The position numbers and the translations under genes are program-made. From the NCBI GenBank assembly GCA_020249925.1, contig JADCER010000005.1, forward strand, positions 372,001 to 436,000: 64,000 bases of DNA, given 5' to 3'. The notes beneath the pieces are model-generated. The model saw nothing but the letters and a program-made list of their open reading frames with translations. It did not search any database and was not told the origin of the DNA. Shown one piece after another: positions 1 through 64,000 of this stretch (position 1 is its first letter; each line of letters starts with the position of its first letter). This stretch comes from Roseomonas sp. Its GTDB lineage: Bacteria; Pseudomonadota; Alphaproteobacteria; Acetobacterales; Acetobacteraceae.

Positions 1-1
1 T

Positions 2-124
2 CCGGCCATTCGCGCCTATTACCAGGCAGCCCTTGCCGATTTCTCGACCGAGGAAGCCGTACAGCTTTTTCGCCTGCTTGATCGGCTGCGGGGCAGCCTC
101 AACCGTATTGCGGAGCCCGAATAG
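2..124 (+). CDS. C-terminal fragment of a possible MarR-type regulator
   Basis: An open frame enters from the left edge and ends at TAG (122-124), giving 40 residues. The tail includes FSTEEAVQLFRLL followed by DRLRGSL, which resembles the last amphipathic helix that closes the dimerisation domain of MarR-family repressors. Only the end is visible, so the DNA-binding domain cannot be checked and the family call is tentative. The gene is followed about 100 bases later by ettA on the same strand. Confidence 0.4.
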   Translation, partial: PAIRAYYQAALADFSTEEAVQLFRLLDRLRGSLNRIAEPE

Positions 125-222
125 CGCTTCCTGGCTTGACGGCGCGCCCCGATTTCACCTGGGCGCAAACTGTTCTATGAGCGCCCTTCGAAACCCCCTA
201 ACCGCATCAGGTCCCAAGCCCC

Positions 223-1902
223 ATGGCCGCCTATCAATATGTCTATGTCATGAAGAACCTCACCAAGTCCTATCCGGGCGGGCGAGAAGTCTTCAAGGGC
301 ATTACGCTGTCCTTCCTGCCCACCGCCAAGATCGGCGTGCTGGGGCCAAATGGCGCGGGTAAATCCACCCTCATGCGTATCATGGCCGGGCAGGATAAGG
401 ATTTCGGCGGTGAGGCCTGGGCGGCGGAAGGGGCCAAGGTTGGCTATCTGCCGCAGGAACCGCAACTCGACCCCAATATGACGGTGGGGGAGAATGTACG
501 CGCGGCCTTTGCCGAGCTTTCCGCGAACCTCGCCCGCTTCAATGAAATCTCCGAAAAATTCGCCGAGGAAATGAGCGAGGAGGAGATGAACACCCTGCTC
601 GCCGAACAGGCCGAATTGCAGGAAAAGATTGATGCGGTGAATGGCTGGGAAATTGACCGGCAGGTGGATATTGCACTCGATGCGCTGCGCTGCCCGCCCG
701 CCGATAGCGCAGTGACGCATCTCTCGGGCGGTGAACGCCGCCGTGTAGCGCTGTGCCGGCTGCTGCTCGAAAAGCCTGATCTGCTGCTGCTTGACGAACC
801 GACCAACCATTTGGATGCGGAAAGTGTCGCCTGGCTCGAAAAGACGCTGCGCGAATATCAGGGCGCGGTGCTGATCGTCACACATGATCGCTACTTCCTG
901 GACAATGTGACAGGCTGGATTCTGGAAGTGGATCGTGGTCGCGGCATTCCCTATGAAGGGAATTACTCTGCCTATCTGGAAGCCAAGCGCAAGCGCCTGT
1001 CGCAGGAAGAACGCGAAGAAACCGCGCGCCAGCGCCAATTGGCCGAAGAACAGGAATGGATCGGGCGCTCACCGGCGGCACGGCAGGCGAAATCCAAGGC
1101 GCGTATTGCGGCTTATGAGGATTTGCTCCGCCGCAGCCAGGAAAAGGCGCCGGACCCGACCGAAATCACCATCCCGCCCGCACCAAGGCTGGGCAATACC
1201 GTCATTGTGGCCGAGAATCTCTCCAAGGGTTTTGGTGATCGGCTGTTGATTGACAATCTTTCCTTCAAGCTGCCGCCGGGCGGCATTGTCGGCGTGATCG
1301 GCCCCAATGGCGCGGGTAAATCCACGCTGTTCAAGATGATCACGGGGGGTGAAAAGCCCGATTCCGGCAGCCTCGTGATCGGGGATAGTGTCCAGCTTGG
1401 CTATGTGGATCAAAGCCGCGATAGCCTGAATGACACGCGCACCGTTTGGGAAGAAATCTCGGACGGGTTGGATATGATCACCATCGGCAAACGCAGCATC
1501 CCCTCACGCGCCTATGTCGCAGCCTTCAACTTCAAGGGTGGGGATCAGCAAAAGCGCGTTGGCGTGCTTTCCGGCGGTGAACGCAACCGCGTGCATCTGG
1601 CAAAGATGCTCAAGCGCGAACACAACGTCATTCTGCTTGACGAACCGACCAATGATCTGGATGTGGATACGCTGCGCTCCCTCGAAGAAGCGCTGATGGA
1701 TTTCGCCGGTTGCGCGGTGATCATCAGCCACGACCGCTTTTTCCTGGATCGGCTCGCCACCCATATCCTGGCTTTCGAAGGCGATAGCCATGTCGAATGG
1801 TTTGAGGGCAATTTCCAAGCCTATGAGGAAGACAAGCGTCGGCGGCTTGGCGCGGATGCGACGGAACCGCACCGCATCAAATACCGGCCCTTGCAGCGGT
1901 GA
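223..1902 (+). CDS. ettA: Energy-dependent translational throttle protein EttA (ABC-F ATPase)
   Basis: The 559-residue product has two ABC ATPase domains in one chain and no membrane segment, the ABC-F layout. Domain 1 has Walker [10 protein letters not shown] at residues 41-49, signature [11 protein letters not shown] near 167 and Walker [13 protein letters not shown] near 187. Domain 2 has a second GPNGAGKST near 360, LSGGERNR near 449 and [11 protein letters not shown] near 470. A charged linker lies between them. E. coli EttA is about 555 residues, so the length fits. EttA binds the ribosomal E site and gates the first elongation step according to the ATP/ADP ratio. The start ATG at 223 gives a standard N-terminus. 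The stop overlaps the next gene by four bases. Confidence 0.95.
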
Positions 1903-2429
1903 GCAAGCCGCTTGGCGCCCTGCATACGCCGCGCGGCATCAATACCGCGCGGCTTTCCCTGCTGCCGCCGGCGCCGGAGCAATTGCCCGACCTTATTCGC
2001 CTGAAGGCGGATGAACGCGTCTTTGGTTTCATGCTGCATGGCACGCGCAGCGCCGAACGCACGCGGGAAGAATTGGAAGATGATATCGATTTCTGGGCGG
2101 TGCGCGGCTACGGCACCTGGTCTGTCTTTGTGCGCGGCAGTGGTGAGTTTCTGGGCATTTGCGGGCTGATGGAACGCCCCGATGGGCGGGGTGTGGCGCT
2201 CCGTTATGCGCTGTGGCCGGAATGTCGCGGCAAGGGCTATGCGCGGGAAGCAGCCCGCGCCGCGCTGGATTTCGGCCATGCCGCTGGTTTGCCGCGCATC
2301 ATTGCCGTGGCGCGCGAAACCAATGAGGCATCACGCCAGGTGATGGAAGATATCGGCATGCACCCTTCTGGCGGCTTTACCCATAAGGGGCATGCCATGG
2401 TGGTTTATGAAAGCGTGAAGCCCGGCTGA
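1899..2429 (+). CDS. GNAT N-acetyltransferase, RimJ/RimL type
   Basis: The 176-residue protein starts at GTG, overlapping the ettA stop as GTGA, so it is probably translationally coupled to ettA. The N-terminal [17 protein letters not shown] and the acetyl-CoA-binding stretch [15 protein letters not shown] near residue 105 match the RimJ/RimL-like branch of GNAT enzymes. The [20 protein letters not shown] segment is also typical of that branch. These enzymes transfer acetyl groups to protein N-termini or small amines. The substrate cannot be told from sequence, though coupling to a ribosome-associated factor makes a translation-related target conceivable. Confidence 0.85.
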
Positions 2430-2752
2430 TCTGCCGCCCTCACGCCCGGTCAAGCGCCCGTATGGCTTGGCGCGGCGTTTCTTCCGCCGGAACCGGGGGT
2501 TGCGGGTCAGCAAGGGAACATAAGCTGATCCCGATTCCATAACCCCCCATGGCAAGAAGCGCGATCTGACCTTTCCATAGGATCGAACACTGCCCCAAGT
2601 GGTCGGATGCCGCTCATTCATCCAGGCAACCGCTCATTCAATCGCCCGATACGTCATTTCAGCCCTCCCCTATATCCGCAGGTGTTGGTTCGCGTCTCCC
2701 CAGGCGGCGCGGCTCGGCGCATCCGAACACATCCTTTCATGGAGCCTTGTCT
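2430..2752. other. Non-coding spacer upstream of the outer-membrane protein gene
   Basis: About 320 bases with no convincing gene. The only ordered structure seen is a pair of 11-base direct repeats at 2610-2640, listed separately. The spacer ends with a GGAG ribosome binding site at 2741-2744. No clear sigma-70 promoter or hairpin terminator was found. Confidence 0.5.
2610..2640. repeat. 11-base direct repeat, candidate operator
   Basis: CCGCTCATTCA occurs at 2610-2620 and again at 2630-2640. The copies start exactly 20 bases apart, two helical turns, placing both on the same DNA face about 115-145 bases upstream of the outer-membrane protein start. This geometry suits a regulator dimer, but no such site is known to me, so function is inference. 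Confidence 0.35.
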
Positions 2753-3427
2753 ATGAATTTTCGTCGTTTTCTTGGCCTGGCTGTCGTGCTGGCCTGCCTT
2801 GTCGGCCAGGCAGGGCCTTCGCTGGCACAGACCGAACCGCGTGGCGTCTATGCCACGGTCTATGGTCAGGCGAGCTGGCTTGGGTCCACCTCCTTCAATG
2901 AGGTCGGCAATGCCGGCTTTGGCTCCGGTCTGGAAGCCAGCTTCAATACCGGCCTCGGCTTGGGCGCCAATATTGGCTTTCAGTTCGGCAATGGCTGGGC
3001 CACGGAACTTGAGTGGAATTACCGCAGCCACCCGCTCGATTCGCTGACCAAAGGCGGCACGACGCTGGCGACGGATGGCGACTTCGCCTCAAACATCTTT
3101 TTCATCAATGGTTTGCGCCGCTTTGTGGGCCTGACCAGGGGCTGGACACCCTATCTCGGCCTGGGTGTTGGCTGGGTTCAGGAAATAGACCTCGACCTCA
3201 ATACAAGTTCCAACCAACGCGCCTGGTCCGAGCAAGGCAAATTTGGCGTGCAATTCATCGCGGGTGGGGAAATCCCGCTTGGCAATGCCTGGCGGCTGGT
3301 GACGGATGTCCGTTTCCTCGCGCTGGGCGGCATTGATATGGCGGCCGAATCGGGCGTTACCGGGCGGCTGTCCAAGCCGGACTATAATCCAGTGTCGCTC
3401 CAGGTCGGGCTTAAGCGCTTGTTCTGA
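2753..3427 (+). CDS. Outer-membrane beta-barrel protein
   Basis: The start ATG at 2753 is chosen over an in-frame TTG six bases earlier because it follows GGAG at proper distance and gives a clean signal peptide (MNFRRFLGLAVVLACLVGQA, cleavage near SLAQ). The 224-residue product has alternating aromatic and polar strands such as ATELEWNY, PYLGLGVGWVQEI and WRLVTDVRFLAL. It ends in KRLF, the terminal phenylalanine that the BAM complex recognises. It resembles small 8-strand OmpW/OmpA-like barrels. It may be a pore or surface protein; no substrate can be assigned. Its 3' end overlaps the oppositely oriented LytTR gene by 46 bases. Confidence 0.8.
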   Translation: MNFRRFLGLAVVLACLVGQAGPSLAQTEPRGVYATVYGQASWLGSTSFNEVGNAGFGSGLEASFNTGLGLGANIGFQFGNGWATELEWNYRSHPLDSLTKGGTTLATDGDFASNIFFINGLRRFVGLTRGWTPYLGLGVGWVQEIDLDLNTSSNQRAWSEQGKFGVQFIAGGEIPLGNAWRLVTDVRFLALGGIDMAAESGVTGRLSKPDYNPVSLQVGLKRLF

Positions 3428-4356
3428 ACCGGGCGGGCCGATGGTGGCGGTGGTGCGGGGGGAATTTCATACCGCGCACCGTCCCCGAAGCGCGTCAGGA
3501 CCTCGGCCTTCCGGCGCCGGCTGACCGGTACCTGGCGGCCATCGCTCATTTCACAGATGGCAGCGTCACCGCTTCGGCGGATGCCGCGCACATGCCGCGC
3601 GCTGACCCACCATGACCGATGGACACGCATGCCGCCCGCCCCTTCGCCATCCTCAACATCCTGCAATGACCCAAGCACAAGCGCATTGCCGCGCGTGGTC
3701 CAAACGCGCAGGTATTGCAGCTCGGAAGAAACGGCGATCAGATCCCCGCCCAATTCGCGGGGCAAAGCGGCGCGCCATGCGGGCGGTTCCGGGCTGGCGC
3801 TCTCGGCTGGGCTTGGCAAGGGCAGGGACGCCGGCATTGGCGCGGCGGCTTGCGGCACCGCGACCAAGGATGAGGTCTGGCTGTAAAGCCGTGGCCAGGA
3901 AATCAGCAGCCAGGCGGCGGTTACCGGGCCCACAATATCACTGAATTCCTGCAGCATGGCCGCCAGGCCGAAGCCAAGTGGCGCCACCAAATCATCATCA
4001 TCATCAGTCGTGGCGGGGAAACCGAGCGCCTGCTGCATCAGGGTCTCACCGATCAGCCAGTAAACGGGCGCGAGCAGGAAGGAGCCGACCACACCACTGA
4101 CCGCAACAAGCAGCCATGCAGGCCATCTGGCGAGTTTCGGCAGGCGCCCCATCAGTTGCAGCACCCGGTGCAGCACGGCGATGCCAATGCCGATCTGGAG
4201 CGCCCAGAACATCGCCAGCCAGGGCCCATCCGCGGCGAATCCGGGGTCTGGCCGCAGCACCATGATAAGAGCCCAAAGCGCAACCCCGGTACCGCAGAAA
4301 TAAAGTGCCATGGATCGGGGGGAAGCTAGCCCAGCGGGAAGCAGCGCGGTGGTCAT
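3382..4356 (-). CDS. Membrane-anchored LytTR-family transcriptional regulator
   Basis: The 324-residue protein begins with about four hydrophobic helices (residues 15-170), including VALWALIMVL, LQIGIGIAVLHRVLQL and WLLVAVSGVVGSFLLAPVYWLI. A proline/alanine-rich linker follows, then a C-terminal LytTR DNA-binding domain of roughly residues 200-295 with LIAVSSELQYLRVWTT, MRVHRSWWVSARHV and GRQVPVSRRRK. The domain order fits membrane LytTR regulators that act without a response-regulator receiver. The last 30 residues are proline-rich and their codons overlap the outer-membrane gene on the other strand. No histidine kinase lies nearby. Targets are unknown. Confidence 0.85.
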   Translation of the reverse strand: MTTALLPAGLASPRSMALYFCGTGVALWALIMVLRPDPGFAADGPWLAMFWALQIGIGIAVLHRVLQLMGRLPKLARWPAWLLVAVSGVVGSFLLAPVYWLIGETLMQQALGFPATTDDDDDLVAPLGFGLAAMLQEFSDIVGPVTAAWLLISWPRLYSQTSSLVAVPQAAAPMPASLPLPSPAESASPEPPAWRAALPRELGGDLIAVSSELQYLRVWTTRGNALVLGSLQDVEDGEGAGGMRVHRSWWVSARHVRGIRRSGDAAICEMSDGRQVPVSRRRKAEVLTRFGDGARYEIPPAPPPPSARPVQNKRLSPTWSDTGL

Positions 4357-4657
4357 AGGATTGTCGCGGCGGGGGCAGGGCGGGGGTGAATTGCGCAGCA
4401 GCCCTGAGGGGCCCGCCGATGGCAGGCGGGCCGCTGATCCGATTCCCTCAGAAGGATTGCTTCAAAATCCGTATTCACTGCCGCCGATTATCCGTGGATG
4501 ACCTTGCGCTTCACAAACATCCTACCCTGGATATGAGGACGGTTTGGCATATTTGGAAGGGTTTCGCCCTTGAACATAAGCCATACCCGCAGGGCCTGCC
4601 ATAAGCCTTGAAAGGGTTGGACCCTGGCCCGGCAGCCATGATGGGGAAAGGGGCAGC
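4357..4657. other. Non-coding spacer with GC inverted repeat
   Basis: About 300 bases between the LytTR start and the mlaC stop, both on the minus strand. It holds a perfect 8-base inverted repeat, GGCCCGCC at 4410-4417 and GGCGGGCC at 4425-4432, with a 7-base loop. No T-run follows on either strand, so it is not a textbook intrinsic terminator, though it could pause transcripts coming from mlaC. Promoter elements for the LytTR gene probably also lie here, but I could not place them. Confidence 0.4.
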
Positions 4658-5287
4658 TCAGCCGCCCTCACGCGCCGCCAATTGCGAAATCTGCCCGCGC
4701 ATCGCGTCCAGCAGCGCCGCCACGCGCCCGCCATTGCGCTGAATAACGGCGGAATACTCGCTCCGCGTGGTCAGCCGCAGGGATGTGCCTTCCGCAATCA
4801 CATCCACCACCCGGGGTTGGCCATTGATCTCCGCCACCCGCCAATCAAGCGTAAAGGGTGCTGTATTAGGGCGCTCGACCAGGGTGCTCACCAGCGCATC
4901 TTCTTCCGTGCGCTGCTGCGAACGGCCGAGCGAGAATTTCACGCCGCGATATTCGCCGAAGCGGGCAGAGAGGTTGCGGATGATGATCTCATCAAACAGC
5001 TTGAGGTAATCCTGCAATTCGGCGGGCGATGCCTGGCGCACATAGCGGCCCAGGATGAAGCGGCCGGTGCCTTCAATATCTATTGCCGTGCGCAGAATAC
5101 TGGCCACGCGGTCACGCCGTTGCGTCAGGGTAAGGCGCGGGTCATTGATGGCATTCACCAGATCCTGCCCAGCCTTATCAACGAAGGTGGTAGCACGGGT
5201 GATATCCATCTGTTGCGCAAGCGCCGGGGTGGCACCAAGCCCGGCAATCCCGGCAAGCAGAAGGCGGCGATGCAAAAGCCCTTGCAT
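4658..5287 (-). CDS. mlaC: Phospholipid-binding periplasmic protein MlaC (Ttg2D family)
   Basis: The 209-residue protein has a signal peptide (LLHRRLLLAGIAGLGATPALAQQ) followed by the MlaC fold: FVDKAGQDLVNAINDP, IEGTGRFILGRYVRQASPAELQDYLKLF and NGQPRVVDVIAEGTSLRLT. MlaC ferries phospholipid across the periplasm between the outer-membrane MlaA complex and the inner-membrane MlaFEDB ABC transporter, preserving outer-membrane lipid asymmetry. Its ATG overlaps the mlaA stop by one base, so mlaA-mlaC are translationally coupled. The inner-membrane mlaFED genes are not in this window. Confidence 0.9.
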   Translation of the reverse strand: MQGLLHRRLLLAGIAGLGATPALAQQMDITRATTFVDKAGQDLVNAINDPRLTLTQRRDRVASILRTAIDIEGTGRFILGRYVRQASPAELQDYLKLFDEIIIRNLSARFGEYRGVKFSLGRSQQRTEEDALVSTLVERPNTAPFTLDWRVAEINGQPRVVDVIAEGTSLRLTTRSEYSAVIQRNGGRVAALLDAMRGQISQLAAREGG

Positions 5288-6087
5288 TATTGACGCTCCA
5301 AAACGCCCTGACCGAAGCCCACACCACCCGCCGGGGCCACCGGGCCGCCAGGGCCATCCTTGTTCAGGATTTCAAAGGTGCGGCGTTGGCGATAGGCGGA
5401 CCGCAATGTTGCGTAAGGATCCAATGAGGTCTTGCGCACCAAATCGAAGGGTTCCAGCAGGGCTTCGCGCGTATCCACCACGGTCATGCCGATGCGCGTG
5501 TAATTCCACACATCGAGTATTTGCCCCTGGCCGATCAGCGATTGCGGATTGGTGTAGACATCAATCGCAAAGCCCGTCAGGTCGCGCGCCGTGGTCGGGC
5601 CCAGCAGGGGCACGAACATATAGAAACCCTCACCAACGCCCCAAACCGCCAGGGTTTGGCCCATATCCTCGGAATGGCCATGCACATCATAGCGCCGGCC
5701 CACATCCACAATGCCACCAATCCCGATGGTGGAATTCACGATGAAACGCCCGAGCGTTTCGCGCGCGCGGGTCACATTGCCCTGCAGCAAATCGCCGGTC
5801 AGGATGGTCGGCGTGCGCAGATTGCCCAGCACATTCCGGATGCCGGACCGGATAGGCTTTGGCAGCAGGTCCCGATAGGCTTCCGCAATAGGTTGCAGCA
5901 CGGCCTTGTCGATCACCTCATTCACTTCGAACAAGACGCGGTTTGCGGGTTCAAAGGGGTCGTTGTTTTCGCGGAATTCCTGCAGCGCCTCTGGGTCGTC
6001 GGCGGGCGGACGCGTGGCGCAGCCCGCCAGCAGCAGAAGGGCGAGCGCGGCGCAGCCGAGGAGGCGGGTTGGGGAGGAGTTCATCAA
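5287..6087 (-). CDS. mlaA: MlaA/VacJ outer-membrane lipoprotein
   Basis: The 266-residue product starts with a lipoprotein signal, LLGCAALALLLLAGCATRP, with lipobox LAGC. MlaA family motifs follow: NDPFEPANRVLFEVNE, GIRNVLGNLRTPTILTGDLLQG, GRFIVNSTIGIGGIVDVG and GVGEGFYMFVPLLGPTTARD. MlaA sits in the outer membrane next to porins and removes mislocalised phospholipid from the outer leaflet, passing it to MlaC, encoded directly downstream. C-terminal residues after about 235 are low-complexity, glycine- and proline-rich. The lipobox cysteine and the conserved core make this a firm call. Confidence 0.93.
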   Translation of the reverse strand: MMNSSPTRLLGCAALALLLLAGCATRPPADDPEALQEFRENNDPFEPANRVLFEVNEVIDKAVLQPIAEAYRDLLPKPIRSGIRNVLGNLRTPTILTGDLLQGNVTRARETLGRFIVNSTIGIGGIVDVGRRYDVHGHSEDMGQTLAVWGVGEGFYMFVPLLGPTTARDLTGFAIDVYTNPQSLIGQGQILDVWNYTRIGMTVVDTREALLEPFDLVRKTSLDPYATLRSAYRQRRTFEILNKDGPGGPVAPAGGVGFGQGVLERQ

Positions 6088-6219
6088 CAGTATCTAGCGC
6101 GAAAAACCCGGGTTCGGGAACCGCTTAACGCAAACCGGACGCCCTTGCCAAGATGGCCGTGATGGGCAAAGGGGGCGCGGTTGCGGAAGGCCCAAGGCCT
6201 CACCATTTCGGGATATGCC

Positions 6220-7152
6220 ATGAACAACCTCACCCCTGGCCCCTTGGCCCGTTGGCTGACCGGCCCGCGTTTCAACGCCCTTCCGGCCCCGGCCGCCCTC
6301 CCGGCGCCGCGGCTTTCCTTTGAGTTCTTCCCGCCCAAGACGGATAAGTTGGAAGAACAGCTTTGGGCTTGCATTCGGCGGTTGGAGCCGCTTGGCCCGC
6401 GCTTTGTCTCGGTGACCTATGGGGCCGGCGGCAGCACGCAGGAACGCACCCATGCGACCGTGGCGCGCCTGGTGGCTGAAACCAGCCTGACCCCGGCGGC
6501 GCATCTGACTTGTGTCGGCGCAACGCGGGACGAAGTGGATGAGGTCGCGCGGCGCTATTGGGCCGCCGGCGTGCGCCATATTGTGGCCTTGCGGGGCGAT
6601 CCGCCGGCTGGTGCTTCGGAATATGTGCCGCATCCGGGTGGGTATGCGCAGGCCGAGGATCTGGTGCGGGGCCTGAAGCGCATTGGCGATTTTGAGATCA
6701 GCGTGGGCGCCTATCCTGAGACCCATCCCGCGGCGCTTTCAGCCGATGCGGATCTGGACTTTCTGAAGCGCAAGATTGATGCGGGCGCGACGCGCGCCAT
6801 TACGCAGTATTTCTTCGATGCCGAGGTTTTCCTGCGTTTCATTGATCGCTGCCATGCCAAGGGCATTACGGTGCCGATCGTGCCCGGTATTTTGCCGGTG
6901 TCGAATTTCCAGCAGGTGGTGAAGTTCTCGGCCATGTGTGGCGCGTCGGTGCCTGCCTGGATGGGCCAATTGTTTGAGGGGTTGGAGGAGGATGTGGAGA
7001 CGCGCCGCATGGTCGCTGCCGTGGTGGCGGCTGAGCAGGTGCGGCTATTGCAGGCCAATGGCGTGGATGAGTTCCATTTTTATACGCTGAACCGCCCTGA
7101 TCTGACCTACGCCATCGCCCATATCCTTGGTGCCCGCCCGCGCCGGGATTGA
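6220..7152 (+). CDS. metF: Methylenetetrahydrofolate reductase
   Basis: The enzyme reduces 5,10-methylene-THF to 5-methyl-THF with FAD, supplying methyl groups to methionine synthase. The TIM-barrel family motifs are present: LSFEFFPPKT near residue 25, SVTYGAGGSTQERT, HLTCVGATRDEV, HIVALRGDPP, GAYPETHP, ITQYFFDAE and VPGILPVSNFQQ, ending FHFYTLNRPDL. I use ATG 6220 (310 residues) rather than the upstream in-frame TTG at 6181, because the extra residues match nothing in the family. No metH, ArsR regulator or SAM/SAH riboswitch is visible next to it. Confidence 0.93.
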   Translation: MNNLTPGPLARWLTGPRFNALPAPAALPAPRLSFEFFPPKTDKLEEQLWACIRRLEPLGPRFVSVTYGAGGSTQERTHATVARLVAETSLTPAAHLTCVGATRDEVDEVARRYWAAGVRHIVALRGDPPAGASEYVPHPGGYAQAEDLVRGLKRIGDFEISVGAYPETHPAALSADADLDFLKRKIDAGATRAITQYFFDAEVFLRFIDRCHAKGITVPIVPGILPVSNFQQVVKFSAMCGASVPAWMGQLFEGLEEDVETRRMVAAVVAAEQVRLLQANGVDEFHFYTLNRPDLTYAIAHILGARPRRD

Positions 7153-7169
7153 TTTCGTGTCGGCGGGGG

Positions 7170-7192
7170 GCGGGGGCAGAGCCCCCGCTTCT
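7170..7192 (+). terminator. GC hairpin after metF, possible terminator
   Basis: A perfect inverted repeat, GCGGGGGC (7170-7177) and GCCCCCGC (7181-7188), with a 3-base AGA loop lies 17 bases after the metF stop, followed by TTCT. The stem is strong but the T-run is very short. It may stop metF transcription before glcF, or be a dispersed GC-rich intergenic hairpin. Confidence 0.45.
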
Positions 7193-7226
7193 GCCCATGG
7201 TTTGTGTTGTAGGTTATAATCGTCCC

Positions 7227-8549
7227 ATGCAGACCCTTTTCTCACCCGCCCAATTGGCCGACCCGGATATTGCCGAAAGCAACCGCATCCTGCGGAGTTG
7301 TGTCCATTGCGGCATGTGCACCGCGACCTGCCCCACCTTTTTGTTGCGGGGCGATGAGTTGGATTCCCCGCGGGGCCGGATTTATCTGATCAAGGATATG
7401 TTGGAATCGGGCCGGCCCGCGAGTGAGTTGGAGGTGCGGCATATTGACCGTTGCCTGTCTTGCCTGTCCTGCATGACCACCTGCCCTTCCGGGGTGCATT
7501 ACATGCATCTGGTGGATCATGCCCGTGCCTATATCGAAAAGACCTATCAGCGCCCGGCGGCGGAACGTTTCTTGCGGCGCCTGCTCTCCTTCATCTTGCC
7601 CTATCCGTTCCGCTTTCGTGTGGCCTTGTTGGGCGCCATTCTGGCGCGGCCTTTTGCGCGCCTGGTGCCGGGCAACTCCCCCATGGCGGAAAGGCTGCGC
7701 GCAATGCTGCGGCTTGCGCCCGCGCATGTGCCATCGCCTTCCGCGACTGAGCGTCGGGGTGTTTTCCCGGCGCAGGGCGAAAGACGTGGCCGTGTTGGCT
7801 TGCTGACAGGCTGCGCGCAGCAGGTGCTGGCCCCTTCGATCAATGAGGCAACAATCCGGCTGCTGACGCGCATGGGGATTGAGGTGGTGGTGACCAAGGG
7901 TCAGGGCTGCTGCGGCGCGCTTGATCATCACATGGGCCATCACGATCCGGCGATGCGCTTGGCACGGGCGAATATCGCCGCCTGGTCAGCGGAGATTGAG
8001 GGTGAAGGGCTGGATGCGATTGTGGTGAATGCGTCCGGCTGCGGCACCACGCTCAAGGATTACGGCTTCATGTTCCGTGAGGAGCCGGCCCCCTGGCGGG
8101 AGAAGGCGGAGAAGGTGGCAGGCTTGGCCGCTGACATCTCGGAAGTACTGATGCGCTTCGGCTATGCGCCAAGCAGGCCAGCGTCGGGGCTGACGGTTGC
8201 CTATCATGCCGCCTGTTCCTTGCAGCATGGCCAGAAGATCACGGCGGAACCGAAGGCGTTGCTGGCGAAGGCTGGCTTCACGGTGAAGGAACCGGCGGAA
8301 GGCCATATCTGCTGCGGTTCGGCCGGCACCTATAATCTGATGCAGCCCGAAATTGCCGGGCAGTTGAAGGAACGCAAGCTCGGCAATCTGGAACGCACCG
8401 GGGCGGCAGTGATTGCGGCGGGGAATATCGGTTGCCTGACGCAATTGGGTGATGGCGCGATGCCGGCCATTCACACGGTGGAATTGCTCGATTGGATGGC
8501 AGGCGGGCCGGAGCCAGCAGGCATCGCCAAGGCACGCGAGCTGGCATGA
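7227..8549 (+). CDS. glcF: Glycolate oxidase iron-sulfur subunit GlcF
   Basis: The 440-residue protein carries two 4Fe-4S ferredoxin motifs, CVHCGMCTATCP at residues 25-36 and CLSCLSCMTTCP at 76-87, then two cysteine-rich CCG domains (QGCCGALDHHMGHH and HICCGSAGTYNL). This is the GlcF architecture: it passes electrons from the FAD subunits GlcD/GlcE to the quinone pool as glycolate is oxidised to glyoxylate. ATG 7227 is preferred over the longer open frame from 7149, whose extra residues are unrelated. The partner subunits glcD and glcE lie about 17 kb away on the other strand, an unusual split. The stop overlaps the next gene. Confidence 0.92.
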   Translation: MQTLFSPAQLADPDIAESNRILRSCVHCGMCTATCPTFLLRGDELDSPRGRIYLIKDMLESGRPASELEVRHIDRCLSCLSCMTTCPSGVHYMHLVDHARAYIEKTYQRPAAERFLRRLLSFILPYPFRFRVALLGAILARPFARLVPGNSPMAERLRAMLRLAPAHVPSPSATERRGVFPAQGERRGRVGLLTGCAQQVLAPSINEATIRLLTRMGIEVVVTKGQGCCGALDHHMGHHDPAMRLARANIAAWSAEIEGEGLDAIVVNASGCGTTLKDYGFMFREEPAPWREKAEKVAGLAADISEVLMRFGYAPSRPASGLTVAYHAACSLQHGQKITAEPKALLAKAGFTVKEPAEGHICCGSAGTYNLMQPEIAGQLKERKLGNLERTGAAVIAAGNIGCLTQLGDGAMPAIHTVELLDWMAGGPEPAGIAKARELA

Positions 8550-9100
8550 TGACGCGCCGCGCCGCCCTTCTGCTGGGCTTGGCGCTGCCGGGATTGGCGC
8601 TGGCGCAGGGCACACCGCGCGCGGCGGAGCTTGACCAGCTTTTTACCGTGTTGCGCGATAGCCAGGATGCGGCGCAGCTTGCCTTGGCGGAAGCGCGGAT
8701 CAGGCAATTATGGGTGGAAGCGGCATCCCCGGCAGCCAGGCTGTTGTTGCAGCGTGGCACCCGCAATCTGAATGCGCGCCTGCCGGAAGAAGCGATTGAG
8801 GATTTTGACGCGGCGGTGACGCTGGCGCCCAATGCGGCAAGTGCTTGGCATTTGCGCGCGGAAGCCTTGGCGGCGCTTGGGCAGGTACGGGAAGCCGCGC
8901 GGGATCTGGCCGAGGCGCTCAGGCTTGAACCACGACACTTCATCGCCTTGCAAAGCCTGTCGCGTTTGCAGGCCGAGGCCGGCGATGCGCCGGGCGCCTT
9001 GCGCAGCATGGAAGCCGCCTTGGCGCTTTATCCCGCGCTGCCAGGCGGGGCCGAGGCGCTCAGGCGCCTGCGCCGCGCAGCGGAAGGTGAGGCGCTGTAG
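8546..9100 (+). CDS. Exported tetratricopeptide-repeat protein
   Basis: The start overlaps the glcF stop as ATGA, so it is coupled to glcF; a second ATG follows immediately. The 184-residue product has an N-terminal signal (MMTRRAALLLGLALPGLALAQ) and then about three TPR units between residues 65 and 165, with helices such as LNARLPEEAIEDFDAAVTL, AEALAALGQVREAARDLAEAL and LSRLQAEAGDAPGALRSMEAAL. TPR proteins are protein-interaction scaffolds. The partner is not known, and coupling to glcF may only reflect gene packing. Expected in the periplasm. Confidence 0.8.
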   Translation: MMTRRAALLLGLALPGLALAQGTPRAAELDQLFTVLRDSQDAAQLALAEARIRQLWVEAASPAARLLLQRGTRNLNARLPEEAIEDFDAAVTLAPNAASAWHLRAEALAALGQVREAARDLAEALRLEPRHFIALQSLSRLQAEAGDAPGALRSMEAALALYPALPGGAEALRRLRRAAEGEAL

Positions 9101-9103
9101 GAC

Positions 9104-10732
9104 TCAGCCCTTCGGGCGGTGATCCTTGAAGGTTTCACGGAGCTTCGTCTTCAATATCTTACCTGTCGCGGTATGGGGAATTTCATCCACCACCACCAGA
9201 TCATCGGGTAGCCACCATTTCGCGACCTTATCAGCGAGGAAGGCATTCATGGCGGCGAGGTCCGGCGCGGCGGCACCCGGCTTCATCACCAGGATCATCA
9301 GCGGGCGTTCATCCCATTTCGGATCATGCATGGCGACAACGGCCGCTTCCGCGACACCGGGATAACCGACCGCGGCGTTTTCAAGCGCGATGGAAGAAAT
9401 CCACTCACCGCCTGATTTGATGACATCCTTGGATCGGTCGGTCACTTCCATGAAGCCATGGGTATCAATGGTCGCGACATCGCCTGTGTCAAAAAAGCCA
9501 TCGACGTCCAGCACGGCTTCATCTTCCCGCCGGAAGTAATTGCGGGTGATGGCCGGGCCGCGCACCTTGAGGCGACCGAAAACCTCTCCATTCCAGGGCA
9601 ATTCCTGCCCGGCATCATCGGTGATTTTCATCTCCACCGTGAAGGGCGGGCAGCCTTGCTTGGCTTGCAGCGCCAGTGCCGCTTCGGGATCAAGCCCGCT
9701 GATTTCGGGCTTGCGCTGATAGGTGGTGCCCACCGGCGACATTTCCGTCATGCCCCAGGCATGGATCACCCGCACGCCGTATTTTTCCTGATAGGTTTTG
9801 GTGATGGCCGCGGGGCAGGCGGAACCGCCAATGACCACGCGCTTCAGCGTATCAATGCGCGTGCCCGTCGCTTCCATATGCTGGAGCAGCATCATCCAAA
9901 CCGTGGGCACGGCGGCGGAGAAATTCACCTGCGTTTCCGTGATGATTTCATGCACCGAAGCGCCATCCAGCTTGGCGCCGGGCAGGATCAGCGTGGCGCC
10001 CGCCATGGGGGCAGAAATGGGCAAGGACCAGCCATTGGCATGGAACATCGGCACCACGGGCATGACGCGGTCCGCCACGCCAAGCCCCAGACAATCCACC
10101 TGATTGGCCGCCAGCGCATGCAAGATATTGGACCGATGCGAATAGAGCACGCCCTTGGGATCACCCGTGGTGCCAGATGTATAGCAAAGCCCGGCGGCGG
10201 TTCTTTCATCAAAGCTTGCCCAGGCGAAATCACCATCGGCTTCGGCCAGCCAATCCTCATAAGCCACGGCATTGCGCAGCCCCGTCTCAGGCAGATGCGC
10301 GCCATCGGTCAGGATGATGAAGCGTTCGATGTGTTCAAGCTTCGGCGCCAATTGCTGAATCAGCGGGATGAAGGTCAGGTCCAGCATCAGCACGCGCGAA
10401 CCGGCATGGTTCAGGATCCAGGCGATCTGATCCGGAAAAAGCCGCGGATTGACGGTGTGGTAAATGGCGCCAATGCCGGTGATGCCATACCAGGCCTCCA
10501 CATGCCGCCAAGTATTCCAGGCAAGGGTGGCAACCCGATCACCAAGCTCGATGCCATCGCGCTGCAAGCGCTGGGCAACACGCAGCGCGCGCAGCCGCAC
10601 ATCACGGTAATTCGTGCGATGGAAAGGGCCTTCGATGGAACGGCTGATGATCTGCCGCCCCGGATGCTGGATGGCGGCGTGGTCCAGCACCTTATGCATC
10701 AGCAAGGGCCAATCCTGCATCAATCCCAACAT
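9104..10732 (-). CDS. Acyl-CoA ligase, medium-chain/3-methylmercaptopropionyl-CoA ligase type
   Basis: The 542-residue enzyme belongs to the AMP-forming acyl-CoA synthetase family. The AMP-binding P-loop is [21 protein letters not shown] near residue 180. Other motifs are [21 protein letters not shown] and [15 protein letters not shown], with the C-terminal catalytic lysine region [13 protein letters not shown]. The start [11 protein letters not shown] at 10732 matches the usual beginning of DmdB-like and medium-chain ligases; the open frame continues upstream without similarity. It activates a carboxylic acid to the CoA ester via an acyl-adenylate. Whether the substrate is a fatty acid or methylmercaptopropionate cannot be decided, since no dmdA/C/D genes are close. 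Confidence 0.88.
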
Positions 10733-10843
10733 GGCTTCCCCCCTTGGTCCGGGCATGCTCCCCCCGGCTTGCAAGGAAACCCTACACGCAAAGCCCCAGG
10801 CTGTGGCAAGATGGCGGGCGAACCAGGAACAGGAGACCACGCC

Positions 10844-11260
10844 ATGCCCCCCGTGCCCGATATCAGCCCCAAGGACACCTGGGCGGCTCTGGCCGCCGAC
10901 AAGGACGCCGTGCTGATTGATGTGCGCACTGATGCGGAATGGAACTTTGTTGGCCTGCCGGATTTGGGGGCGCTTGGGAAACAGGTGGTGCTGATTCCCT
11001 GGCAAATGTATCCCTCCATGCAGGTCAATGGCGGCTTTGCCGAGGATTTGCAGGCGGCCGGGCTGACGCCGGGGCATAAGCTCTATTTCATCTGCCGGTC
11101 CGGTGCGCGGTCTCAATCGGCGGGGCAGGCGGCGCAGGCGGCGGGCTTTGCGCATGCCTTCAATGTGGCGGATGGCTTTGAAGGCCCGGTGGATGGCGCG
11201 GGACATCGGGGAAGTGCCGCCGGGTGGAAGGCATCCGGCCTGCCCTGGCGGCAGCGCTGA
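10844..11260 (+). CDS. Rhodanese-like domain protein
   Basis: The 138-residue single-domain protein starts at ATG 10844 after a purine-rich site (AGGAACAGGAG). It shows the rhodanese fold motifs AVLIDVRTDAEWNFVG, LYFICRSGARSQSAG with the active cysteine in ICRSGARS, and AFNVADGFEGPVD near the end. Rhodanese domains carry sulfane sulfur as a cysteine persulfide. It is divergent from the acyl-CoA ligase, sharing a 111-base spacer. The long open frame running antisense through the ligase gene upstream is a compositional artefact and not part of this gene. Confidence 0.88.
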   Translation: MPPVPDISPKDTWAALAADKDAVLIDVRTDAEWNFVGLPDLGALGKQVVLIPWQMYPSMQVNGGFAEDLQAAGLTPGHKLYFICRSGARSQSAGQAAQAAGFAHAFNVADGFEGPVDGAGHRGSAAGWKASGLPWRQR

Positions 11261-11275
11261 AACACGGCGTATCGG

Positions 11276-12187
11276 CTAAAAGGCAAAGAGGCTCATGATA
11301 TCCTCAAGGCTGGCCGTGCCGGCCAGGATCACATCATCCCCCGCGCCGCCGAAAACCGTGTCATCACCCCCCCAGACAGTGATGGTGTCATGCCCATCAC
11401 CGCCCCAAGCCAGGTCGCGATCATCCCAGGCGTCAATCACGTCATCGCCGGCACCGCCGGCCAGCGTATCATCGCCATCACCGCCAATCAGCGTATCCGC
11501 GCCATCACCACCCGAGACGCTGTCATTCCCGCGGTCGCTCAGCAGCCAATCATCGCCGGCATCGCCCGCGATTACATCATCACCATCCTCGCTGGTGACG
11601 CTGTCATTGCCCGTGCCGCCAAAAATACGGTTGTGGCCAACCCCGCCCAAAAGACTATCGGCGCCATCACCGCCATCCAGCCAATCCCGCCCATCGCCGC
11701 CAAGCAGCGTTTCCGCGGCGGCGCCGGACAATAAGGTGTCATCGCCCGCGCCACCATCAGCGGCGCCGAGCAGAACACCAAGCCGACCGTCAAGCAGATC
11801 ATCCCCGTCCGCCAACAGCGCGGCGCCTTCGATCCGCCCGGCATTACGGACCTCATCATCATAGGCGCTGCCCGTGATGGCGTAGCGCCCATCCGTGGCA
11901 TGGCCGCCTTCCGTGAGAGTCAGAAAAAGACGATTCGTGATGGTGCCCTGGTTGTAAAGTTCAAAGCGCCAATCAGCCGAAATGGCGATATCAGCGGCGC
12001 TGACCACGCCCTGCTGCCACAGGATGCTCGGCGCAATTTCAGACAAGGTTTGTGTGTCAAATTGTCGGATAAGGGCTTGGGGTGCCGCGAAATGAATGGC
12101 TCTGCCGTAATCCCAATCGCTTTCGAATAGCCCTGAAAGCGCGTTGGTCTGTCCCGGGAAGAGAAGCAGCCTTGCGAAATTGATCAT
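11276..12187 (-). CDS. RTX-type calcium-binding protein, probably secreted
   Basis: The 303-residue protein starts MINFARLLLFPGQTNAL at ATG 12187; the open frame continues nine residues upstream from a non-ATG codon. Residues 1-115 have no recognised domain. Residues about 120-290 are glycine/aspartate nonapeptide repeats such as GGDGADSLLG, GGTGNDSVTS, GGDGDDTLAG and GGAGDDVILA, which form calcium-filled beta rolls. No N-terminal signal peptide is evident; RTX proteins usually leave by a type I system reading a C-terminal signal, and the last residues SLEDIMSLFAF fit a short hydrophobic tail. No type I secretion genes are nearby. Function of the N-terminal part is unknown. Confidence 0.82.
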   Translation of the reverse strand: MINFARLLLFPGQTNALSGLFESDWDYGRAIHFAAPQALIRQFDTQTLSEIAPSILWQQGVVSAADIAISADWRFELYNQGTITNRLFLTLTEGGHATDGRYAITGSAYDDEVRNAGRIEGAALLADGDDLLDGRLGVLLGAADGGAGDDTLLSGAAAETLLGGDGRDWLDGGDGADSLLGGVGHNRIFGGTGNDSVTSEDGDDVIAGDAGDDWLLSDRGNDSVSGGDGADTLIGGDGDDTLAGGAGDDVIDAWDDRDLAWGGDGHDTITVWGGDDTVFGGAGDDVILAGTASLEDIMSLFAF

Positions 12188-12485
12188 GGCGAACCCGCAT
12201 GGCGGCCTTGGCAACCCGAAGCGGGCTGGCAGCCTTCAAACGACGGGGCCAAGATTGTCACGAATTGCTCCTCGACCGTTATGTTCAGATTTAGTTAAGG
12301 TTTCTTGAAAATGGATAAAAAAGCAAGCCTTGAATTCAGTAATTCTTCAAATGATTACCCCAATTCAACCAGAGATAGAAAATATTTTCTTGTATTCGAT
12401 CGGGGCGTTTCCACCATGGGTGGTCCGCGCCGCTCTGGAAAAGAGACGGTCGCCGAGGCATCATCGCGTGGAAGGAGAAACGCCA
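12188..12485. promoter_or_regulatory. AT-rich divergent spacer between RTX and DUF3237 genes
   Basis: About 300 bases between two divergently transcribed genes. The part from roughly 12270 to 12395 is strikingly AT-rich for this genome, with runs such as GAAAATGGATAAAAAAG and TAGAAAATATTTTCTTG. The latter contains the palindrome AGAAAATATTTTCT. It probably holds promoters for both genes and perhaps a silencing or bending region. The right part ends with an AAGGAG site before the DUF3237 start. Confidence 0.5.
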
Positions 12486-12953
12486 ATGACCCCATTGCCC
12501 CTGCAATCCGAATACCTGTTCCGCATGACGCTTGGTGTGGGAACGCCGCAAATGATCGGCACGACGCGCAACGGCGAACTCCGCATCGTGCCGGTAACGG
12601 GCGGCACCGTTGCTGGCCCCAAGCTCACTGGCGAAATCATGCCGGGATCGGCCGCGGATTGGCTGCGTGTTGACCCGGATGGCTCGGCGCAAATTGATGT
12701 GCGGCTCACCATTCGCGCCGCTTCCGGCAGCATGGTTTATGCCGCCTATAATGGCATCCGCCATGGCTCACCGGCTGCCCTCGCGAAGCTTGCGGCAGGA
12801 GAGAGCGTTGACCCATCCGAGATCTATTTCCGCACGCTGATCCGCTTTGAAACCGGCGCGGCTGATCTTGCCTGGATGAACAAGATCGTCGCCGTCGGTG
12901 TGGGCCAGCGCCCGCCAAGCGGGCCATGCTATGATGTCTATGCCGTGAAGTAG
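12486..12953 (+). CDS. DUF3237 domain protein
   Basis: The start ATG 12486 follows GGAAGGAGAAACGCC. The 155-residue product matches the DUF3237 pattern: LQSEYLFRMTLGVGTPQMIG at the start, GGTVAGPKLTGEIMPGSADW-like motif, DVRLTIRAASGSMVYAAYNGI in the middle and YFRTLIRFETGAADLAWMNK near the end. This family is a small beta barrel found in many soil proteobacteria; its biochemical role is not established to my knowledge. The open frame extends upstream to 12330, but that part is AT-rich spacer and is not counted. Confidence 0.85.
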   Translation: MTPLPLQSEYLFRMTLGVGTPQMIGTTRNGELRIVPVTGGTVAGPKLTGEIMPGSAADWLRVDPDGSAQIDVRLTIRAASGSMVYAAYNGIRHGSPAALAKLAAGESVDPSEIYFRTLIRFETGAADLAWMNKIVAVGVGQRPPSGPCYDVYAVK

Positions 12954-12963
12954 TGGCGCTGGC

Positions 12964-13638
12964 TCAGCGCCGCGCCGCCAATTGCTTATTCTCAAGCCGG
13001 CTGAGCAACCGCACCACGGGCCAGAGCAGGATGAAATAGATGATCGCCGCCGCTACAATCGGCGATGCATTGTACGTCACGCTCTGCGCCTGCCGCGCCT
13101 GGAACAGCAATTCGGGCAATGCCACGACTGAGGCGATGGAGGTGAGCTTCACCACCTCCAGAGTATTGGAAATCAGATCGGGCAGCACATTGCGCACCGC
13201 CTGGGGCAGCACGATGAAGCGCATGGTCTGCGCTGCGGTCAGCCCCGTGCTGCGTGCGGCTTCCACCTGGCCGCGCGGCACGCTTTCAATGCCGGCGCGC
13301 AGAATCTCGCCGTAATAAGCCCCCGTATTCAGGAAAAACCCGATCGCCACCGCCCCCCAGGCGCTGACCTCAAGCCCGATAAAGGGCAGGCCGGCGAAGA
13401 TGAAGACCAGCAACACCAAAGGCGGCAAGGCGCGGAAGGTATCCACCCAAACGCGCAGCGGCCAGCGCACCCAGGCATGGGGCAGGGTGGACAGCACCGC
13501 CAGAATAATTCCCCCCAAAAGCCCAAGCGGCACCACCAGCAGCGAAAGCAATAACGTCGCACGCAGCCCCTGCCAGAGAATGGGGGAGGCTTCGCGCATG
13601 ATCTCCCAATTCAGGAAGGCTTCAAGGAAATCCTGCAT
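12964..13638 (-). CDS. Polar amino acid ABC transporter permease (second subunit)
   Basis: The 224-residue inner-membrane protein has five or so hydrophobic helices and the His/Glu/Gln-family permease motif, here GAYYGEILRAGIESVPRGQVEAARSTGLT split across residues 105-135 (EAA loop), with FRALPPLVLLVFIFAGLP upstream. It is one half of the transmembrane channel. The gene is last of a four-gene minus-strand operon (binding protein, ATPase, permease, permease) and begins two bases after the stop of the first permease. The substrate class is polar amino acids; the exact one cannot be read. Confidence 0.9.
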   Translation of the reverse strand: MQDFLEAFLNWEIMREASPILWQGLRATLLLSLLVVPLGLLGGIILAVLSTLPHAWVRWPLRVWVDTFRALPPLVLLVFIFAGLPFIGLEVSAWGAVAIGFFLNTGAYYGEILRAGIESVPRGQVEAARSTGLTAAQTMRFIVLPQAVRNVLPDLISNTLEVVKLTSIASVVALPELLFQARQAQSVTYNASPIVAAAIIYFILLWPVVRLLSRLENKQLAARR

Positions 13639-13640
13639 GC

Positions 13641-14321
13641 TCAGCGCTTCCAGGCAAAGCGCGTTTCAATCCAGCGGCCGAGCACAACCACAGGAAAGAA
13701 CAGCACCAGATAAGCCAAGGCGCCGAGTGTCAGCGGCGATGGGTTGAAGGAATGGGAAAGCCCGGAACTTGCCGCACCCAGAATATCCGGCACCGCCACC
13801 ACGGAAGCGAGTGCGGTGCCCTTGGTAATTGCAATGGTGCGGTTGGTGAGCGGTGGGATGGTGAGGCGCAAAGCCTGCGGCAGCACCACATAGCCCAGCG
13901 CTTGCAGGAAATTGAGCCCCGTGGAGCGTGCCGCTTCCCATTGCCCCTTCGGTACGCTGGTAATGCCGGCCCAGAAAATCTCTTCCGAAAACGCCATCAG
14001 TACCAGGGTCAAAGCAAGCCAAGCTGAAGCAAAGCCCGATAATTCCATCCCCATGCTGGGCAGGCCAAAGAACAGCAGCACGATAATCACCAGCGGCGGC
14101 AGGGCGCGGAACAGATCCACCACGAAAATGATCAGCCAATTGAGCGGCCGCACCCCCATGGCGCGCAGCACCGCCAGCGCCAGGCCAGCGATAAGGCCCG
14201 CGGCGATGATGCAAAGCGCCAGCACAATCGTGAGCCCAAAGCCTTCAATGATTTTCGGCAGGTACTGCGCCATGACGCGCGCATTGAAGAAGCTATCGGT
14301 GAAGCGTTCCCAGCCGGTCAT
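13641..14321 (-). CDS. Polar amino acid ABC transporter permease (first subunit)
   Basis: The 226-residue membrane protein has the same layout as its neighbour: helices such as IVLALCIIAAGLIAGLALAVL, VDLFRALPPLVIIVLLFFGLP, and an EAA loop WAGITSVPKGQWEAARSTGL. In this importer class two homologous permeases form the channel. It sits between the ATPase gene (6-base gap) and the second permease (2-base gap), so the four genes are expected to be cotranscribed. Confidence 0.9.
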   Translation of the reverse strand: MTGWERFTDSFFNARVMAQYLPKIIEGFGLTIVLALCIIAAGLIAGLALAVLRAMGVRPLNWLIIFVVDLFRALPPLVIIVLLFFGLPSMGMELSGFASAWLALTLVLMAFSEEIFWAGITSVPKGQWEAARSTGLNFLQALGYVVLPQALRLTIPPLTNRTIAITKGTALASVVAVPDILGAASSGLSHSFNPSPLTLGALAYLVLFFPVVVLGRWIETRFAWKR

Positions 14322-14327
14322 GGCGGG

Positions 14328-15089
14328 TCAATGCCGCTCGATCTGGCTGATGAAGGTGCGAAGCCTTTCATGGCGCGGCGCGCTGAACAGCTCAGAAGGC
14401 GGGCCTTGTTCCAGAATCTCGCCATCGGCCATGAACACCACGCGGTCTGCGGCGGCGCGCGCGAAGCTCATTTCATGGCTGACCACAACCATGGTCATGC
14501 CGTCTTCCCGCAATTCGCGCATCACCGCCAGAACACCGCCGACCAATTCAGGGTCAAGCGCGCTGGTCGGTTCATCAAACAGCATGACGCGCGGTTCAAG
14601 CGCGATGGACCGCGCAATGGCAACGCGCTGCTGCTGGCCGCCGGAAAGCTGGTTGGGGTAGTGGTCCGCACGATCCGCCAAATGCACGCGATCCAAGGCG
14701 CGCTGCGCCCGGGCTTCGGCTTCTGCCTTGTCCAGCCCCTGCACCTTGCGCAGTGCGAGCATGACATTCCCAAGCGCGGTCATATGCGGATAGAGGTTGA
14801 AGGATTGGAACACCATGCCAATCCGCTGCCGCGCCTTGTTGATATCCGTGCGCGCATCCAGCATGTCTATGCCATCCACGATGATGGAACCGCTGGAGGG
14901 TTCCTCCAACCGGTTCAGGCAACGCAGCAGCGTGGATTTGCCGGACCCGGATGGCCCGATCACAAAGACAAGCTGGCGTTCTTCCACGGTGAAATCGACG
15001 CCGCGCAGCACATGCAGGGCGCCGAAATGCTTATGGATGGCGCGCGCTTCGACAATGGGGCGGGCGGGGGTCATGCCCGCCGCGCCCAT
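14328..15089 (-). CDS. Polar amino acid ABC transporter ATP-binding protein (GlnQ type)
   Basis: The 253-residue ATPase has Walker [21 protein letters not shown] near residue 50, the GlnQ-branch MVFQSFNLYPHMTALGN, signature [16 protein letters not shown] and Walker B VMLFDEPTSALDPELVGGV, followed by VVVSHEMSFARAAADRVVFM. This exact set marks the polar amino acid uptake branch. Two candidate ATGs exist (15089 and 15074); neither has a strong ribosome binding site and the longer is given. It lies 13 bases after the binding-protein stop. Confidence 0.92.
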   Translation of the reverse strand: MGAAGMTPARPIVEARAIHKHFGALHVLRGVDFTVEERQLVFVIGPSGSGKSTLLRCLNRLEEPSSGSIIVDGIDMLDARTDINKARQRIGMVFQSFNLYPHMTALGNVMLALRKVQGLDKAEAEARAQRALDRVHLADRADHYPNQLSGGQQQRVAIARSIALEPRVMLFDEPTSALDPELVGGVLAVMRELREDGMTMVVVSHEMSFARAAADRVVFMADGEILEQGPPSELFSAPRHERLRTFISQIERH

Positions 15090-15102
15090 GCGTTAAACGC
15101 CA

Positions 15103-15939
15103 TCAGCAGCGCGGGTTCTGCGGTGTCGGGTCATGGCCCGGCAGATCGGGCGGGCCATAGCCTGGGAATTCCATCACCTCTGCCTGGTCAGGGCCGGGGC
15201 GATTGCCGAACCACTTCTCAGACAAGGTGGCGATGGTCCCATCGCGCTTCATGCAGGTGAGCACATCTTCAACCTGGTTGCGGAGCGCCGCGCTGTCACG
15301 CCGGAACGGTGTGCCCCAATGCATGCGCGTGCCGGGCAACACGAAATCCGCGATGTATTGCGGCGTGCGGGAAGCGGAAAACCGCACCACCGTATTGCCG
15401 GAGAGGTTGGCATAGGCGCGCCCCTGAATGACGGCCTGCACCGCATCGGGCTGTGTGTCAAAGGCGAGCAGTGTCAGGTTCAGGCGCGCGGCATTGGCCG
15501 TGACCCAGTTTTCATAAGGTGTGCCCTTGTTCACGCTGATGGTCTTGCCGCGCAAATCTTCCTCGGACTTGATGGGCGGCGTGCCGCGCCGGATGCCGAA
15601 TTGCAATTCGGTCCAGATATAGCCTTCCGTGAACAGCAGCGCTTCGGCGCGTTCGCGCGTGACCGTGGTGGGGGCGCAAAGGAAATCGTAGCGCCCCGCA
15701 TTCATGGCCGGAATAAGGCCGGAGAAGGAGGCGCTTTCGATCACAATTTCCCGCCCCATCCGCTTGGCGACTTCGCGGAACAGGTCAATCTGAAAGCCCT
15801 GTACACCGCCTTGCAACGAGGGGAAGGCATGGGGGGCGAAAGTGCCATCCACCCCGCAGCGGAGCGGCGGTTGGCCCTGGGCCAAGGCGGGCCCGGCGAG
15901 GGCTCCGGAGAGCAGCGCGGCAGCCAGAAAACGGCGCAT
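15103..15939 (-). CDS. Amino acid ABC transporter substrate-binding protein
   Basis: The start at 15939 has AAGGAG just upstream and gives a signal peptide (MRRFLAAALLSGALAGPALA). The 278-residue product is a family-3 solute-binding protein: LRCGVDGTFAPHAF, GFQIDLFREVAKRMGREIVI, FSGLIPAMNAGRYDFLCAPTT-like segment, LRGKTISVNKGTPYENWV and KRDGTIATLSEKWFG. It captures the ligand in the periplasm and presents it to the two permeases encoded downstream. The frame stays open well upstream, but those residues have no similarity. First gene of the operon. Confidence 0.92.
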   Translation of the reverse strand: MRRFLAAALLSGALAGPALAQGQPPLRCGVDGTFAPHAFPSLQGGVQGFQIDLFREVAKRMGREIVIESASFSGLIPAMNAGRYDFLCAPTTVTRERAEALLFTEGYIWTELQFGIRRGTPPIKSEEDLRGKTISVNKGTPYENWVTANAARLNLTLLAFDTQPDAVQAVIQGRAYANLSGNTVVRFSASRTPQYIADFVLPGTRMHWGTPFRRDSAALRNQVEDVLTCMKRDGTIATLSEKWFGNRPGPDQAEVMEFPGYGPPDLPGHDPTPQNPRC

Positions 15940-16080
15940 GGGGGAACTCCTTCCAATCAAGCGACGGGAAAACAGTCTCAGATGCGCGGAGCTCTGTCCA
16001 TGCGCGCTTGCCACGAAACTGCCTTTCTCTGGTCGCGCTGCTGCCGTGCTGGGCAGGTTTAAGGGCGTTCTGAACGTTGC

Positions 16081-16278
16081 ATGAGCAGGTGGATGTTTGC
16101 CCTTATTCTGATTGGTGCTGGTGTGCTGTGCGATCTGGTGTTGGTGGCGCTTTTGCTGGGCGATGCCACTGCGCCAGCACGGCTTTCGCATGCGGCGGTG
16201 GCACTGCTGGCGCTTGGCGGCGGCGGGCTCAAGCTTGGTGGGATGATGCTGCTGGAACCGCGCCGCCGCGCGGGCTGA
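16081..16278 (+). CDS. Small two-helix membrane protein, hypothetical
   Basis: The 65-residue product starts MSRWMFALILIGAGVLC and contains two hydrophobic segments (about residues 5-26 and 36-55) ending in RRRAG, a positive-inside tail. It lies in the gap between the divergent amino acid transporter and the convergent NUDIX gene. No known family is recognised. The membrane pattern and fit in the gap support a real gene, but there is no strong ribosome binding site, so it is only probable. Confidence 0.45.
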   Translation: MSRWMFALILIGAGVLCDLVLVALLLGDATAPARLSHAAVALLALGGGGLKLGGMMLLEPRRRAG

Positions 16279-16326
16279 GGTCAAGCGCCGCGCGTATTCA
16301 TGAGCGAGAAATGAAATTTCTTTAAC

Positions 16327-17025
16327 TCACTTCTCCACCCGCCGATCATCCATGCCGCGAAAGATGATCAACTCACGCTCGGCGCGCGCCGGTTGCGGCA
16401 AAGCAAGCCAGGCCAAAAATTCGCCCATCACGCGCGCCGTGATGGTCGCGACATTATTGGCATGCGCGGCTTCGGGGCTGTACCAGCCAAGCTTTTCCAA
16501 TTCGCCGGAACCTTGAATGGCACCATGAACCGCTTCCGCCGGTGCCACCAGAAACCGCGCGTGAAAGCGAATGGGCCGCCCCGTGGGGGTGATGGCGCGG
16601 CACAAATAATCAAGCGCCCCTAACGCCGCAGCGACACCGTCGCCGTGCTTTTCGCCGAGCACCAGCCCGGTTTCCTCAAATAACTCCCGCGCAGCTGCAA
16701 TGCCCAAGGCGCGCGCCCGCGCCGGCGTCGCGCGCCGTTCCAGCAGGCGCCGAGGCTCCGCGCGCAATTCACTGATGGCAGGACCACGATGATCATCGGG
16801 GTCCACGCGGCCACCAGGAAACACCATGACATCGGGCATGAAGCGATGCCCGGCATGGCGCTTGCCCATCAGCAATTCCGGCCCTTTGCGGCTTTGGCGC
16901 CAGACAATCAGGCTCGCGGCATCACGCGGGCGCGCGGTGCGGGCGCGCGGGCTGCGTTTGCCTTCAACATCGGCACCGCCGGGATTATCGGCGGTTGGGT
17001 CTTCGCGGTGGGGGCGGTCAGTCAA
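16327..17025 (-). CDS. NUDIX hydrolase
   Basis: The 232-residue product carries a NUDIX domain: DAASLIVWRQ, MPDVMVFPGGRVDPDD and the NUDIX helix spanning AAARELFEETGLVL near residue 115. The family cleaves nucleoside diphosphates linked to another group; the helix glutamates bind Mg. The branch with VMVFPGG, a long loop before the box, and a C-terminal helical part resembles NUDT19/RNA-capping-like or CoA-related hydrolases. The start is uncertain: TTG at 17025, overlapping the stop of the upstream nitroreductase by eight bases, is proposed; the open frame runs further up with no similarity. Confidence 0.8.
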   Translation of the reverse strand: MTDRPHREDPTADNPGGADVEGKRSPRARTARPRDAASLIVWRQSRKGPELLMGKRHAGHRFMPDVMVFPGGRVDPDDHRGPAISELRAEPRRLLERRATPARARALGIAAARELFEETGLVLGEKHGDGVAAALGALDYLCRAITPTGRPIRFHARFLVAPAEAVHGAIQGSGELEKLGWYSPEAAHANNVATITARVMGEFLAWLALPQPARAERELIIFRGMDDRRVEK

Positions 17026-17830
17026 GGTCAAACCCCCGGCTGCGTAGCCAGGCGCGGAAGCCAAAGCGCTCCGGCACCGATAACTGGCGCGCGGCGTTTT
17101 CGGACCAGGTGCAGCCTTCCGGCGCGGGGCCATGAATTTCCGGATAACGCGGCTTTTGCCTGGGCCGCAGCGCATCATAGGCCGCAATCGCCTCGGCCTC
17201 ATGCGCGCTGGAATAGGCTTCGCGATGGATCACGACCGATGGCGGTAGGCGTGGTGTCACCTCATTCCGCGCAACCGGCCAACCAAGCGAAAGCCCTGCC
17301 ACGGGATAAACCCCCTTGGGCAGCGCAAACAAGGGTGCGATTTTTTCGATATGGCTGCGCACATAGGAAATCGGGCAGGTGCCAAGCCCCGCTGCATCCG
17401 CGGCCGCAATCGCTGCCCCCAATGCCAGCGCCGCATCCACCGCCGTATTCAGGAAAGTGTCCATATTGTTATTGGCGTGTTCTCGCCCATGCTGCGCACA
17501 GGCCGCCTGGCCGCGCCGCATATCGCCGCAGAAAATCAGCAGCACCGGCGCATCCTTGATCCAGGGCATGGTGCCGATCCAATCCGCCACCTTCGCGATC
17601 TTCACCGGATCACGTGTCACGATGATGGAATATTGCTGCAAATCTGATTTGGAGGGCGCGGATTGCGCCGCCGCCAATACCGTATCCAGCAACGCCTCAT
17701 CTACTGCCTCAGCGCTATAGCGGCGCGTGACACGCCGATCCAACAGCGCGGCAAGGGCCGGTGGAATCGCCTCTGGCGGGGTGAAGGGCAGGGCGCCGTA
17801 GCGGGCGCGGATCAGATCTTCGGGCTTCAT
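17018..17830 (-). CDS. Nitroreductase-family FMN oxidoreductase
   Basis: The 270-residue enzyme begins at ATG 17830 (MKPEDLIRARYG). Family motifs are RRVTRRYSAEAVDEALLDTVLAAAQSAPSKSDLQ split over residues 31-65, which includes the FMN-phosphate-binding arginines and serines. AALALGAAIAAADAAGLGTCPI and LFALPKGVYPVAGLSLGWP follow. These proteins use NAD(P)H to reduce nitro groups, quinones or flavins. The C-terminal 40 residues (GFRAWLRSRGF) are an extension beyond the core. It lies 25 bases after the acyl-CoA synthetase and overlaps the NUDIX gene, so the three likely form an operon. Confidence 0.88.
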   Translation of the reverse strand: MKPEDLIRARYGALPFTPPEAIPPALAALLDRRVTRRYSAEAVDEALLDTVLAAAQSAPSKSDLQQYSIIVTRDPVKIAKVADWIGTMPWIKDAPVLLIFCGDMRRGQAACAQHGREHANNNMDTFLNTAVDAALALGAAIAAADAAGLGTCPISYVRSHIEKIAPLFALPKGVYPVAGLSLGWPVARNEVTPRLPPSVVIHREAYSSAHEAEAIAAYDALRPRQKPRYPEIHGPAPEGCTWSENAARQLSVPERFGFRAWLRSRGFDLD

Positions 17831-17855
17831 GACGCCAAACTGGCACCGCAAGCCA

Positions 17856-19913
17856 TCAAGGGGAAGCGGGCACCACCCAGGCATCCGCCACCGTCACGCC
17901 CTGGCCTTCGGCATGGATGATCAGCGGATTGATTTCCGCTTCCGCCACCCCTGGCTGGGCCGCCAAACGTGATGCCGCCACCACCGCGCGCGCCAGCGCA
18001 TCCAAATCACCGCGCGGCAGGCCGCGCCAGCCGGCCAAGGGCTTCAGCCCCTTTACCTCCGTGATCATGGCGCGCGCTTCGGCCTCATCCACCGGGGCGA
18101 TGTGGAGTGCGGTATCGCGGTGCAATTCCGCCATGATGCCGCCAGCACCCACCAGGATCACCGGCCCTGCCTCCGGGTCCCGCCGAAAGCCGATAATCGC
18201 CTCAGCCAGGCCCTTCACCATGGGCTGCACCAGAAAGCCGGTGATGCGTGCTGCCGGGGCGCGGGCTTTCACGCGCGTCAGCATGGCGGTGGCTTCCGCC
18301 TTCAGCGCTGCTGCGTCCGGGATATTCAACGCCACCCCACCCACTTCTGTCTTATGCGCGAGATCGGGCGAGAGGATTTTGAGTGCGACGGGATAACGCA
18401 GCCCCTCCGGCACGGCATCGGGTGCCTCCATCACCGCAAAGGGGCTATCCAGGCCGAAGGGCGCGAAAAGCCGCCGTGCATCAGCCTCATCCGGGTTGGC
18501 GGGGATGGTGTGGCTGATGGAAGGCGCTGGGGCCTCGGCCCGTGGCGCGCGCCAATCAAAAAAGGCCCTGATCACATCGGCGCAGGTTTCCGGGGTGCGG
18601 AAAGCGGGGATGCCGGCCTCCCCCAGCAACCGCAGGGACGCATCGGCCTGCGGCACCAGAAAGGCCGCGATGGGTTTGCCAAGCCCGGCCTTCACCGCGC
18701 CGGTAATCCCCGCCACCGCATCATGTGGGCGGAATTGCGCGGAAGACCCCACCACCGAAAGCACCATATCCGTGCCCGCATCGGCGGCGAGGGCCGAAAG
18801 CGCCGCTTCCACCTTATCGGCGCGCGTGCCGGCCAGCGTCACATCAATCATCCGCCCATGATGCGGCAGACCAGCGGCTTCCAGGCCGGCGACGGCAGCG
18901 GCATCGGGCGGGCGGGTTTCAATGCCGACAACGCCCAAGGCATCCACCGCCATGGCACCACCGCCACCCGTTGTGGTCATGACCGAAATGGTGCGCCTCG
19001 GCGCGGCCAAGGGTTTGCGCCCAATGAACAAGGCAGGCGCTTCCAATAGCGCTTCGATCATGGTCACGCGCGCAATGCCATTGGCCCGGAAGAAGGCATC
19101 CGCCGCCGCATCCGAACCCGCCAGCGCGCCCGTATGGCTGCCCGCCAGCTCCGCGCCGAAGCTCGAACGACCAAGCTTGAAGGCAATGATCGGTTTGCCA
19201 AGCGCATGGGCGCGACGCGCCGCGGCGGCGAGTTTTTCCGGTGCACGAATCGCTTCCAGAAACAGCAGCACCGCATCCACGCCCGGGTCTTCCACCAGCA
19301 TGCCGGCGATTTCACTTGCGGTCAGATCGGCTTCATTGCCGGTGCCGATCAGATGCGAAAAGCCGATCCCGCGCGGTGCGCCGCGCGCCATGATGGCCCC
19401 CATCATGGAACCGGATTGCGACACGAGCGCGATGCGCCCGGCCGGCAGGCTATCGGCTTCCAGCGCCGCATTGACCGAACAGGCGGTGCGCGCGTTCAAA
19501 TTCACAAGGCCCATGGAATTGGGGCCGAGCAGCCGCACGCCTGCGGCTTTCGCTGTTACCAAAAGCCTTTCCTGCAAGGCGCGGCCTTCCGGCCCGGCTT
19601 CGGCAAAGCCATCGGCCAGGATCGCGGCCACCGGAATGCGCTTTTCGGCAACTGCCGCGATCTGGCCTTCCACATGCTGCGTACCCAGCAGCAGATAAGC
19701 GAGATCAATCTCCCCCGGCACATCGGCAAGGCGTGGATAGGCGCCTTCGCCAAGGATGGTCTCGGCACTTGGATTGATCGGGAAAAGCTCTCCGGTGAAA
19801 CCATGCTTGCGCAGATAGACCTGTGCGCGCGCGGTCAGGCGCTTCGGGTCCGATGAGCCGCCAATCAGCGCAATGCGGCGCGGGTTTAGCAGGGCAGAGG
19901 CAAGGCGATCCAT
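17856..19913 (-). CDS. NDP-forming acyl-CoA synthetase (acetate-CoA ligase, ADP-forming type)
   Basis: The 685-residue single-chain protein has a CoA-binding Rossmann domain (IALIGGSSDPKRLTARA; LFPINPSAETILGE), two succinyl-CoA-ligase-like domains with LLGPNSMGLVN, ALVSQSGSMMGAI and SHTGALAGSDAAADA (containing the phospho-histidine), and a C-terminal ATP-grasp domain (PVALKILSPDLAHKTEVGGV; VILVGAGGIMAEL). It interconverts an acyl-CoA with acid plus ATP from ADP and phosphate. Similar genes in soil proteobacteria sit in catabolic loci for aromatic or branched acids. Substrate is not predictable here. Confidence 0.9.
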   Translation of the reverse strand: MDRLASALLNPRRIALIGGSSDPKRLTARAQVYLRKHGFTGELFPINPSAETILGEGAYPRLADVPGEIDLAYLLLGTQHVEGQIAAVAEKRIPVAAILADGFAEAGPEGRALQERLLVTAKAAGVRLLGPNSMGLVNLNARTACSVNAALEADSLPAGRIALVSQSGSMMGAIMARGAPRGIGFSHLIGTGNEADLTASEIAGMLVEDPGVDAVLLFLEAIRAPEKLAAAARRAHALGKPIIAFKLGRSSFGAELAGSHTGALAGSDAAADAFFRANGIARVTMIEALLEAPALFIGRKPLAAPRRTISVMTTTGGGGAMAVDALGVVGIETRPPDAAAVAGLEAAGLPHHGRMIDVTLAGTRADKVEAALSALAADAGTDMVLSVVGSSAQFRPHDAVAGITGAVKAGLGKPIAAFLVPQADASLRLLGEAGIPAFRTPETCADVIRAFFDWRAPRAEAPAPSISHTIPANPDEADARRLFAPFGLDSPFAVMEAPDAVPEGLRYPVALKILSPDLAHKTEVGGVALNIPDAAALKAEATAMLTRVKARAPAARITGFLVQPMVKGLAEAIIGFRRDPEAGPVILVGAGGIMAELHRDTALHIAPVDEAEARAMITEVKGLKPLAGWRGLPRGDLDALARAVVAASRLAAQPGVAEAEINPLIIHAEGQGVTVADAWVVPASP

Positions 19914-19925
19914 AAGGTCAATCCA

Positions 19926-20381
19926 TCAATTAAAGGCGGGGGCGACACAGCCCTCGGGTGGTTCGTTGGGTGGCGCGACATGCAGCGCCATGAAGGCGAT
20001 TTCTTGCGCAGTCTCCGGCAGGGTGTTCAAGCCGTGATCATGTAGCGAAACGCGCCCGGCCTGGATGCGTTCGCGCACCGCATGGCGCGCCAGCAATTCC
20101 CGCGTGGGGCGAATCAGCACGGCGCGGTCCCCTTCCGGCACGCCATCCAGCCCGGCAAAGATCACGACCGCCGCGGGACGGGACCAGGCAAGCCGCGCCG
20201 GCAATGGCCCAAGATGGCGCGCATTGGGCGCGAAGGCGCAGGCCGCCGCCGCATCAATCGCTTCCAGGGCGCCGCTTGGCGGCAGGCGCTGCGCTGCCGC
20301 CAGAATCTCCGGCGGCGTGGCGGCTGCGCGCCCTGTTCCCAGGACGAGCAGCGCCAGCGCAGCGGAAAGGAACGGCTTCAG
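19926..20381 (-). CDS. Small exported protein of unknown function, apparent CTG start
   Basis: The frame ends at TAA-equivalent stop near 19926 and can be read upstream to the SDR stop codon. The only start giving a sensible N-terminus is CTG at 20381-20379, which overlaps the SDR stop (CTGA): it yields LKPFLSAALALLVLGTGRAAA, a good signal peptide with two-residue spaced alanines for cleavage. The mature part (about 130 residues) contains IFAGLDGVPEGDRAVLI, REGRVSLHDHG-like HDHG and an ECVAPAF-like tail with single cysteines. The shorter alternative starts at TTG 20204. I recognise no family. The start assignment is inference from the signal peptide. Confidence 0.6.
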   Translation of the reverse strand: MKPFLSAALALLVLGTGRAAATPPEILAAAQRLPPSGALEAIDAAAACAFAPNARHLGPLPARLAWSRPAAVVIFAGLDGVPEGDRAVLIRPTRELLARHAVRERIQAGRVSLHDHGLNTLPETAQEIAFMALHVAPPNEPPEGCVAPAFN

Positions 20382-21292
20382 ACCGGGTCCCAGCAGAAGA
20401 CATCGCCGGAACGCTCAAGCGGCGAAAAGGCCTGCTTCAGCGCGGGCAGCGCATATTCTTCGATCATCTCAGGGGTCCAGCCTTCGCTGCGGTGAATGCC
20501 GCGGATCGGGCGGGATTGGCTATAGACGAAGATCTCATTCATCCGCGGCGAGAAGATCTGCCCCGTCACATCCTTCGCCGCATCGGAAGCGAGGAACACC
20601 GCGAGCGGCGCGTTCTTGTCCGGCGTCATGCGCATGATGCGTTCCACGCGACGCTTTTGTTCCGGCGTCTCGGCGGGGATCGAACCGGTCATGCGGCTCC
20701 AGGCGAAGGGGGCGATGCAGTTGGACCGCACATTGAAGCGCGCCATATCAAGCGCGATGGATTTTGACAGGGCCACAATGCCAAGCTTGGCCGCCGAGTA
20801 ATTCGCCTGGCCGAAATTGCCGATCAGGCCCGAGGTGGACGACATATGCACATAAGCGCCCGATTGCTGGGCGCGAAAATGCGTCGCCGCCGCGCGGGAG
20901 ACATAAAAGGACCCGGAAAGATGCACGGCAATCACCGAATCCCATTCTTCCGGCGTCATGCGATGGAAAATCTGGTCGCGCAGAATGCCGGCATTATTGA
21001 CCACGATATCAATGCGGCCGAAGTGATCCATGGCCGATTGCACAATCTTCTGCGCACTGACCCAAGTGGCCACGCTATCGGTGCAGATTTCGGATGTGCC
21101 GCCGTTTTGGGCAATGATTGCCTTGGTTTGCTGCGCGGGCGTTGCATCCTGGCCTTCACCGGAAAGCGATGCCCCCACATCATTGATGATCACCTTGGCA
21201 CCCTGGCCCGCCATCATGATGGCGATTTCCCGGCCAATCCCGTTCCCGGCCCCGGTAACAATGGCAACCTTACCTTCAAGCATATTCGGCAT
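20378..21292 (-). CDS. SDR oxidoreductase, MFE-2-like hydroxyacyl-CoA dehydrogenase type
   Basis: The start ATG 21292 has AAGGAGG eight bases upstream. The 304-residue enzyme has the NAD-binding TGAGNGIG (residues 14-21), NNAG motif in DIVVNNAGILRD, catalytic serine in MSSTSGL, and YSAAK with the YxxxK pair. The longer loop IINDVGASLSGEG and the ILRDQIFHRMTPEEWD segment resemble the dehydrogenase domain of peroxisomal multifunctional enzyme type 2. Beyond the SDR core there is a 50-residue C-terminal tail (GWTPEMIEEYALPALKQAF). Probably a beta-oxidation-type 3-hydroxyacyl-CoA dehydrogenase. Confidence 0.88.
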   Translation of the reverse strand: MPNMLEGKVAIVTGAGNGIGREIAIMMAGQGAKVIINDVGASLSGEGQDATPAQQTKAIIAQNGGTSEICTDSVATWVSAQKIVQSAMDHFGRIDIVVNNAGILRDQIFHRMTPEEWDSVIAVHLSGSFYVSRAAATHFRAQQSGAYVHMSSTSGLIGNFGQANYSAAKLGIVALSKSIALDMARFNVRSNCIAPFAWSRMTGSIPAETPEQKRRVERIMRMTPDKNAPLAVFLASDAAKDVTGQIFSPRMNEIFVYSQSRPIRGIHRSEGWTPEMIEEYALPALKQAFSPLERSGDVFCWDPV

Positions 21293-21412
21293 CTGGCATT
21301 CCTCCTTGCTTCTGCACGGGCGGAGATTAGACCCGGCCTGCCGAGCCGTGAAGCCGGGTTGCCGGTTTTGCGAACCGCGCCTAGGTTGATCTTGTAACGA
21401 ACGGGGGCAGCC

Positions 21413-22180
21413 GTGGCGTTGGTATCCCTACAGGGCGTGGGCAAGGTGTTTTCAGGCCGCACCGGTGCCTGGGAAGCCGTGCGCGAATTCACCCTTGACC
21501 TGGCCGAGGGTGAGTTCTTCTGCCTGCTCGGCACTTCTGGCTGCGGCAAGACAACAGTGCTGAATATGGTGGCAGGGTTTGAAGCGCCGACGGCCGGCAG
21601 CATCCTGCTGGATGGTGCGCCGGTGCAAGGGCCTGGTGCGGATCGCGGCGTGGTGTTTCAGGGCCATGACAGCCTGTATGATTGGCTGACCGCGCTGGAC
21701 AATATCGGCTTTGGCTTGCGGCTGCGCGGCATGGGCAAGGCGGAACGGCGCGCCAAGGCGGAACATTTCCTGCGCATGGTCGGCCTGACGGGGCAGGGGG
21801 CGAAGCATCCTTCGGAACTCTCTGGCGGCATGAAGCAGCGCATTCAGATTGCGCGCGCGCTGGCGAATGACCCGCGCATGCTGCTGATGGATGAACCCTT
21901 CGGCGCCTTGGATGCCATGACGCGCGCGGTCTTGCAGGGGGAACTCAGCCGCATTTGGGCCGAAACCAAGAAGACCGTGCTGTTCATCACGCATGACATT
22001 GAAGAAGCCTGCGCGCTCGCAACCCGTATCGGCGTGATGCGCCGCGGGCCGGGGGGGACGCTCAAGGCCATTGTGCCGGTGGATTTGCCCTTCCCCCGCG
22101 AACGCACATCGGATGCCTTCATGCGGGTCTTCCGCGATGTGCATGGCCTTATTCATGATGAGATTCACGGTGCGCATTGA
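21413..22180 (+). CDS. ABC transporter ATPase, nitrate/sulfonate/taurine (TauB/SsuB) type
   Basis: The 255-residue ATPase starts at GTG 21413. It has Walker A GTSGCGKTTVLNMVAGFE, VFQGHDSLYDWLTALDN, signature LSGGMKQRIQIARALAND and Walker B LLMDEPFGALDAMTR, with ITHDIEEACALATRIGVM. GTSGCGKTT, LSGGMKQR and FGALDAMTR are typical of the TauB/SsuB/NrtD branch. It heads a three-gene importer and overlaps the permease. Substrates of this branch include nitrate, taurine, alkanesulfonates and pyrimidine precursors. Confidence 0.92.
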   Translation: MALVSLQGVGKVFSGRTGAWEAVREFTLDLAEGEFFCLLGTSGCGKTTVLNMVAGFEAPTAGSILLDGAPVQGPGADRGVVFQGHDSLYDWLTALDNIGFGLRLRGMGKAERRAKAEHFLRMVGLTGQGAKHPSELSGGMKQRIQIARALANDPRMLLMDEPFGALDAMTRAVLQGELSRIWAETKKTVLFITHDIEEACALATRIGVMRRGPGGTLKAIVPVDLPFPRERTSDAFMRVFRDVHGLIHDEIHGAH

Positions 22181-22934
22181 ACGCCTGACCACCATTGCTG
22201 GCTATATCGCGGGCTTCGCGCTGCTGTTCCTGATCTGGCATCTGGCGGCGAGTTTCCTGGTGCGCTCCACCCTGTTTCCACCGCCCATGCCGGTGTTGGA
22301 ACGTGGCTGGATGCTGATTGAAGAAGGCATTCTGCAGGAACAGATTATCGCATCGCTCAGGCGCATCGCGCAGGGTTTCCTGCTAGGGTCAGCGATTGGT
22401 ATTCCGATCGGGCTCGCGATTGGGTCCTTCAAGCCGGTGCGCTGGCTGCTGGAACCCTGGACTGAATTCTTCCGCTTCATCCCGGCCGTTGCCATGATCA
22501 CGGTCGCGGTGATCTGGTTTGGCATTGGTGAGGAAAGCAAGGTCTTTCTGATTGCCTATACCACCATTTTTGTCGTGATCATCTCGACCGCTGCCGGCGT
22601 GGGTGCGGTGGGGCGGGACAAGATCAGGGCCGCGCAATGCTTGGGGGCCAATCGTTGGCAAGTGTTTGGCCTGGTCGCGCTGCCGGCGACCGTGCCCTAT
22701 ATCCTGACCGGCATGCGGCTTGCCATGTCCAATGCCTTCGTCACTATTGTGGCGGCAGAGCTGATCGCTTCCAATGATGGGCTTGGCAAGATGCTATGGG
22801 ATGCCAGGCTTTTCATGCAGATCGAGGATATTTTCGTGGCCCTGGTCGCGCTTGGGCTGCTGGGCTTCGCGACCGATCGCAGCTTTCGCTTTCTGATCCG
22901 CGCCTTTGCGGGGCGCTTCAACGCAACCGTCTAA
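22155..22934 (+). CDS. ABC transporter permease, TauC/SsuC type
   Basis: The 259-residue membrane protein starts MMRFTVRIERL inside the end of the ATPase gene (26-base overlap); an alternative GTG lies at 22170. It has about six helices (IAGFALLFLIWHLAASFLV, LLGSAIGIPIGLAIG, FIVVIISTAAGVGAVG region) and the EAA loop RAAQCLGANRWQVFGLVALPATVPYI. TELFRFIPAVAMITVAVIWFG-like and ELIASNDGLGKMLWDAR are characteristic of the sulfonate/nitrate branch. The pair with the upstream ATPase is clear. Confidence 0.92.
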   Translation: MMRFTVRIERLTTIAGYIAGFALLFLIWHLAASFLVRSTLFPPPMPVLERGWMLIEEGILQEQIIASLRRIAQGFLLGSAIGIPIGLAIGSFKPVRWLLEPWTEFFRFIPAVAMITVAVIWFGIGEESKVFLIAYTTIFVVIISTAAGVGAVGRDKIRAAQCLGANRWQVFGLVALPATVPYILTGMRLAMSNAFVTIVAAELIASNDGLGKMLWDARLFMQIEDIFVALVALGLLGFATDRSFRFLIRAFAGRFNATV

Positions 22935-22948
22935 AGGGAGATTTCACC

Positions 22949-23908
22949 ATGCTTCGTCGTTCACTTCTGGCGCTGCCGGCTGCTGCTGCGGGCGCCTATA
23001 TCCTGCCCGCTTCCGCGCAAGCGCCCACCAAGATCACCATCGCCACCGGCGTTGATCCTTCCTTCGCGCAATTCTATGTCGCGAGGGAAGGCGGCTTCTT
23101 TGAACGCAATGGGCTGGATGTGACGGTGAATACCGGGCCATCGGGCAGTGCGATGATTGCGTTTTTGATCGGCAATCAGATCAATTCCGCCTATGGCGCC
23201 GAACAGGCCGGCGTTTCCGCCCATGTGCGTGATCCCAATGTGGTGGCTGTGGCGGAAGGGGTTGCGCTCATGCGCTGGCTTTCCGTGCTGGGCCGCAATG
23301 TCGAGAATATGGAAGCGCTCAAGGGAAAGCGCGTGGGTGTTGCGCGCGGCACGGGCAGTGAGACCTTCTGGCTTTCCGTTGTGTCACGGCTTGGATTGAA
23401 CCAGGCTGATTACACCATTGTGAATGTCGAAGCGCCGGAAATGGTCGCCGCCATGGAACGCGGCAATATTGACGCCTTCGTCGTTTGGGAGCCCTGGCCG
23501 ACGCGCGCCATGCGCGCCATTCCGGGCAGCAAGATTCTGCTCAGCAATGACCAGATCGCGATTCAAAGCAATTACGTCTATGTAAACAAGGGATGGGCGG
23601 AAGCGAACCGCGCCACCACGGAACGCCTGATGCGGTCTTTGGTGCAGGCAACGGATTTCATTGCCAGCAATCGCGACCAGGCGGTGCAGCAGGTGGCGCG
23701 TTTCCTGCGCCAAGATCGCGCCTTTATCGCTGAGCTGATGGGCAAGGTCGAATATCGCATGAACCTGACCAATGACAGTGTTGCCTTCATGCAGCGCGCG
23801 ATTGATCAGCTGCGCGGCATGAACCGGCTGGATCGTCCCGTCACCACTGATCAGGTGATCTGGAAGGATCCGCTGAGCTGGGTGGCAGCCGATCGCGTCA
23901 AGATCTGA
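22949..23908 (+). CDS. ABC transporter substrate-binding protein, NMT1/THI5-like (TauA/SsuA type)
   Basis: The 319-residue protein starts after AAAGGGAG with the signal MLRRSLLALPAAAAGAYILP. The NMT1-like solute-binding fold is shown by ITIATGVDPSFAQFYVAREG, FFERNGLDVTV, LKGKRVGVARGTGSETFWL and AMERGNIDAFVVWEPWPTRA. This class feeds TauBC/SsuBC-type importers. The ligand-recognition residues do not reveal the substrate to me, and no desulfonase or nitrate gene is adjacent. A GNAT gene follows nine bases later. Confidence 0.9.
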   Translation: MLRRSLLALPAAAAGAYILPASAQAPTKITIATGVDPSFAQFYVAREGGFFERNGLDVTVNTGPSGSAMIAFLIGNQINSAYGAEQAGVSAHVRDPNVVAVAEGVALMRWLSVLGRNVENMEALKGKRVGVARGTGSETFWLSVVSRLGLNQADYTIVNVEAPEMVAAMERGNIDAFVVWEPWPTRAMRAIPGSKILLSNDQIAIQSNYVYVNKGWAEANRATTERLMRSLVQATDFIASNRDQAVQQVARFLRQDRAFIAELMGKVEYRMNLTNDSVAFMQRAIDQLRGMNRLDRPVTTDQVIWKDPLSWVAADRVKI

Positions 23909-23917
23909 GAGGCCAGC

Positions 23918-24373
23918 GTGGCGCTGATTTTCCGCCGCGCCACGCGGGGGGATTTGCCCGCCATCATCGCGCTTTTGGCCGATGACATGCTGGGTCAGGG
24001 GCGAGAGGATGCCGCTGACCCACCGAACCCTGCCTATATCGCGGCCTTTGCCGCGATTGATGCTGACGCCAATCAATGCCTGGCCGTGGTGGAAGATGCC
24101 GGTCAGGTGATTGGCTGTTTGCAACTCAGCTTTATTCCGGGTCTGTCACGGCTTGGCATGTGGCGCGGCCAGATCGAAGGCGTGCGCATTGCCGCCGACC
24201 GGCGCGGCGATGGGCTCGGCCGGCAAATGTTCGCCTGGGCCATCGCCGAATGTCGCGCCCGCGGTTGCGGGCTGGTGCAACTCACCACCGATAAGCAAAG
24301 GCCCGAAGCGCGGCGCTTTTACGAAAGCCTCGGTTTCGTGGCGAGCCATGAAGGCATGAAGCTGACGCTCTAG
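23918..24373 (+). CDS. GNAT N-acetyltransferase
   Basis: The 151-residue product starts at GTG 23918, nine bases after the importer's binding-protein gene, so it is probably in the same operon. It shows ALIFRRATRGDLPAIIALLAD at the start, VIGCLQLSFIPGLSR, the acetyl-CoA loop VRIAADRRGDGLGRQMFAW and CGLVQLTTDKQRPEARRFYES near the end. The family acetylates amines; a role connected with the imported compound is possible but only by position. Confidence 0.85.
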   Translation: MALIFRRATRGDLPAIIALLADDMLGQGREDAADPPNPAYIAAFAAIDADANQCLAVVEDAGQVIGCLQLSFIPGLSRLGMWRGQIEGVRIAADRRGDGLGRQMFAWAIAECRARGCGLVQLTTDKQRPEARRFYESLGFVASHEGMKLTL

Positions 24374-24380
24374 ATTCTGA

Positions 24381-25553
24381 TCAAGCGGCGCGGAGATGCC
24401 CGGGGTTGAACAAGCCACCAGGGTCCAAGGCTTCCTTCACCCGCGCGCTGATCTTGGCCAGTGGTGCCGCTTCTTCGGGCAAGACCGGCACGGCAAGGCG
24501 GAGCGATTCTGGCGCGCGGAACAACATGGCCGCCCCGGCTTCAGCCTCAGCCGCCGCGCTGATCGCGGCGTGATTGGCAATGCTCGGTGCTGCGGCAATC
24601 CAAACCAGGCCGCCGCCCCAATCCAGCATGGTGCGCCCACCGATCGCATCCGCTGCAGCAGCGATGCGCGGCCCGGCGGAGGGCCGTACCGAAACCCGCC
24701 AGATCGCTTCACCGGGTATGGCCTGAAGCGGTTCCACTTCCCGCACGCTGCGCCAGAAAGCGCGGCTTTCGGCATCCTCAATCACACGCTGTGTGCCAAA
24801 ACTACCCAGCACGCCGCGCAGCTTTTCCATGCGATACGTGACTGAGGCTGCGAAATCCTCAAGCCGTAACGACGCAACAACGTGATCCCTTTGCGGCAAT
24901 GCGGCAGCGGCTGAAACACCAAAGGGGCTGCCAAGCCCGGCGGACAGCGCGGCCACAGCGCTGGCAAGATCAGGCGTTTCAATGATCAGCGTTGCACTGG
25001 TCTCGGGCTTTGGCAGCACCTTGAGCGTCACTTCCGTAATCACGCCAAGCGTGCCGTAAGACCCCGATAGCAGCTTGCATAAATCAAGCCCGGTGACGTT
25101 CTTTAAAACGCGCCCGCCGGAACGGATCGCCTCACCCGCACCATTGATGAAGCGCAGTCCCATCACATGATCGCGCGTTGCGCCCCAAGCAATGCGCCGC
25201 GGCCCGGAAAGATTAGCTGCCACCACGCCCCCAATGCTGGGCGCCGCGGAGGTGCCAAAAACCCCATTCAAATAGGGCGATTCAGCAATCAATTGCTGGC
25301 CTTTCTCGGCCAGAGCAGCTTCGATTTCAGCGAGTGGCGTGCCAGCACGCGCGCTGATGATCAGCTCCGCCGGGCGATAGAGCGTGATACCGGTCAGCGC
25401 CCGCGTGGAAAGGTTACGCGCGGCCTGCACGGGGCGCAGTATGCCGCGCTTTGACCCATGCCCTTCAATCGCCAGCGGTTCGCGCGCCGCCTGCGCTGCC
25501 TGCACCGCGGCGATGATGCCGGCCTCATCCGCGGGTGCAATAATGGTGCTCAT
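24381..25553 (-). CDS. glcE: Glycolate oxidase FAD-binding subunit GlcE
   Basis: The 390-residue protein has an FAD-binding type 4 domain: IEGHGSKRGILRP, LSTRALTGITLYRPAELIIS, GTPLAEIEAALAEKGQQL, and GGVVAANLSGPRRIAWGATRDHVMG. It is shorter than GlcD, as expected for GlcE, which contributes to the membrane glycolate dehydrogenase complex with GlcD and GlcF. Its ATG overlaps the glcD stop as ATGA. glcF is missing from this locus and lies at 7.2 kb. A GNAT gene converges on its 3' end. Confidence 0.92.
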   Translation of the reverse strand: MSTIIAPADEAGIIAAVQAAQAAREPLAIEGHGSKRGILRPVQAARNLSTRALTGITLYRPAELIISARAGTPLAEIEAALAEKGQQLIAESPYLNGVFGTSAAPSIGGVVAANLSGPRRIAWGATRDHVMGLRFINGAGEAIRSGGRVLKNVTGLDLCKLLSGSYGTLGVITEVTLKVLPKPETSATLIIETPDLASAVAALSAGLGSPFGVSAAAALPQRDHVVASLRLEDFAASVTYRMEKLRGVLGSFGTQRVIEDAESRAFWRSVREVEPLQAIPGEAIWRVSVRPSAGPRIAAAADAIGGRTMLDWGGGLVWIAAAPSIANHAAISAAAEAEAGAAMLFRAPESLRLAVPVLPEEAAPLAKISARVKEALDPGGLFNPGHLRAA

Positions 25554-26998
25554 TCGGCAGCGAGTGCGGGCGCCAGCGCGCCTTGTAATGGGAATACCTT
25601 GGCAGGGTTGAGCAACCAGGCAGGATCAAAAGCGGTTTTTATGGCGCGCTGCTGCGCCAATTCATGCGGCGCGAATTGCACGGTCATGAGGTCGCGCTTT
25701 TCGACGCCAACGCCATGCTCACCCGTCAGGCAGCCGCCCACTTCCACGCAAAGCTTCAGGATATCGGCGCCAAAGGCCTCAGCGCGGCGGAAGCTATCCG
25801 CATCATTCGCGTCAAACATGATCAGCGGATGCAGATTGCCATCACCGGCATGGAACACATTGGCGACCTTCAAGCCGTATTGATCACTCATCTCCCCAAT
25901 GCGCTTCAGCACGCGCGGCAATTCGCTGGTCGGGATGGTGCCATCCATGCAGAGGTAATCCGGGCTGATGCGCCCAACCGCGCCAAAGGCGCCCTTGCGG
26001 CCTTTCCAGATGGCAAGGCTTTGTTCCGCGGTCTCGGCCACCTTCAGGCTGATCGGATCGAAGCGCGCGCAGATATCCTTGATGCGCGCGAGCAAAGCAT
26101 CCTGCTCAGCGATGCTGCCTTCAACCTCAATGATCAGCATGGCTTCCGCATCCAAGGGATAACCAGCATGGGCAAAGGCTTCACAGGCATGGATGCAGGG
26201 CTTGTCCATGAATTCCAGTGCGACTGGAATAATGCCGCTGCCAATAATGGCATCCACCGCAGCGCCGGCGATTTCGATGGAATTGAAGGCAGCCAACATG
26301 GCGCGCGCGCCTTCGGCACTGCGCAGGATGCGCACGGTCACTTCCGTCACAATGCCCAATTGGCCTTCACTGCCGGTAATCAGCCCAAGCCAATCATAGC
26401 CCGCGGCATCAAGATAGGTGCCGCCAATCTCCAGTACTTCACCTTCAATGGTGACGAATTTCACGCCGAGCAGATTATTCGCCGTCACGCCATATTTCAG
26501 GCAATGCGCACCACCTGAATTCATCATCACATTCCCGCCAATCATGCAGGCAAGCTGTGATGAGGGATCGGGTGCGTAGAAGAAACCCTCAGCCTCCACC
26601 GCCTTGGTGATGCCGATATTCGTCACACCCGCACCCACCACTGCGTAGCGATCCGCGTAATTGATTTCGTGAATGGCATTAAGCCGCATGAGGCCAACCA
26701 CCACCGCATCCGCCAAGGGCAAAGCGCCACCGGAAAGGCTGGTCCCCGCCCCGCGCGGCACCACACGAATGCCCTGTTCATGGCAATAGCGCAGCACCGC
26801 CGCGACCTGTTCGGTCGAAGAAGGCAGCACAACCGCCAGCGGCATTTGCCGATAGGCCGCAAGCCCATCGGTTTCATAGGGCTTCAGGCGAATCCCTTCC
26901 GTAATCACGCCATCGCCAGGCACAAGCGCTTGGAGCGCCGCGACGATTTCCGCACGACGGGCAAGAATCTCAGGCTTTGGAGCGGGCAGAGCGATCAT
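25550..26998 (-). CDS. glcD: Glycolate oxidase catalytic subunit GlcD
   Basis: The 482-residue FAD enzyme has the VAO-type FAD-binding domain (RVVPRGAGTSLSGGALP; IGGNVMMNSGGAHCLKYGVT) and the FAD-oxidase C-terminal domain with VFHAGDGNLHPLIMFD and VGGCLTGEHGVGVEKRDLM. These are signatures of GlcD and closely related D-lactate dehydrogenases. The presence of glcE directly downstream, overlapping by four bases, favours glycolate. It oxidises glycolate to glyoxylate. The upstream 65-base gap separates it from cysNC on the same strand. Confidence 0.92.
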   Translation of the reverse strand: MIALPAPKPEILARRAEIVAALQALVPGDGVITEGIRLKPYETDGLAAYRQMPLAVVLPSSTEQVAAVLRYCHEQGIRVVPRGAGTSLSGGALPLADAVVVGLMRLNAIHEINYADRYAVVGAGVTNIGITKAVEAEGFFYAPDPSSQLACMIGGNVMMNSGGAHCLKYGVTANNLLGVKFVTIEGEVLEIGGTYLDAAGYDWLGLITGSEGQLGIVTEVTVRILRSAEGARAMLAAFNSIEIAGAAVDAIIGSGIIPVALEFMDKPCIHACEAFAHAGYPLDAEAMLIIEVEGSIAEQDALLARIKDICARFDPISLKVAETAEQSLAIWKGRKGAFGAVGRISPDYLCMDGTIPTSELPRVLKRIGEMSDQYGLKVANVFHAGDGNLHPLIMFDANDADSFRRAEAFGADILKLCVEVGGCLTGEHGVGVEKRDLMTVQFAPHELAQQRAIKTAFDPAWLLNPAKVFPLQGALAPALAAE

Positions 26999-27063
26999 GA
27001 CGGCTTCCTGTGGGTATCCCGAAAATGCACATCTGGCTGGCCATGGGCAAGGGCCAGACGCAT

Positions 27064-28914
27064 CTAGCAGGCAATGCCCCTTTGGCGAAGTGCGGCGAGA
27101 ACCCGCCCCGCGCAGTCTTCAGCGCTGGCTTCCCCGGTGTTTAGCAGAATATCGGGGGTTTCGGGCGGTTCATATGGGCTGCCCAGGCCGGTGAAATTTG
27201 GAATGAGCCCAGCCTTCGCCTTGGCGTAGAGCCCTTTGGGGTCACGCGCCATGCAGGTTTCAATCGGCGCATCAACATGAATTTCCAGGAAATCCTGAGC
27301 ACCGATCAATTCACGCAGCATTTGCCGATCCGCCCGAAACGGGGAGATGAAGGAAGCGAGCACAATCAGCCCCGCATCCATCATCAGCTTCGCCACTTCG
27401 CCGGCACGGCGGATATTTTCAACGCGATCCGCAGCTGTGAAGCCAAGATCTCGGTTCAGCCCATGGCGAAGGTTATCACCATCCAGGCTGTAGCAATGCC
27501 GCCCGGCAGAGAATAGCGCCTGTTCCACCAGATTAGCGATGGTGGATTTGCCGGAACCGGAAAGCCCCGTGAACCACAAAAGCATGGGCCGCTGCCCATT
27601 GCGTTCAGCCCGTGCGGCGCGATCAATGATGAAGTTGGCAATGTGAATATTGCTGGCGCGGCGCAGCGCATGGCGAATCATGCCAGCCGCCACCGTTTCA
27701 TGGGTAAACCGATCCACCAGGATGAAGCCACCGGTTGCACGATTTTCGCCGTAACTGTCGAAGGTGATCGGCTTCAACGTTGCCAGGTGGCAAAGCCCCA
27801 AATCATTCATCTGAAGCGTGCGTGCGGCGATATGATTGCCTGTGTTCACGTCAATGCCATGCCGGAGTGACGTAATGCGCGCCTGTGTCCATTCCTGACT
27901 GATGCGGAGCAGATAATCCCGCCCCGGCAGCATTGGTTCAGTCCCCATCCAGAGAATATCGGCGGCGATTTGATCGGCAATCTCGGGTGGCGATTCAGGC
28001 GTGACCAGCATGTCACCGCGGGCGATATCAATCTCATCGCCAAGCGTCAGCGTTACCGCCTCGCCTGCAATCGCTTCAGGCAGATCGCCATCAGCGGTGA
28101 CAATGCGCTGCACTTGGGCAGTGCGGCCGCTGCCGGCCAGGCGGATATCCTGCCCAGCCGCAATCCGCCCGGAAGCGACGGTGCCGGAAAAACCGCGAAA
28201 GGATGCATCCGGCCGATTGACCCATTGCACGGGGAAGCGGAAGGGTTTGGCGGCGTGATCCGACAGCACCTCAACCTCCTCAAGATGCTGCAGCAGGCAC
28301 GGGCCTTGATGCCAGGGCGTATTCTGCGAAGGGTTCGTCACATTATCCCCGAGCCGCGCGCTCAAAGGGATGGGCAGGATTTCCCGAAAGCCGAGACCTC
28401 CAGCAAAAGCGCTGTATTCATCAGAGATTTTATCAAACCGCAGGCGATCAAAAGCGACCAAATCCATCTTATTGACCGCCAGCACAATATTGCGAATGCC
28501 AAGCAGTGAGCAGATCAGCGAATGCCGTTTGCTCTGCGGCAAAAGGCCCTTGGATGCGTCAACAAGAATGATGGCGAGCGACGCGGTGGAAGCGCCAGTT
28601 GCCATATTGCGCGTATATTGCTCATGGCCAGGTGTATCGGCGACAATGAAACTGCGGCGCGGCGTGGCGAAATAGCGATAGGCAACATCAATGGTAATGC
28701 CCTGCTGGCGCTCAGCCTCCAGCCCATCCAGCAGCAGGGCAAAATCAATCTCCCCGCCGGTGGTGCCGTGGCGCCGGCTGTCGCGGGTAAGCGCTGCATA
28801 GGTATCTTCAAAAATCAGCCCGCATTCATGCAGCAGCCGCCCGATCAGGGTAGATTTGCCGTCATCCACCGAACCGCAGGTGATGAAGCGGAGTAAATCG
28901 CGTTGCGCGGGCAT
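27064..28914 (-). CDS. cysNC: Bifunctional sulfate adenylyltransferase large subunit / APS kinase (CysN-CysC fusion)
   Basis: The 616-residue protein fuses two enzymes. Residues 1 to about 430 are CysN, a GTPase of the EF-Tu class: GSVDDGKSTLIGRLL (G1), DTPGHEQYTRNMATGAS (G3) and NKMDLV (G4). Residues from about 440 are APS kinase: Walker A GLSGSGKSTIAN, LDGDNLRHGLNRDLGF and FISPFRADRQM. The product makes APS from sulfate with CysD, then PAPS. Such fusions (NodQ-like) are common in alphaproteobacteria. The start overlaps the cysD stop by one base. No cysH, cysI or cysG genes are in the window. Confidence 0.95.
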   Translation of the reverse strand: MPAQRDLLRFITCGSVDDGKSTLIGRLLHECGLIFEDTYAALTRDSRRHGTTGGEIDFALLLDGLEAERQQGITIDVAYRYFATPRRSFIVADTPGHEQYTRNMATGASTASLAIILVDASKGLLPQSKRHSLICSLLGIRNIVLAVNKMDLVAFDRLRFDKISDEYSAFAGGLGFREILPIPLSARLGDNVTNPSQNTPWHQGPCLLQHLEEVEVLSDHAAKPFRFPVQWVNRPDASFRGFSGTVASGRIAAGQDIRLAGSGRTAQVQRIVTADGDLPEAIAGEAVTLTLGDEIDIARGDMLVTPESPPEIADQIAADILWMGTEPMLPGRDYLLRISQEWTQARITSLRHGIDVNTGNHIAARTLQMNDLGLCHLATLKPITFDSYGENRATGGFILVDRFTHETVAAGMIRHALRRASNIHIANFIIDRAARAERNGQRPMLLWFTGLSGSGKSTIANLVEQALFSAGRHCYSLDGDNLRHGLNRDLGFTAADRVENIRRAGEVAKLMMDAGLIVLASFISPFRADRQMLRELIGAQDFLEIHVDAPIETCMARDPKGLYAKAKAGLIPNFTGLGSPYEPPETPDILLNTGEASAEDCAGRVLAALRQRGIAC

Positions 28915-29828
28915 CAGAAATAGCCCTCACGCTTTTTGCGTTCCATCGAAGCGTCCGTGTCATTATCAATCAAGCGTCCTTCGCGTTCACTGCTGCGTGC
29001 TGCGCGCATTTCCGAGATAATGTCCGCAAGTGTGGCCGCTGTGCTTTCCACCGCGCCGGAAAGCGGGTAGCAGCCAAGGGTGCGGAAGCGTACCATTCTG
29101 GTTTCAGGCGTTTCGCCTTGCTCCAGCGGCAGCCGCTCATCATCCAGCATGATCCAAGTGCCGGCGCGGCGCACCACGGGCCGCGGCGCCGCGAAATAGA
29201 GCGGCACAACCGCGATTTCCTCGGCCGCAATATAGTCCCACACATCATATTCAGTCCAATTGGACAGGGGAAAAATGCGCATGCTTTCCCCCTGGTGGAT
29301 CCGCGTATTGAACAAGGACCATAATTCGGGCCGTTGTGCGCGCGGGTCCCAGACATGGCCTGGCCCACGGAAGGAAAAGACGCGTTCCTTCGCGCGGGAT
29401 TTTTCCTCATCACGCCGCGCACCGCCAAAGGCGGCATCAAAGCCGTATTTATCGAGAGCTTGGCGCAAGGCTTCGGTCTTCATCACCTGCGTATGGAGTG
29501 CAGAGCCGGAAGAGACAGGATTGATGCCGCGTGCGAGGCCTTCCTGATTGGTATGCACCAGTAATTCCAGCCCGAGGCGTTCCGCCACGCCATCACGGAA
29601 GCGGATCATTTCCTTGAATTTCCAGGTGGTATCAATGTGCAATAACGGGAAAGGCGGCTTGCCGGGGAAGAAGGCCTTCAGCGCCAAATGCAATAACACG
29701 CTGCTATCCTTGCCGATGGAATAGAGCAGTACCGGTCGGCGAAAGGCAGCGGCACCTTCGCGCAGAATACCGATGGCTTCCGCTTCCAGGCGCGCAAGAT
29801 GGGGGGTGAGACGTTGTTTTACCGGCAT
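28914..29828 (-). CDS. cysD: Sulfate adenylyltransferase small subunit CysD
   Basis: The 304-residue protein is a PP-loop ATP pyrophosphatase: [19 protein letters not shown] near residue 35 contains the SIGKDSS loop, followed by [17 protein letters not shown] and [18 protein letters not shown]. It ends with a typical [10 protein letters not shown]. CysD forms the adenylyl transfer site of ATP sulfurylase, with GTP hydrolysis by CysN driving the reaction. Translationally coupled to cysNC downstream. Confidence 0.95.
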
Positions 29829-29869
29829 CGCTTCAAAATAGCATCGTGACCGCCGCTTTCAACCGCGCC

Positions 29870-30619
29870 TCATTTCGCGAGCCACCCGCCATCTACCGGC
29901 AGGGCAATGCCGGTTGTGAAACTCGCCGTATCGCTCGCCAGATAAAGCACGCCATCCGCCACTTCTTCCGGCCGGCCGAAACGCCCCATGGCGTGCCGGG
30001 CACGAGATGTGGCGCGGGCCGCTTCCGGATCCGCGCGGCGGTTCATGCTGCGCGCAAGCAAGGGCGTATCAATCGCCCCCGGCACAATCGCATTCACGCG
30101 AATATTGTCGGCAACAAAATCAAGCGCCATGACGCGGGTCAGGCTCAATATCGCACCCTTGGCGGCGATATATGAACTGTTGCCGGCACCACCCGCGATG
30201 GCGAGCTGTGATCCGGTGGTGATGATCGCCCCACCCCCCTGGCGCTTCATGGCGGGAATGACGGCGCGCGCCCAAAGCCAGGTGCCGCCGACATGGACGC
30301 GAAACACCGCATCCCAATCCTCAGGTTTGGTGTCCAGCACTGTGCCGCCGACTGAAAACCCCGCTGCCGCAAACAGGATATCAATGCGCCCATAATGCTG
30401 CAGGATAACCGCCGCATCTTCATCCGCTGCACCCGGGGCGCCAACATCGGAAACGCGCGTCAGTGCGCCGCCAATAAGCTTGGCAGTTTCCTCAACCGCT
30501 GCCGCGTCGCGGTCCACCAGCGCGAGCTTGGCGCCTTCCTTGGCAAACAACACGGCGGTCGCGCGACCAATACCGGAACCAGCGCCGGTGATGACTGCAA
30601 TCTTGTCCTTCAAACGCAT
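29870..30619 (-). CDS. SDR oxidoreductase
   Basis: The start ATG 30619 follows AGGAG (in AGGAGTATACC). The 249-residue classical short-chain dehydrogenase has TGAGSGIG at residues 12-19, a conserved DILFAAAGFS in place of the usual NNAG, catalytic serine in TTGSQLA and YIAAK. The end PEEVADGVLYLASDTASFTTGIALP split by GG is typical of FabG-like members, with NAD(H) favoured by the acidic VDRD at the second strand. The NNAG to FAAAG change is a minor departure. It lies 25 bases downstream of panE in the same direction. Substrate unknown. Confidence 0.85.
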   Translation of the reverse strand: MRLKDKIAVITGAGSGIGRATAVLFAKEGAKLALVDRDAAAVEETAKLIGGALTRVSDVGAPGAADEDAAVILQHYGRIDILFAAAGFSVGGTVLDTKPEDWDAVFRVHVGGTWLWARAVIPAMKRQGGGAIITTGSQLAIAGGAGNSSYIAAKGAILSLTRVMALDFVADNIRVNAIVPGAIDTPLLARSMNRRADPEAARATSRARHAMGRFGRPEEVADGVLYLASDTASFTTGIALPVDGGWLAK

Positions 30620-30644
30620 GGTATACTCCTGAATGCAATGTTCA

Positions 30645-31580
30645 TTACGGTAGCCGCTTGGCGTCCCGCCGCTGTTCATAGGCTTTGGCATGCAATAACG
30701 CTGCTTCGTGCACAGCGCTTGGCAGCCCATGGCGGCGCGCTGCTTCCAGCAGAAAGCCCAGGATATGGTCGGCTTCGATCCGCCCGCCCGCTTCCAAATC
30801 ACGCAGCATGGAGGCTGTATAGGCGCTGGCATCATCGCCAAAAACACCGCGATATTGCTGCATAAAGGCATCACTTACGGGGAAGCCCTCTGCGGCGGCG
30901 ATGGCGGCATTGGCCTCAAGTACGCCATGCATGAAGGCAATGCCACCTGGCGCGCGCGCGACTTCACCGACATTGGCGCGCATCAACACGGTGCAGATGG
31001 CACTGGTGCCAAGATGCACCAGCTTTTCCCACATCTGCGCCATGATATTGGGCACGGCGGTCGCGACCATGCCGGGTGCTGCGCTGAAAGCGCCCGCTAT
31101 GCGTTCAACCCGCGCACTTATGCCGCCCGTGATTTCGCCAAAAGTCAGCCAACGCCAATCATTCAAATGCCGGATCGTGCCATCGGGCGCGAGGCTCGCC
31201 TGGATTTTCGCGATCCCGCCCAAAACACGATCTTGCCCAAAGGCGCGGCATAGCGCCTCGATATGGCTGATGCCGTTCAGTACTGGGATGATGGCGGTAC
31301 GCGCATCAATGGCTGGACGGATTGTCTCCATCGCTTCAGCCAAATCATAGGCCTTGCAGGTCAGCAGCACCACATCCCATCCGGGTTGCAGCGCATCAGG
31401 GGTGATGCAAGCAACCTTGGCCTGATAATCGCCCAGGGGGCTCAATATCCGCAAACCATCCTGCCCCAGAACTGCAGCGCGCTTTGGCCGTACCAGAAAA
31501 CAGGGATCAAGCCCGGCCTGATGCAGGCGCCCGCCAAAATACCCGCCCAAGGCGCCCGCGCCCAAAATCAAAATCCGCAT
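30645..31580 (-). CDS. panE: Ketopantoate reductase family protein (PanE/ApbA)
   Basis: The start MRILILGAGALGGYFGGRL at ATG 31580 follows a GGGGGT stretch; the frame extends five residues more. The 311-residue enzyme has the N-terminal NADPH-binding GAGALGGYFGG, VVLLTCKAYDLAEAME, IIPVLNGISHIEAL and the C-terminal domain with NIMAQMWEKLVHLGTSAICT, containing the catalytic lysine, and MLRDLEAGGRIEADHILG. The family reduces 2-dehydropantoate to pantoate for CoA synthesis. Paralogues acting on other 2-oxo acids exist, so the specific substrate is likely but not proven. Confidence 0.82.
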   Translation of the reverse strand: MRILILGAGALGGYFGGRLHQAGLDPCFLVRPKRAAVLGQDGLRILSPLGDYQAKVACITPDALQPGWDVVLLTCKAYDLAEAMETIRPAIDARTAIIPVLNGISHIEALCRAFGQDRVLGGIAKIQASLAPDGTIRHLNDWRWLTFGEITGGISARVERIAGAFSAAPGMVATAVPNIMAQMWEKLVHLGTSAICTVLMRANVGEVARAPGGIAFMHGVLEANAAIAAAEGFPVSDAFMQQYRGVFGDDASAYTASMLRDLEAGGRIEADHILGFLLEAARRHGLPSAVHEAALLHAKAYEQRRDAKRLP

Positions 31581-31709
31581 CCGACCCCCATGCACAGCAG
31601 CGACATCAGGCTAGCGCAAAGCGCCTTCCCTGCGAATGCCGGGCAAGCCCGTTACCTTCGGATAATTTCCGGGACATGCACAATGCGAAAACCCTGCTAT
31701 GTTGTGCCG

Positions 31710-33320
31710 ATGCGGAAATGGCTCCTTGCCCTTCTTCTATTGCTTGGTGCGGGCGCTGCCTGGTGGGCAGCCGGCCTCCCACGCCCATCTTTCCTTGAGG
31801 CGGATAACCGCGCCGGTGCGCCGCGCCTTCGGACCGCCATGCTGGATCGCGGTTCCATCACCGCCGTGGTGGCGGCGACAGGTACGGTTAACCCAGTGAC
31901 GCTGGTGCAGGTGGGCAGCCAGCTTTCTGGCCAGATCCGCGAATTGCTAGCGGATTTCAACTCGAAGGTGCGGGCCGATCAACCCATCGCGCAATTGGAC
32001 ACGGCGACCCTTGAAGCCCGCCGCGCGGCGGCCGAGGCTGATGTGCACGCTGCCGCCGCGCAAATTGCCGTCACCCGCGCGCAGGCGGAACGTGCGGTCG
32101 CGGATCACGCGCAAGCCAGGGCGCAGATTGAAGCCGTGCGCGCCGCGCTTCTGGGCGCTGAGGCCAGCCTGCGCGATGCGGAAGTTGAAGCAGCACGCAC
32201 CGCCGAATTGCGCGCCCGCGGTGTGGGGACGGAACGCGAAGCCCTGCGTGCTGGCTTCACGGCTGATCGGCTGCGCGCCGCTGTAGCGCAGGCCCAGGCC
32301 GATGTTTCCCGCGCCGATGCGGGGCTTTTGGCCGCTGCCGCCGCAGCCCGCACCGCCGAAGCGCAGGTTGAAGCCGCCATTGCTGCGCGCGAACAAAGGG
32401 TTGCGCAGTTGCGCCAGGTGGAGGTTGATCTGCGCAACGCCACGATCAAATCGCCAATTGATGGCATTGTCGTGTCCCGCAATATTGATGTCGGGCAGAC
32501 CGTCGCGGCTTCCTTCCAATCGCCCATCCTGTTTCAGATCGCCGCCAGCCTGGATGAGATGGAAGTGCATGCAACGGTAGATGAGGCTGATATTGGCCGC
32601 GTTCGCGCGGGCCAGGAAGTGACCTTCACGGTGGCTTCCTACCCCAATGAGACGCTGCGCGGCCGTGTCAAGGAAATCCGCCTGGCAGCAACCACGGTGC
32701 AGAATGTGGTGACCTATACCGTTGTGGTGACCACACCCAATGCCTCTGGCCGCTTACTGCCCGGCATGACGGCAACTTTGCGTATCATTACCGATATCCG
32801 CAATGATGTGCTGCGCGTGCCCAATGCGGCGCTGCGCTGGCGCCCGGCTGGTAGTACAGGCGGCTCAAGTGGCGCGCCGCAGGCGCAAGCTGGTGGCCAG
32901 CAAATGGATCAGGCGCTGGCACAGCTCACGGATTTGACCGAAGCGCAGCGCACTGAAATCGAAGCCGCGCGAGCGGAAATGCGCACGCGCATGGCGGCCC
33001 TTCCACAGGACCCCGATGCCCGGCGCCAGCAAGCGCAAGCCGCACGCCAACGCCTGATCGCACGCCTGAATGCAGTGCTGACACCTGATCAACGCGCGCG
33101 CCTTGCCGCGCTGCGCGGCAATGCTGCGGCCGGCCAAGCCGGCACGGTTTGGGTGCAGGAAGGGGAGGCACCGCCACGCGCCGCGCAACTGCGCATCGGG
33201 CTTTCCGATGGCAGCGTCACTGAAATCCTCAGCGGTGATATCGCCGAGGGTACAGCGGTGATCATTGGTCAGGAACGCGCCGGCGCCGCGCCTGCAGCTG
33301 CCACGCGGCGGCTTTTCTGA
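31710..33320 (+). CDS. MacA-like periplasmic efflux adaptor with LTxxQ insertion
   Basis: The 536-residue adaptor starts MRKWLLALLLLLGAGAAWW (inner-membrane anchor or signal). It has a lipoyl-like half motif (VVAATGTVNPVTLVQVGSQLSG), a long alanine-rich coiled coil (about residues 105-245), the second half ATIKSPIDGIVVSRNIDVGQTV, and a barrel with VRAGQEVTFTVASYP. An extra segment at about residues 398-470 has two LTxxQ motifs, LTEAQRTEIEA and LTPDQRARLAAL, like Spy/CpxP chaperones. MacA-type adaptors link a MacB ABC pump to an outer-membrane channel. The ATPase and permease genes follow at once; no TolC gene is visible. A second in-frame ATG at 31683 is possible. Confidence 0.88.
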   Translation: MRKWLLALLLLLGAGAAWWAAGLPRPSFLEADNRAGAPRLRTAMLDRGSITAVVAATGTVNPVTLVQVGSQLSGQIRELLADFNSKVRADQPIAQLDTATLEARRAAAEADVHAAAAQIAVTRAQAERAVADHAQARAQIEAVRAALLGAEASLRDAEVEAARTAELRARGVGTEREALRAGFTADRLRAAVAQAQADVSRADAGLLAAAAAARTAEAQVEAAIAAREQRVAQLRQVEVDLRNATIKSPIDGIVVSRNIDVGQTVAASFQSPILFQIAASLDEMEVHATVDEADIGRVRAGQEVTFTVASYPNETLRGRVKEIRLAATTVQNVVTYTVVVTTPNASGRLLPGMTATLRIITDIRNDVLRVPNAALRWRPAGSTGGSSGAPQAQAGGQQMDQALAQLTDLTEAQRTEIEAARAEMRTRMAALPQDPDARRQQAQAARQRLIARLNAVLTPDQRARLAALRGNAAAGQAGTVWVQEGEAPPRAAQLRIGLSDGSVTEILSGDIAEGTAVIIGQERAGAAPAAATRRLF

Positions 33321-33324
33321 TGCC

Positions 33325-34065
33325 ATGACGGCTTTGATTGAAACCACCGGCCTTACGAAGCATTACCCGGCCGGTGAGGGTGTGGTCGCCGCGCTGCAGG
33401 ATGTCTCGCTTTCCATCGCACCGGGGCGTTTTGTCGCCGCCATGGGGCCATCGGGTTCCGGTAAATCCACCTTCCTCAATCTGATCGGCTGCCTGGATCG
33501 CGCCACGCGCGGCAACTACCGCCTGATGGGTGAGGAGGTTGAGGCGCTATCGCATGACCGGCTGGCTGATCTGCGCAGTCGGCGGCTTGGTTTTGTCTTT
33601 CAATCCTTCAATCTGCTGCCGCGGGCGGATGCGCTGGCCAATGTCGAATTACCGTTGATTTATCGCGGCATGCCAAGGCGGCTCAGGCGCGAACGTGCGG
33701 CGGCGGCGCTGGCGGCGGTGGTCCTTTCCGATCGCATGCATCACCGCCCAACGCAGCTTTCCGGCGGGCAGCAGCAGCGCGTGGCGATTGCACGCGCCAT
33801 TGTAGGCAGCCCGGATCTGATCCTGGCGGATGAACCGACCGGCGCCTTGGATACGCGCACCGGGCTTTCCATCATGGCGCTGTTTCAGGCGCTCAATCGC
33901 GATGGTGTTGGCATTCTGATGGTGACGCATGATGCCGATGTTGCGCGCTTTGCCGAACGCGTGCTGCGTTTCCGTGATGGGCGGCTGATCGCAGATGAAA
34001 CGCAAATCCCCGCCGATGCCGCCGCCGCACTCGCCGCCCTGCCTGAGGCTGATGCAGCAGCATGA
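33325..34065 (+). CDS. MacB/LolD-type ABC transporter ATP-binding protein
   Basis: The 246-residue ATPase starts at ATG 33325, four bases after the adaptor gene. Motifs: Walker [40 protein letters not shown], signature [17 protein letters not shown] and Walker [18 protein letters not shown], then [25 protein letters not shown] is typical of the MacB/LolD/FtsE branch that powers mechanotransmission rather than substrate transport through the membrane. Overlaps the permease start by four bases. Confidence 0.93.
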
Positions 34066-35339
34066 CTGCGCTTCTGCCCCCGATCACTACCGCTGCCAGG
34101 CGCGGCATTGATGTGCTGGAAGCTTTGCGCGGCGCGCTATCGGCGCTTTCGGCGAATCTGTTGCGCTCCATCCTGACAGCGCTTGGCATTTTCATCGGTG
34201 TCGCCGCTGTCATTGCGACCGTGGCGGTGGGGGAAGGGGCGCGGCGGCAGGTACTGGCGCAGATCCAATCGCTGGGCGCCAATCTGCTGATTGTCTGGGG
34301 CGGCAGCGCCACCATGGGTGGCGTGCGGCTTGGCGCGGGCGGGCGTTCCAATCTTTCCTGGGATGATGCGGCGGCGATTGCGCGTGAGATTCCGGAAGTG
34401 CAGGTGGCAGCGGGTTCCATTCGCCAGACCTTTCAAGTGGTGGCAGGCAACCAGAATTGGTCCACCACCGTATTGGCGACCGAACCCGATTACTTCACTG
34501 CGCATGAATGGGTGGCCGATGGCGGGCGCCTATTCTCCCCCGAAGAAGCCGCCGGTGGGCGCAAGGTGGTGATCCTGGGTGCCACCGTGGCCGAGATGTT
34601 GTTCGCCGAAGAAGACCCTGTGGGGCGCGAAATTCGCATTCGACAAACGCCGTTTGAGGTGATTGGCGTCATGGCGCGCAAGGGCCAGAATCCCATGGGC
34701 CAGGATCAGGACGATACGGTTTTTGTGCCCTATTGGACCGCGCGGCGTAGCGTGATGGGCGCATCGCGCGCCAATGCGCGCCAAGTCGGCGTGATTTCCG
34801 TGAAGGTCCATGAAGGTGAGAATATGGCGGCGGCGGAAGAAGCGATCCGCGCCCTGATGCGCCAGCGCCATCGCGTCGCTGCCAATGAACCGGATAGTGT
34901 TTCCATCCGCAATCTTTCGGATATCCAGGCCACGCGTGATGCTTCGGCGCGTACGCTTTCAACCTTGCTTGCCTCTGTCGCCGCAGTATCGCTGCTGGTG
35001 GGTGGCATTGGCGTGATGAACATCATGCTGGTGAGTGTCACGGAACGCACGCGCGAAATTGGCCTCAGGCTCGCGATCGGGGCGCGGCGACGTGATGTGC
35101 TGGCGCAATTTCTGTTGGAAGCGGTGATGCTGGCGCTGCTGGGGGGCGCGGCTGGGGTGCTCGCGGGGATCGCGCTATCGCATGTTCTGGCCGATGTGGC
35201 GGGCTGGCCGGTACTGGTCCGGGCCGATGCGGTCCTGATTGCGGTTGGCGTTTCGGCGCTGACGGGCCTGTTCTTCGGCTTCTGGCCGGCGCGCCGTGCG
35301 GCGCATTTGGACCCGATAACGGCGCTCAGGCACGAATAA
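34062..35339 (+). CDS. MacB-type ABC transporter permease (FtsX fold)
   Basis: The 425-residue protein has the MacB permease layout: a first helix near residue 35 (ALSANLLRSILTALGIFIGVAA), a large periplasmic domain of about 220 residues (LGANLLIVWGGSATMGGVRLG and VDGGRLFSPEEAAGGRKVV-like segments), and three C-terminal helices including SLLVGGIGVMNIMLVSVTERTREIG split at residues about 308-332. The split of ATPase and permease into two genes is common outside enterobacteria. With the adaptor it should form a tripartite export pump for macrolide-like compounds, toxins or heme precursors. Confidence 0.92.
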   Translation: MTALLPPITTAARRGIDVLEALRGALSALSANLLRSILTALGIFIGVAAVIATVAVGEGARRQVLAQIQSLGANLLIVWGGSATMGGVRLGAGGRSNLSWDDAAAIAREIPEVQVAAGSIRQTFQVVAGNQNWSTTVLATEPDYFTAHEWVADGGRLFSPEEAAGGRKVVILGATVAEMLFAEEDPVGREIRIRQTPFEVIGVMARKGQNPMGQDQDDTVFVPYWTARRSVMGASRANARQVGVISVKVHEGENMAAAEEAIRALMRQRHRVAANEPDSVSIRNLSDIQATRDASARTLSTLLASVAAVSLLVGGIGVMNIMLVSVTERTREIGLRLAIGARRRDVLAQFLLEAVMLALLGGAAGVLAGIALSHVLADVAGWPVLVRADAVLIAVGVSALTGLFFGFWPARRAAHLDPITALRHE

Positions 35340-35401
35340 CCCCCTTCCGTTTCGGCGCTGCGCGCGGCAGGATCAGCCAGAAGCCAAACAAGGGGAAAGC
35401 C

Positions 35402-36328
35402 ATGACCAAGGTCATCATTACCTGCGCCGTCACCGGTGCCATCCACACGCCTTCCATGTCGGATTACCTGCCGATCACGCCGAAGGAGATTGCGGAACAA
35501 TCCATCGCGGCGGCGGAAGCGGGCGCTTCCATCATCCATTTGCATGCGCGGGACCCGCAAAATGGCCAACCCACGCCGGACCCCAAGGTCTTCATGCAAT
35601 TCCTGCCCGTCATCAAGCAATCCACCGATGCGGTGATCAATATCACCACCGGCGGCGGGCTTGGCATGACTTTGGATGAAAGGCTGGCCGCGCCATTGCT
35701 GGCGAAACCCGAAATGTGCAGCCTGAATATGGGCTCCATGAATTTCAACATCGCGCCATCGGCGGCGCGGGTGAGGAAATTCAAATATGATTGGGAAAAG
35801 CCCTATCTTGAAGGCACCACCAATTACATCTTCCGCAATACCTTCCAGGATATCGAACAGGTCGTGGAACGGCTTGGCAAGGCGCATGGCACGCGCTTTG
35901 AATTTGAATGTTACGATGTCGGGCATTTGTACAACCTGGCCCATATGCTGGACCGCAAGATTGTTGAACCGCCGCTGTTCACCCAGACCATTTTCGGCAT
36001 TCTGGGCGGTATCGGTGCTGAACCGCGCAACCTGATGTTCATGAAGGAAACGGCGGATCGGCTTTTCGGCAAGGATTATGTATGGTCTGTGCTGGCGGCG
36101 GGGCGCAACCAAATGCCCTTCACCACCATGGCTGGCATGCTGGGCGGCAATGTCCGCGTTGGGCTGGAAGACAGCCTTTGGCTCGGCAAGGGCGTGCAGG
36201 CGAAATCCAATGCCGAACAAGTCGCCAAAATCCGCCGCATCCTGGAAGAACTTAGTCTCGAAATCGCCACACCGGCGGAAGCACGCGAAATGCTGAAGCT
36301 CAAGGGCGGTGATCTGGTCGGCTTCTGA
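35402..36328 (+). CDS. BKACE-family beta-keto acid cleavage enzyme
   Basis: The start follows AGGGGAAAGCC. The 308-residue TIM-barrel protein shows BKACE (formerly DUF849) motifs: ITCAVTGAIHTPSMSDYLPI, the zinc-ligand HLHARDPQNGQPTPDP near residue 50, INITTGGGLGMTLDERL and GSMNFN. The family uses acetyl-CoA and a beta-keto acid to give acetoacetate and a new acyl-CoA. Subfamilies differ in substrate and this one cannot be placed by eye. It opens a plus-strand operon with a ThDP enzyme, a GDPD, an acid-sugar dehydratase and a transporter. Confidence 0.9.
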   Translation: MTKVIITCAVTGAIHTPSMSDYLPITPKEIAEQSIAAAEAGASIIHLHARDPQNGQPTPDPKVFMQFLPVIKQSTDAVINITTGGGLGMTLDERLAAPLLAKPEMCSLNMGSMNFNIAPSAARVRKFKYDWEKPYLEGTTNYIFRNTFQDIEQVVERLGKAHGTRFEFECYDVGHLYNLAHMLDRKIVEPPLFTQTIFGILGGIGAEPRNLMFMKETADRLFGKDYVWSVLAAGRNQMPFTTMAGMLGGNVRVGLEDSLWLGKGVQAKSNAEQVAKIRRILEELSLEIATPAEAREMLKLKGGDLVGF

Positions 36329-36358
36329 AGCGCTTTCTAAAAACAGGGAGGCCGCGCC

Positions 36359-38035
36359 ATGGCCGAGAAATACACCGTCGCCGATCTGGTGGCGGAATTC
36401 CTGCCGCAGATTGGTGTTTCGACCGTCTTCGGCATTGTGTCCGTGCATAATATTCCGATGCTGGATGCAATCGGCCAACGTAACCGCCTGCGTTATGTGA
36501 AGGCGCGTGGTGAGATGGGCGGCGCGCATATGGCGGATGCCTATGCGCGCGTTACCGGCCATTTGGGCGTGATCTTCACCAGCACGGGGCCAGGCATGGC
36601 CAATGCCATCCCTGGCCTGGTGGAAGCGCGTTTTGCGGGAAGCCCTGTGCTGCATATCACTGGGCAAACGGCAACGCGCTTCATTGATCGAGACGTCGGC
36701 ACGGTGCATGACGTGCCAGGGCAAACCCAGGCGCTCGCTGCGGTGTGCAAGGCCGCTTATCGTGTTCGCAGTGCCGGTGAAGCCTTCGGCGTTCTAGTGC
36801 GCGCGGCGGCGGAAGCGCTCTCAGCACCGCGCGGACCGGTTTCGGTTGAAATCCCGATTGATCTGCAACGCACGCCCATCGCGCGCCCTGCTGGGTTGGA
36901 TGCGCTGGTGCTGCCCATCACCGCGCCGCTGCCGCCCAATCCGGCGGAATTGGATGAAGCAGTTGCCATCCTGTCCAAAGCCAAACGCCCCATGATTTGG
37001 CTTGGCAATGGCGCCAAGCAGGCGGGTGCGGAAGCGGCGCGCTTGATGGCACTTGGCTTTGGTGCGGTGTCTTCCTGGAATGGTCGCGGCATCATTCCGG
37101 AAGATCACCCCATGACGCTCGGTGCGCTGCATGGCAATGGATCGCCGCGCGTGCAGGAATTTTATGGCTCGGTGGATGCCATGCTGGTCGTGGGGTCACG
37201 GCTGCGCGGGCATGAGACGATGGATTTCAACATGAAGCTGCCTGAGACGCTGATCCGCGTGGATGGCGATGCGGCGGCCAATGGGCGCGGCTATGCGTCT
37301 TCGCTGTTTGTCCATGGCGATGCGGCCGTGACCATGGCGGTACTTGCGGATCGGCTGGCGGGCAAGATGTCCATTGATCCGGGCTTCGCGGCGGATTTCG
37401 CCGCGCTGAAATCGCGTGCGGGTCAGGAATATCGCGAAACGCTAGGCCCCTATCAGGGCTTTCCGGATGCGGTGCGCGCCGCGCTGCCGCGTGATGGGGT
37501 TTGGGTGCGTGATATCACCATTTCAAACTCCACCTGGGGCAATCGCATTTTCCCGATTTATGACCCGCGCAATGCGGTGCATCCGGTGGGTGCGGCGATT
37601 GGTCCTGGCCTCGCGCTTGGCATTGGCGCCGCCCTTGGCGCGGGCGGGCGCAAGACGATTACCATGGTGGGCGATGGCGGCTTCGCGCTTGGCATGAATG
37701 AGCTTTGGGCCGCCACACAGGAAAAGGCCGAATTGGTCACCATGGTAATGAATGATCGCGGCTATGGCGTGATACGTCACATTCAGGATGCGCTCGCTGA
37801 TGGGCGTTTGTTTGGCGATGATATTCTGAACCCGAATCTGGAAGGTTTGGCTGCCTTGGCCGGCATGCCGTATTTCCGCATTAGCAAAGCAGAGGAAGTG
37901 ACGGAGGTGCTGAAAAAAGCTCTCGCGGTTTCCGGCCCTGCGCTGGTGGAGGTTGACATGATCGCGATCGGTCCCTTCCCGCCCTATGCGCCTTTCAACA
38001 CCATGGGCAAGCATGCGGAACGCGCGGCGCGTTGA
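36359..38035 (+). CDS. Thiamine pyrophosphate-dependent enzyme, acetolactate synthase-like
   Basis: The 558-residue enzyme starts after GGGAGG. It has the three-domain layout of ALS/benzoylformate decarboxylase relatives: GVSTVFGIVSVHNIPMLDAI, catalytic glutamate region KARGEMGGAHMADAYARVTG (Glu near 52), TSTGPGMANAIPGLVEARF, a central domain with RPMIWLGNGAKQAGAEAA, and the ThDP motif GDGGFALGMNELWAA followed by MVMNDRGYG. The usual GIPG loop of ALS is replaced by IVSVHN, so it is not an ordinary biosynthetic ALS. Likely acts on a 2-oxo acid in the pathway encoded by this operon. Confidence 0.88.
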   Translation: MAEKYTVADLVAEFLPQIGVSTVFGIVSVHNIPMLDAIGQRNRLRYVKARGEMGGAHMADAYARVTGHLGVIFTSTGPGMANAIPGLVEARFAGSPVLHITGQTATRFIDRDVGTVHDVPGQTQALAAVCKAAYRVRSAGEAFGVLVRAAAEALSAPRGPVSVEIPIDLQRTPIARPAGLDALVLPITAPLPPNPAELDEAVAILSKAKRPMIWLGNGAKQAGAEAARLMALGFGAVSSWNGRGIIPEDHPMTLGALHGNGSPRVQEFYGSVDAMLVVGSRLRGHETMDFNMKLPETLIRVDGDAAANGRGYASSLFVHGDAAVTMAVLADRLAGKMSIDPGFAADFAALKSRAGQEYRETLGPYQGFPDAVRAALPRDGVWVRDITISNSTWGNRIFPIYDPRNAVHPVGAAIGPGLALGIGAALGAGGRKTITMVGDGGFALGMNELWAATQEKAELVTMVMNDRGYGVIRHIQDALADGRLFGDDILNPNLEGLAALAGMPYFRISKAEEVTEVLKKALAVSGPALVEVDMIAIGPFPPYAPFNTMGKHAERAAR

Positions 38036-38784
38036 TGGCGATGAAGCAAGCGCAGATCATTTCCCATCGCGGCGGCGCCTATCTTTGGCCGGAGAATAGC
38101 CTGCTTGCCTTTCGCCAAAGCCTCACCTTGCCGGTGGAGGTTCTGGAATGCGATGTGCATCCTTCTGCCGATGGCGTGCCCATGGTGCATCATGATGTCA
38201 CGCTGGAACGCATGACCGACCTGGCTGGGCCTTTGGTGACGCGCAGCGCCGCTGAGCTTGGCAAGGCACGCTTTCGCGGCGCGCCGGAAGAAGGCATCCC
38301 GACACTCGCCGCGCTAGCACGGCTTGTGGCGCCCAGCGACAAGCTGCTGCGCGTGGAAGTGAAGGGGGATCGCGACCACAAACCGTATCCGGACTTCCTG
38401 CCACGTGTGCTGCGCGTTTTGGAAGCGGAAGGCATGCTCGCGCGCAGCATTATCATCGCCTTTCACGGCGTCACGGCAGCGGCGGCAGCGCAGAAAAAAC
38501 GCCTGGCCGGTGCGATTTGGCTGGTGAATAGCCCTATTCTGGCAAGCCTGGGGCCGGATGCCTGCATGGCGGCAGCGCGCGCGCTTGGCGTGACCGGGTG
38601 CGAATGTTCCATGGGCGATGTCACACCCGCCTTCATTGCGGCGGCGCGCAAGGCGGGCCTCACCACCGGTGTCTGGGCGGCGAATCATCGTGCGGAAATC
38701 GAAAAGGCGCTCGATCTCGGCGTGGATGCTTTTGCCACTGATGATCCGCCGCTCGCGATTGAACTCAGAAAGGCGCGCGGCTGA
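38035..38784 (+). CDS. Glycerophosphodiester phosphodiesterase
   Basis: The 249-residue protein starts MAMKQAQIISHRGG at ATG 38035, sharing one base with the preceding TGA; TTG 38032 is also in frame. GDPD hallmarks are HRGGAYLWPENSLLAF near residue 10, ECDVHPSADGVPMVHHDVTLERMTD, with the metal ligands in ECDVH and HHD, and LLRVEVKG. It hydrolyses glycerophosphodiesters to sn-glycerol 3-phosphate and an alcohol. It has no signal peptide, so it works in the cytoplasm. Its place between a ThDP enzyme and an acid-sugar dehydratase is unexpected. Confidence 0.9.
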   Translation: MAMKQAQIISHRGGAYLWPENSLLAFRQSLTLPVEVLECDVHPSADGVPMVHHDVTLERMTDLAGPLVTRSAAELGKARFRGAPEEGIPTLAALARLVAPSDKLLRVEVKGDRDHKPYPDFLPRVLRVLEAEGMLARSIIIAFHGVTAAAAAQKKRLAGAIWLVNSPILASLGPDACMAAARALGVTGCECSMGDVTPAFIAAARKAGLTTGVWAANHRAEIEKALDLGVDAFATDDPPLAIELRKARG

Positions 38785-39935
38785 TGCGCATTGCCGCACT
38801 GGATTTTCTGGGGGTGAATGTCACGCCCAAGACCAATTGGTGCTTTGTTGTGCTGCGCCTGGAAGATGGCCGGTCTGGTATTGGCGAAATCACGCTCTCA
38901 GACCACGAGGCATTGCTGGAAGCCGAAGTGGCGCGCCTATCCGCAACGCTGAAGGGCCAGGATGCGAGCGCACGCAATCGCCTGGCGCGCCTGCTGCCAC
39001 ATGCGCCGGCAGGCTTGGTTGCGCATACGGTGATTTCCGGTCTGGAACAGGCGCTATGGGATGTGGCGGGGCAGGAAGCGGGCCTGCCCATCCACGCCAT
39101 GCTCGGCGGAGTCTTTCGCGAAAGCGTGCCGCTTTATGCCAATATCAATCGCGGCGCTTCGCCACGCACGCCCGCCGGTTTTGCTGATGCCGCCAGGCGC
39201 GCGGTGGCGGCCGGCTTTCGTGCAGTCAAACTCGCCCCTTTTGAGCCCATGGTCTGGGAAGATGCGGTGGAGTCATCACAACGCGCGGCCTATGCCGAAG
39301 GTCTTGCGCGCATCGCCGCGGTACGGGATTCGGTGGGCAGCGCGATTGACGTCATGGTGGATGCGCATTGGCGTTTTTCGCCCAGCGGCGCGGCGGCGCT
39401 GATCCGCGATGTCGCGCCCTTCAACCTTTTCTGGCTGGAATGCCCGGTGGCAGAAGCAAATCACGCCGCCATCGCGCGCCTGCGCGGCATGGCGAATGAT
39501 CGCGGCATGCGCCTCGCGGGCGCGGAAACGCTCGCCGGGCTCGGCGCCTACCGGCGCATCATCGAAGCCGGCTGCTATGATGTGCTGATGCCGGATATCA
39601 AATATGCCGGCGGGCATGAGGAAATTCGCCGCATCGCCGCCCTTGCCCATACTGCGGGGATTGAGATTGCGCCGCATAACCCAACGGGGCCGATATGCCA
39701 TGCGCATTCGGTACATCTTTGTGCAACTTTGCCCAATCTTTTGCCGCTGGAAGTGCAATTCGGCGAAACGGAGCGTTTCTTCACCATGATCACCGGCCAT
39801 GATTTGCGCTTTCAAAGCGGGACAGCCAGCTTGCCGCAAGCGCCTGGGCTTGGCGTGCAATTGGATGAAGGCAGCGCGCGGCTTTCGCCCTGGCAGCCCA
39901 TGGCGCAGCCCTGGCTGGACCCGAGGCTCGGCTGA
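38784..39935 (+). CDS. Enolase-superfamily acid-sugar dehydratase (GalD-like subgroup)
   Basis: The 383-residue protein overlaps the GDPD stop by one base. It has the lid domain (NWCFVVLRLEDGRSGIGEI) and barrel metal ligands DAHWRFSP, LECPV and AGAETL. A histidine-aspartate dyad is shown by MPDIKYAGG and APHNPTGPI, as in D-galactonate dehydratase (MR-type general acid/base). The second-strand motif is VKLAPF (Lys about 149), so the usual KxK pair is reduced to one lysine. The subgroup dehydrates acid sugars to 2-keto-3-deoxy acids. The specific sugar is unknown. Confidence 0.85.
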   Translation: MRIAALDFLGVNVTPKTNWCFVVLRLEDGRSGIGEITLSDHEALLEAEVARLSATLKGQDASARNRLARLLPHAPAGLVAHTVISGLEQALWDVAGQEAGLPIHAMLGGVFRESVPLYANINRGASPRTPAGFADAARRAVAAGFRAVKLAPFEPMVWEDAVESSQRAAYAEGLARIAAVRDSVGSAIDVMVDAHWRFSPSGAAALIRDVAPFNLFWLECPVAEANHAAIARLRGMANDRGMRLAGAETLAGLGAYRRIIEAGCYDVLMPDIKYAGGHEEIRRIAALAHTAGIEIAPHNPTGPICHAHSVHLCATLPNLLPLEVQFGETERFFTMITGHDLRFQSGTASLPQAPGLGVQLDEGSARLSPWQPMAQPWLDPRLG

Positions 39936-40840
39936 TGCCGCTTTGGGTTGCCGCCACCGTCACCGCCGCGCTGTTTCAAACCTGGCGCACCGCCTTGCAG
40001 CAAAGGCTGCGCGGGCAGCTATCCGTCAATGCCGCTGCTGTGGTGCGCTATCTTTACGGCGTGCCGGTCGGCATGGTGCTGGTCGGGCTCTATCTGTTGA
40101 TCTTTGGCGGTGCGCTTTCCGCGCCGACGCCGATGTTCTTCCTTTATGCCGCGCTCGGCGGGCTTGGGCAGATCATCGGTACCAATCTGCTCATCATGTC
40201 CTTCGCGCATCGCGGTTTTGCCGTCGGTACCGCCTACGCCAAGACGGAAGCGGTGCAGGCGGCCTTCCTTGCGCTTTTGCTGCTGGGTGAGAATTTCGCG
40301 CCACTCGCCTGGGCGGGTATTGCGGTCTCAGTCGGCGGCACGCTTTATCTTTCGCTCGCGGGGCGGGTCAGTTCAGTCGGGGAAATGCTGTGCGCGACGG
40401 TGCAGCCCGCCGCACTATGCGGTCTTGGGGCCGGCTTTGCCTTTGCGCTTTGCGCACTTGCCATCCGCGCCGCGACGCAGGAATTGCAGGGGCCGGATGT
40501 GGTGCTGCGTGCGCTCGAAACCCTGGTGGTGATTAATATCATGCAGACCATCATGCAGGGCGGCTGGCTGGTGCTGCGCGAACGTGAAAGCATCCGCGCG
40601 GTATTTTCCACCTGGCGATCCTCCGCGCAGGTGGGCGCGCTTTCGGCTTGCGGTTCTGCCTGCTGGTTTACGGGCTTCGCACTCGCCCCGGTTGCGCTGG
40701 TGCGCGCGGTGGGTCAGGTGGAGATTCTATTCACGCTGCTGTTCAGCAAGTTCTTCCTGAAGGAGAAGATGAAGCGCAGCGATATCATCGGTGCGCTTGC
40801 GGTGGTGGCCGGCGTGGTGCTGGTCTTGCTAGGGCAATGA
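39935..40840 (+). CDS. EamA/DMT-family transporter
   Basis: The 301-residue protein overlaps the dehydratase stop by one base and consists of about ten hydrophobic helices in two repeats, e.g. FFLYAALGGLGQIIGTNLLIMS, AVQAAFLALLLLGENFAPLA and VEILFTLLFSKFFLKEKMKRSD split at the end. The EamA pattern of FLKEKMKRSDIIGALAVVAG is clear. DMT proteins carry metabolites such as amino acids, sugars or nucleotides; here the likely role is to move the substrate or a product of the operon. Its stop abuts the convergent hydrolase gene directly. Confidence 0.9.
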   Translation: MPLWVAATVTAALFQTWRTALQQRLRGQLSVNAAAVVRYLYGVPVGMVLVGLYLLIFGGALSAPTPMFFLYAALGGLGQIIGTNLLIMSFAHRGFAVGTAYAKTEAVQAAFLALLLLGENFAPLAWAGIAVSVGGTLYLSLAGRVSSVGEMLCATVQPAALCGLGAGFAFALCALAIRAATQELQGPDVVLRALETLVVINIMQTIMQGGWLVLRERESIRAVFSTWRSSAQVGALSACGSACWFTGFALAPVALVRAVGQVEILFTLLFSKFFLKEKMKRSDIIGALAVVAGVVLVLLGQ

Positions 40841-41860
40841 TTACCCCTTGAACATCGCCTGAACGGCTGCCTGATCCACCGCGGCAATGCTTGATGGCTG
40901 CCATTGCGGTTTTTGGTCCTTATCCACCAGCAGCGCGCGGACACCTTCGCGAAAATCCGGATGATCATTCACCACCACGCGCGTCAGCGCCAATTCCATG
41001 GCAAGGCAGCCGGCCAGATCACGCTTGGCGCCACGGGTCAGCAATTCATGCGTCACGAAAAGCGATGTGGGGGCGGCATGATGCAAAATACGAAGCTGTT
41101 CGCGTCCCCAATCCGTGCCCTCCGCTTCCAGTGCGGCCAGGATTGCCGGGATGGACCCCGCCCCAAAGCAGCGATCAATCGCCGCGCGATGCGGCGCGAA
41201 GCTTGGTGCGGGTGCGGCTTCGCAAAAGCGCGCAACCGAGCCGATATCGCCCGCGATCAGCGCAGCGCGCAAAGCGGGCAGCGCCTCACGCGTTGTGAAA
41301 TGTGTGGCGAGGCCAGCATGTACCGCATCCGCACCATTCAGCCGCGCGCCGGTCAGCGCCAGCCACATACCAAGCGCGCCCGGCAGGCGTGGCAGCACGA
41401 AGGAAGTGCCAACATCCGGAAATAGCGCAATCGCGGTTTCCGGCATGGCGAACATGGCGTGGTTGGTGACGATGCGGTGCGAGCCATGCACCGAAACGCC
41501 AATACCGCCGCCCATGCAAACACCGTCAATCAGACTGACCCAGGGCTTGCCGAAATCCGCGATGCCGGCATTCACCGCGTATTCTTCCGAGAAAAATGCC
41601 TCCACCGCCGCACGATCACCGGCAACCGCCGAAGCACGCACAGCGCGCACATCGCCGCCCGCACAAAAGGCCCGCCCGCCGGCACCTTCCAGCAGCACAA
41701 GCTTCACCGCCGGATCATGGCGCCAATCGCGGATGGCCGCCGCGAAGCCCCTGATCATGTCCTGATTGAGCGCATTCAGCGCCTTGGGCCGGTTCATCAG
41801 AATAGCGCCGGCCGCACCTTCGCGTGTGGCAATCAGGCTGGCTTCGGTGGCTTCGGTCAT
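40841..41860 (-). CDS. 3-hydroxyisobutyryl-CoA hydrolase-like protein (enoyl-CoA hydratase/isomerase family)
   Basis: The 339-residue protein starts MTEATEASLIAT. The crotonase fold with HIBCH features is seen: LMNRPKALNALNQDMIRGF, GAGGRAFCAGGDVRAV (oxyanion hole), SLIDGVCMGGGIGVSVHGSHR and AMFAMPETAIALFPDVGTSF with the catalytic glutamate of MPETAI, then FVLPRLPG. It hydrolyses 3-hydroxyisobutyryl-CoA in valine catabolism. Length and insertions match HIBCH rather than simple hydratases. Convergent with the EamA gene; no other valine-pathway genes are nearby. Confidence 0.88.
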   Translation of the reverse strand: MTEATEASLIATREGAAGAILMNRPKALNALNQDMIRGFAAAIRDWRHDPAVKLVLLEGAGGRAFCAGGDVRAVRASAVAGDRAAVEAFFSEEYAVNAGIADFGKPWVSLIDGVCMGGGIGVSVHGSHRIVTNHAMFAMPETAIALFPDVGTSFVLPRLPGALGMWLALTGARLNGADAVHAGLATHFTTREALPALRAALIAGDIGSVARFCEAAPAPSFAPHRAAIDRCFGAGSIPAILAALEAEGTDWGREQLRILHHAAPTSLFVTHELLTRGAKRDLAGCLAMELALTRVVVNDHPDFREGVRALLVDKDQKPQWQPSSIAAVDQAAVQAMFKG

Positions 41861-41923
41861 GGCAAGCGTTCCTTGCGGGCTCATGCGTGGTTGGGGCAAC
41901 CAAACGCTGCTGGTAAAGCATTT

Positions 41924-41938
41924 TTTCCAGTATGGAAA
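41924..41938. promoter_or_regulatory. 15-base palindrome, candidate operator
   Basis: TTTCCA GTA TGGAAA forms perfect 6-base arms around a 3-base centre, in the spacer between the divergent hydrolase and Bug receptor genes. It lies 64 bases upstream of the hydrolase start and about 83 bases upstream of the receptor start, in an AT-rich stretch. Its form suits a dimeric regulator. No regulator gene is adjacent. Confidence 0.4.
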
Positions 41939-41991
41939 TCTTCGTGTGGGGTTACAAAAAAGCTTTTGGCTGCGCGTCTCATGAATGATAG

Positions 41992-42011
41992 CCTCACGAA
42001 AAACAGTGAGG
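41992..42011 (+). promoter_or_regulatory. Leader hairpin covering the Bug receptor ribosome binding site
   Basis: CCTCAC (41992-41997), an 8-base A-rich loop and GTGAGG (42006-42011) form a perfect 6-bp stem. The 3' arm contains GAGG, the only good Shine-Dalgarno sequence for ATG 42021 (nine-base spacing). Folding would hide the site, which suggests translational control, but no ligand or partner is visible. Confidence 0.45.
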
Positions 42012-42020
42012 ACAGAGCCC

Positions 42021-43001
42021 ATGCCCAAAATACATCGTCGATCCTTCATGCTAGGGCTTTCGGTTTCTACCCTTGGTTACGCATCTGCCGATGCACAAAC
42101 GCCGACCTGGCCAAGCCGGCCCATCAGGCTTGTGGTCCCATTCACGCCTGCTGGAGCTACGGATTTGCTCGCGCGTATTCTGGCTGATGCTGCCTCTCGT
42201 GCGCTCGGTCAGCCGATCATCATTGAAAATCGTCCAGGCGCTGGCGGCAATATTGGCACCGCAATGGTCGCGGCGGCGCCCGCTGATGGCTATACGGTCT
42301 TGATTGTTGATCCTGGCGCGGTGGCGATCAGTCCTTCTGTTCCCCCAGGCGTTCCCTATGATTCTTTGCGTGATTTTGAGGCAGTGACCCAATTGGTCAA
42401 TTCGGCCACTGCTTTCGTTGCAAGGGCCAATTTGCCGGCGAGGGATCTAAGGTCCGTGATTGAACTTGCGCGCTCAGCACCACAGAAACTTAGCTGCGGG
42501 ACAGTGGGCCAAAATAGCACCACGCATTTGGCCATGATGCTCTTTGAAAGATTGGCCGGCGTTTCGCTTCTGCATATTCCCTATACGGGCGCCAGCCCAG
42601 CCATGAACGATCTGCTGGGCGGACGAATTGATCTTGCTTTCGTGGGCGGCGCTGGCGCTGCGGGCCATATTCGGGAGGGGAGGCTGCTGGGCCTTGCTGT
42701 CACCACGGCCAATCCCGCGCCGGGATTGCCTGATGTCCCCCCTATGGCAACAGTTCTGCCCGAATTTGACGCTGCGGGCTGGTTTTGCCTCTTGGTGCCA
42801 AGGGGAACGCCATCCATTGCCATCCAGAAATTGCATCAGGCCTTTGCCAGCGCCTTGCGCACTGAGGAGGTACAAAAGGCACTTGCACAAAGCGCCTTTG
42901 AAGCGGTTGGCTCTTCGCCAGAGGAATTCGCAGCAAGGCTGCGTAGCGACATTACGCGCTATGCCGAGCTGTTGCGCACGGCTGGCGCTCAAACGCGCTA
43001 A
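42021..43001 (+). CDS. Bug-family tripartite tricarboxylate transporter receptor
   Basis: The 326-residue periplasmic protein starts MPKIHRRSFMLGLSVSTLG, a Tat/Sec-like signal with RRSF. Bug motifs are WPSRPIRLVVPFTPAGATDLLARI, PIIIENRPGAGGNIG, AAPADGYTVLI, LIPYTGASPAMNDLLGG-type segment HIPYTGASPAMND and LPDVPPMATVLPEF. Bug proteins bind carboxylates and normally feed TctAB, but those genes are absent here, so it is an orphan. The gene looks less GC-rich than its neighbours, hinting at separate acquisition. It converges with another orphan Bug gene 9 bases away. Confidence 0.9.
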   Translation: MPKIHRRSFMLGLSVSTLGYASADAQTPTWPSRPIRLVVPFTPAGATDLLARILADAASRALGQPIIIENRPGAGGNIGTAMVAAAPADGYTVLIVDPGAVAISPSVPPGVPYDSLRDFEAVTQLVNSATAFVARANLPARDLRSVIELARSAPQKLSCGTVGQNSTTHLAMMLFERLAGVSLLHIPYTGASPAMNDLLGGRIDLAFVGGAGAAGHIREGRLLGLAVTTANPAPGLPDVPPMATVLPEFDAAGWFCLLVPRGTPSIAIQKLHQAFASALRTEEVQKALAQSAFEAVGSSPEEFAARLRSDITRYAELLRTAGAQTR

Positions 43002-43010
43002 AACGCGGCT

Positions 43011-43988
43011 TTACTCCGGCTTCAACTGCACACTCGCCACCAGATCGCGGATCTTCGCGGCTTGAGCGCGCACCATGGCGCCGAAGCTTTCGGAATCAGA
43101 GCCCACCGCTTCCGCCCCCACCTCATCACAGCGGCGGATGAATTCGGGCTGCGCTGCGGCGGCGGCAATTTCGCGTTGCAGCCGCGCCATGATCGGCGCT
43201 GGCGTGCGCGCCGGGGCGAAGAAGCCGTTCCAGCCTTCCAGTTCCAGGGAAGGAAAGCCCTGTTCGCGCACGGTCGGCACATCGGGCAGCACCTTGGCGC
43301 GCTTGGAAGCCGTGGTGGCCAGCCCCTTCAGTGCGCCAGCCCGCACATGGCCAAAGCAGGTGGAGATTTGATCGCCGCCGAATTGCACACGCCCCGCAAT
43401 CAATTCCTGGATCATCGGCGCTGCACCACGGAAGGGCACATGTTCCATGGCAATGCCGGCTTCGCGCTTCAGCACTTCGCCCACCATATTCATGAAGGAA
43501 CCAGGCCCGGTGGAGCCATAAAAGGGCGGCGATGATTGCGCCTTGGCCCAACCAATAAAGCCCCGCAAATCAGTGACTGGCACGGTGGGATTAGCCAGGA
43601 TCACCAGCGGCACATTGGCGCCGAGCGAAAGCGGCGCGAAATCCCGTTCAATGTCATGCGGTGGGCGTCCCGCCAGCGTCATCGCTGCCGTGGTGGTTGG
43701 GAAGGTGATGTTGTGCATCAACAGCGTATAGCCATCGGGCGCTGCCTTCGCGACGACATCAGCACCGATCGAACCACCGCCGCCGCCGCGATTTTCCACC
43801 ACCACGGATTGGCCAAGCGTTTCGGTCATGCGCTGCGCAAAAAGCCGTGCGAGCAAATCCGTGGTGCCGCCGGCGGGGAAGGGCACGATGATGCGAATGG
43901 GCCGCGTTGGGAAATCCTGTGCGCGGAGCGTGGCCGGCGCCGCCAGCATAGCGCCCGCAATCAAGACCTGACGACGATTTAGTTTCAT
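43011..43988 (-). CDS. Bug-family tripartite tricarboxylate transporter receptor
   Basis: The 325-residue protein starts MKLNRRQVLIAGAMLAAPATL at ATG 43988, with GGAAGGAACC upstream. Bug features: FPTRPIRIIVPFPAGGTTDLLARLF in pieces, VVVENRGGGGGSIGADVVAKAAPDGYTLL around residues 75-105, HVPFRGAAPMIQELIAGRVQF, VLPDVPTVREQGFP. No TctA/TctB genes adjoin it. It is the last gene of a possible minus-strand run lysK-mprF-ugd-pmm-bug, though a 59-base gap before it leaves room for its own promoter. Confidence 0.9.
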   Translation of the reverse strand: MKLNRRQVLIAGAMLAAPATLRAQDFPTRPIRIIVPFPAGGTTDLLARLFAQRMTETLGQSVVVENRGGGGGSIGADVVAKAAPDGYTLLMHNITFPTTTAAMTLAGRPPHDIERDFAPLSLGANVPLVILANPTVPVTDLRGFIGWAKAQSSPPFYGSTGPGSFMNMVGEVLKREAGIAMEHVPFRGAAPMIQELIAGRVQFGGDQISTCFGHVRAGALKGLATTASKRAKVLPDVPTVREQGFPSLELEGWNGFFAPARTPAPIMARLQREIAAAAAQPEFIRRCDEVGAEAVGSDSESFGAMVRAQAAKIRDLVASVQLKPE

Positions 43989-44047
43989 CCCCGGTTCCTT
44001 CCCTTTATGCAAGATAAAGGAACCGTAACCCGAACCGGCGCCCCCCT

Positions 44048-45460
44048 TCAATGCCCCGCATTGGCGCCGGAGAAATCCGGCACCGCCAGGCCACTGGCCG
44101 TGATCTGGCGCGCCAGATCAGCCTTCAGCCGTTCAAGCCCGGCTTCGCTGGAAGCCTCCACGCGCGCGACCAGCACCGCCTGGGTATTGGAAGCGCGCAG
44201 CAGCCACCAGCCATCATCGGTAAGCACGCGCACGCCATCAACATCCTGCACCTTGGCGCCCGCGGCGGCGAGGCGTTCCTTCACTTCGCGCACCACTTCA
44301 AACTTACGCGCCTCGGTGCAGTCAAAGCGCAATTCGGGCGTATTGATCACTTGCGGCAATGCAGCGCGCAATTCGGAAAGCGGGCCCGCAAGCCTGGCCA
44401 CAATGCCTAGCAGCCGCACAGCGGAATAAGGCGCATCATCAAAGCCGTACCACTTATCAGCAAAGAAGATATGGCCGGACATTTCACCGGCCAGCGGGCT
44501 GCCCGTTTCGGCCATTTTTGCCTTGATCAGCGAATGCCCGGTTTTCCACATTAATGGCTGCCCGCCCGCCTTGGCGATTTCATCGAACAGCACTTGCGAT
44601 GCCTTCACATCGGCGATGATGGTGGCACCTGGCTTGGCCTTTAGCACATCACGCGCCAGCACGATCATCAGCTGGTCGCCAAACAGCACATGGCCTTCAT
44701 TATCAACAATGCCGATGCGGTCCCCATCGCCATCAAAGGCAATGCCAAGATCAGCGCCTTCGCGCGCTACAGCGGCAATCAATTGCTCGAGATTCTTCGG
44801 CACTGTTGGGTCGGGGTGATGGTTCGGGAAGCGGCCATCAACATCGGCATTGATCACCATGTGATGCCCCGGCAGCCGCGCCGCCAAAGCCTTCACTATC
44901 GGCCCGGCCGAGCCATTGCCCGGATCCCACACCACTTTCAGCGCGCGGTCCCCGCCATCCCAATCCTGCAAGACGCGATCCGCGTAGCGCGTTGCGATAT
45001 CAACGGCGCGGTCACTGCCGGCGGCTTCCGGCACCACATCGCCTGCTGCGGCCATGCGCCCGATCTGCTGAATCTGCGCGCCGTAAAAGGGCTTCTTGCC
45101 GATCATCATCTTGAAGCCGTTGTAATCGGGCGGGTTATGGCTGCCGGTCACCATCGCCGCGCCATCGGCTTCCAAGGCATAGGCCGCGTAATAGAGCATC
45201 GGCGTCGCGCAAAGCCCAATCCGCAGCACTTCCAGCCCGCAGGCGCGCAGGCCCGCGACCAATTGCGCTTCCATCTCAGGCGAATGCAGCCTTCCATCAT
45301 AACCAACCGCGACCCGCGTGCCGCCACCACGGCTGACAATGCTGCCAAAGCAGCGGCCAATGGCGTAGGCATCTTCCGGGTTCAAGGTTTTGCCGACAAT
45401 GCCGCGAATATCATATTCGCGCAGCACGGTGGGGTCGAAGCGATGATTGAATCCGGTCAT
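44048..45460 (-). CDS. Phosphomannomutase/phosphoglucomutase
   Basis: The 470-residue enzyme is of the alpha-D-phosphohexomutase family (AlgC/ManB): substrate loop [13 protein letters not shown] at the N-terminus, catalytic phosphoserine in [16 protein letters not shown] (residue near 107), metal loop [14 protein letters not shown], sugar-binding GEMSGHIFF and phosphate-binding [17 protein letters not shown]. It interconverts hexose 6- and 1-phosphates for nucleotide-sugar synthesis. Located 11 bases downstream of UDP-glucose dehydrogenase, so both likely serve exopolysaccharide or lipopolysaccharide precursors. Confidence 0.93.
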
Positions 45461-45471
45461 GGTCAGGGCTC

Positions 45472-46776
45472 TCAGGGGCGGCCAATGGATGAATAAATGA
45501 AGCCGGCAGCGCGCATCGCCGCCGGGTCCCAGATATTGCGAAGATCCAGCACAATACTGCCCTTCATGGCGGATTTCAGGCGATCCGGTGACAGCGCCCG
45601 GAATTCATTCCATTCCGTCAGCACCACCAGCGCATCCGCCCCTGCCGCCGCATCCAACGGGCTATCGGCATAATGCACCGCCTGGGGCAGCACCTGCCGC
45701 GCATGGCCAGGCTGCGGGTCAAAGGCGCGCAGCGCCACACCCGCCGCCGCTAGCTTGGGCAGGATGACCAGCGATGGCGCATCACGCATGTCATCGGTTT
45801 CCGGCTTGAAGGTGAGGCCGAGCACCGCAACCGTCTTCCCCGCCGGGTTCGGGCCAAGGGCTGCCAGAATGCGATCTGCCATCTGCGCCTTGCGCGCCTC
45901 ATTCACTGCAATCGTTGCTTCCACGAGCTTGAGCGGCGCGCCGGCATCCTGCGCGGTATGCGCCAAAGCGAGCGTATCCTTGGGGAAGCAGGAACCGCCA
46001 TAGCCCGGACCGGGATGGAGGAACTTGCGCCCGATCCGCCCATCCAACCCCATGCCGCGCGCCACATCATGCACATCGGCGCCGACCTTTTCGCACAGAT
46101 CGGCGATTTCATTGATGAAGGTGATCTTGGTCGCAAGGAAAGCATTGGCCGCGTATTTGATCAGCTCAGCGGTTTCCAGGCTGGTGGCCAGCACCGGCGT
46201 TTCAATCAAATAAAGCGGGCGATAGAGCCGCTTCAGCACCGCCAAACCCTGTTCATCCTCAGTGCCGATCACCACGCGATCCGGGCGCATGAAATCGCCA
46301 ATCGCGCTGCCTTCGCGGAGAAATTCGGGGTTGGAGGCGACGCTGATGGCAAGCTCTGGTCGCACGCGGCGGACAATGGCGCGCACTTCCCGTCCGGTGC
46401 CGACCGGCACGGTGGATTTTGTCACCAGGACCAAGGGGCCGGTCGCTGCGCGCGCCACTTCCTCGGCCGCCGCATAAACATAGGAAAGATCAGCATGGCC
46501 ATCGCCGCGGCGCGTTGGCGTGCCGACCGCGAGGAACACCGCATCCGCCCCCGTGATCGCGGTTTTCAGATCGGTGGTGAAGCCAAGCCGGCCGGCTTCG
46601 ACATTTTCGGCGACCAGCTTATCAAGCCCCGGCTCATAGATCGGCATGCGCCCTTCATGCAGCGCGGCGATCTTGGCGGGGTCCACATCCATCACCGTGA
46701 CATCCACGCCGAATTCCGCGAAGCAGGCGCCGGATACCAGGCCGACATAGCCGGCGCCGATCATGGCGATGCGCAT
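45472..46776 (-). CDS. ugd: UDP-glucose 6-dehydrogenase
   Basis: The start ATG 46776 follows TTAAGGAGAAGACC. The 434-residue enzyme has the NAD fold [81 protein letters not shown]-like helix (in pieces) and the catalytic cysteine in [16 protein letters not shown]. It oxidises UDP-glucose to UDP-glucuronate in two NAD-dependent steps, feeding acidic polysaccharides or aminoarabinose lipid A modification. It sits 63 bases after mprF. Confidence 0.95.
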
Positions 46777-46839
46777 GGTCTTCTCCTTAAACCTCAGGCG
46801 GGCTTGCAATGGCGCGGCAAGGCATGGCTGGCAAGGGGT

Positions 46840-48804
46840 TCAACTGGTCTCCGCACCCTCTCCGCCATGGGGCAGCAGGGGGCGCAGGCTTTCCAGATCA
46901 CGCTCTGCCCGGCAGACCAGATAGCGCGGCGCGGTGCCATCGGGGTCCAAGGGCAGGGCGGTCAGACCGATATCGCTGTAAATCCGCAATAATTCCGGCC
47001 CAACACGCCAAAAGGCCGGGTCAACCCGTGCCGTTTCACACAGGTCGCGGAAGCGCCAAATGGCGGAAACCCTATCCCGCGCCTCTCCGGCGGGATCACC
47101 CAGCGCCAGCCAAACCCCATCCCGCTTGAGAAAGGCAAAGCCCGCGCGGCCCGCTTCGCCAAAAACGGCCCCATCACCGGCGGAAAGCGCCGGCGCCATG
47201 GCCCCCAGCGCCAGCAGCTTTTCCCGCACCGGCTCAGAATAGGCGAAGAGCGGTGGGCGGGCGGGCACCAGCAGCCGAAACGCCGCCACCAGCAGCAACA
47301 CCCCGGCCAGCGCCACGGTGAAGCGGAGCGTTTGCGGCGCCTCTGCCGCCAGCACCACCCCCCACCAGGAATGATCCGCAAGCTCACTTTGATAGGCAAC
47401 GGTCGCAAGCGTCAGGCCGCAAATCGCCCCGGCAGCGAGGGCGCCCAGGCCCTCGGCCGAAACAGCCTCCCCAATCAGCCTCGCATGGCGATAAAAGGCG
47501 CCGCGCGCGGTCATCAGCAGCAAGGGCACCAGCAGAAAGACTGCGATCAACCATGGCGGCTCCCCACGCAGCACCAGGATCAGCGCGCCATTGGCCAGCA
47601 GAAAAAGCGAGGCCCACCAAGCGAGTACCAGCCGCCGCACCAGCCCATAGGCCGCCGCCAGCAGCAGGGAACCCACCACGGAAGCGGCAAAATGGCTTGC
47701 GGCGTCTTCCAGAAAATGCGGCACCGGGCCAAGCAGGCTTGGCTTGGGCGGCAGGGCGCCGATGAAAATCAGCACCAAGGCGGCAAGGCCGGTAAGGCCC
47801 GCGAGCGCCGGCACTTCAAAGGAAACCGCAATGCCCCGGTCAGGCGCCAGGCGCGCCACCAGCTTGCGGCGCTGGCTCACTTCAAACCCCGCGAAAAGCG
47901 CGCCGGCCAGGAATAGCGGGATGATGTAATAAAACAGCCGGAACAGGAGCAGCGCGCCCACAATGGCCGGCGTGGGCAGAAAGCCAGACAAGGCGAACAG
48001 AATGGCGCCATCGAAAACGCCAATGCCACCCGGCACATTGGCCGCCAGCCCTGCCATATAGGCAGCGATATAGATGCCAAGAAAATGCAGGAAACTCAGG
48101 CCCTCGGCCGGCGGCAGCAGCGCGTAGAAGATCAGCGCCGTGACCGCGACATCGGTGGTGGCCAGCGCCACCTGAGCAATCGCAATACGAAAGCCCGGCA
48201 GGTCAATCTGATGCCCGAAAAGCCGGATATGCGGCACAAAGCGCGCCATCACCACATAGGCAATCACAATCGCCCAGCAGCAAAACCCAAGCAGCGGCAA
48301 TATCCAGCGTGGCGCGCCTTCCCCCAGAAAGCCGAGCAAATCCGGCTCCAGAATCAGCACAAGCCCGGCAATCGCAAATCCCCCAAGCCCGAAAGTGAGC
48401 GAGGTGACAGCAATCACCTTCGCAATGGCAACGGGTGCCAGCCCCCAACTGGCATAAAAGCGATAACGCACCGCCGCACCCGAGACAGTGGCAAAACCGA
48501 TGTTATTCGCGAGCGAATAGGCGCAGAAGGAAGCGAGCAAGGATCGCCGCCAGGAAACCGGATGCCCGGCATAAATGGACCCCAAGCGATCATAGGCCGA
48601 CAGCAGCACATAGGCGCCAAGCGTGCAGCCCGCCGCCAACCAAAGCGCGGCCGGCGGCGTGGCATGCAGCGCCGCCTGAATATCCCGCCAGGACAGGCCG
48701 CGAAATTCGCGCTGCACCACATAAAGCGCGCCCACCAGCAGAATCAGCCCGAAACAGGTCGGGCCGTAGCGTTTCAGCAGGGAAAGGACCCCCTGCCGCG
48801 TCAC
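46840..48804 (-). CDS. mprF: MprF-like lysylphosphatidylglycerol flippase with internally shortened synthetase domain
   Basis: The 654-residue membrane protein has the N-terminal flippase domain (residues 1 to about 320, with [20 protein letters not shown]), more membrane helices to about residue 520, and the beginning of the C-terminal DUF2156 synthetase domain: [44 protein letters not shown] and [12 protein letters not shown]. Full MprF proteins are about 840-880 residues. Here about 180 residues of the aminoacyltransferase core seem missing: after [11 protein letters not shown] the sequence passes straight to [13 protein letters not shown], which resembles the extreme C-terminus of MprF (a PRYLA motif). 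Synthesis activity is therefore doubtful. The start overlaps the lysK stop by four bases. Confidence 0.88.
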
Positions 48805-50423
48805 GCGCCTGCGCTCTCCGCCCGCGCCAGAGCGGTTTCGATCAGGCCGATGGTGCCCGCCACGCCATAAAGCGCGATGAAGCCGCCAAAGCGCGGGCCT
48901 TCTTCCTGCCCGAGCAGCACCTGATAAAGCGCATTGAACCAGGCGCGGGAAACGCCCATCCGGCCATCCTTGTTTGGCTCAAGGAAGGGTTCGCGCCGCC
49001 CGGCATCAAACACCAAATCCTGCGCGGCCTTGGCGCGTTCTTCCGCCGGCATCGCTTCCAGATCCGCCGCGCGGTCACGGAGTGCCACCATCAACGCAGT
49101 CAGCGCTTCGCGTTCCGCATCGGATGGGTTGCGGAAGCGCTTCGTGGGTGCGACGAAATCCCGGTAATAGGCGACCGCATAAGTCACCAACTTGCCGAGC
49201 AAAGGCTGCGTTTCGGGCGTGGCGCCCGGCGCATAGCGCGCCAGAAAACCCCACAGCAAATCAGGATCATCCGCATTCACCACACTCGCCAGGTTCAGCA
49301 GCATGGTGAAGGAAACCGGTGGCTCAGGGTCATTCGGTGCGGCGCCGCGATGGATATGCCAGGCCGGGTTGGCGGCATCCGGCGCAGTGCGGAGTCGCGT
49401 GCGGTGTTGCAGATATTCATCCACGGCGCGCGGGATTTGATCGAAGTAAAGCCGCTTGGCGCGCTGCGGCTGGTTATACATGAATTGCGAAAGGCTTTCC
49501 GGCGGCGCATAGCGCAGCCATTCTTCAATCGTCAGGCCATTGCCCTTGGATTTGGAAATCTTCTGCCCCTGCTCATCCAGGAACAGCTCGTAGTTGAAGC
49601 CCACCGGCGGCTCGCCGCCGAGGACACGGCAGATCTGGCCAGAGATTTTAACCCCCTCGATGTGATCCTTGCCCGACATTTCATAATCCACGCCAAGCGC
49701 ATACCAGCGCAAGGCCCAATCCGCCTTCCATTGCGCCTTGCAATGCCCGCCGGTGATACGCGTGCCGAAACGCTCCCCGCTGTCAGGATCACGCCAAACC
49801 AGCATGTCCTGATCCGGGCGCACTTCTTCCATGGGCACCTGCATCACCACGCCGGTTTTCGGGTGAATGGGCAGGAAGGGCGAATAGGTCGCGCGGCGAT
49901 CAGGGCCGAGGGTGGGCAGGATCACTTCCAGCACCTTGGCGTGGTTTTCCGCCATGCGCAGCAGCGCCGCATCGAATTTGCCGAAACGGTAGTAATCCGA
50001 TGAAGACGCGAATTCATAATCAAAGCCAAAGGCATCCAAAAAGGCGCGCAGCCGCGCGTTATTGTGATGCCCGAAGCTTTCATGGGTGCCGAAAGGGTCC
50101 GGAATCGCCGTAACGGGCCGGCCGATATGCGCGGCCAGCATATCCTTATTCGGCACATTATCCGGCACCTTGCGCAGCCCATCCATGTCATCGCTGAAGG
50201 CGATCAGGCGCGAAGGCAGGCCCGTGAGCTGGGTGAAGGCATGGCGGATCCAGCTTGTGCGCGCGACTTCCCCGAAAGTGCCGATATGCGGCAAGCCGGA
50301 AGGGCCATAGCCGGTCTCGAACAGCGCCGATTTCTTGCCGGAAGCGGCCAGGCGGGTCGCGACCTTGCGCGCCTCCTCAAAGGGCCAGGCCTTCACGGCG
50401 GAAAAATCAGCGGCGGCGGACAT
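48801..50423 (-). CDS. lysK: Lysine--tRNA ligase, class I
   Basis: The 540-residue enzyme is class I, with signature [24 protein letters not shown] split at residues 34-57 (HIGH-like HIGT) and KMSKS-like KISKSKGNG near residue 285. [21 protein letters not shown] and [19 protein letters not shown] also match archaeal and alphaproteobacterial LysK. It charges tRNA-Lys with lysine. Start ATG 50423 follows AAGGGA; the frame runs open upstream with no similarity. Its stop overlaps mprF, the enzyme family that consumes Lys-tRNA, so the pairing is functionally meaningful. Confidence 0.95.
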
Positions 50424-50571
50424 GGGTGATTGCGATCCCTTGGCGTTAAGCAAGCCCCGCTTATAGGCAGCCCGCGCGCAGGTGGCGAGGCCCAAGCCCC
50501 GCTGCCTGTTCCATCTTTGTGCTTTCTGCGTTAAACCGCCCGCTTCCAAGCTTGACCACGGGAAATTTGCA

Positions 50572-51570
50572 ATGCGTGTTGGCGTGATTGGGGCCTCCGG
50601 TGCGGTGGGCCGCGAATTGGTTGATGTGTTGGGGCGTCGGGCCTTCCCGATGACCTCGCTCAGGCTGTTTGCCTCTGCCCGTAGCGCCGGCACCAAGATC
50701 AAAACCCCCTTGGGTGAGGCCGAGATCGAGCCCTTCAGCGATGCCGCGATGCGTGATCTCGATCTCGCGCTGCTCGCGGTCTCCGGCGATTTCGCCAAGG
50801 CCCATGCGCCGGCCATGGTGGCGGCAGGAGTGCACGTGGTGGATAATTCCTCGGCCTTTCGCTTGCAGGATGATGTGCCGCTGGTGGTGCCGGAGGTGAA
50901 TGCCAAGGCCATTGGCGGCGCCAAGCTGATCGCGAACCCCAATTGCACCACAGCGATTCTGGTGGTGGCGCTGGAGCCTTTGCGCCAGGCGTTCGGCCTG
51001 AAGCGCGTGATTGTCTCCACCTACCAGGCGGCCTCCGGCGCCGGGGCGGAAGGCATGACGGAATTGGAACGCGAAACCCGCCGCGTGCTGGTGGATGGTG
51101 CGAAGGCAGGGCATGAGGTGTTCCGCTATCCGCTGCCCTTCAACGTTATTCCGCAGATCGATAGCTTCCAGCCCAATGGCTATACGCGCGAGGAAATGAA
51201 AGTGGTTTGGGAAAGCCGGAAGATCATGGGCATGCCCGATCTGCCGATTTCCTGCACCGCGGTGCGCATCCCGACCTTCCGCGTGCATGCCGAAGCGGTG
51301 ACGATTGAAACCGAACGGCCCGTGACACCTGAGGCCGCGCGCGACGTGCTGCGCCAGGCAGCGGGCGTGAAGGTGGTGGATGACCCGGAAGCGGGCCTCT
51401 ATCCCATGCCGCTGACCGCAACGGGCCAGGATGATGTCGAAGCCGGGCGCATCCGAGCCAATCCGGTGTTTGGTGACCGGGGGCTCGATTTCTTCCTTTG
51501 TGGTGATCAACTGCTGAAGGGTGCCGCACTGAATGCGGTGCAGATCGCCGAAAGGCTGCGCGGAGCGTGA
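50572..51570 (+). CDS. asd: Aspartate-semialdehyde dehydrogenase
   Basis: The 332-residue enzyme starts [20 protein letters not shown], the NADP-binding loop. Other motifs are [13 protein letters not shown], the nucleophile cysteine in [16 protein letters not shown] (Cys about 125), [19 protein letters not shown] and [20 protein letters not shown]. It reduces aspartyl phosphate to the semialdehyde for lysine, threonine, methionine and diaminopimelate synthesis. It is divergent from lysK, sharing a 148-base spacer; both concern lysine, which may be coincidence. ATG 50572 is chosen over an open upstream frame. Confidence 0.95.
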
Positions 51571-51629
51571 GGCACGGGGCGCCTTGTGGCACACAGGCCC
51601 AAGGTGCAAGCGAAGAATGAGGTCATCGC

Positions 51630-52115
51630 GTGTCAGAAGGTGGCGCTAAGGAATTGGGGTTCACAATCCGCCCGGCGCTGTCTTCCGATCTTGAGGGGCT
51701 GCTGAAGCTCTATCCGCATCTTAACGCGTCTGATAAACCCATTTCGCCCAGCATGGCCGCCGCCCGGCTGGGCGAAATCAATCGGCTGCCTGGCAGCGCG
51801 GTTCTGCTTGGGCTGCTGGGTGACGTCATTGTCGCATCCTGTACCTTGATTGTCATTCCAAATCTCACAAACGACGGAAAGCCTTACGCGCTGATCGAAA
51901 ATGTCGTAACCCATGCGGGTTACCGGGGACGAGGTTATGGAACCCGCATCCTGCATGCCGCAGCGAAGGCCGCTTGGAACGCCGGCTGCTACAAGGTCAT
52001 GCTCCTGACCGGTTCAAAACAGCCATCCACCCTAAGATTCTATGAGAATGCCGGCTTCGAACAAACCAAGACCGGCTTTCAAATGCGCCGGATACCGGCG
52101 CGCCAGGATGCCTAA
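51630..52115 (+). CDS. GNAT N-acetyltransferase
   Basis: The 161-residue protein starts at GTG 51630. It has FTIRPALSSDLEGLLKLYPHLN, VASCTLIVIPNLTNDGKPYALIENVVTHAGYRGRGYGTRIL in pieces around residues 70-110 with acetyl-CoA loop YRGRGYGTRIL, CYKVMLLTGSKQPSTLRFYE and AGFEQTKTGFQMR. This matches amino-group acetyltransferases of the glucosamine-phosphate/spermidine type. The middle of the gene is somewhat less GC-rich than its neighbours. Substrate unknown. Confidence 0.88.
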   Translation: MSEGGAKELGFTIRPALSSDLEGLLKLYPHLNASDKPISPSMAAARLGEINRLPGSAVLLGLLGDVIVASCTLIVIPNLTNDGKPYALIENVVTHAGYRGRGYGTRILHAAAKAAWNAGCYKVMLLTGSKQPSTLRFYENAGFEQTKTGFQMRRIPARQDA

Positions 52116-52162
52116 TTTCATGTGCATTGCCCATCCCGGCCAGTCAGCATCGCCTGAACAGC

Positions 52163-54955
52163 ATGGCTGAAAAGCCCGCCGCGCCGCGTTTGCTATTGCC
52201 GGAGGTGCCTGCTTTGGTGGCGGGGCAGGGGCGCGCGGTGGTGCTCGATACCGATGGCAGTATCGAAACCTTGCCGGCGCGCGCCGCGGCGGCAAGGTTT
52301 TCTGAGGCCGCACCAATGCTGGTGCATGCACCCGCGACAGCGCGGCGGCTTGGTGTCGCGGGCATTGGCCCGACGCATGATCTGCTGGAACTTTTCGCCT
52401 TTGCGCTGCCCGCCGCATCCTGCGCGCCGACCCCACGCGGCCTTGCCCTGGCGCTTGGCCTGCCCGCGCCGCGCGATGATGAAGCCGCTGTCGCGTTATT
52501 GCCCGATATCGCGACCGAATTGCTGCGCCGATTGGCCGATGATCGCGCCGCGCCGCTCAACCGCGATGCCGCAAGCCTCGCCGCGCGCATGGGTGAAGCG
52601 GGCTGGCCCTGGGCGCGTTCCGTTCTTGCCGCACTCGGTGCCCCCGCAGCCCGTTCGGGCATGGAGGGTCTGCGCGTCTGGCGCCGCCTGCCAGAATGGG
52701 AAGAAGCGGCGCCCGCCAATCCGCCATCCTCCTTCGGGATTGAACCGAATGAGGCGCGGGCAAAGCTCGCGCAGATATTGGGCGAGGGCGCGGAACAACG
52801 CCCACAACAGGCGGATTATGCCTCGGCCGCCGCAGCCGCCTTTGCACCGCGGGAAGATCAGGGCGCCCCGGCGCTGGTATTGGCGGAAGCCGGCACGGGC
52901 ACGGGCAAGACGCTTGGCTATGTGGCGCCGGCCAGTCTGTGGGCGGAGCGCAATGGCGCGCCGGTCTGGATTTCCACCTTCACGCGCAATCTGCAACGCC
53001 AGATAGATCAGGAAACCGCACGGCTTTTCCCCGATGCGGAAGAACGCCGCCGCCGCGTGGTGCTGCGCAAGGGGCGCGAAAATTACCTGTGCCTTTTGAA
53101 CCTGGAAGATGCGCTGGGTTTTTCCGCCATGCCGGGGCAGGGTGTAGCACTTGGCCTGGTGGCGCGCTGGGCGGCTGCGACGCGCGATGGCGATATTCTG
53201 GGTGGTGATTTTCCCGGCTGGCTTTCGGAATTGTTTGGCACCAATACGATCATGCCGCTGGCGGATCGGCGTGGTGAGTGCATCCACGCCGCCTGCCCGC
53301 ATTATCGCAAATGCTTTGTCGAACATTCCATCCGCCGCGCGCGTGGCGCTTCCATTGTGATTGCCAATCACGCGCTGGTGATGATCCAGGCTGCCCTTGG
53401 CGGTGGCGAGGATGGCCGTGCGCTGCGCCTGGTGTTCGATGAGGGGCATCATTTGTTCGATGCCGCCGATAGCGCCTTTTCCGCTGATCTGACGGGTGCG
53501 GAAATGGCGGAGCTGCGCCGGTGGATTCTGGGTGCGGAAGGCGGGCGGTCTCGTGCGCGTGGCCTCAAGCGGCGCTTGGAAGAATTGGTCGGCGAAAGGC
53601 CGGAATTGCAGGCGCCCCTGGAAGCCGCCTTGCAAGCGGCGCGTGCCTTGCCCGCGGGCGGTTGGTCTGGCCGGCTGACCGATGAGGGCACGGTTGATCT
53701 GGTGGGCGCGCCGGCCAATCCGGCCGAGGCGTTTTTGCGCGCGGTGCGCCGGCAAGTGCGCGCGCGCAATGCGGAAGCCGAAGAAGCCGGGCTTTACGAT
53801 GCGGAATGTGATCTTTTCCCGCTGAACGCTGATATGGCGGAAATCGCGGGCGGGCTTGAACGCGCACTGCAACGCCTGGAAGCACCCGTCAGGCATTTGC
53901 GCGAAAAGCTGCTGGCGCGCATGGAAGATGAAGCTGCCGAGATTGAAGCCAATGACCGGCTGCGGATTGAAGCGATTTGCGGTTCACTCGAACGCCGCGT
54001 GCTCATGCCGCTGGCGGCCTGGCGCGCCATGCTGACGCGGATTGGCGGTGAGGAACCCGCGCCCGGCGCGCGTCCCGATATGGTGGATTGGCTTTCGATT
54101 GAAAGGCGCGGCGGGCAGGATTCGGATGCGGGGATGCATCGCCATTGGCTTGACCCCACAATCCCCTTCGCCATGCAAGTCGCCGCCCCCGCGCATGGCG
54201 TGCTGATCACCTCTGCCACCTTGCGCGATGCGGCAGAGGCTGAGGATGACGACCCCGAAGCCGCGTGGCGCGAAGCGGAAGGCCGCACGGGTGCCACGCA
54301 TCTGCCGCTGCCCGCCATTCGTGCGGCAGTCGCCTCACCTTTCGATTACGCCGCGCGCACGCGCTGCATTGTGGTAACCGATGTGGCGCGGGAGAACACC
54401 GCGCAAATCGCCGGCGCGATGCGGGAATTGTTCCTGGCATCGGGCGGCGGTGCGCTTGGGCTTTTCACCGCCATTCGCCGCTTGCGCGATGTGCATGGCC
54501 GCATCGCCCCTGCCTTGGAAGAAGCCGGCCTGCCGCTTTATGCGCAGCATGTTGACGCGATGGATAACGCGACGCTCGTGGATGTGTTCCGCGCCGAGGA
54601 AAATTCCTGCCTGCTTGGCACGGATGCGATGCGTGATGGCGTGGATGTGCCGGGGCGGTCCTTGCGCCTGCTGGTATTTGATCGCGTGCCCTGGCCGCGG
54701 CCGAGCATTCTGCATCGTGAACGGCGCCTCCATTTATCGGAAGGCAGACCAAAGGAGTATGATGATCGCATTACGCGCCATCGGCTGCGTCAGGCTTTTG
54801 GCCGTTTGATTAGACGCGCCGATGACAAGGGCGTGTTTGTTATGCTCGATCGGTCCTGCCCGTCGCGGCTCCTGGCCGGGCTGCCTTCCGGCGTATTGCT
54901 GCGCCGCATGGGGCTTGCCGATGCGGCGCGCGAAATACGTGAGTTTTTGGGCTAA
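52163..54955 (+). CDS. DinG/XPD-like ATP-dependent DNA helicase
   Basis: The 930-residue superfamily 2 helicase has Walker A AEAGTGTGKTLGYVAP at residues about 240-255, STFTRNLQRQID, a DEAH-type box FDEGHHLFDAADS near 427, and C-terminal motifs LGTDAMRDGVDVPG (about 820) and RRLRQAFGRLIRRADD. Cysteines in ENYLCLLN and GECIHAACPHYRKCF (residues about 310 and 373-384) resemble the 4Fe-4S cluster of XPD/DinG helicases. The first 200 residues are an extension holding an exonuclease-like or regulatory region I do not recognise. Involved in repair of blocked or structured DNA. Confidence 0.9.
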   Translation: MAEKPAAPRLLLPEVPALVAGQGRAVVLDTDGSIETLPARAAAARFSEAAPMLVHAPATARRLGVAGIGPTHDLLELFAFALPAASCAPTPRGLALALGLPAPRDDEAAVALLPDIATELLRRLADDRAAPLNRDAASLAARMGEAGWPWARSVLAALGAPAARSGMEGLRVWRRLPEWEEAAPANPPSSFGIEPNEARAKLAQILGEGAEQRPQQADYASAAAAAFAPREDQGAPALVLAEAGTGTGKTLGYVAPASLWAERNGAPVWISTFTRNLQRQIDQETARLFPDAEERRRRVVLRKGRENYLCLLNLEDALGFSAMPGQGVALGLVARWAAATRDGDILGGDFPGWLSELFGTNTIMPLADRRGECIHAACPHYRKCFVEHSIRRARGASIVIANHALVMIQAALGGGEDGRALRLVFDEGHHLFDAADSAFSADLTGAEMAELRRWILGAEGGRSRARGLKRRLEELVGERPELQAPLEAALQAARALPAGGWSGRLTDEGTVDLVGAPANPAEAFLRAVRRQVRARNAEAEEAGLYDAECDLFPLNADMAEIAGGLERALQRLEAPVRHLREKLLARMEDEAAEIEANDRLRIEAICGSLERRVLMPLAAWRAMLTRIGGEEPAPGARPDMVDWLSIERRGGQDSDAGMHRHWLDPTIPFAMQVAAPAHGVLITSATLRDAAEAEDDDPEAAWREAEGRTGATHLPLPAIRAAVASPFDYAARTRCIVVTDVARENTAQIAGAMRELFLASGGGALGLFTAIRRLRDVHGRIAPALEEAGLPLYAQHVDAMDNATLVDVFRAEENSCLLGTDAMRDGVDVPGRSLRLLVFDRVPWPRPSILHRERRLHLSEGRPKEYDDRITRHRLRQAFGRLIRRADDKGVFVMLDRSCPSRLLAGLPSGVLLRRMGLADAAREIREFLG

Positions 54956-55749
54956 TCCTGCTTTATCTCCGGCATGCGGTAACGATCCGCCGGATCATTC
55001 CAGCCCTTGAAATTCGGCGCGCGTTTTTCGGCAAAGGCAGCGCGGCTTTCCAGCAGATCAGACTTGTCGCCATGTTCATGCAGCCTGGCGGCGAGCCGCT
55101 GTTGCGCTGCCGTCGGCGCCGGGCGCATGCGGCGCATCATATGGATGGTATTGACTCGCGCGGCGGGCGGTAGCGTCAGCATGTGCCGCGCCATTTCCAG
55201 CGCGGTTTCCATCAGCGCTTCCGGTTCCACCAGGCGATTGACGAAACCAAGCTGATAGAAGCGTTCCGCCGTAAAGCGAAAGCCAAGCGCCATTTCCATT
55301 GCGACGGGATAGGCAAGGTTCGCGAGATGCCCGTGATTATAGCCGCCCAGCAGCCAGCGTTTGGCCTCAGAGACTTCAAAGATCGCGGTATTGGCGGCCA
55401 CGCGCAAATCAGTGCGCTCCACCAGCATGAAGCCGCCGCCCATGGCAAAGCCATTCACCGCGGCGATCACAGGCTTTTCCAAAGTGCCGGCATTGAAGGG
55501 GTCTTCCATGTCAATGCGCCGCCCGCCGGGGCTTTTATCGGCGAGCGATTCCTTCATATCCTCGCCGGCGCAAAAGCCGCGCCCGGTGCCGGTCAGGATC
55601 GCGACTTCAAGCTTCGGGTCGGTGCGAAACGCGGTCCAGATGCGCGCCAATTCCAGGCGCATCTCATGGTTCAGCGCATTCAGCCGCTCGGGCCTATTCA
55701 TGCGCACGACAAGCACCTGCCCATGGGTTTCGGTTTCAACAACGGCCAT
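54952..55749 (-). CDS. Enoyl-CoA hydratase/isomerase family protein
   Basis: The start ATG 55749 follows AAGGGGA. The 265-residue crotonase has VVRMNRPERLNALNHEMRLEL, oxyanion hole GTGRGFCAGEDMKE and AAVNGFAMGGGFMLVERTDL. The position of the catalytic glutamates is partly replaced (EVSEAKRWLLGGYNHG), so hydratase activity is not certain. It converges with the helicase gene, overlapping it by four bases. Similar proteins serve beta-oxidation or aromatic-acid breakdown. Confidence 0.88.
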   Translation of the reverse strand: MAVVETETHGQVLVVRMNRPERLNALNHEMRLELARIWTAFRTDPKLEVAILTGTGRGFCAGEDMKESLADKSPGGRRIDMEDPFNAGTLEKPVIAAVNGFAMGGGFMLVERTDLRVAANTAIFEVSEAKRWLLGGYNHGHLANLAYPVAMEMALGFRFTAERFYQLGFVNRLVEPEALMETALEMARHMLTLPPAARVNTIHMMRRMRPAPTAAQQRLAARLHEHGDKSDLLESRAAFAEKRAPNFKGWNDPADRYRMPEIKQD

Positions 55750-55845
55750 GACAATCCCCTTCGATTTTGGGGCATGATGGGCGGGGCGGGCGATATTGGC
55801 CAGGGGGCGATTCCAGGGTTAGGCTTCCGTAACGGAGGAACCACC

Positions 55846-57804
55846 ATGCGCCTGAAACCCCTGGCCCTTGCCCTTTTGCTGATGGGCGGCCTGATCACCG
55901 CCGCCGCGGCCGAGGTCACCGAATTCACCATCACAACGCCGGCCGCGCCTGCCTTTGCTGGCCGCGAATTCGGCACTGTGGGTCGTTATGAAAGGCTGAC
56001 TGGTCGCGCGAGGATTGCGCTTGATCCTGTCGATCCGCGCAATGCCATCATCGCCGATATCGCCTTGGCGCCGCGCAATGCGGCGGGGCGGGTGGAAGCG
56101 GTGGCGGAGGTTGTCATTCTGCGCCCCGCCGAGGCCTTTCGCGGCAATGGCACCCTTTTCGTGGAAGTGCCCAATCGCGGGCGGGAATTGGCCGGCCAGC
56201 TTTATCACGATCATCAGGCCAATGCGCTGATGCTTGGGCGCGATCCCGGCAATGGCTTCCTGCTGCGGCAGGGCTATACCTTGGTCTGGATCGGCTGGCA
56301 GGCGGATATTCCAGCGGGTGAGGCGCGCGGTGCCGGCATCAGGCTGGAAGCGCCTGTCTTGCCCAATATCACTGGCTTGTCGCGCGAAGAATTTTTGTTT
56401 GATCACATGACCAGTCCGGTGACGGTGGAACTCACCTATCCGGCGGCAAGCCAGGAAGGGGCGCGGCTGACGGTGCGGGCGCAGGCGGGCGATGAACGCC
56501 AAAGCCCTGCGGGTTTGGGCTTTCGGTTTCTGGATGCCAAGCGCATTGAAATCACGCGCCCGGCGGGCTTCGATGCCGGCGCGCTTTATGAATTCATCTA
56601 TACCGCCAAGGAACCGACGCTGCAGGGCATGGCCTTTGCTGCCTTCCGCGATGTGGCGGCGTTTCTGCGCTGGGAAAAGGGTGCGGCCAATCCCCTGGCA
56701 GTCGCGGGGCGCGTCAGTGTGGATCGCGCCATGCTGCATGGCATTTCGCAATCCGGGCGCTTTGTGCGCGATTACCTCTATCTTGGCTTCAATGAGGATC
56801 TGCAGGGACGCCAAGTCTATGATGCGATGCTGCCGCATATTCCAGGCACGCGGCGCACCTTCACCAATGCGCGCTTCGCCCAGCCGGGGCGCAATCCCAC
56901 ACCGCATGGGGATCGGCATTATCCGGCGGATCAATTTCCCTTCACCTATTCGGTCACGGAAGATCATTTGACCGGCAAGCGCGATGGTCTGCTGCTGCGC
57001 TGCCGCACCAGCAATACCTGCCCGCGCATCATGCAGAGCGATAGTGAATATGAATTCTGGGGCGCGCGCGCATCCTTGCTCGTGACCGACACGCAGGGCC
57101 GTCATATTGATCTGCCGCCAGAAGTGCGCGCCTATGCGCTTTCCGGCTTGCCGCATTTTGCCCCAGCGAGTGCGGCGATCAGCCGGCTGGATCGCTGCGC
57201 CTTGCCGGTCAATCCCTTACAGGGGGGCGCCTTGATGCGCGCGCTTCTGGTCGCGATGGAAAGCTGGATGCGTGAAGGGCGGGAACCGCCTGCCAGCCGC
57301 TTCCCAATGCGTGGCCAAGGCACCTTGGTGGAGCTGGCCGGCGCCTATCCTGCTTTGCCGGGCCTGCCCTATCGCGGCAGCATCGGCCCGGCGCAGTTGG
57401 TGGATAATAGCGTCATGCCACCGGTGGTGCGCGGCGAATATGCCGTGTTGGTGCCGCGCGTGGATGCGGATGGTAATGCGGTGGGCGGACTACGCGGCCC
57501 GGTGATTGAGGTTCCCAAAGCCACCTATACCGGCTGGAATCCGCGCAGTGAAGGCTTCGCGCCCGGCGCGCTTTGCTACAATACCGGCGCGGTGCTGCCC
57601 TTCGCCGCCACCAAGGCCGAACGCGAAGCGGCACGTGACCCGCGGCCATCGCTGGAGGAACGCTATCCAACGGCTGAGGCTTATGTCGCAGCTATTCGCG
57701 CTTCGGCCGAGCGGCTGGCAGCGGAGCGGCTGCTGTTGGCTGAGGATGTTGCCGCCATCACCGAAGCCGCGCGCGCCGATAGTCTGGCGCGGCTACGGCG
57801 TTGA
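55846..57804 (+). CDS. Secreted alpha/beta hydrolase domain protein
   Basis: The 652-residue protein starts after GGAGG with a signal peptide (MRLKPLALALLLMGGLITAAAA). It belongs to the large alpha/beta hydrolase domain family: LFVEVPNRGRELAGQ, GFLLRQGYTLVWIGWQADIP, the nucleophile elbow GISQSGRFVRDYLYLGFNED (Ser in SQSGR) and RTSNTCPRIMQSDSEYEFW. These exported hydrolases are common in Rhodospirillales and sphingomonads; their substrates are unknown to me. Upstream is a divergent enoyl-CoA hydratase; downstream, 75 bases on, is the MBL-CaiB-hydratase operon. Confidence 0.85.
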   Translation: MRLKPLALALLLMGGLITAAAAEVTEFTITTPAAPAFAGREFGTVGRYERLTGRARIALDPVDPRNAIIADIALAPRNAAGRVEAVAEVVILRPAEAFRGNGTLFVEVPNRGRELAGQLYHDHQANALMLGRDPGNGFLLRQGYTLVWIGWQADIPAGEARGAGIRLEAPVLPNITGLSREEFLFDHMTSPVTVELTYPAASQEGARLTVRAQAGDERQSPAGLGFRFLDAKRIEITRPAGFDAGALYEFIYTAKEPTLQGMAFAAFRDVAAFLRWEKGAANPLAVAGRVSVDRAMLHGISQSGRFVRDYLYLGFNEDLQGRQVYDAMLPHIPGTRRTFTNARFAQPGRNPTPHGDRHYPADQFPFTYSVTEDHLTGKRDGLLLRCRTSNTCPRIMQSDSEYEFWGARASLLVTDTQGRHIDLPPEVRAYALSGLPHFAPASAAISRLDRCALPVNPLQGGALMRALLVAMESWMREGREPPASRFPMRGQGTLVELAGAYPALPGLPYRGSIGPAQLVDNSVMPPVVRGEYAVLVPRVDADGNAVGGLRGPVIEVPKATYTGWNPRSEGFAPGALCYNTGAVLPFAATKAEREAARDPRPSLEERYPTAEAYVAAIRASAERLAAERLLLAEDVAAITEAARADSLARLRR

Positions 57805-57879
57805 GAAAGGGGGCGGGATTTCCCAAAACCCCGTTTCCCGTTCTAGCCTTGGCCCATAACCCAACCAGGCAGGAATCCC

Positions 57880-58758
57880 ATGCGCAAGCTCACCATTGGC
57901 GATGTCACCATCACCAGCATCATTGAACGCGATGGTCCCTGGCGCGCGCCGGGGCAGATGTTCCCCAATGCGCCGGCGGACCAGATCGAGGCGACATTGA
58001 AGGAGCTGGAGCCGGAAACCTATGATGTCGCTTCGGGCAAGATGGTAATCACCTATCAGACCTATGTGGTGCGCACGCCGCGCCATACGATTCTGGTGGA
58101 TACCTGCACCGGCGAAGACAAGGGCTACCCCGCGCCGATGGATTTCCCGAAGCAGCCCTGGCTTGATGGGCTGAAGGCGGAGGGGCTTTCCTTCAATGAC
58201 ATTGATTACGTTATGTGCACCCATCTGCATATTGACCATTCCGGCTGGAATACCGTGCTGCGCGATGGTCGTTGGGTGCCGACCTTCCCGCGCGCCAAAT
58301 ATGTTTTCCACAAGCGTGAATACGCCGCGTGGGAAGCTTCAACCAAAGCCGGCGAAACCCGCCCCGGTGGCGGCGGTTCCGTCTTCACCATGAATTGCGA
58401 ACCCGTGGTGGCGGCGGGGCAGGCCATGCTGGTGGATGATGATTTCAGCCTGGATGATTGCATCACCATCGAACCAACCCCTGGCCACACGCCCTGCCAT
58501 TGCTGCGTGCATATCAAAAGCCGTGGCCAGCATGCCGTGATTACGGGCGATCTGATGCACCACGCGCTGCAAATCCACCGGCCTTCCTGGTCCACCATGT
58601 TTTGCTGGGACCCGAATGAGGCTGCCGATAGCCGCACGCGCTTCCTGGCCAATGTCGCAGATACGGATACCAAGCTGCTGCCGATCCATTTCCCCAATCC
58701 TTCGGTTGGGCGTGTGGAATCGAATGGTGATCGCTTCCGCTGGCGCTATATGCGCTGA
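57880..58758 (+). CDS. MBL-fold metallohydrolase
   Basis: The 292-residue protein has metal-binding HLHIDH at residues 115-120, the downstream ligands in PGHTPCHCCVHI (His) and GDLMHHALQIHRP (Asp), and LLPIHFPNPSVG. This is the AttM/lactonase-like branch of metallo-beta-lactamase-fold hydrolases, found acting on lactones or thioesters. It starts after AGGAATCCC and is followed three bases later by the CaiB gene. In an operon with CoA transferase and enoyl-CoA hydratase genes it may open a lactone or hydrolyse a thioester. Confidence 0.88.
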   Translation: MRKLTIGDVTITSIIERDGPWRAPGQMFPNAPADQIEATLKELEPETYDVASGKMVITYQTYVVRTPRHTILVDTCTGEDKGYPAPMDFPKQPWLDGLKAEGLSFNDIDYVMCTHLHIDHSGWNTVLRDGRWVPTFPRAKYVFHKREYAAWEASTKAGETRPGGGGSVFTMNCEPVVAAGQAMLVDDDFSLDDCITIEPTPGHTPCHCCVHIKSRGQHAVITGDLMHHALQIHRPSWSTMFCWDPNEAADSRTRFLANVADTDTKLLPIHFPNPSVGRVESNGDRFRWRYMR

Positions 58759-58761
58759 CCC

Positions 58762-59964
58762 ATGAGCATCCCGCCGCTGCAGGGCCTGCGCGTGCTGGAT
58801 CTGGCGCGCGTTCTGGCCTGCCCTTTTTCGGCAATGATCCTTGCCGAATTGGGCGCGGAAGTGATCAAGGTGGAACAGCCGGGCAGCGGCGATGAAAGCC
58901 GGAGCTATGAACCGGTCGCGGAACGGAATGGTGCGCGTGACAGCGCCTATTTCTTCGCCTGCAATCGCGGCAAGCGCAGCGTCACCGTCAATCTGCGCCA
59001 CAAGGATGGTCAGGCGCTGGTGCGCGATCTGATCCGCCATTGCGACGCGGTGGTGGAGAATTTCCCGACCGGTACGCTGAAGCGTTATGGCCTGGATTGG
59101 GAAGCGCTCCGCGCCATCAATCCGCACCTTGTCATGCTGTCCTGCACAGGCTTTGGCCAGACCGGGCCTTACGCCAAGCGCAAGGGCTATGACACGGTAT
59201 TCCAAGCCATGTCGGGCTTGATGGCCCTTACGGGCGAACGCGGCGGTGGGCCGGTGAAGCCGGGGCTACCCATTGCTGACCTCACCTCCGGGCTTTGGAT
59301 CACGATCGGTTTATTGGCGGCACTACGCGGGCGCGATGCAACGGGCCAGGGCGCCTATATTGATTTTTCCATGCTGGATGGTCAGGTGGCGTTATTGACC
59401 TCCGCCGCCGCGCGCTTCTTTGCGTTGAATGAGGTGCCGCCGCGTTTGGGCACGGAACATCCGGGGCGCGTGCCGACGGCTTCCTTCAAATGTGCCGATG
59501 AGCGGTTTTTGCATATCACCTGTTCCGATCAGCATTGGGCGCCGCTTTGCCGCGCGCTGGGCCTTTCTGAATTGGGCGCCGATCCCGCCCTGCAAGCCAA
59601 TGCGGAACGCGTGGTGCAGCGCGAAGGTGTCATGGCCGGCATTACGGCCGCGATGGCGAAACTCACGCGCGCGGAAGCAGTGGCCCTTCTGGATGCGGCC
59701 GATGTGCCGAATGGCCCGGTGCTGAGCATGGATGAAACCTTCGCCGACCCGCATGTGCAGGCGCGCGGTTCAGTCGGTGAATTCACCCACCCCTTGCTTG
59801 GCGCCTTTCCCGCCTTGCGCTTGCCCTATCGCTTCGATGGCCTGGCGGACCCCGAAATCCAGCGCCCACCCTTGCTCGGGGAGGATACGGAAGGCGTGCT
59901 GCGTGATTTGTTGCAGTATTCACCAGCGCAAATCGCAACGCTGCGGGCGGAAGGCGCGATATGA
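58762..59964 (+). CDS. CaiB/BaiF-family CoA transferase (class III)
   Basis: The 400-residue protein has GLRVLDLARVLACPFSAMILAELGAEVIKVEQPGSGDESRSY in pieces over residues 5-50, CNRGKRSVTVNLRHKDGQAL, VENFPTGTLKRYGLDWEAL, CTGFGQTGPYAKRKGYDTVFQAM split, and the catalytic aspartate in GLPIADLTSGLW (about 172). It transfers CoA between carboxylic acids. It follows the MBL gene by three bases and overlaps the next hydratase gene by four, so all three are one transcript. Confidence 0.93.
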   Translation: MSIPPLQGLRVLDLARVLACPFSAMILAELGAEVIKVEQPGSGDESRSYEPVAERNGARDSAYFFACNRGKRSVTVNLRHKDGQALVRDLIRHCDAVVENFPTGTLKRYGLDWEALRAINPHLVMLSCTGFGQTGPYAKRKGYDTVFQAMSGLMALTGERGGGPVKPGLPIADLTSGLWITIGLLAALRGRDATGQGAYIDFSMLDGQVALLTSAAARFFALNEVPPRLGTEHPGRVPTASFKCADERFLHITCSDQHWAPLCRALGLSELGADPALQANAERVVQREGVMAGITAAMAKLTRAEAVALLDAADVPNGPVLSMDETFADPHVQARGSVGEFTHPLLGAFPALRLPYRFDGLADPEIQRPPLLGEDTEGVLRDLLQYSPAQIATLRAEGAI

Positions 59965-60692
59965 CCGAGGCTGTCTTGTATGACTGCAAGGATGGCCTGG
60001 CACGCATTACGCTGAACCGGCCGGATGCGCGCAATGCGCTCAATAGCGCCATGTGCGAAGCGCTGGTGGCGGCCACGCGTCGCGCGCGGGAAGATGGCGC
60101 GCGCTGTGTTGTGGTTCGCGGCCAAGGCTCGGTTTTTTGCGCCGGCGCGGACCTCAAGGAACGCCAAGGCATGGGCGATGACGCGGTGCGCGCGCGGCGC
60201 CTGAAAGCCTTCGCTGCCTATGAAGCGGTGGAACGCCTGCCCATGCCGGCCATTGCCGTGGTGGAAGGCCCAGCCGTGGGATCGGGCGTGGAAATCGCCG
60301 CCGCCTGCGATTTCATCATCGCGACCCCAGCGGCTTCCTTCCGCACCCCGGAGGCGCTTTGGGGCACGGTGGGGGCCACGCAACGCCTGCCGCGCATCAT
60401 CGGCAAAAGGCTGGCGAAGGATTTGATGTTCACCGGCCGAGCACTTGCCGCCGAGGAAGCGCGCGAAGCCGGGCTCGTGGCGCGCGTGGTGGCGCCCGAT
60501 GCGCTCGCGGCATGTGTTGCGGATATCACCGCCACCATCCTGAAGGCGCCCCCCGCCGCCATGGCCTTGGCAAAACGCTGCGTGGATGAGGGGCTGGAAC
60601 GCGACCCGCGCGGTGCGCTCGCCACCGAAATCCTGGCTATCGAGGAAAGCCTGGCCGCCGCGGAATGGCGCAAGAAAATGCAGGAATTCTGA
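59961..60692 (+). CDS. Enoyl-CoA hydratase/isomerase family protein
   Basis: The 243-residue crotonase starts MTEAVLYDCKDGLARITLNR, overlapping the CaiB stop. It has RPDARNALNSAMCEAL, oxyanion hole GQGSVFCAGADLKERQG, AVVEGPAVGSGVEIAAACDF and TPEALWGTVGATQRLP, where the catalytic acid sits in PEALWG. It ends the MBL-CaiB-hydratase operon and is followed by tRNA-Phe. Probably hydrates or isomerises an enoyl-CoA made by the CoA transferase product's oxidation. Confidence 0.9.
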   Translation: MTEAVLYDCKDGLARITLNRPDARNALNSAMCEALVAATRRAREDGARCVVVRGQGSVFCAGADLKERQGMGDDAVRARRLKAFAAYEAVERLPMPAIAVVEGPAVGSGVEIAAACDFIIATPAASFRTPEALWGTVGATQRLPRIIGKRLAKDLMFTGRALAAEEAREAGLVARVVAPDALAACVADITATILKAPPAAMALAKRCVDEGLERDPRGALATEILAIEESLAAAEWRKKMQEF

Positions 60693-60819
60693 CCAATGCA
60701 GCCCGACAGGGCAGAAGGCTACGGCAAGCCCCGCCCCCCACTTCAGACAAAAGCAGGCTGGACAGGGCAGGGGCGCTTCGCTAGGAGGAGATTTCTGGCA
60801 GGGCCGCGGTCCTACCAGG

Positions 60820-60895
60820 GCCCAGATAGCTCAGTTGGTAGAGCATGCGACTGAAAATCGCAGTGTCGCTGGTTCGATTCCGGCTCTGGGCACCA
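60820..60895 (+). tRNA. tRNA-Phe (anticodon GAA)
   Basis: A 76-base tRNA with acceptor arms GCCCAGA (60820-60826) and TCTGGGC (60885-60891), then A and an encoded CCA end. The anticodon stem TGCGA/TCGCA closes the loop CTGAAAA with anticodon GAA at 60853-60855. The D arm has AGCTCAGTTGGTAGAGC and the T arm GGTTCGATTCC. Directly downstream begin phage-type genes, which makes its 3' end a likely integration site. Confidence 0.97.
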
Positions 60896-60942
60896 TTTTC
60901 TTGCACTAGCGCGTTGAAATTACTCATTTTCTAAATCGCGGC

Positions 60943-60970
60943 GGGGACTCTCCCCACAATACTCCCCACA
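60943..60970. repeat. Tandem CTCCCCACA motif near the tRNA, candidate integrase site
   Basis: CTCCCCACA occurs at 60950-60958 and 60962-60970, 12 bases apart. Just before, GGGGA (60943-60947) and TCCCC (60951-60955) make a short inverted repeat. About 50 bases from the tRNA 3' end, this could be an integrase arm-type or control site of the element. Role is inference. Confidence 0.4.
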
Positions 60971-61055
60971 TGTTGCGCCCGGTAGGGGGCGGCGGGGGGC
61001 GGGACTGTGTCAAAAAATCATGGGCGGGATGATCCCCGCGCGCGCGCGCGTCGTT

Positions 61056-61445
61056 TCAGTCCCCGGCGCGCGGCACTCCGGTAACGATGGTGAAGGCCAT
61101 CAGGGCATCAGGGGCGCCCGATAGGCTTTGCCGGGTTTCGGGTGGGCAGATCACGTCTAACAGGGCTTTCGCAGCGGCGTGGCCTTGGGGGTGGGCCAGA
61201 TCAAGCGCCCTGCCAAGCTGGGCTTCAATAATCGCCTCGGCATGCGCCGCAATGCGCGCGCGCGCTTCCGTCGCCACCGCCTTGCCGGCGCTTTGCGCCT
61301 CGGGGCGCGGGCGGTTTTCTGGGCCAAAGGGGGCGCGCATGCCTCGGGCTGGGCCGCCCCATCCGGCGCCCATGCCGGGGCCTCGGGCCGGGCCGCCATA
61401 CCCCTTGCCATTGCCAGCCGGAAAGCTTGTGGCGTTTTTCGTCAT
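61056..61445 (-). CDS. Small phage-type protein, DUF5681/terminase-small-subunit-like (tentative)
   Basis: The 129-residue product starts MTKNATSFPAGNGKGYGG, with GAGG upstream. A glycine- and proline-rich N-terminal half resembles the start of DUF5681 proteins encoded near phage terminases, and the second half has AHAEAIIEAQLGRALDLAHPQG then AAAKALLDVICPPETR, the helical pattern such proteins show. The low-complexity part makes similarity by eye risky. It is the gene closest to the tRNA. A 14-base alternating CG run (61037-61050) follows its stop. Confidence 0.5.
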   Translation of the reverse strand: MTKNATSFPAGNGKGYGGPARGPGMGAGWGGPARGMRAPFGPENRPRPEAQSAGKAVATEARARIAAHAEAIIEAQLGRALDLAHPQGHAAAKALLDVICPPETRQSLSGAPDALMAFTIVTGVPRAGD

Positions 61446-61545
61446 GCGCGCCTCATAGCATAGATCAGCGCGGCGCGGGCGGGTTTCGCGTCCCTTGGGC
61501 CAGCCTTCCAGCCTGCCAGGATCAGGCGGATCAAAATCAGGATCA

Positions 61546-61571
61546 GATCACCCCCTTATAGGGGGGTGATC
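61546..61571. repeat. 10-base perfect palindrome at the head of the repeat array
   Basis: GATCACCCCC (61546-61555), loop TTATAG and GGGGGTGATC (61562-61571) form a perfect inverted repeat; with one mismatch the arms extend three bases further. GATCA motifs lie to its left (61520, 61529, 61541) and TGATCC motifs to its right, so it looks like a centre of symmetry. Confidence 0.7.
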
Positions 61572-61700
61572 CGATTGATCCGGGTTTCATCCGGGTTTCA
61601 TCCGGTTTAATCCGTTCCTTGATTTATCAATAATCCGGCTTTGATCCGGGTGATCCGAAAGGCGATTTCGTTTTCATCCGTTTTTGATCCGGGCAATCCG
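61569..61700. repeat. Phased array of eleven ATCCG motifs (iteron-like)
   Basis: ATCCG begins at 61569, 61578, 61589, 61600, 61610, 61633, 61644, 61653, 61676, 61687 and 61696. Steps are 9, 11, 11, 10, 23, 11, 9, 23, 11 and 9 bases, about one or two helical turns, so the motifs lie on one DNA face. An 11-base unit, CCGGGTTTCAT, is exactly repeated in tandem at 61580-61601. The array lies between the RepA-like ATPase gene and the small phage-type gene. It looks like an origin of replication or a regulator-binding array. Confidence 0.75.
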
Positions 61701-61728
61701 GGGCCATCAATTCGGGGCGGCTGGCGTG

Positions 61729-63036
61729 TCATGTCCCGGCCCGCCGCACCGGCCATGCAATCCCGTCCCGCACCGCCACCGCACCGGCTTGGCGGGCTTT
61801 TGTCATCGCGTCCCCAATGGCCCGGCGCCGGTTCTCGGTTTTCTCTGCCAGGCTTAGGCCGCGCGCATCACACTCGGCCCGCCAAGCTTCCACCTTCACC
61901 CCTTCAAGCCCTCGGGCATCGGGGAAGCCCGTCCCGCTTGGCAGGGGCGCGCCTCGGCCCTCGGCAATCATGTCTTGCAGGCAATCCACCGCCTTGCGCG
62001 CGGCGGGCGGAAGCTTGGCCCCACCGCCACCGGCGCGGCCCGCCTCGGCTTCAATCGCAAGGCAAGTATCCATCGGCGTCCCGTCTTCACGCTCGCCCAC
62101 TGTCACCACTTCCAAGCGGAAAGGCATTTCCGCCCCGTCTTCATCATCCTTGGCGGCTTGGACTATCGCCACACTCGGCGCGCCCTCGGCGCCTTTCTTC
62201 ACCTGCAAGATCAGATCGGCGGCCCCCATCAGGGCGCCCGATCCCCTTGGCGTCTTCGCGTCTTCCGCCTTCGCGCCGTGATGCACCACCACCACCGCCG
62301 CGCCGGTTTCGTGGCGTATCGCGTCACATTCAACCACGAATCCCCCCATGTCTTGCGCGGCGTCTTCGTTGCCATCGCCAAAGGTGCGGGCCAGCGTGTC
62401 AATGATTACCAGATCGGCGGCATGGGCTTTGGCGGCTTCGCGCAATGTTTCGGCGTCTTCGCCGGGCGGGCCAATCTGGGCAGGCTGGGCAATGATCGCA
62501 AAGCGCCCTTCATCATCCCCCAGGGCTTCGCGCAAAGCCTGCAACCGCGCGCCCATACCGCCCGCGCCCTCGGCGGCAACGTATAGAACCCGCAACGGGC
62601 GGGGCGCTTTCCTGCCCCACATGCCTTGCCCAAGCGCCAGGCCATAGGCCAAGCGCAGCGCCAGAAAGCTTTTCCCGCTTTTCGGCGCGCCCCATAGGAC
62701 AATCAATTCCGCCACCGCGAATAAGCCTTGCAGCAAATAGGCGCGCGGTGGGGCGTTCAAGATTTCCGCCACGCTATGAACGCGAAGCCGGCCATATTGG
62801 CGCGGCGGCGTTTCGATTACCGCGCCATTGGCTTGCAAGATTGCATCAGGATCGGCGGGCGCTTCCACCGGGGCGGGTTCCGGCTCAGGATCGGGCCCAA
62901 TAATCGGCGTCTCGTTTCCGTAGTCATCAACCGGCATAGCGCCCCAATGCTCCGGCGCGGCTTCATGCGGTGGCGCATCAAGCCAATCTTTCGGCGGATT
63001 GATCCGAATTTCTGCCGTGCTTTGCGCGTCAATCAT
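61729..63036 (-). CDS. RepA-like hexameric helicase/AAA_25 ATPase
   Basis: The 435-residue protein has an acidic proline-rich N-terminus (residues 40-65), then a RecA-type ATPase: Walker A WGAPKSGKSFLAL near residue 115, VLYVAAEGAGGMGARL, Walker B LVIIDTLARTFGDGNED near 207 and AVVVVHHGAKAEDAKTPRGSGALMGAAD split at 240-270 with the sensor region. This is the layout of RSF1010 RepA and phage replicative helicases. A C-terminal helical part with TENRRRAIGDAMTKARQAG may bind DNA. Its ATG overlaps the primase-like gene's stop by four bases. Confidence 0.85.
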   Translation of the reverse strand: MIDAQSTAEIRINPPKDWLDAPPHEAAPEHWGAMPVDDYGNETPIIGPDPEPEPAPVEAPADPDAILQANGAVIETPPRQYGRLRVHSVAEILNAPPRAYLLQGLFAVAELIVLWGAPKSGKSFLALRLAYGLALGQGMWGRKAPRPLRVLYVAAEGAGGMGARLQALREALGDDEGRFAIIAQPAQIGPPGEDAETLREAAKAHAADLVIIDTLARTFGDGNEDAAQDMGGFVVECDAIRHETGAAVVVVHHGAKAEDAKTPRGSGALMGAADLILQVKKGAEGAPSVAIVQAAKDDEDGAEMPFRLEVVTVGEREDGTPMDTCLAIEAEAGRAGGGGAKLPPAARKAVDCLQDMIAEGRGAPLPSGTGFPDARGLEGVKVEAWRAECDARGLSLAEKTENRRRAIGDAMTKARQAGAVAVRDGIAWPVRRAGT

Positions 63037-63971
63037 TGGCGCCCGCCTTTCAGGGCTTCATCCCAATCACCGGAAGGCGGGGCGATAATGCGCGCGGCCT
63101 TGCCTGCATTGCGCCAGCGTTGCGCGGTTTGCCTTGCGGCGGCCATTCCGGGCGGATCAGCATCGGCGAAGATCGCCAAGCTTTCGGCGCCGGGGACTAT
63201 CGGAAAGCGCCCCACCGCGCCCGCGCATGTTGCGGCCCATACAGGGCGCCAGCCTGCCCTTTGCATCACCGCAAGCGCCGTTTCTATGCCCTCGGCAATG
63301 CCAAGCGCCGGGCCTTCAAGCGGGGCCAGCCGGATCACGCCAGATCGGCCTAGCATCACCTTTACGCGCTCGCCCTCGGCCTTCGCCGATCCATCGGGCG
63401 CAAGATAGGTGCAATGGGTTCCCACCGGCTCCCCAGTTTCGGCGCATGTCATCAGCGCCAGCATGGCAGGGCCGGGCGGGCCGCAATCTTTGTTGCGCCA
63501 TGCCCTCGGGTGAAAGCGCAGCGGCGCGGCGTCTTCCAGGGTAAGCCCTCGGCTGGCGAGATACTTTTCCGCAAGCGTCCCGCGTGCCGGCATTGCTTCC
63601 GCCCACAAGCGCCGGGCCAGATCAGCCGTGCCACTCTCGGGCGGGCTTGCGGTGGGCGTAGGCGGCTTTGGTGGAAGCGGTGGGGTGTAACTACCAGGCG
63701 CAGCGCCAAGCCATGCGCGCGCCCACCGGAAGGCTTCGCGCGGCTCGCAGCGGCGGGCATGGCAGATCAGCGCCAAGGCGTCACCTTTCGCCGATCCGGA
63801 ATAATCGCAAAACGTCCCGCGTTTCGGCCCGGCAACCCGCACCGCAAGGGCGCCTTTTCTGCCAAAGCGGATTTCATCGCGGGCGCGCATGGTGGGCGCG
63901 GCTTGCAGCAATTCCAGCGCCAGCGGTTCGATCCGATCCGCAAGGGCGCTCTTCAATTCTTCAACCGTCAT
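63033..63971 (-). CDS. Toprim domain primase-like protein
   Basis: The 312-residue protein has an N-terminal domain with KRGTFCDYSGSAKGDALALI (residues 55-75), like phage primase DNA-binding domains, a linker rich in proline (about 95-110), then a Toprim domain with GIAEGIETALAVMQ and the acidic FADADPPGMAAAR near residue 265. A complete zinc-binding cysteine set was not seen. Together with the coupled ATPase it forms a primase-helicase pair that would start replication of the element. The start ATG is at 63971, and only 29 bases of the window lie beyond. Confidence 0.85.
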   Translation of the reverse strand: MTVEELKSALADRIEPLALELLQAAPTMRARDEIRFGRKGALAVRVAGPKRGTFCDYSGSAKGDALALICHARRCEPREAFRWARAWLGAAPGSYTPPLPPKPPTPTASPPESGTADLARRLWAEAMPARGTLAEKYLASRGLTLEDAAPLRFHPRAWRNKDCGPPGPAMLALMTCAETGEPVGTHCTYLAPDGSAKAEGERVKVMLGRSGVIRLAPLEGPALGIAEGIETALAVMQRAGWRPVWAATCAGAVGRFPIVPGAESLAIFADADPPGMAAARQTAQRWRNAGKAARIIAPPSGDWDEALKGGRQ

Positions 63972-64000
63972 AGGCGAAAATCCTTAATCGCCCCTTGCCA

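Follow-up and report, generated by a model that had tools for sequence, protein, structure and literature searches.

A phased iteron array directly 3′ of a RepA-like helicase gene is probably the replication origin of a small tRNA-Phe-integrated element in Roseomonas

The window, that is, the whole 64,000-nt stretch of Roseomonas sp. DNA that was analysed, contains near its right end eleven copies of the pentamer ATCCG that follow one another in a single orientation, immediately behind the gene of a RepA-like helicase. The questions raised by this locus are what such an array does and which protein reads it. Our main reading, to which we assign a probability of roughly 0.8, is that the array serves as the origin from which a small integrative element of phage-satellite-like type, residing in a tRNA gene, is replicated, and the adjacent helicase is probably the initiator of this origin.

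The array lies inside a 5,693-bp insertion bounded by 22-bp att direct repeats (Table 1). Among 11 same-genus loci examined, three (L151, L152 and L153) were identified as the empty site, because there the right flank, matched from its own first base at 92.7–94.0% identity, comes directly after the tRNA; the flank match begins 24–75 bases in for L154, L156 and L159, an 89-bp stretch of L157 is similar to the element's left part, and the remaining four had no match. All genes of the element are on the minus strand, comprising an integrase, an int-overlapping gene, an HTH_17-like gene (E 3.6e-5, under the curated cut-off with 24.4 of 27 bits), the primase and the helicase, then the array and a 129-aa gene. 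The original prediction had placed the array near a RepA-like helicase and a primase-like gene, and family searches confirmed both, as an AAA_25 helicase and a DUF7146 plus Toprim_3 primase. Two element genes (201 and 129 aa) had no significant family match; none was found for the int-overlapping gene, and for the 129-aa small gene none in Pfam, PHROG or NCBIfam, searches that remote relatives could escape. A role of the small gene as terminase small subunit was thus unsupported by any family match. In other replicons of this kind, the gene downstream in L109, which is not of the small-gene type, matched DUF5681 (Pfam E 3.1e-12) and weakly TerS (PHROG E 0.0031), while in L112 a gene further on matched Terminase_4 (E 1.7e-12). 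About 1.7 kb right of the distal att and past the window, a gene for an MT-A70 methyltransferase and then one for a BglII-type restriction endonuclease stand in succession (L050:7748-9189).

Table 1. Coordinates of the features of the element (positions in the window unless a locus is named).
Feature	Position	Strand	Remarks
tRNA-Phe (gaa), integration site	60820..60895	+	
att direct repeat, 22 bp, tRNA-Phe 3′ end	60878..60899	+	partner 5,693 bp on, L050:6071-6092, past the window
129-aa small gene, 3′ of the array	61056..61445	minus	not tied to the array
Three inverted iterons	61519..61545	+	GGATCA at 61519, 61528 and 61540; same in L066
26-bp palindrome	61546..61571	no strand	arms carry the iteron; GC-rich with an AT centre
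Eleven direct iterons	61569..61700	minus	ATCCG on +, CGGAT in the helicase sense; same array in L066
AT-rich 18-bp gap inside the array	61615..61632	no strand	14/18 A/T; candidate melting site
RepA-like hexameric-type helicase (AAA_25), proposed initiator	61729..63036	minus	directly 5′ of the array in its own sense
Primase, DUF7146 + Toprim_3	63033..63971	minus	4-bp overlap with the helicase start
int-overlapping gene	L050:3966-4511	minus	past the window; 1-base overlap with the integrase stop (TAATG)

On the plus strand the ATCCG copies start at 61569, 61578, 61589, 61600, 61610, 61633, 61644, 61653, 61676, 61687 and 61696, leaving gaps of 9, 11, 11, 10, 23, 11, 9, 23, 11 and 9 bp, and in the helicase sense CGGAT is followed by [C/G/T]A in 10 of the 11 iterons, the first of which begins 28 bp from the helicase stop. 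Elsewhere in the window at most three ATCCG per strand were found in any 132-bp stretch, and other 5-mers reached at most eight per 132 bp (GCGCG and CGCGC, overlaps counted). When the local composition was simulated 20,000 times with a Markov-1 model and the motif fixed, the ATCCG maximum was six compared with the eleven observed; with any 5-mer allowed and overlapping copies counted, eleven was reached in 45 of 3,000 simulations. The helical phasing of the copies gave a resultant of 0.90 near 10.8 bp, which was equalled by 0.31% of 20,000 random spacings of the same span with a 9-bp minimum. Genome-wide, 9 of 19 matches to ATCCG triplets fell inside the array and the other 10 were scattered. 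These results bear out the original prediction in its count of same-orientation copies spaced by 9–11 or 23 bp between 61569 and 61700, in their placement on the same DNA face and in a regularity beyond GC bias; the flanks, where an equal motif density would have spoken against it, are sparse.

Three further iterons in inverted orientation were found across a palindrome from the eleven-copy array; both the inverted set and the palindrome were absent from the original prediction. Opposed iteron sets of 11 and 3 copies lie on either side of the palindrome, which is GC-rich apart from a short AT centre; this centre in the helicase sense reads CCC-TATAA-GGG and is a form of a core, CCC-T(T/A)TA-GGG, that recurs in relatives. 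None of 200 shuffles folded as well as the DNA of 61500-61720 (z -5.2), and an RNA-family search returned a single sub-threshold match (21.5 bits vs a gathering value of 90).

Related helicases were then surveyed for arrays. At E ≤ 0.001 the helicase search gave matches in 56 of the 200 genomes of the family, and at E ≤ 1e-10 in 15 of the 385 genomes of the class, the own genome included in each; it also gave matches in 8 named contigs and in 104 phage and 13 plasmid records. Family and class matches were fetched in part, weak family matches least, while 5 phage and 7 plasmid records were picked by hand, with 62 Mycobacterium phage records left out. The array test was applied to 82 loci, two of which were dropped for short downstream DNA, and the 80 remaining are not independent: several genomes contribute more than one locus (G045 two, G153 four), and L050 hardly differs from L066. 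Within [-60,+400] of the helicase stop, a 6-mer array at p ≤ 0.01 was found in 48 of these 80 loci, with 32 of 44 among close relatives (HMM E<1e-60) and 16 of 36 among weaker ones (E ≥ 1e-60), and 39 of the 44 loci at p ≤ 0.005 had no equally dense control window. Among IMG/VR viral contigs found by the helicase, an array followed in 20 of 24, a set containing probable duplicates (L131/132, L136-138, L141/142 and L145/146). Twelve of the 44 close relatives failed the test, and L070, L108, L118 and L124 (in its L037 part) were positive by eye. The array was absent by both eye and test in L068, L077 and L110 and by test in L087, and none was found behind the helicase of Caulobacter phage GB2A or of a Photobacterium plasmid.

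The array motifs differ widely, being CGGACA, GGGACA, GGACA or CAGACA in relatives, CGTGACA in Rhizobium phage 16-3, GTATAAA in Roseobacter phage CRP-831, GCGCAACA in a Methylobacterium plasmid, GGCGGAGATA in Rhizobium phage RHph_N65, TGCGGCA in a Klebsiella plasmid prophage and of AAGTGA type in a satellite-like element of E. coli. The closest case is L066, in which the array is kept, so that its feared absence from similar elements did not occur. Between L066 and the window, 182 of 185 positions of the array-palindrome region (98.4%) and 293 of 390 of the small gene are identical, and the helicase is 97.9% identical (third positions 419/436). Helicase and array being conserved to the same degree, this pair indicates co-inheritance, and the case for an extra constraint on the array is weakened.

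In these relatives the arms of the palindrome vary with the iterons, while its centre is nearly constant. A regular expression for the core matched 21 of 44 close-relative regions vs 16 of 990 control windows, 2 of 36 weaker relatives and 6 of 24 viral contigs found by the helicase. Among the 27 core-bearing loci the centre was TTTA in 13, TATA or TATAA in 8 and another sequence in 6, and the iteron orientation flipped across the core in 22, where the sense was set by the orientation of most copies ahead of the core, and where the palindrome by itself accounts for one inverted copy beyond the core. The window locus is one of the five loci not scored as flips, because the automatic 6-mer ATCCGG misses the GGATCA copies; the near-identical L066 was scored as a flip.

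A search of viral contigs by DNA alone, using one form of the core within its arms (GGACA-CCCTWTAGGG-TGTCC), matched at least 120 contigs. Among the matches listed, an ORF for this helicase ends -100 to +700 bp before the palindrome in 96 of 120 contigs, at a median distance of 88.5 bp, and when positions were drawn at random from these loci, 7.9% of them had such an ORF end; of the 69 cores that are not symmetric, 64 show TTTA when read in the helicase sense. Of the 24 contigs without an adjacent helicase among these listed matches, 7 have the site within 500 bp of the locus end. In the 17 other misses (L193, L204, L223, L233, L266 and L270 among them) it lies at least 500 bp from the locus ends, and 14 of these 17 pattern-only contigs, again among the matches listed, had no helicase match at all; such sites may belong to a different initiator or to a helicase that has diverged.

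To which protein the array belongs was evaluated by co-variation over 643 pairs from 37 loci, namely those at both p ≤ 0.01 and E<1e-40 together with L070, L108 and L118, which were added by hand. Iteron similarity correlated with the identity of the helicase C-terminal domain (CTD) given the ATPase (partial rank r = 0.32, permutation p = 0.0005), and with ATPase identity given the CTD at r = 0.15 (p = 0.023), both by a Mantel permutation that ignores shared ancestry. In a single Dankookia locus, L072, the best ATPase segment is 58% identical and the C-terminus is different; the GGATCA iterons are absent, the core is kept and the array test was not significant, which looks like a natural case of a CTD change re-addressing the origin. 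Core-bearing replicons encode either Toprim_3/DUF7146 primases (L070, L109) or Prim-Pol (L074, L112, L115), and since the core occurs with both types it does not follow the primase; the notion that it is a primase site was rejected.

The helicase core itself is a RecA fold related to RSF1010 RepA: by profile, 1g8y was the only chain at E ≤ 0.01 (E 6.5e-8), and the first Foldseek match was 1nlf, also RSF1010 RepA (E 2.0e-11), with other RecA-fold helicases aligning equally well by VIA. At the C-terminus, two models agree on the elements H344-361, E378-381, H382-391, H400-416, E420-423 and E426-429, with block pLDDT of 62-91 in one and 78-95 in the other, and from this H-E-H-H-E-E order residues about 341-430 are predicted to form a winged-helix-like domain. 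A profile search of the PDB with the CTD matched no winged-helix chain; its strongest hits, at E 0.0016 and 0.0052, were repeat proteins of TPR type, with no stretch significant alone, and the fold-search matches reflected the ATPase.

As an alternative, the original prediction had offered a cooperative repressor array, in this case an operator controlling the small gene at 61056-61445. The array indeed consists of phased direct-repeat DNA about 124 bp upstream of that gene, and one of four homologues of the gene in the genus keeps it (L163, which is the L066 locus). The other three homologues (L164, L165 and L166, 49-66% identical) have different upstream DNA, judged by eye as a TGAGCA-type repeat of 6 copies, a GTGACGCA-type repeat with 4 copies of its best 6-mers, and no clear repeat, respectively. 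In other replicons, moreover, the gene following the array differs or sits on the opposite strand whereas the helicase before it stays, and no promoter of the sigma-70-like type, the type scored for, was found in 61300-61900. Control of the small gene is thus disfavoured, and we regard it as very unlikely. These three homologues sit in other surroundings than the one in the element; in L165, a different repeat lies behind a gene other than the small gene, and this other gene may resemble those for VapE-type proteins.

The co-variation with the CTD, the Dankookia locus, the mixed primases and the small-gene homologues lacking the array together identify the helicase as the constant partner. In the sequence comparisons the array type follows the helicase C-terminal domain rather than the primase type or the downstream gene. 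Of the proposal that the array is an iteron origin read by an unknown initiator, the origin is supported by its fixed 3′ position, by the arrays in relatives and by the array keeping to the helicase instead of the downstream gene, and the unknown initiator probably gives way to the helicase. Nor is an initiator encoded further right needed, as had been suggested, since only the HTH_17-like protein, the int-overlapping gene and the integrase are encoded right of the primase and the helicase CTD tracks iteron similarity.

Iteron arrays serve partition, incompatibility or packaging roles in some plasmids, and the satellite-like character of the element would suit a site of this kind to which some other protein, not the helicase, binds. 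No ParA/ParB-like match was found among the element proteins scanned, however, and in phages, in plasmids and in islands the site is accompanied by a replicative helicase, so that we consider this explanation as improbable as control of the small gene. A terminator or attenuator ending the primase-helicase operon, with the direct repeats incidental, deserves slightly less credence still: the palindrome folds strongly and scores terminator-like on the minus strand (14 pairs, tail CCTGATTTTG, weak T tract), but the region holds 2 terminator-like sites where shuffled sequences average 1.0 (sd 1.2), the T tract is missing after the palindrome in several relatives (e.g. L109 and L112), and the many iterons, the orientation flip and the CTD co-variation would be left unexplained.

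Returning to the array as replication origin, we infer binding, opening, priming and replication there as follows. After excision, the RepA-like helicase would bind the iterons through its C-terminal winged-helix-like domain, and the phased sites on one DNA face would gather several protomers. Iterons converging on the palindrome from its two sides would position the helicase over the AT centre, or else over the AT-rich gap beside it, and there the duplex would open; the Toprim primase encoded just upstream would prime, and a host polymerase would extend.

Among known systems, P4 alpha combines a Toprim-type primase and a helicase with an iteron-type origin; it is a single chain, and its helicase family is different from that of the element. 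According to Fillol-Salom et al. 2018 (PMC6092414), the origin of a PICI directly follows rep on its 3′ side and has two sets of iterons with an AT-rich region between them, a cloned EcCICFT073 rep-ori supports a plasmid, the organisation is stated to be shared by no other known bacterial replicon, and E. coli PICI Pri-Rep is described as distantly homologous to P4 proteins. As in the PICIs and SaPIs outlined there, the present element has int, an excision/AlpA-type gene, primase and rep, with the putative origin immediately 3′, and like Gram-negative PICIs it has unidirectional genes and no structural genes. Unlike the PICI layout of that account, the helicase here is RSF1010-RepA-like (AAA_25), the iteron flip is marked by a polar CCC-T(T/A)TA-GGG palindrome that recurs among relatives, and the layout also occurs behind helicases of the complete phages 16-3 and CRP-831. 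As for an AT-rich region, the two opposed iteron sets here have the AT-centred palindrome between them, and the AT-rich 18-bp gap lies inside one set.

The PICMI model, in whose main text the word 'iteron' is absent (PMC10803314), is described with integration at fis and a DUF3987/DUF5906 primase. Like it, the element is very small and has int, an int-overlapping gene (here by 1 nt), an AlpA/HTH_17-type gene and a primase; unlike it, the element lies in tRNA-Phe and has a Toprim primase and a separate helicase, and so differs from PICMIs in the defining site and primase. In gene order the resemblance to both PICIs and PICMIs is good. The helicase core is shared with RSF1010 RepA/RepB′/RepC (structures 1g8y, 1nlf, 1olo), whose mechanism is treated in PMC4234260. 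In that paper, pRN1 ORF904 likewise has a C-terminal winged helix, here predicted, and an origin stem-loop just 3′ of its own gene, and differs as an SF3 helicase joined in one chain to an archaeo-eukaryotic primase, with no iterons. PLE RepA binds iterons but is given as a RepA_N protein (PMC7145576). The best reading is thus a PICI/SaPI-like rep-ori module in layout with an RSF1010-RepA-type motor, and by analogy it would work like these systems, a resemblance that need not mean common descent.

We also lean, with a good deal of reserve, towards a wider reading, in which the locus belongs to a widespread, unnamed class of phage and satellite replicons that pair an RSF1010-RepA-type helicase bearing a C-terminal winged helix with a directly 3′ origin made up of a near-invariant polar CCC-T(T/A)TA-GGG hairpin and rapidly rewritten iterons. 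Swapping or diversification of the CTD would re-address the origin and create private origins without cross-initiation, and the constant core would represent a shared, direction-setting opening step. Neither the array nor the core was named in the titles and abstracts found, a weak test with partly loose terms and thin coverage of the subscription literature. If true, a short DNA signature with an adjacent helicase would give a means of finding the origins of many phages and satellites that lack annotation, and the helicase CTDs with their matching iterons would offer a natural series for studying how initiator specificity evolves. In an E. coli element encoding AlpA, a RepA-family helicase, an SSB and a capsid gene, repeats were also seen 3′ of the helicase (L083:2545-3945 and downstream), from which some enteric satellites may share this type of replicon.
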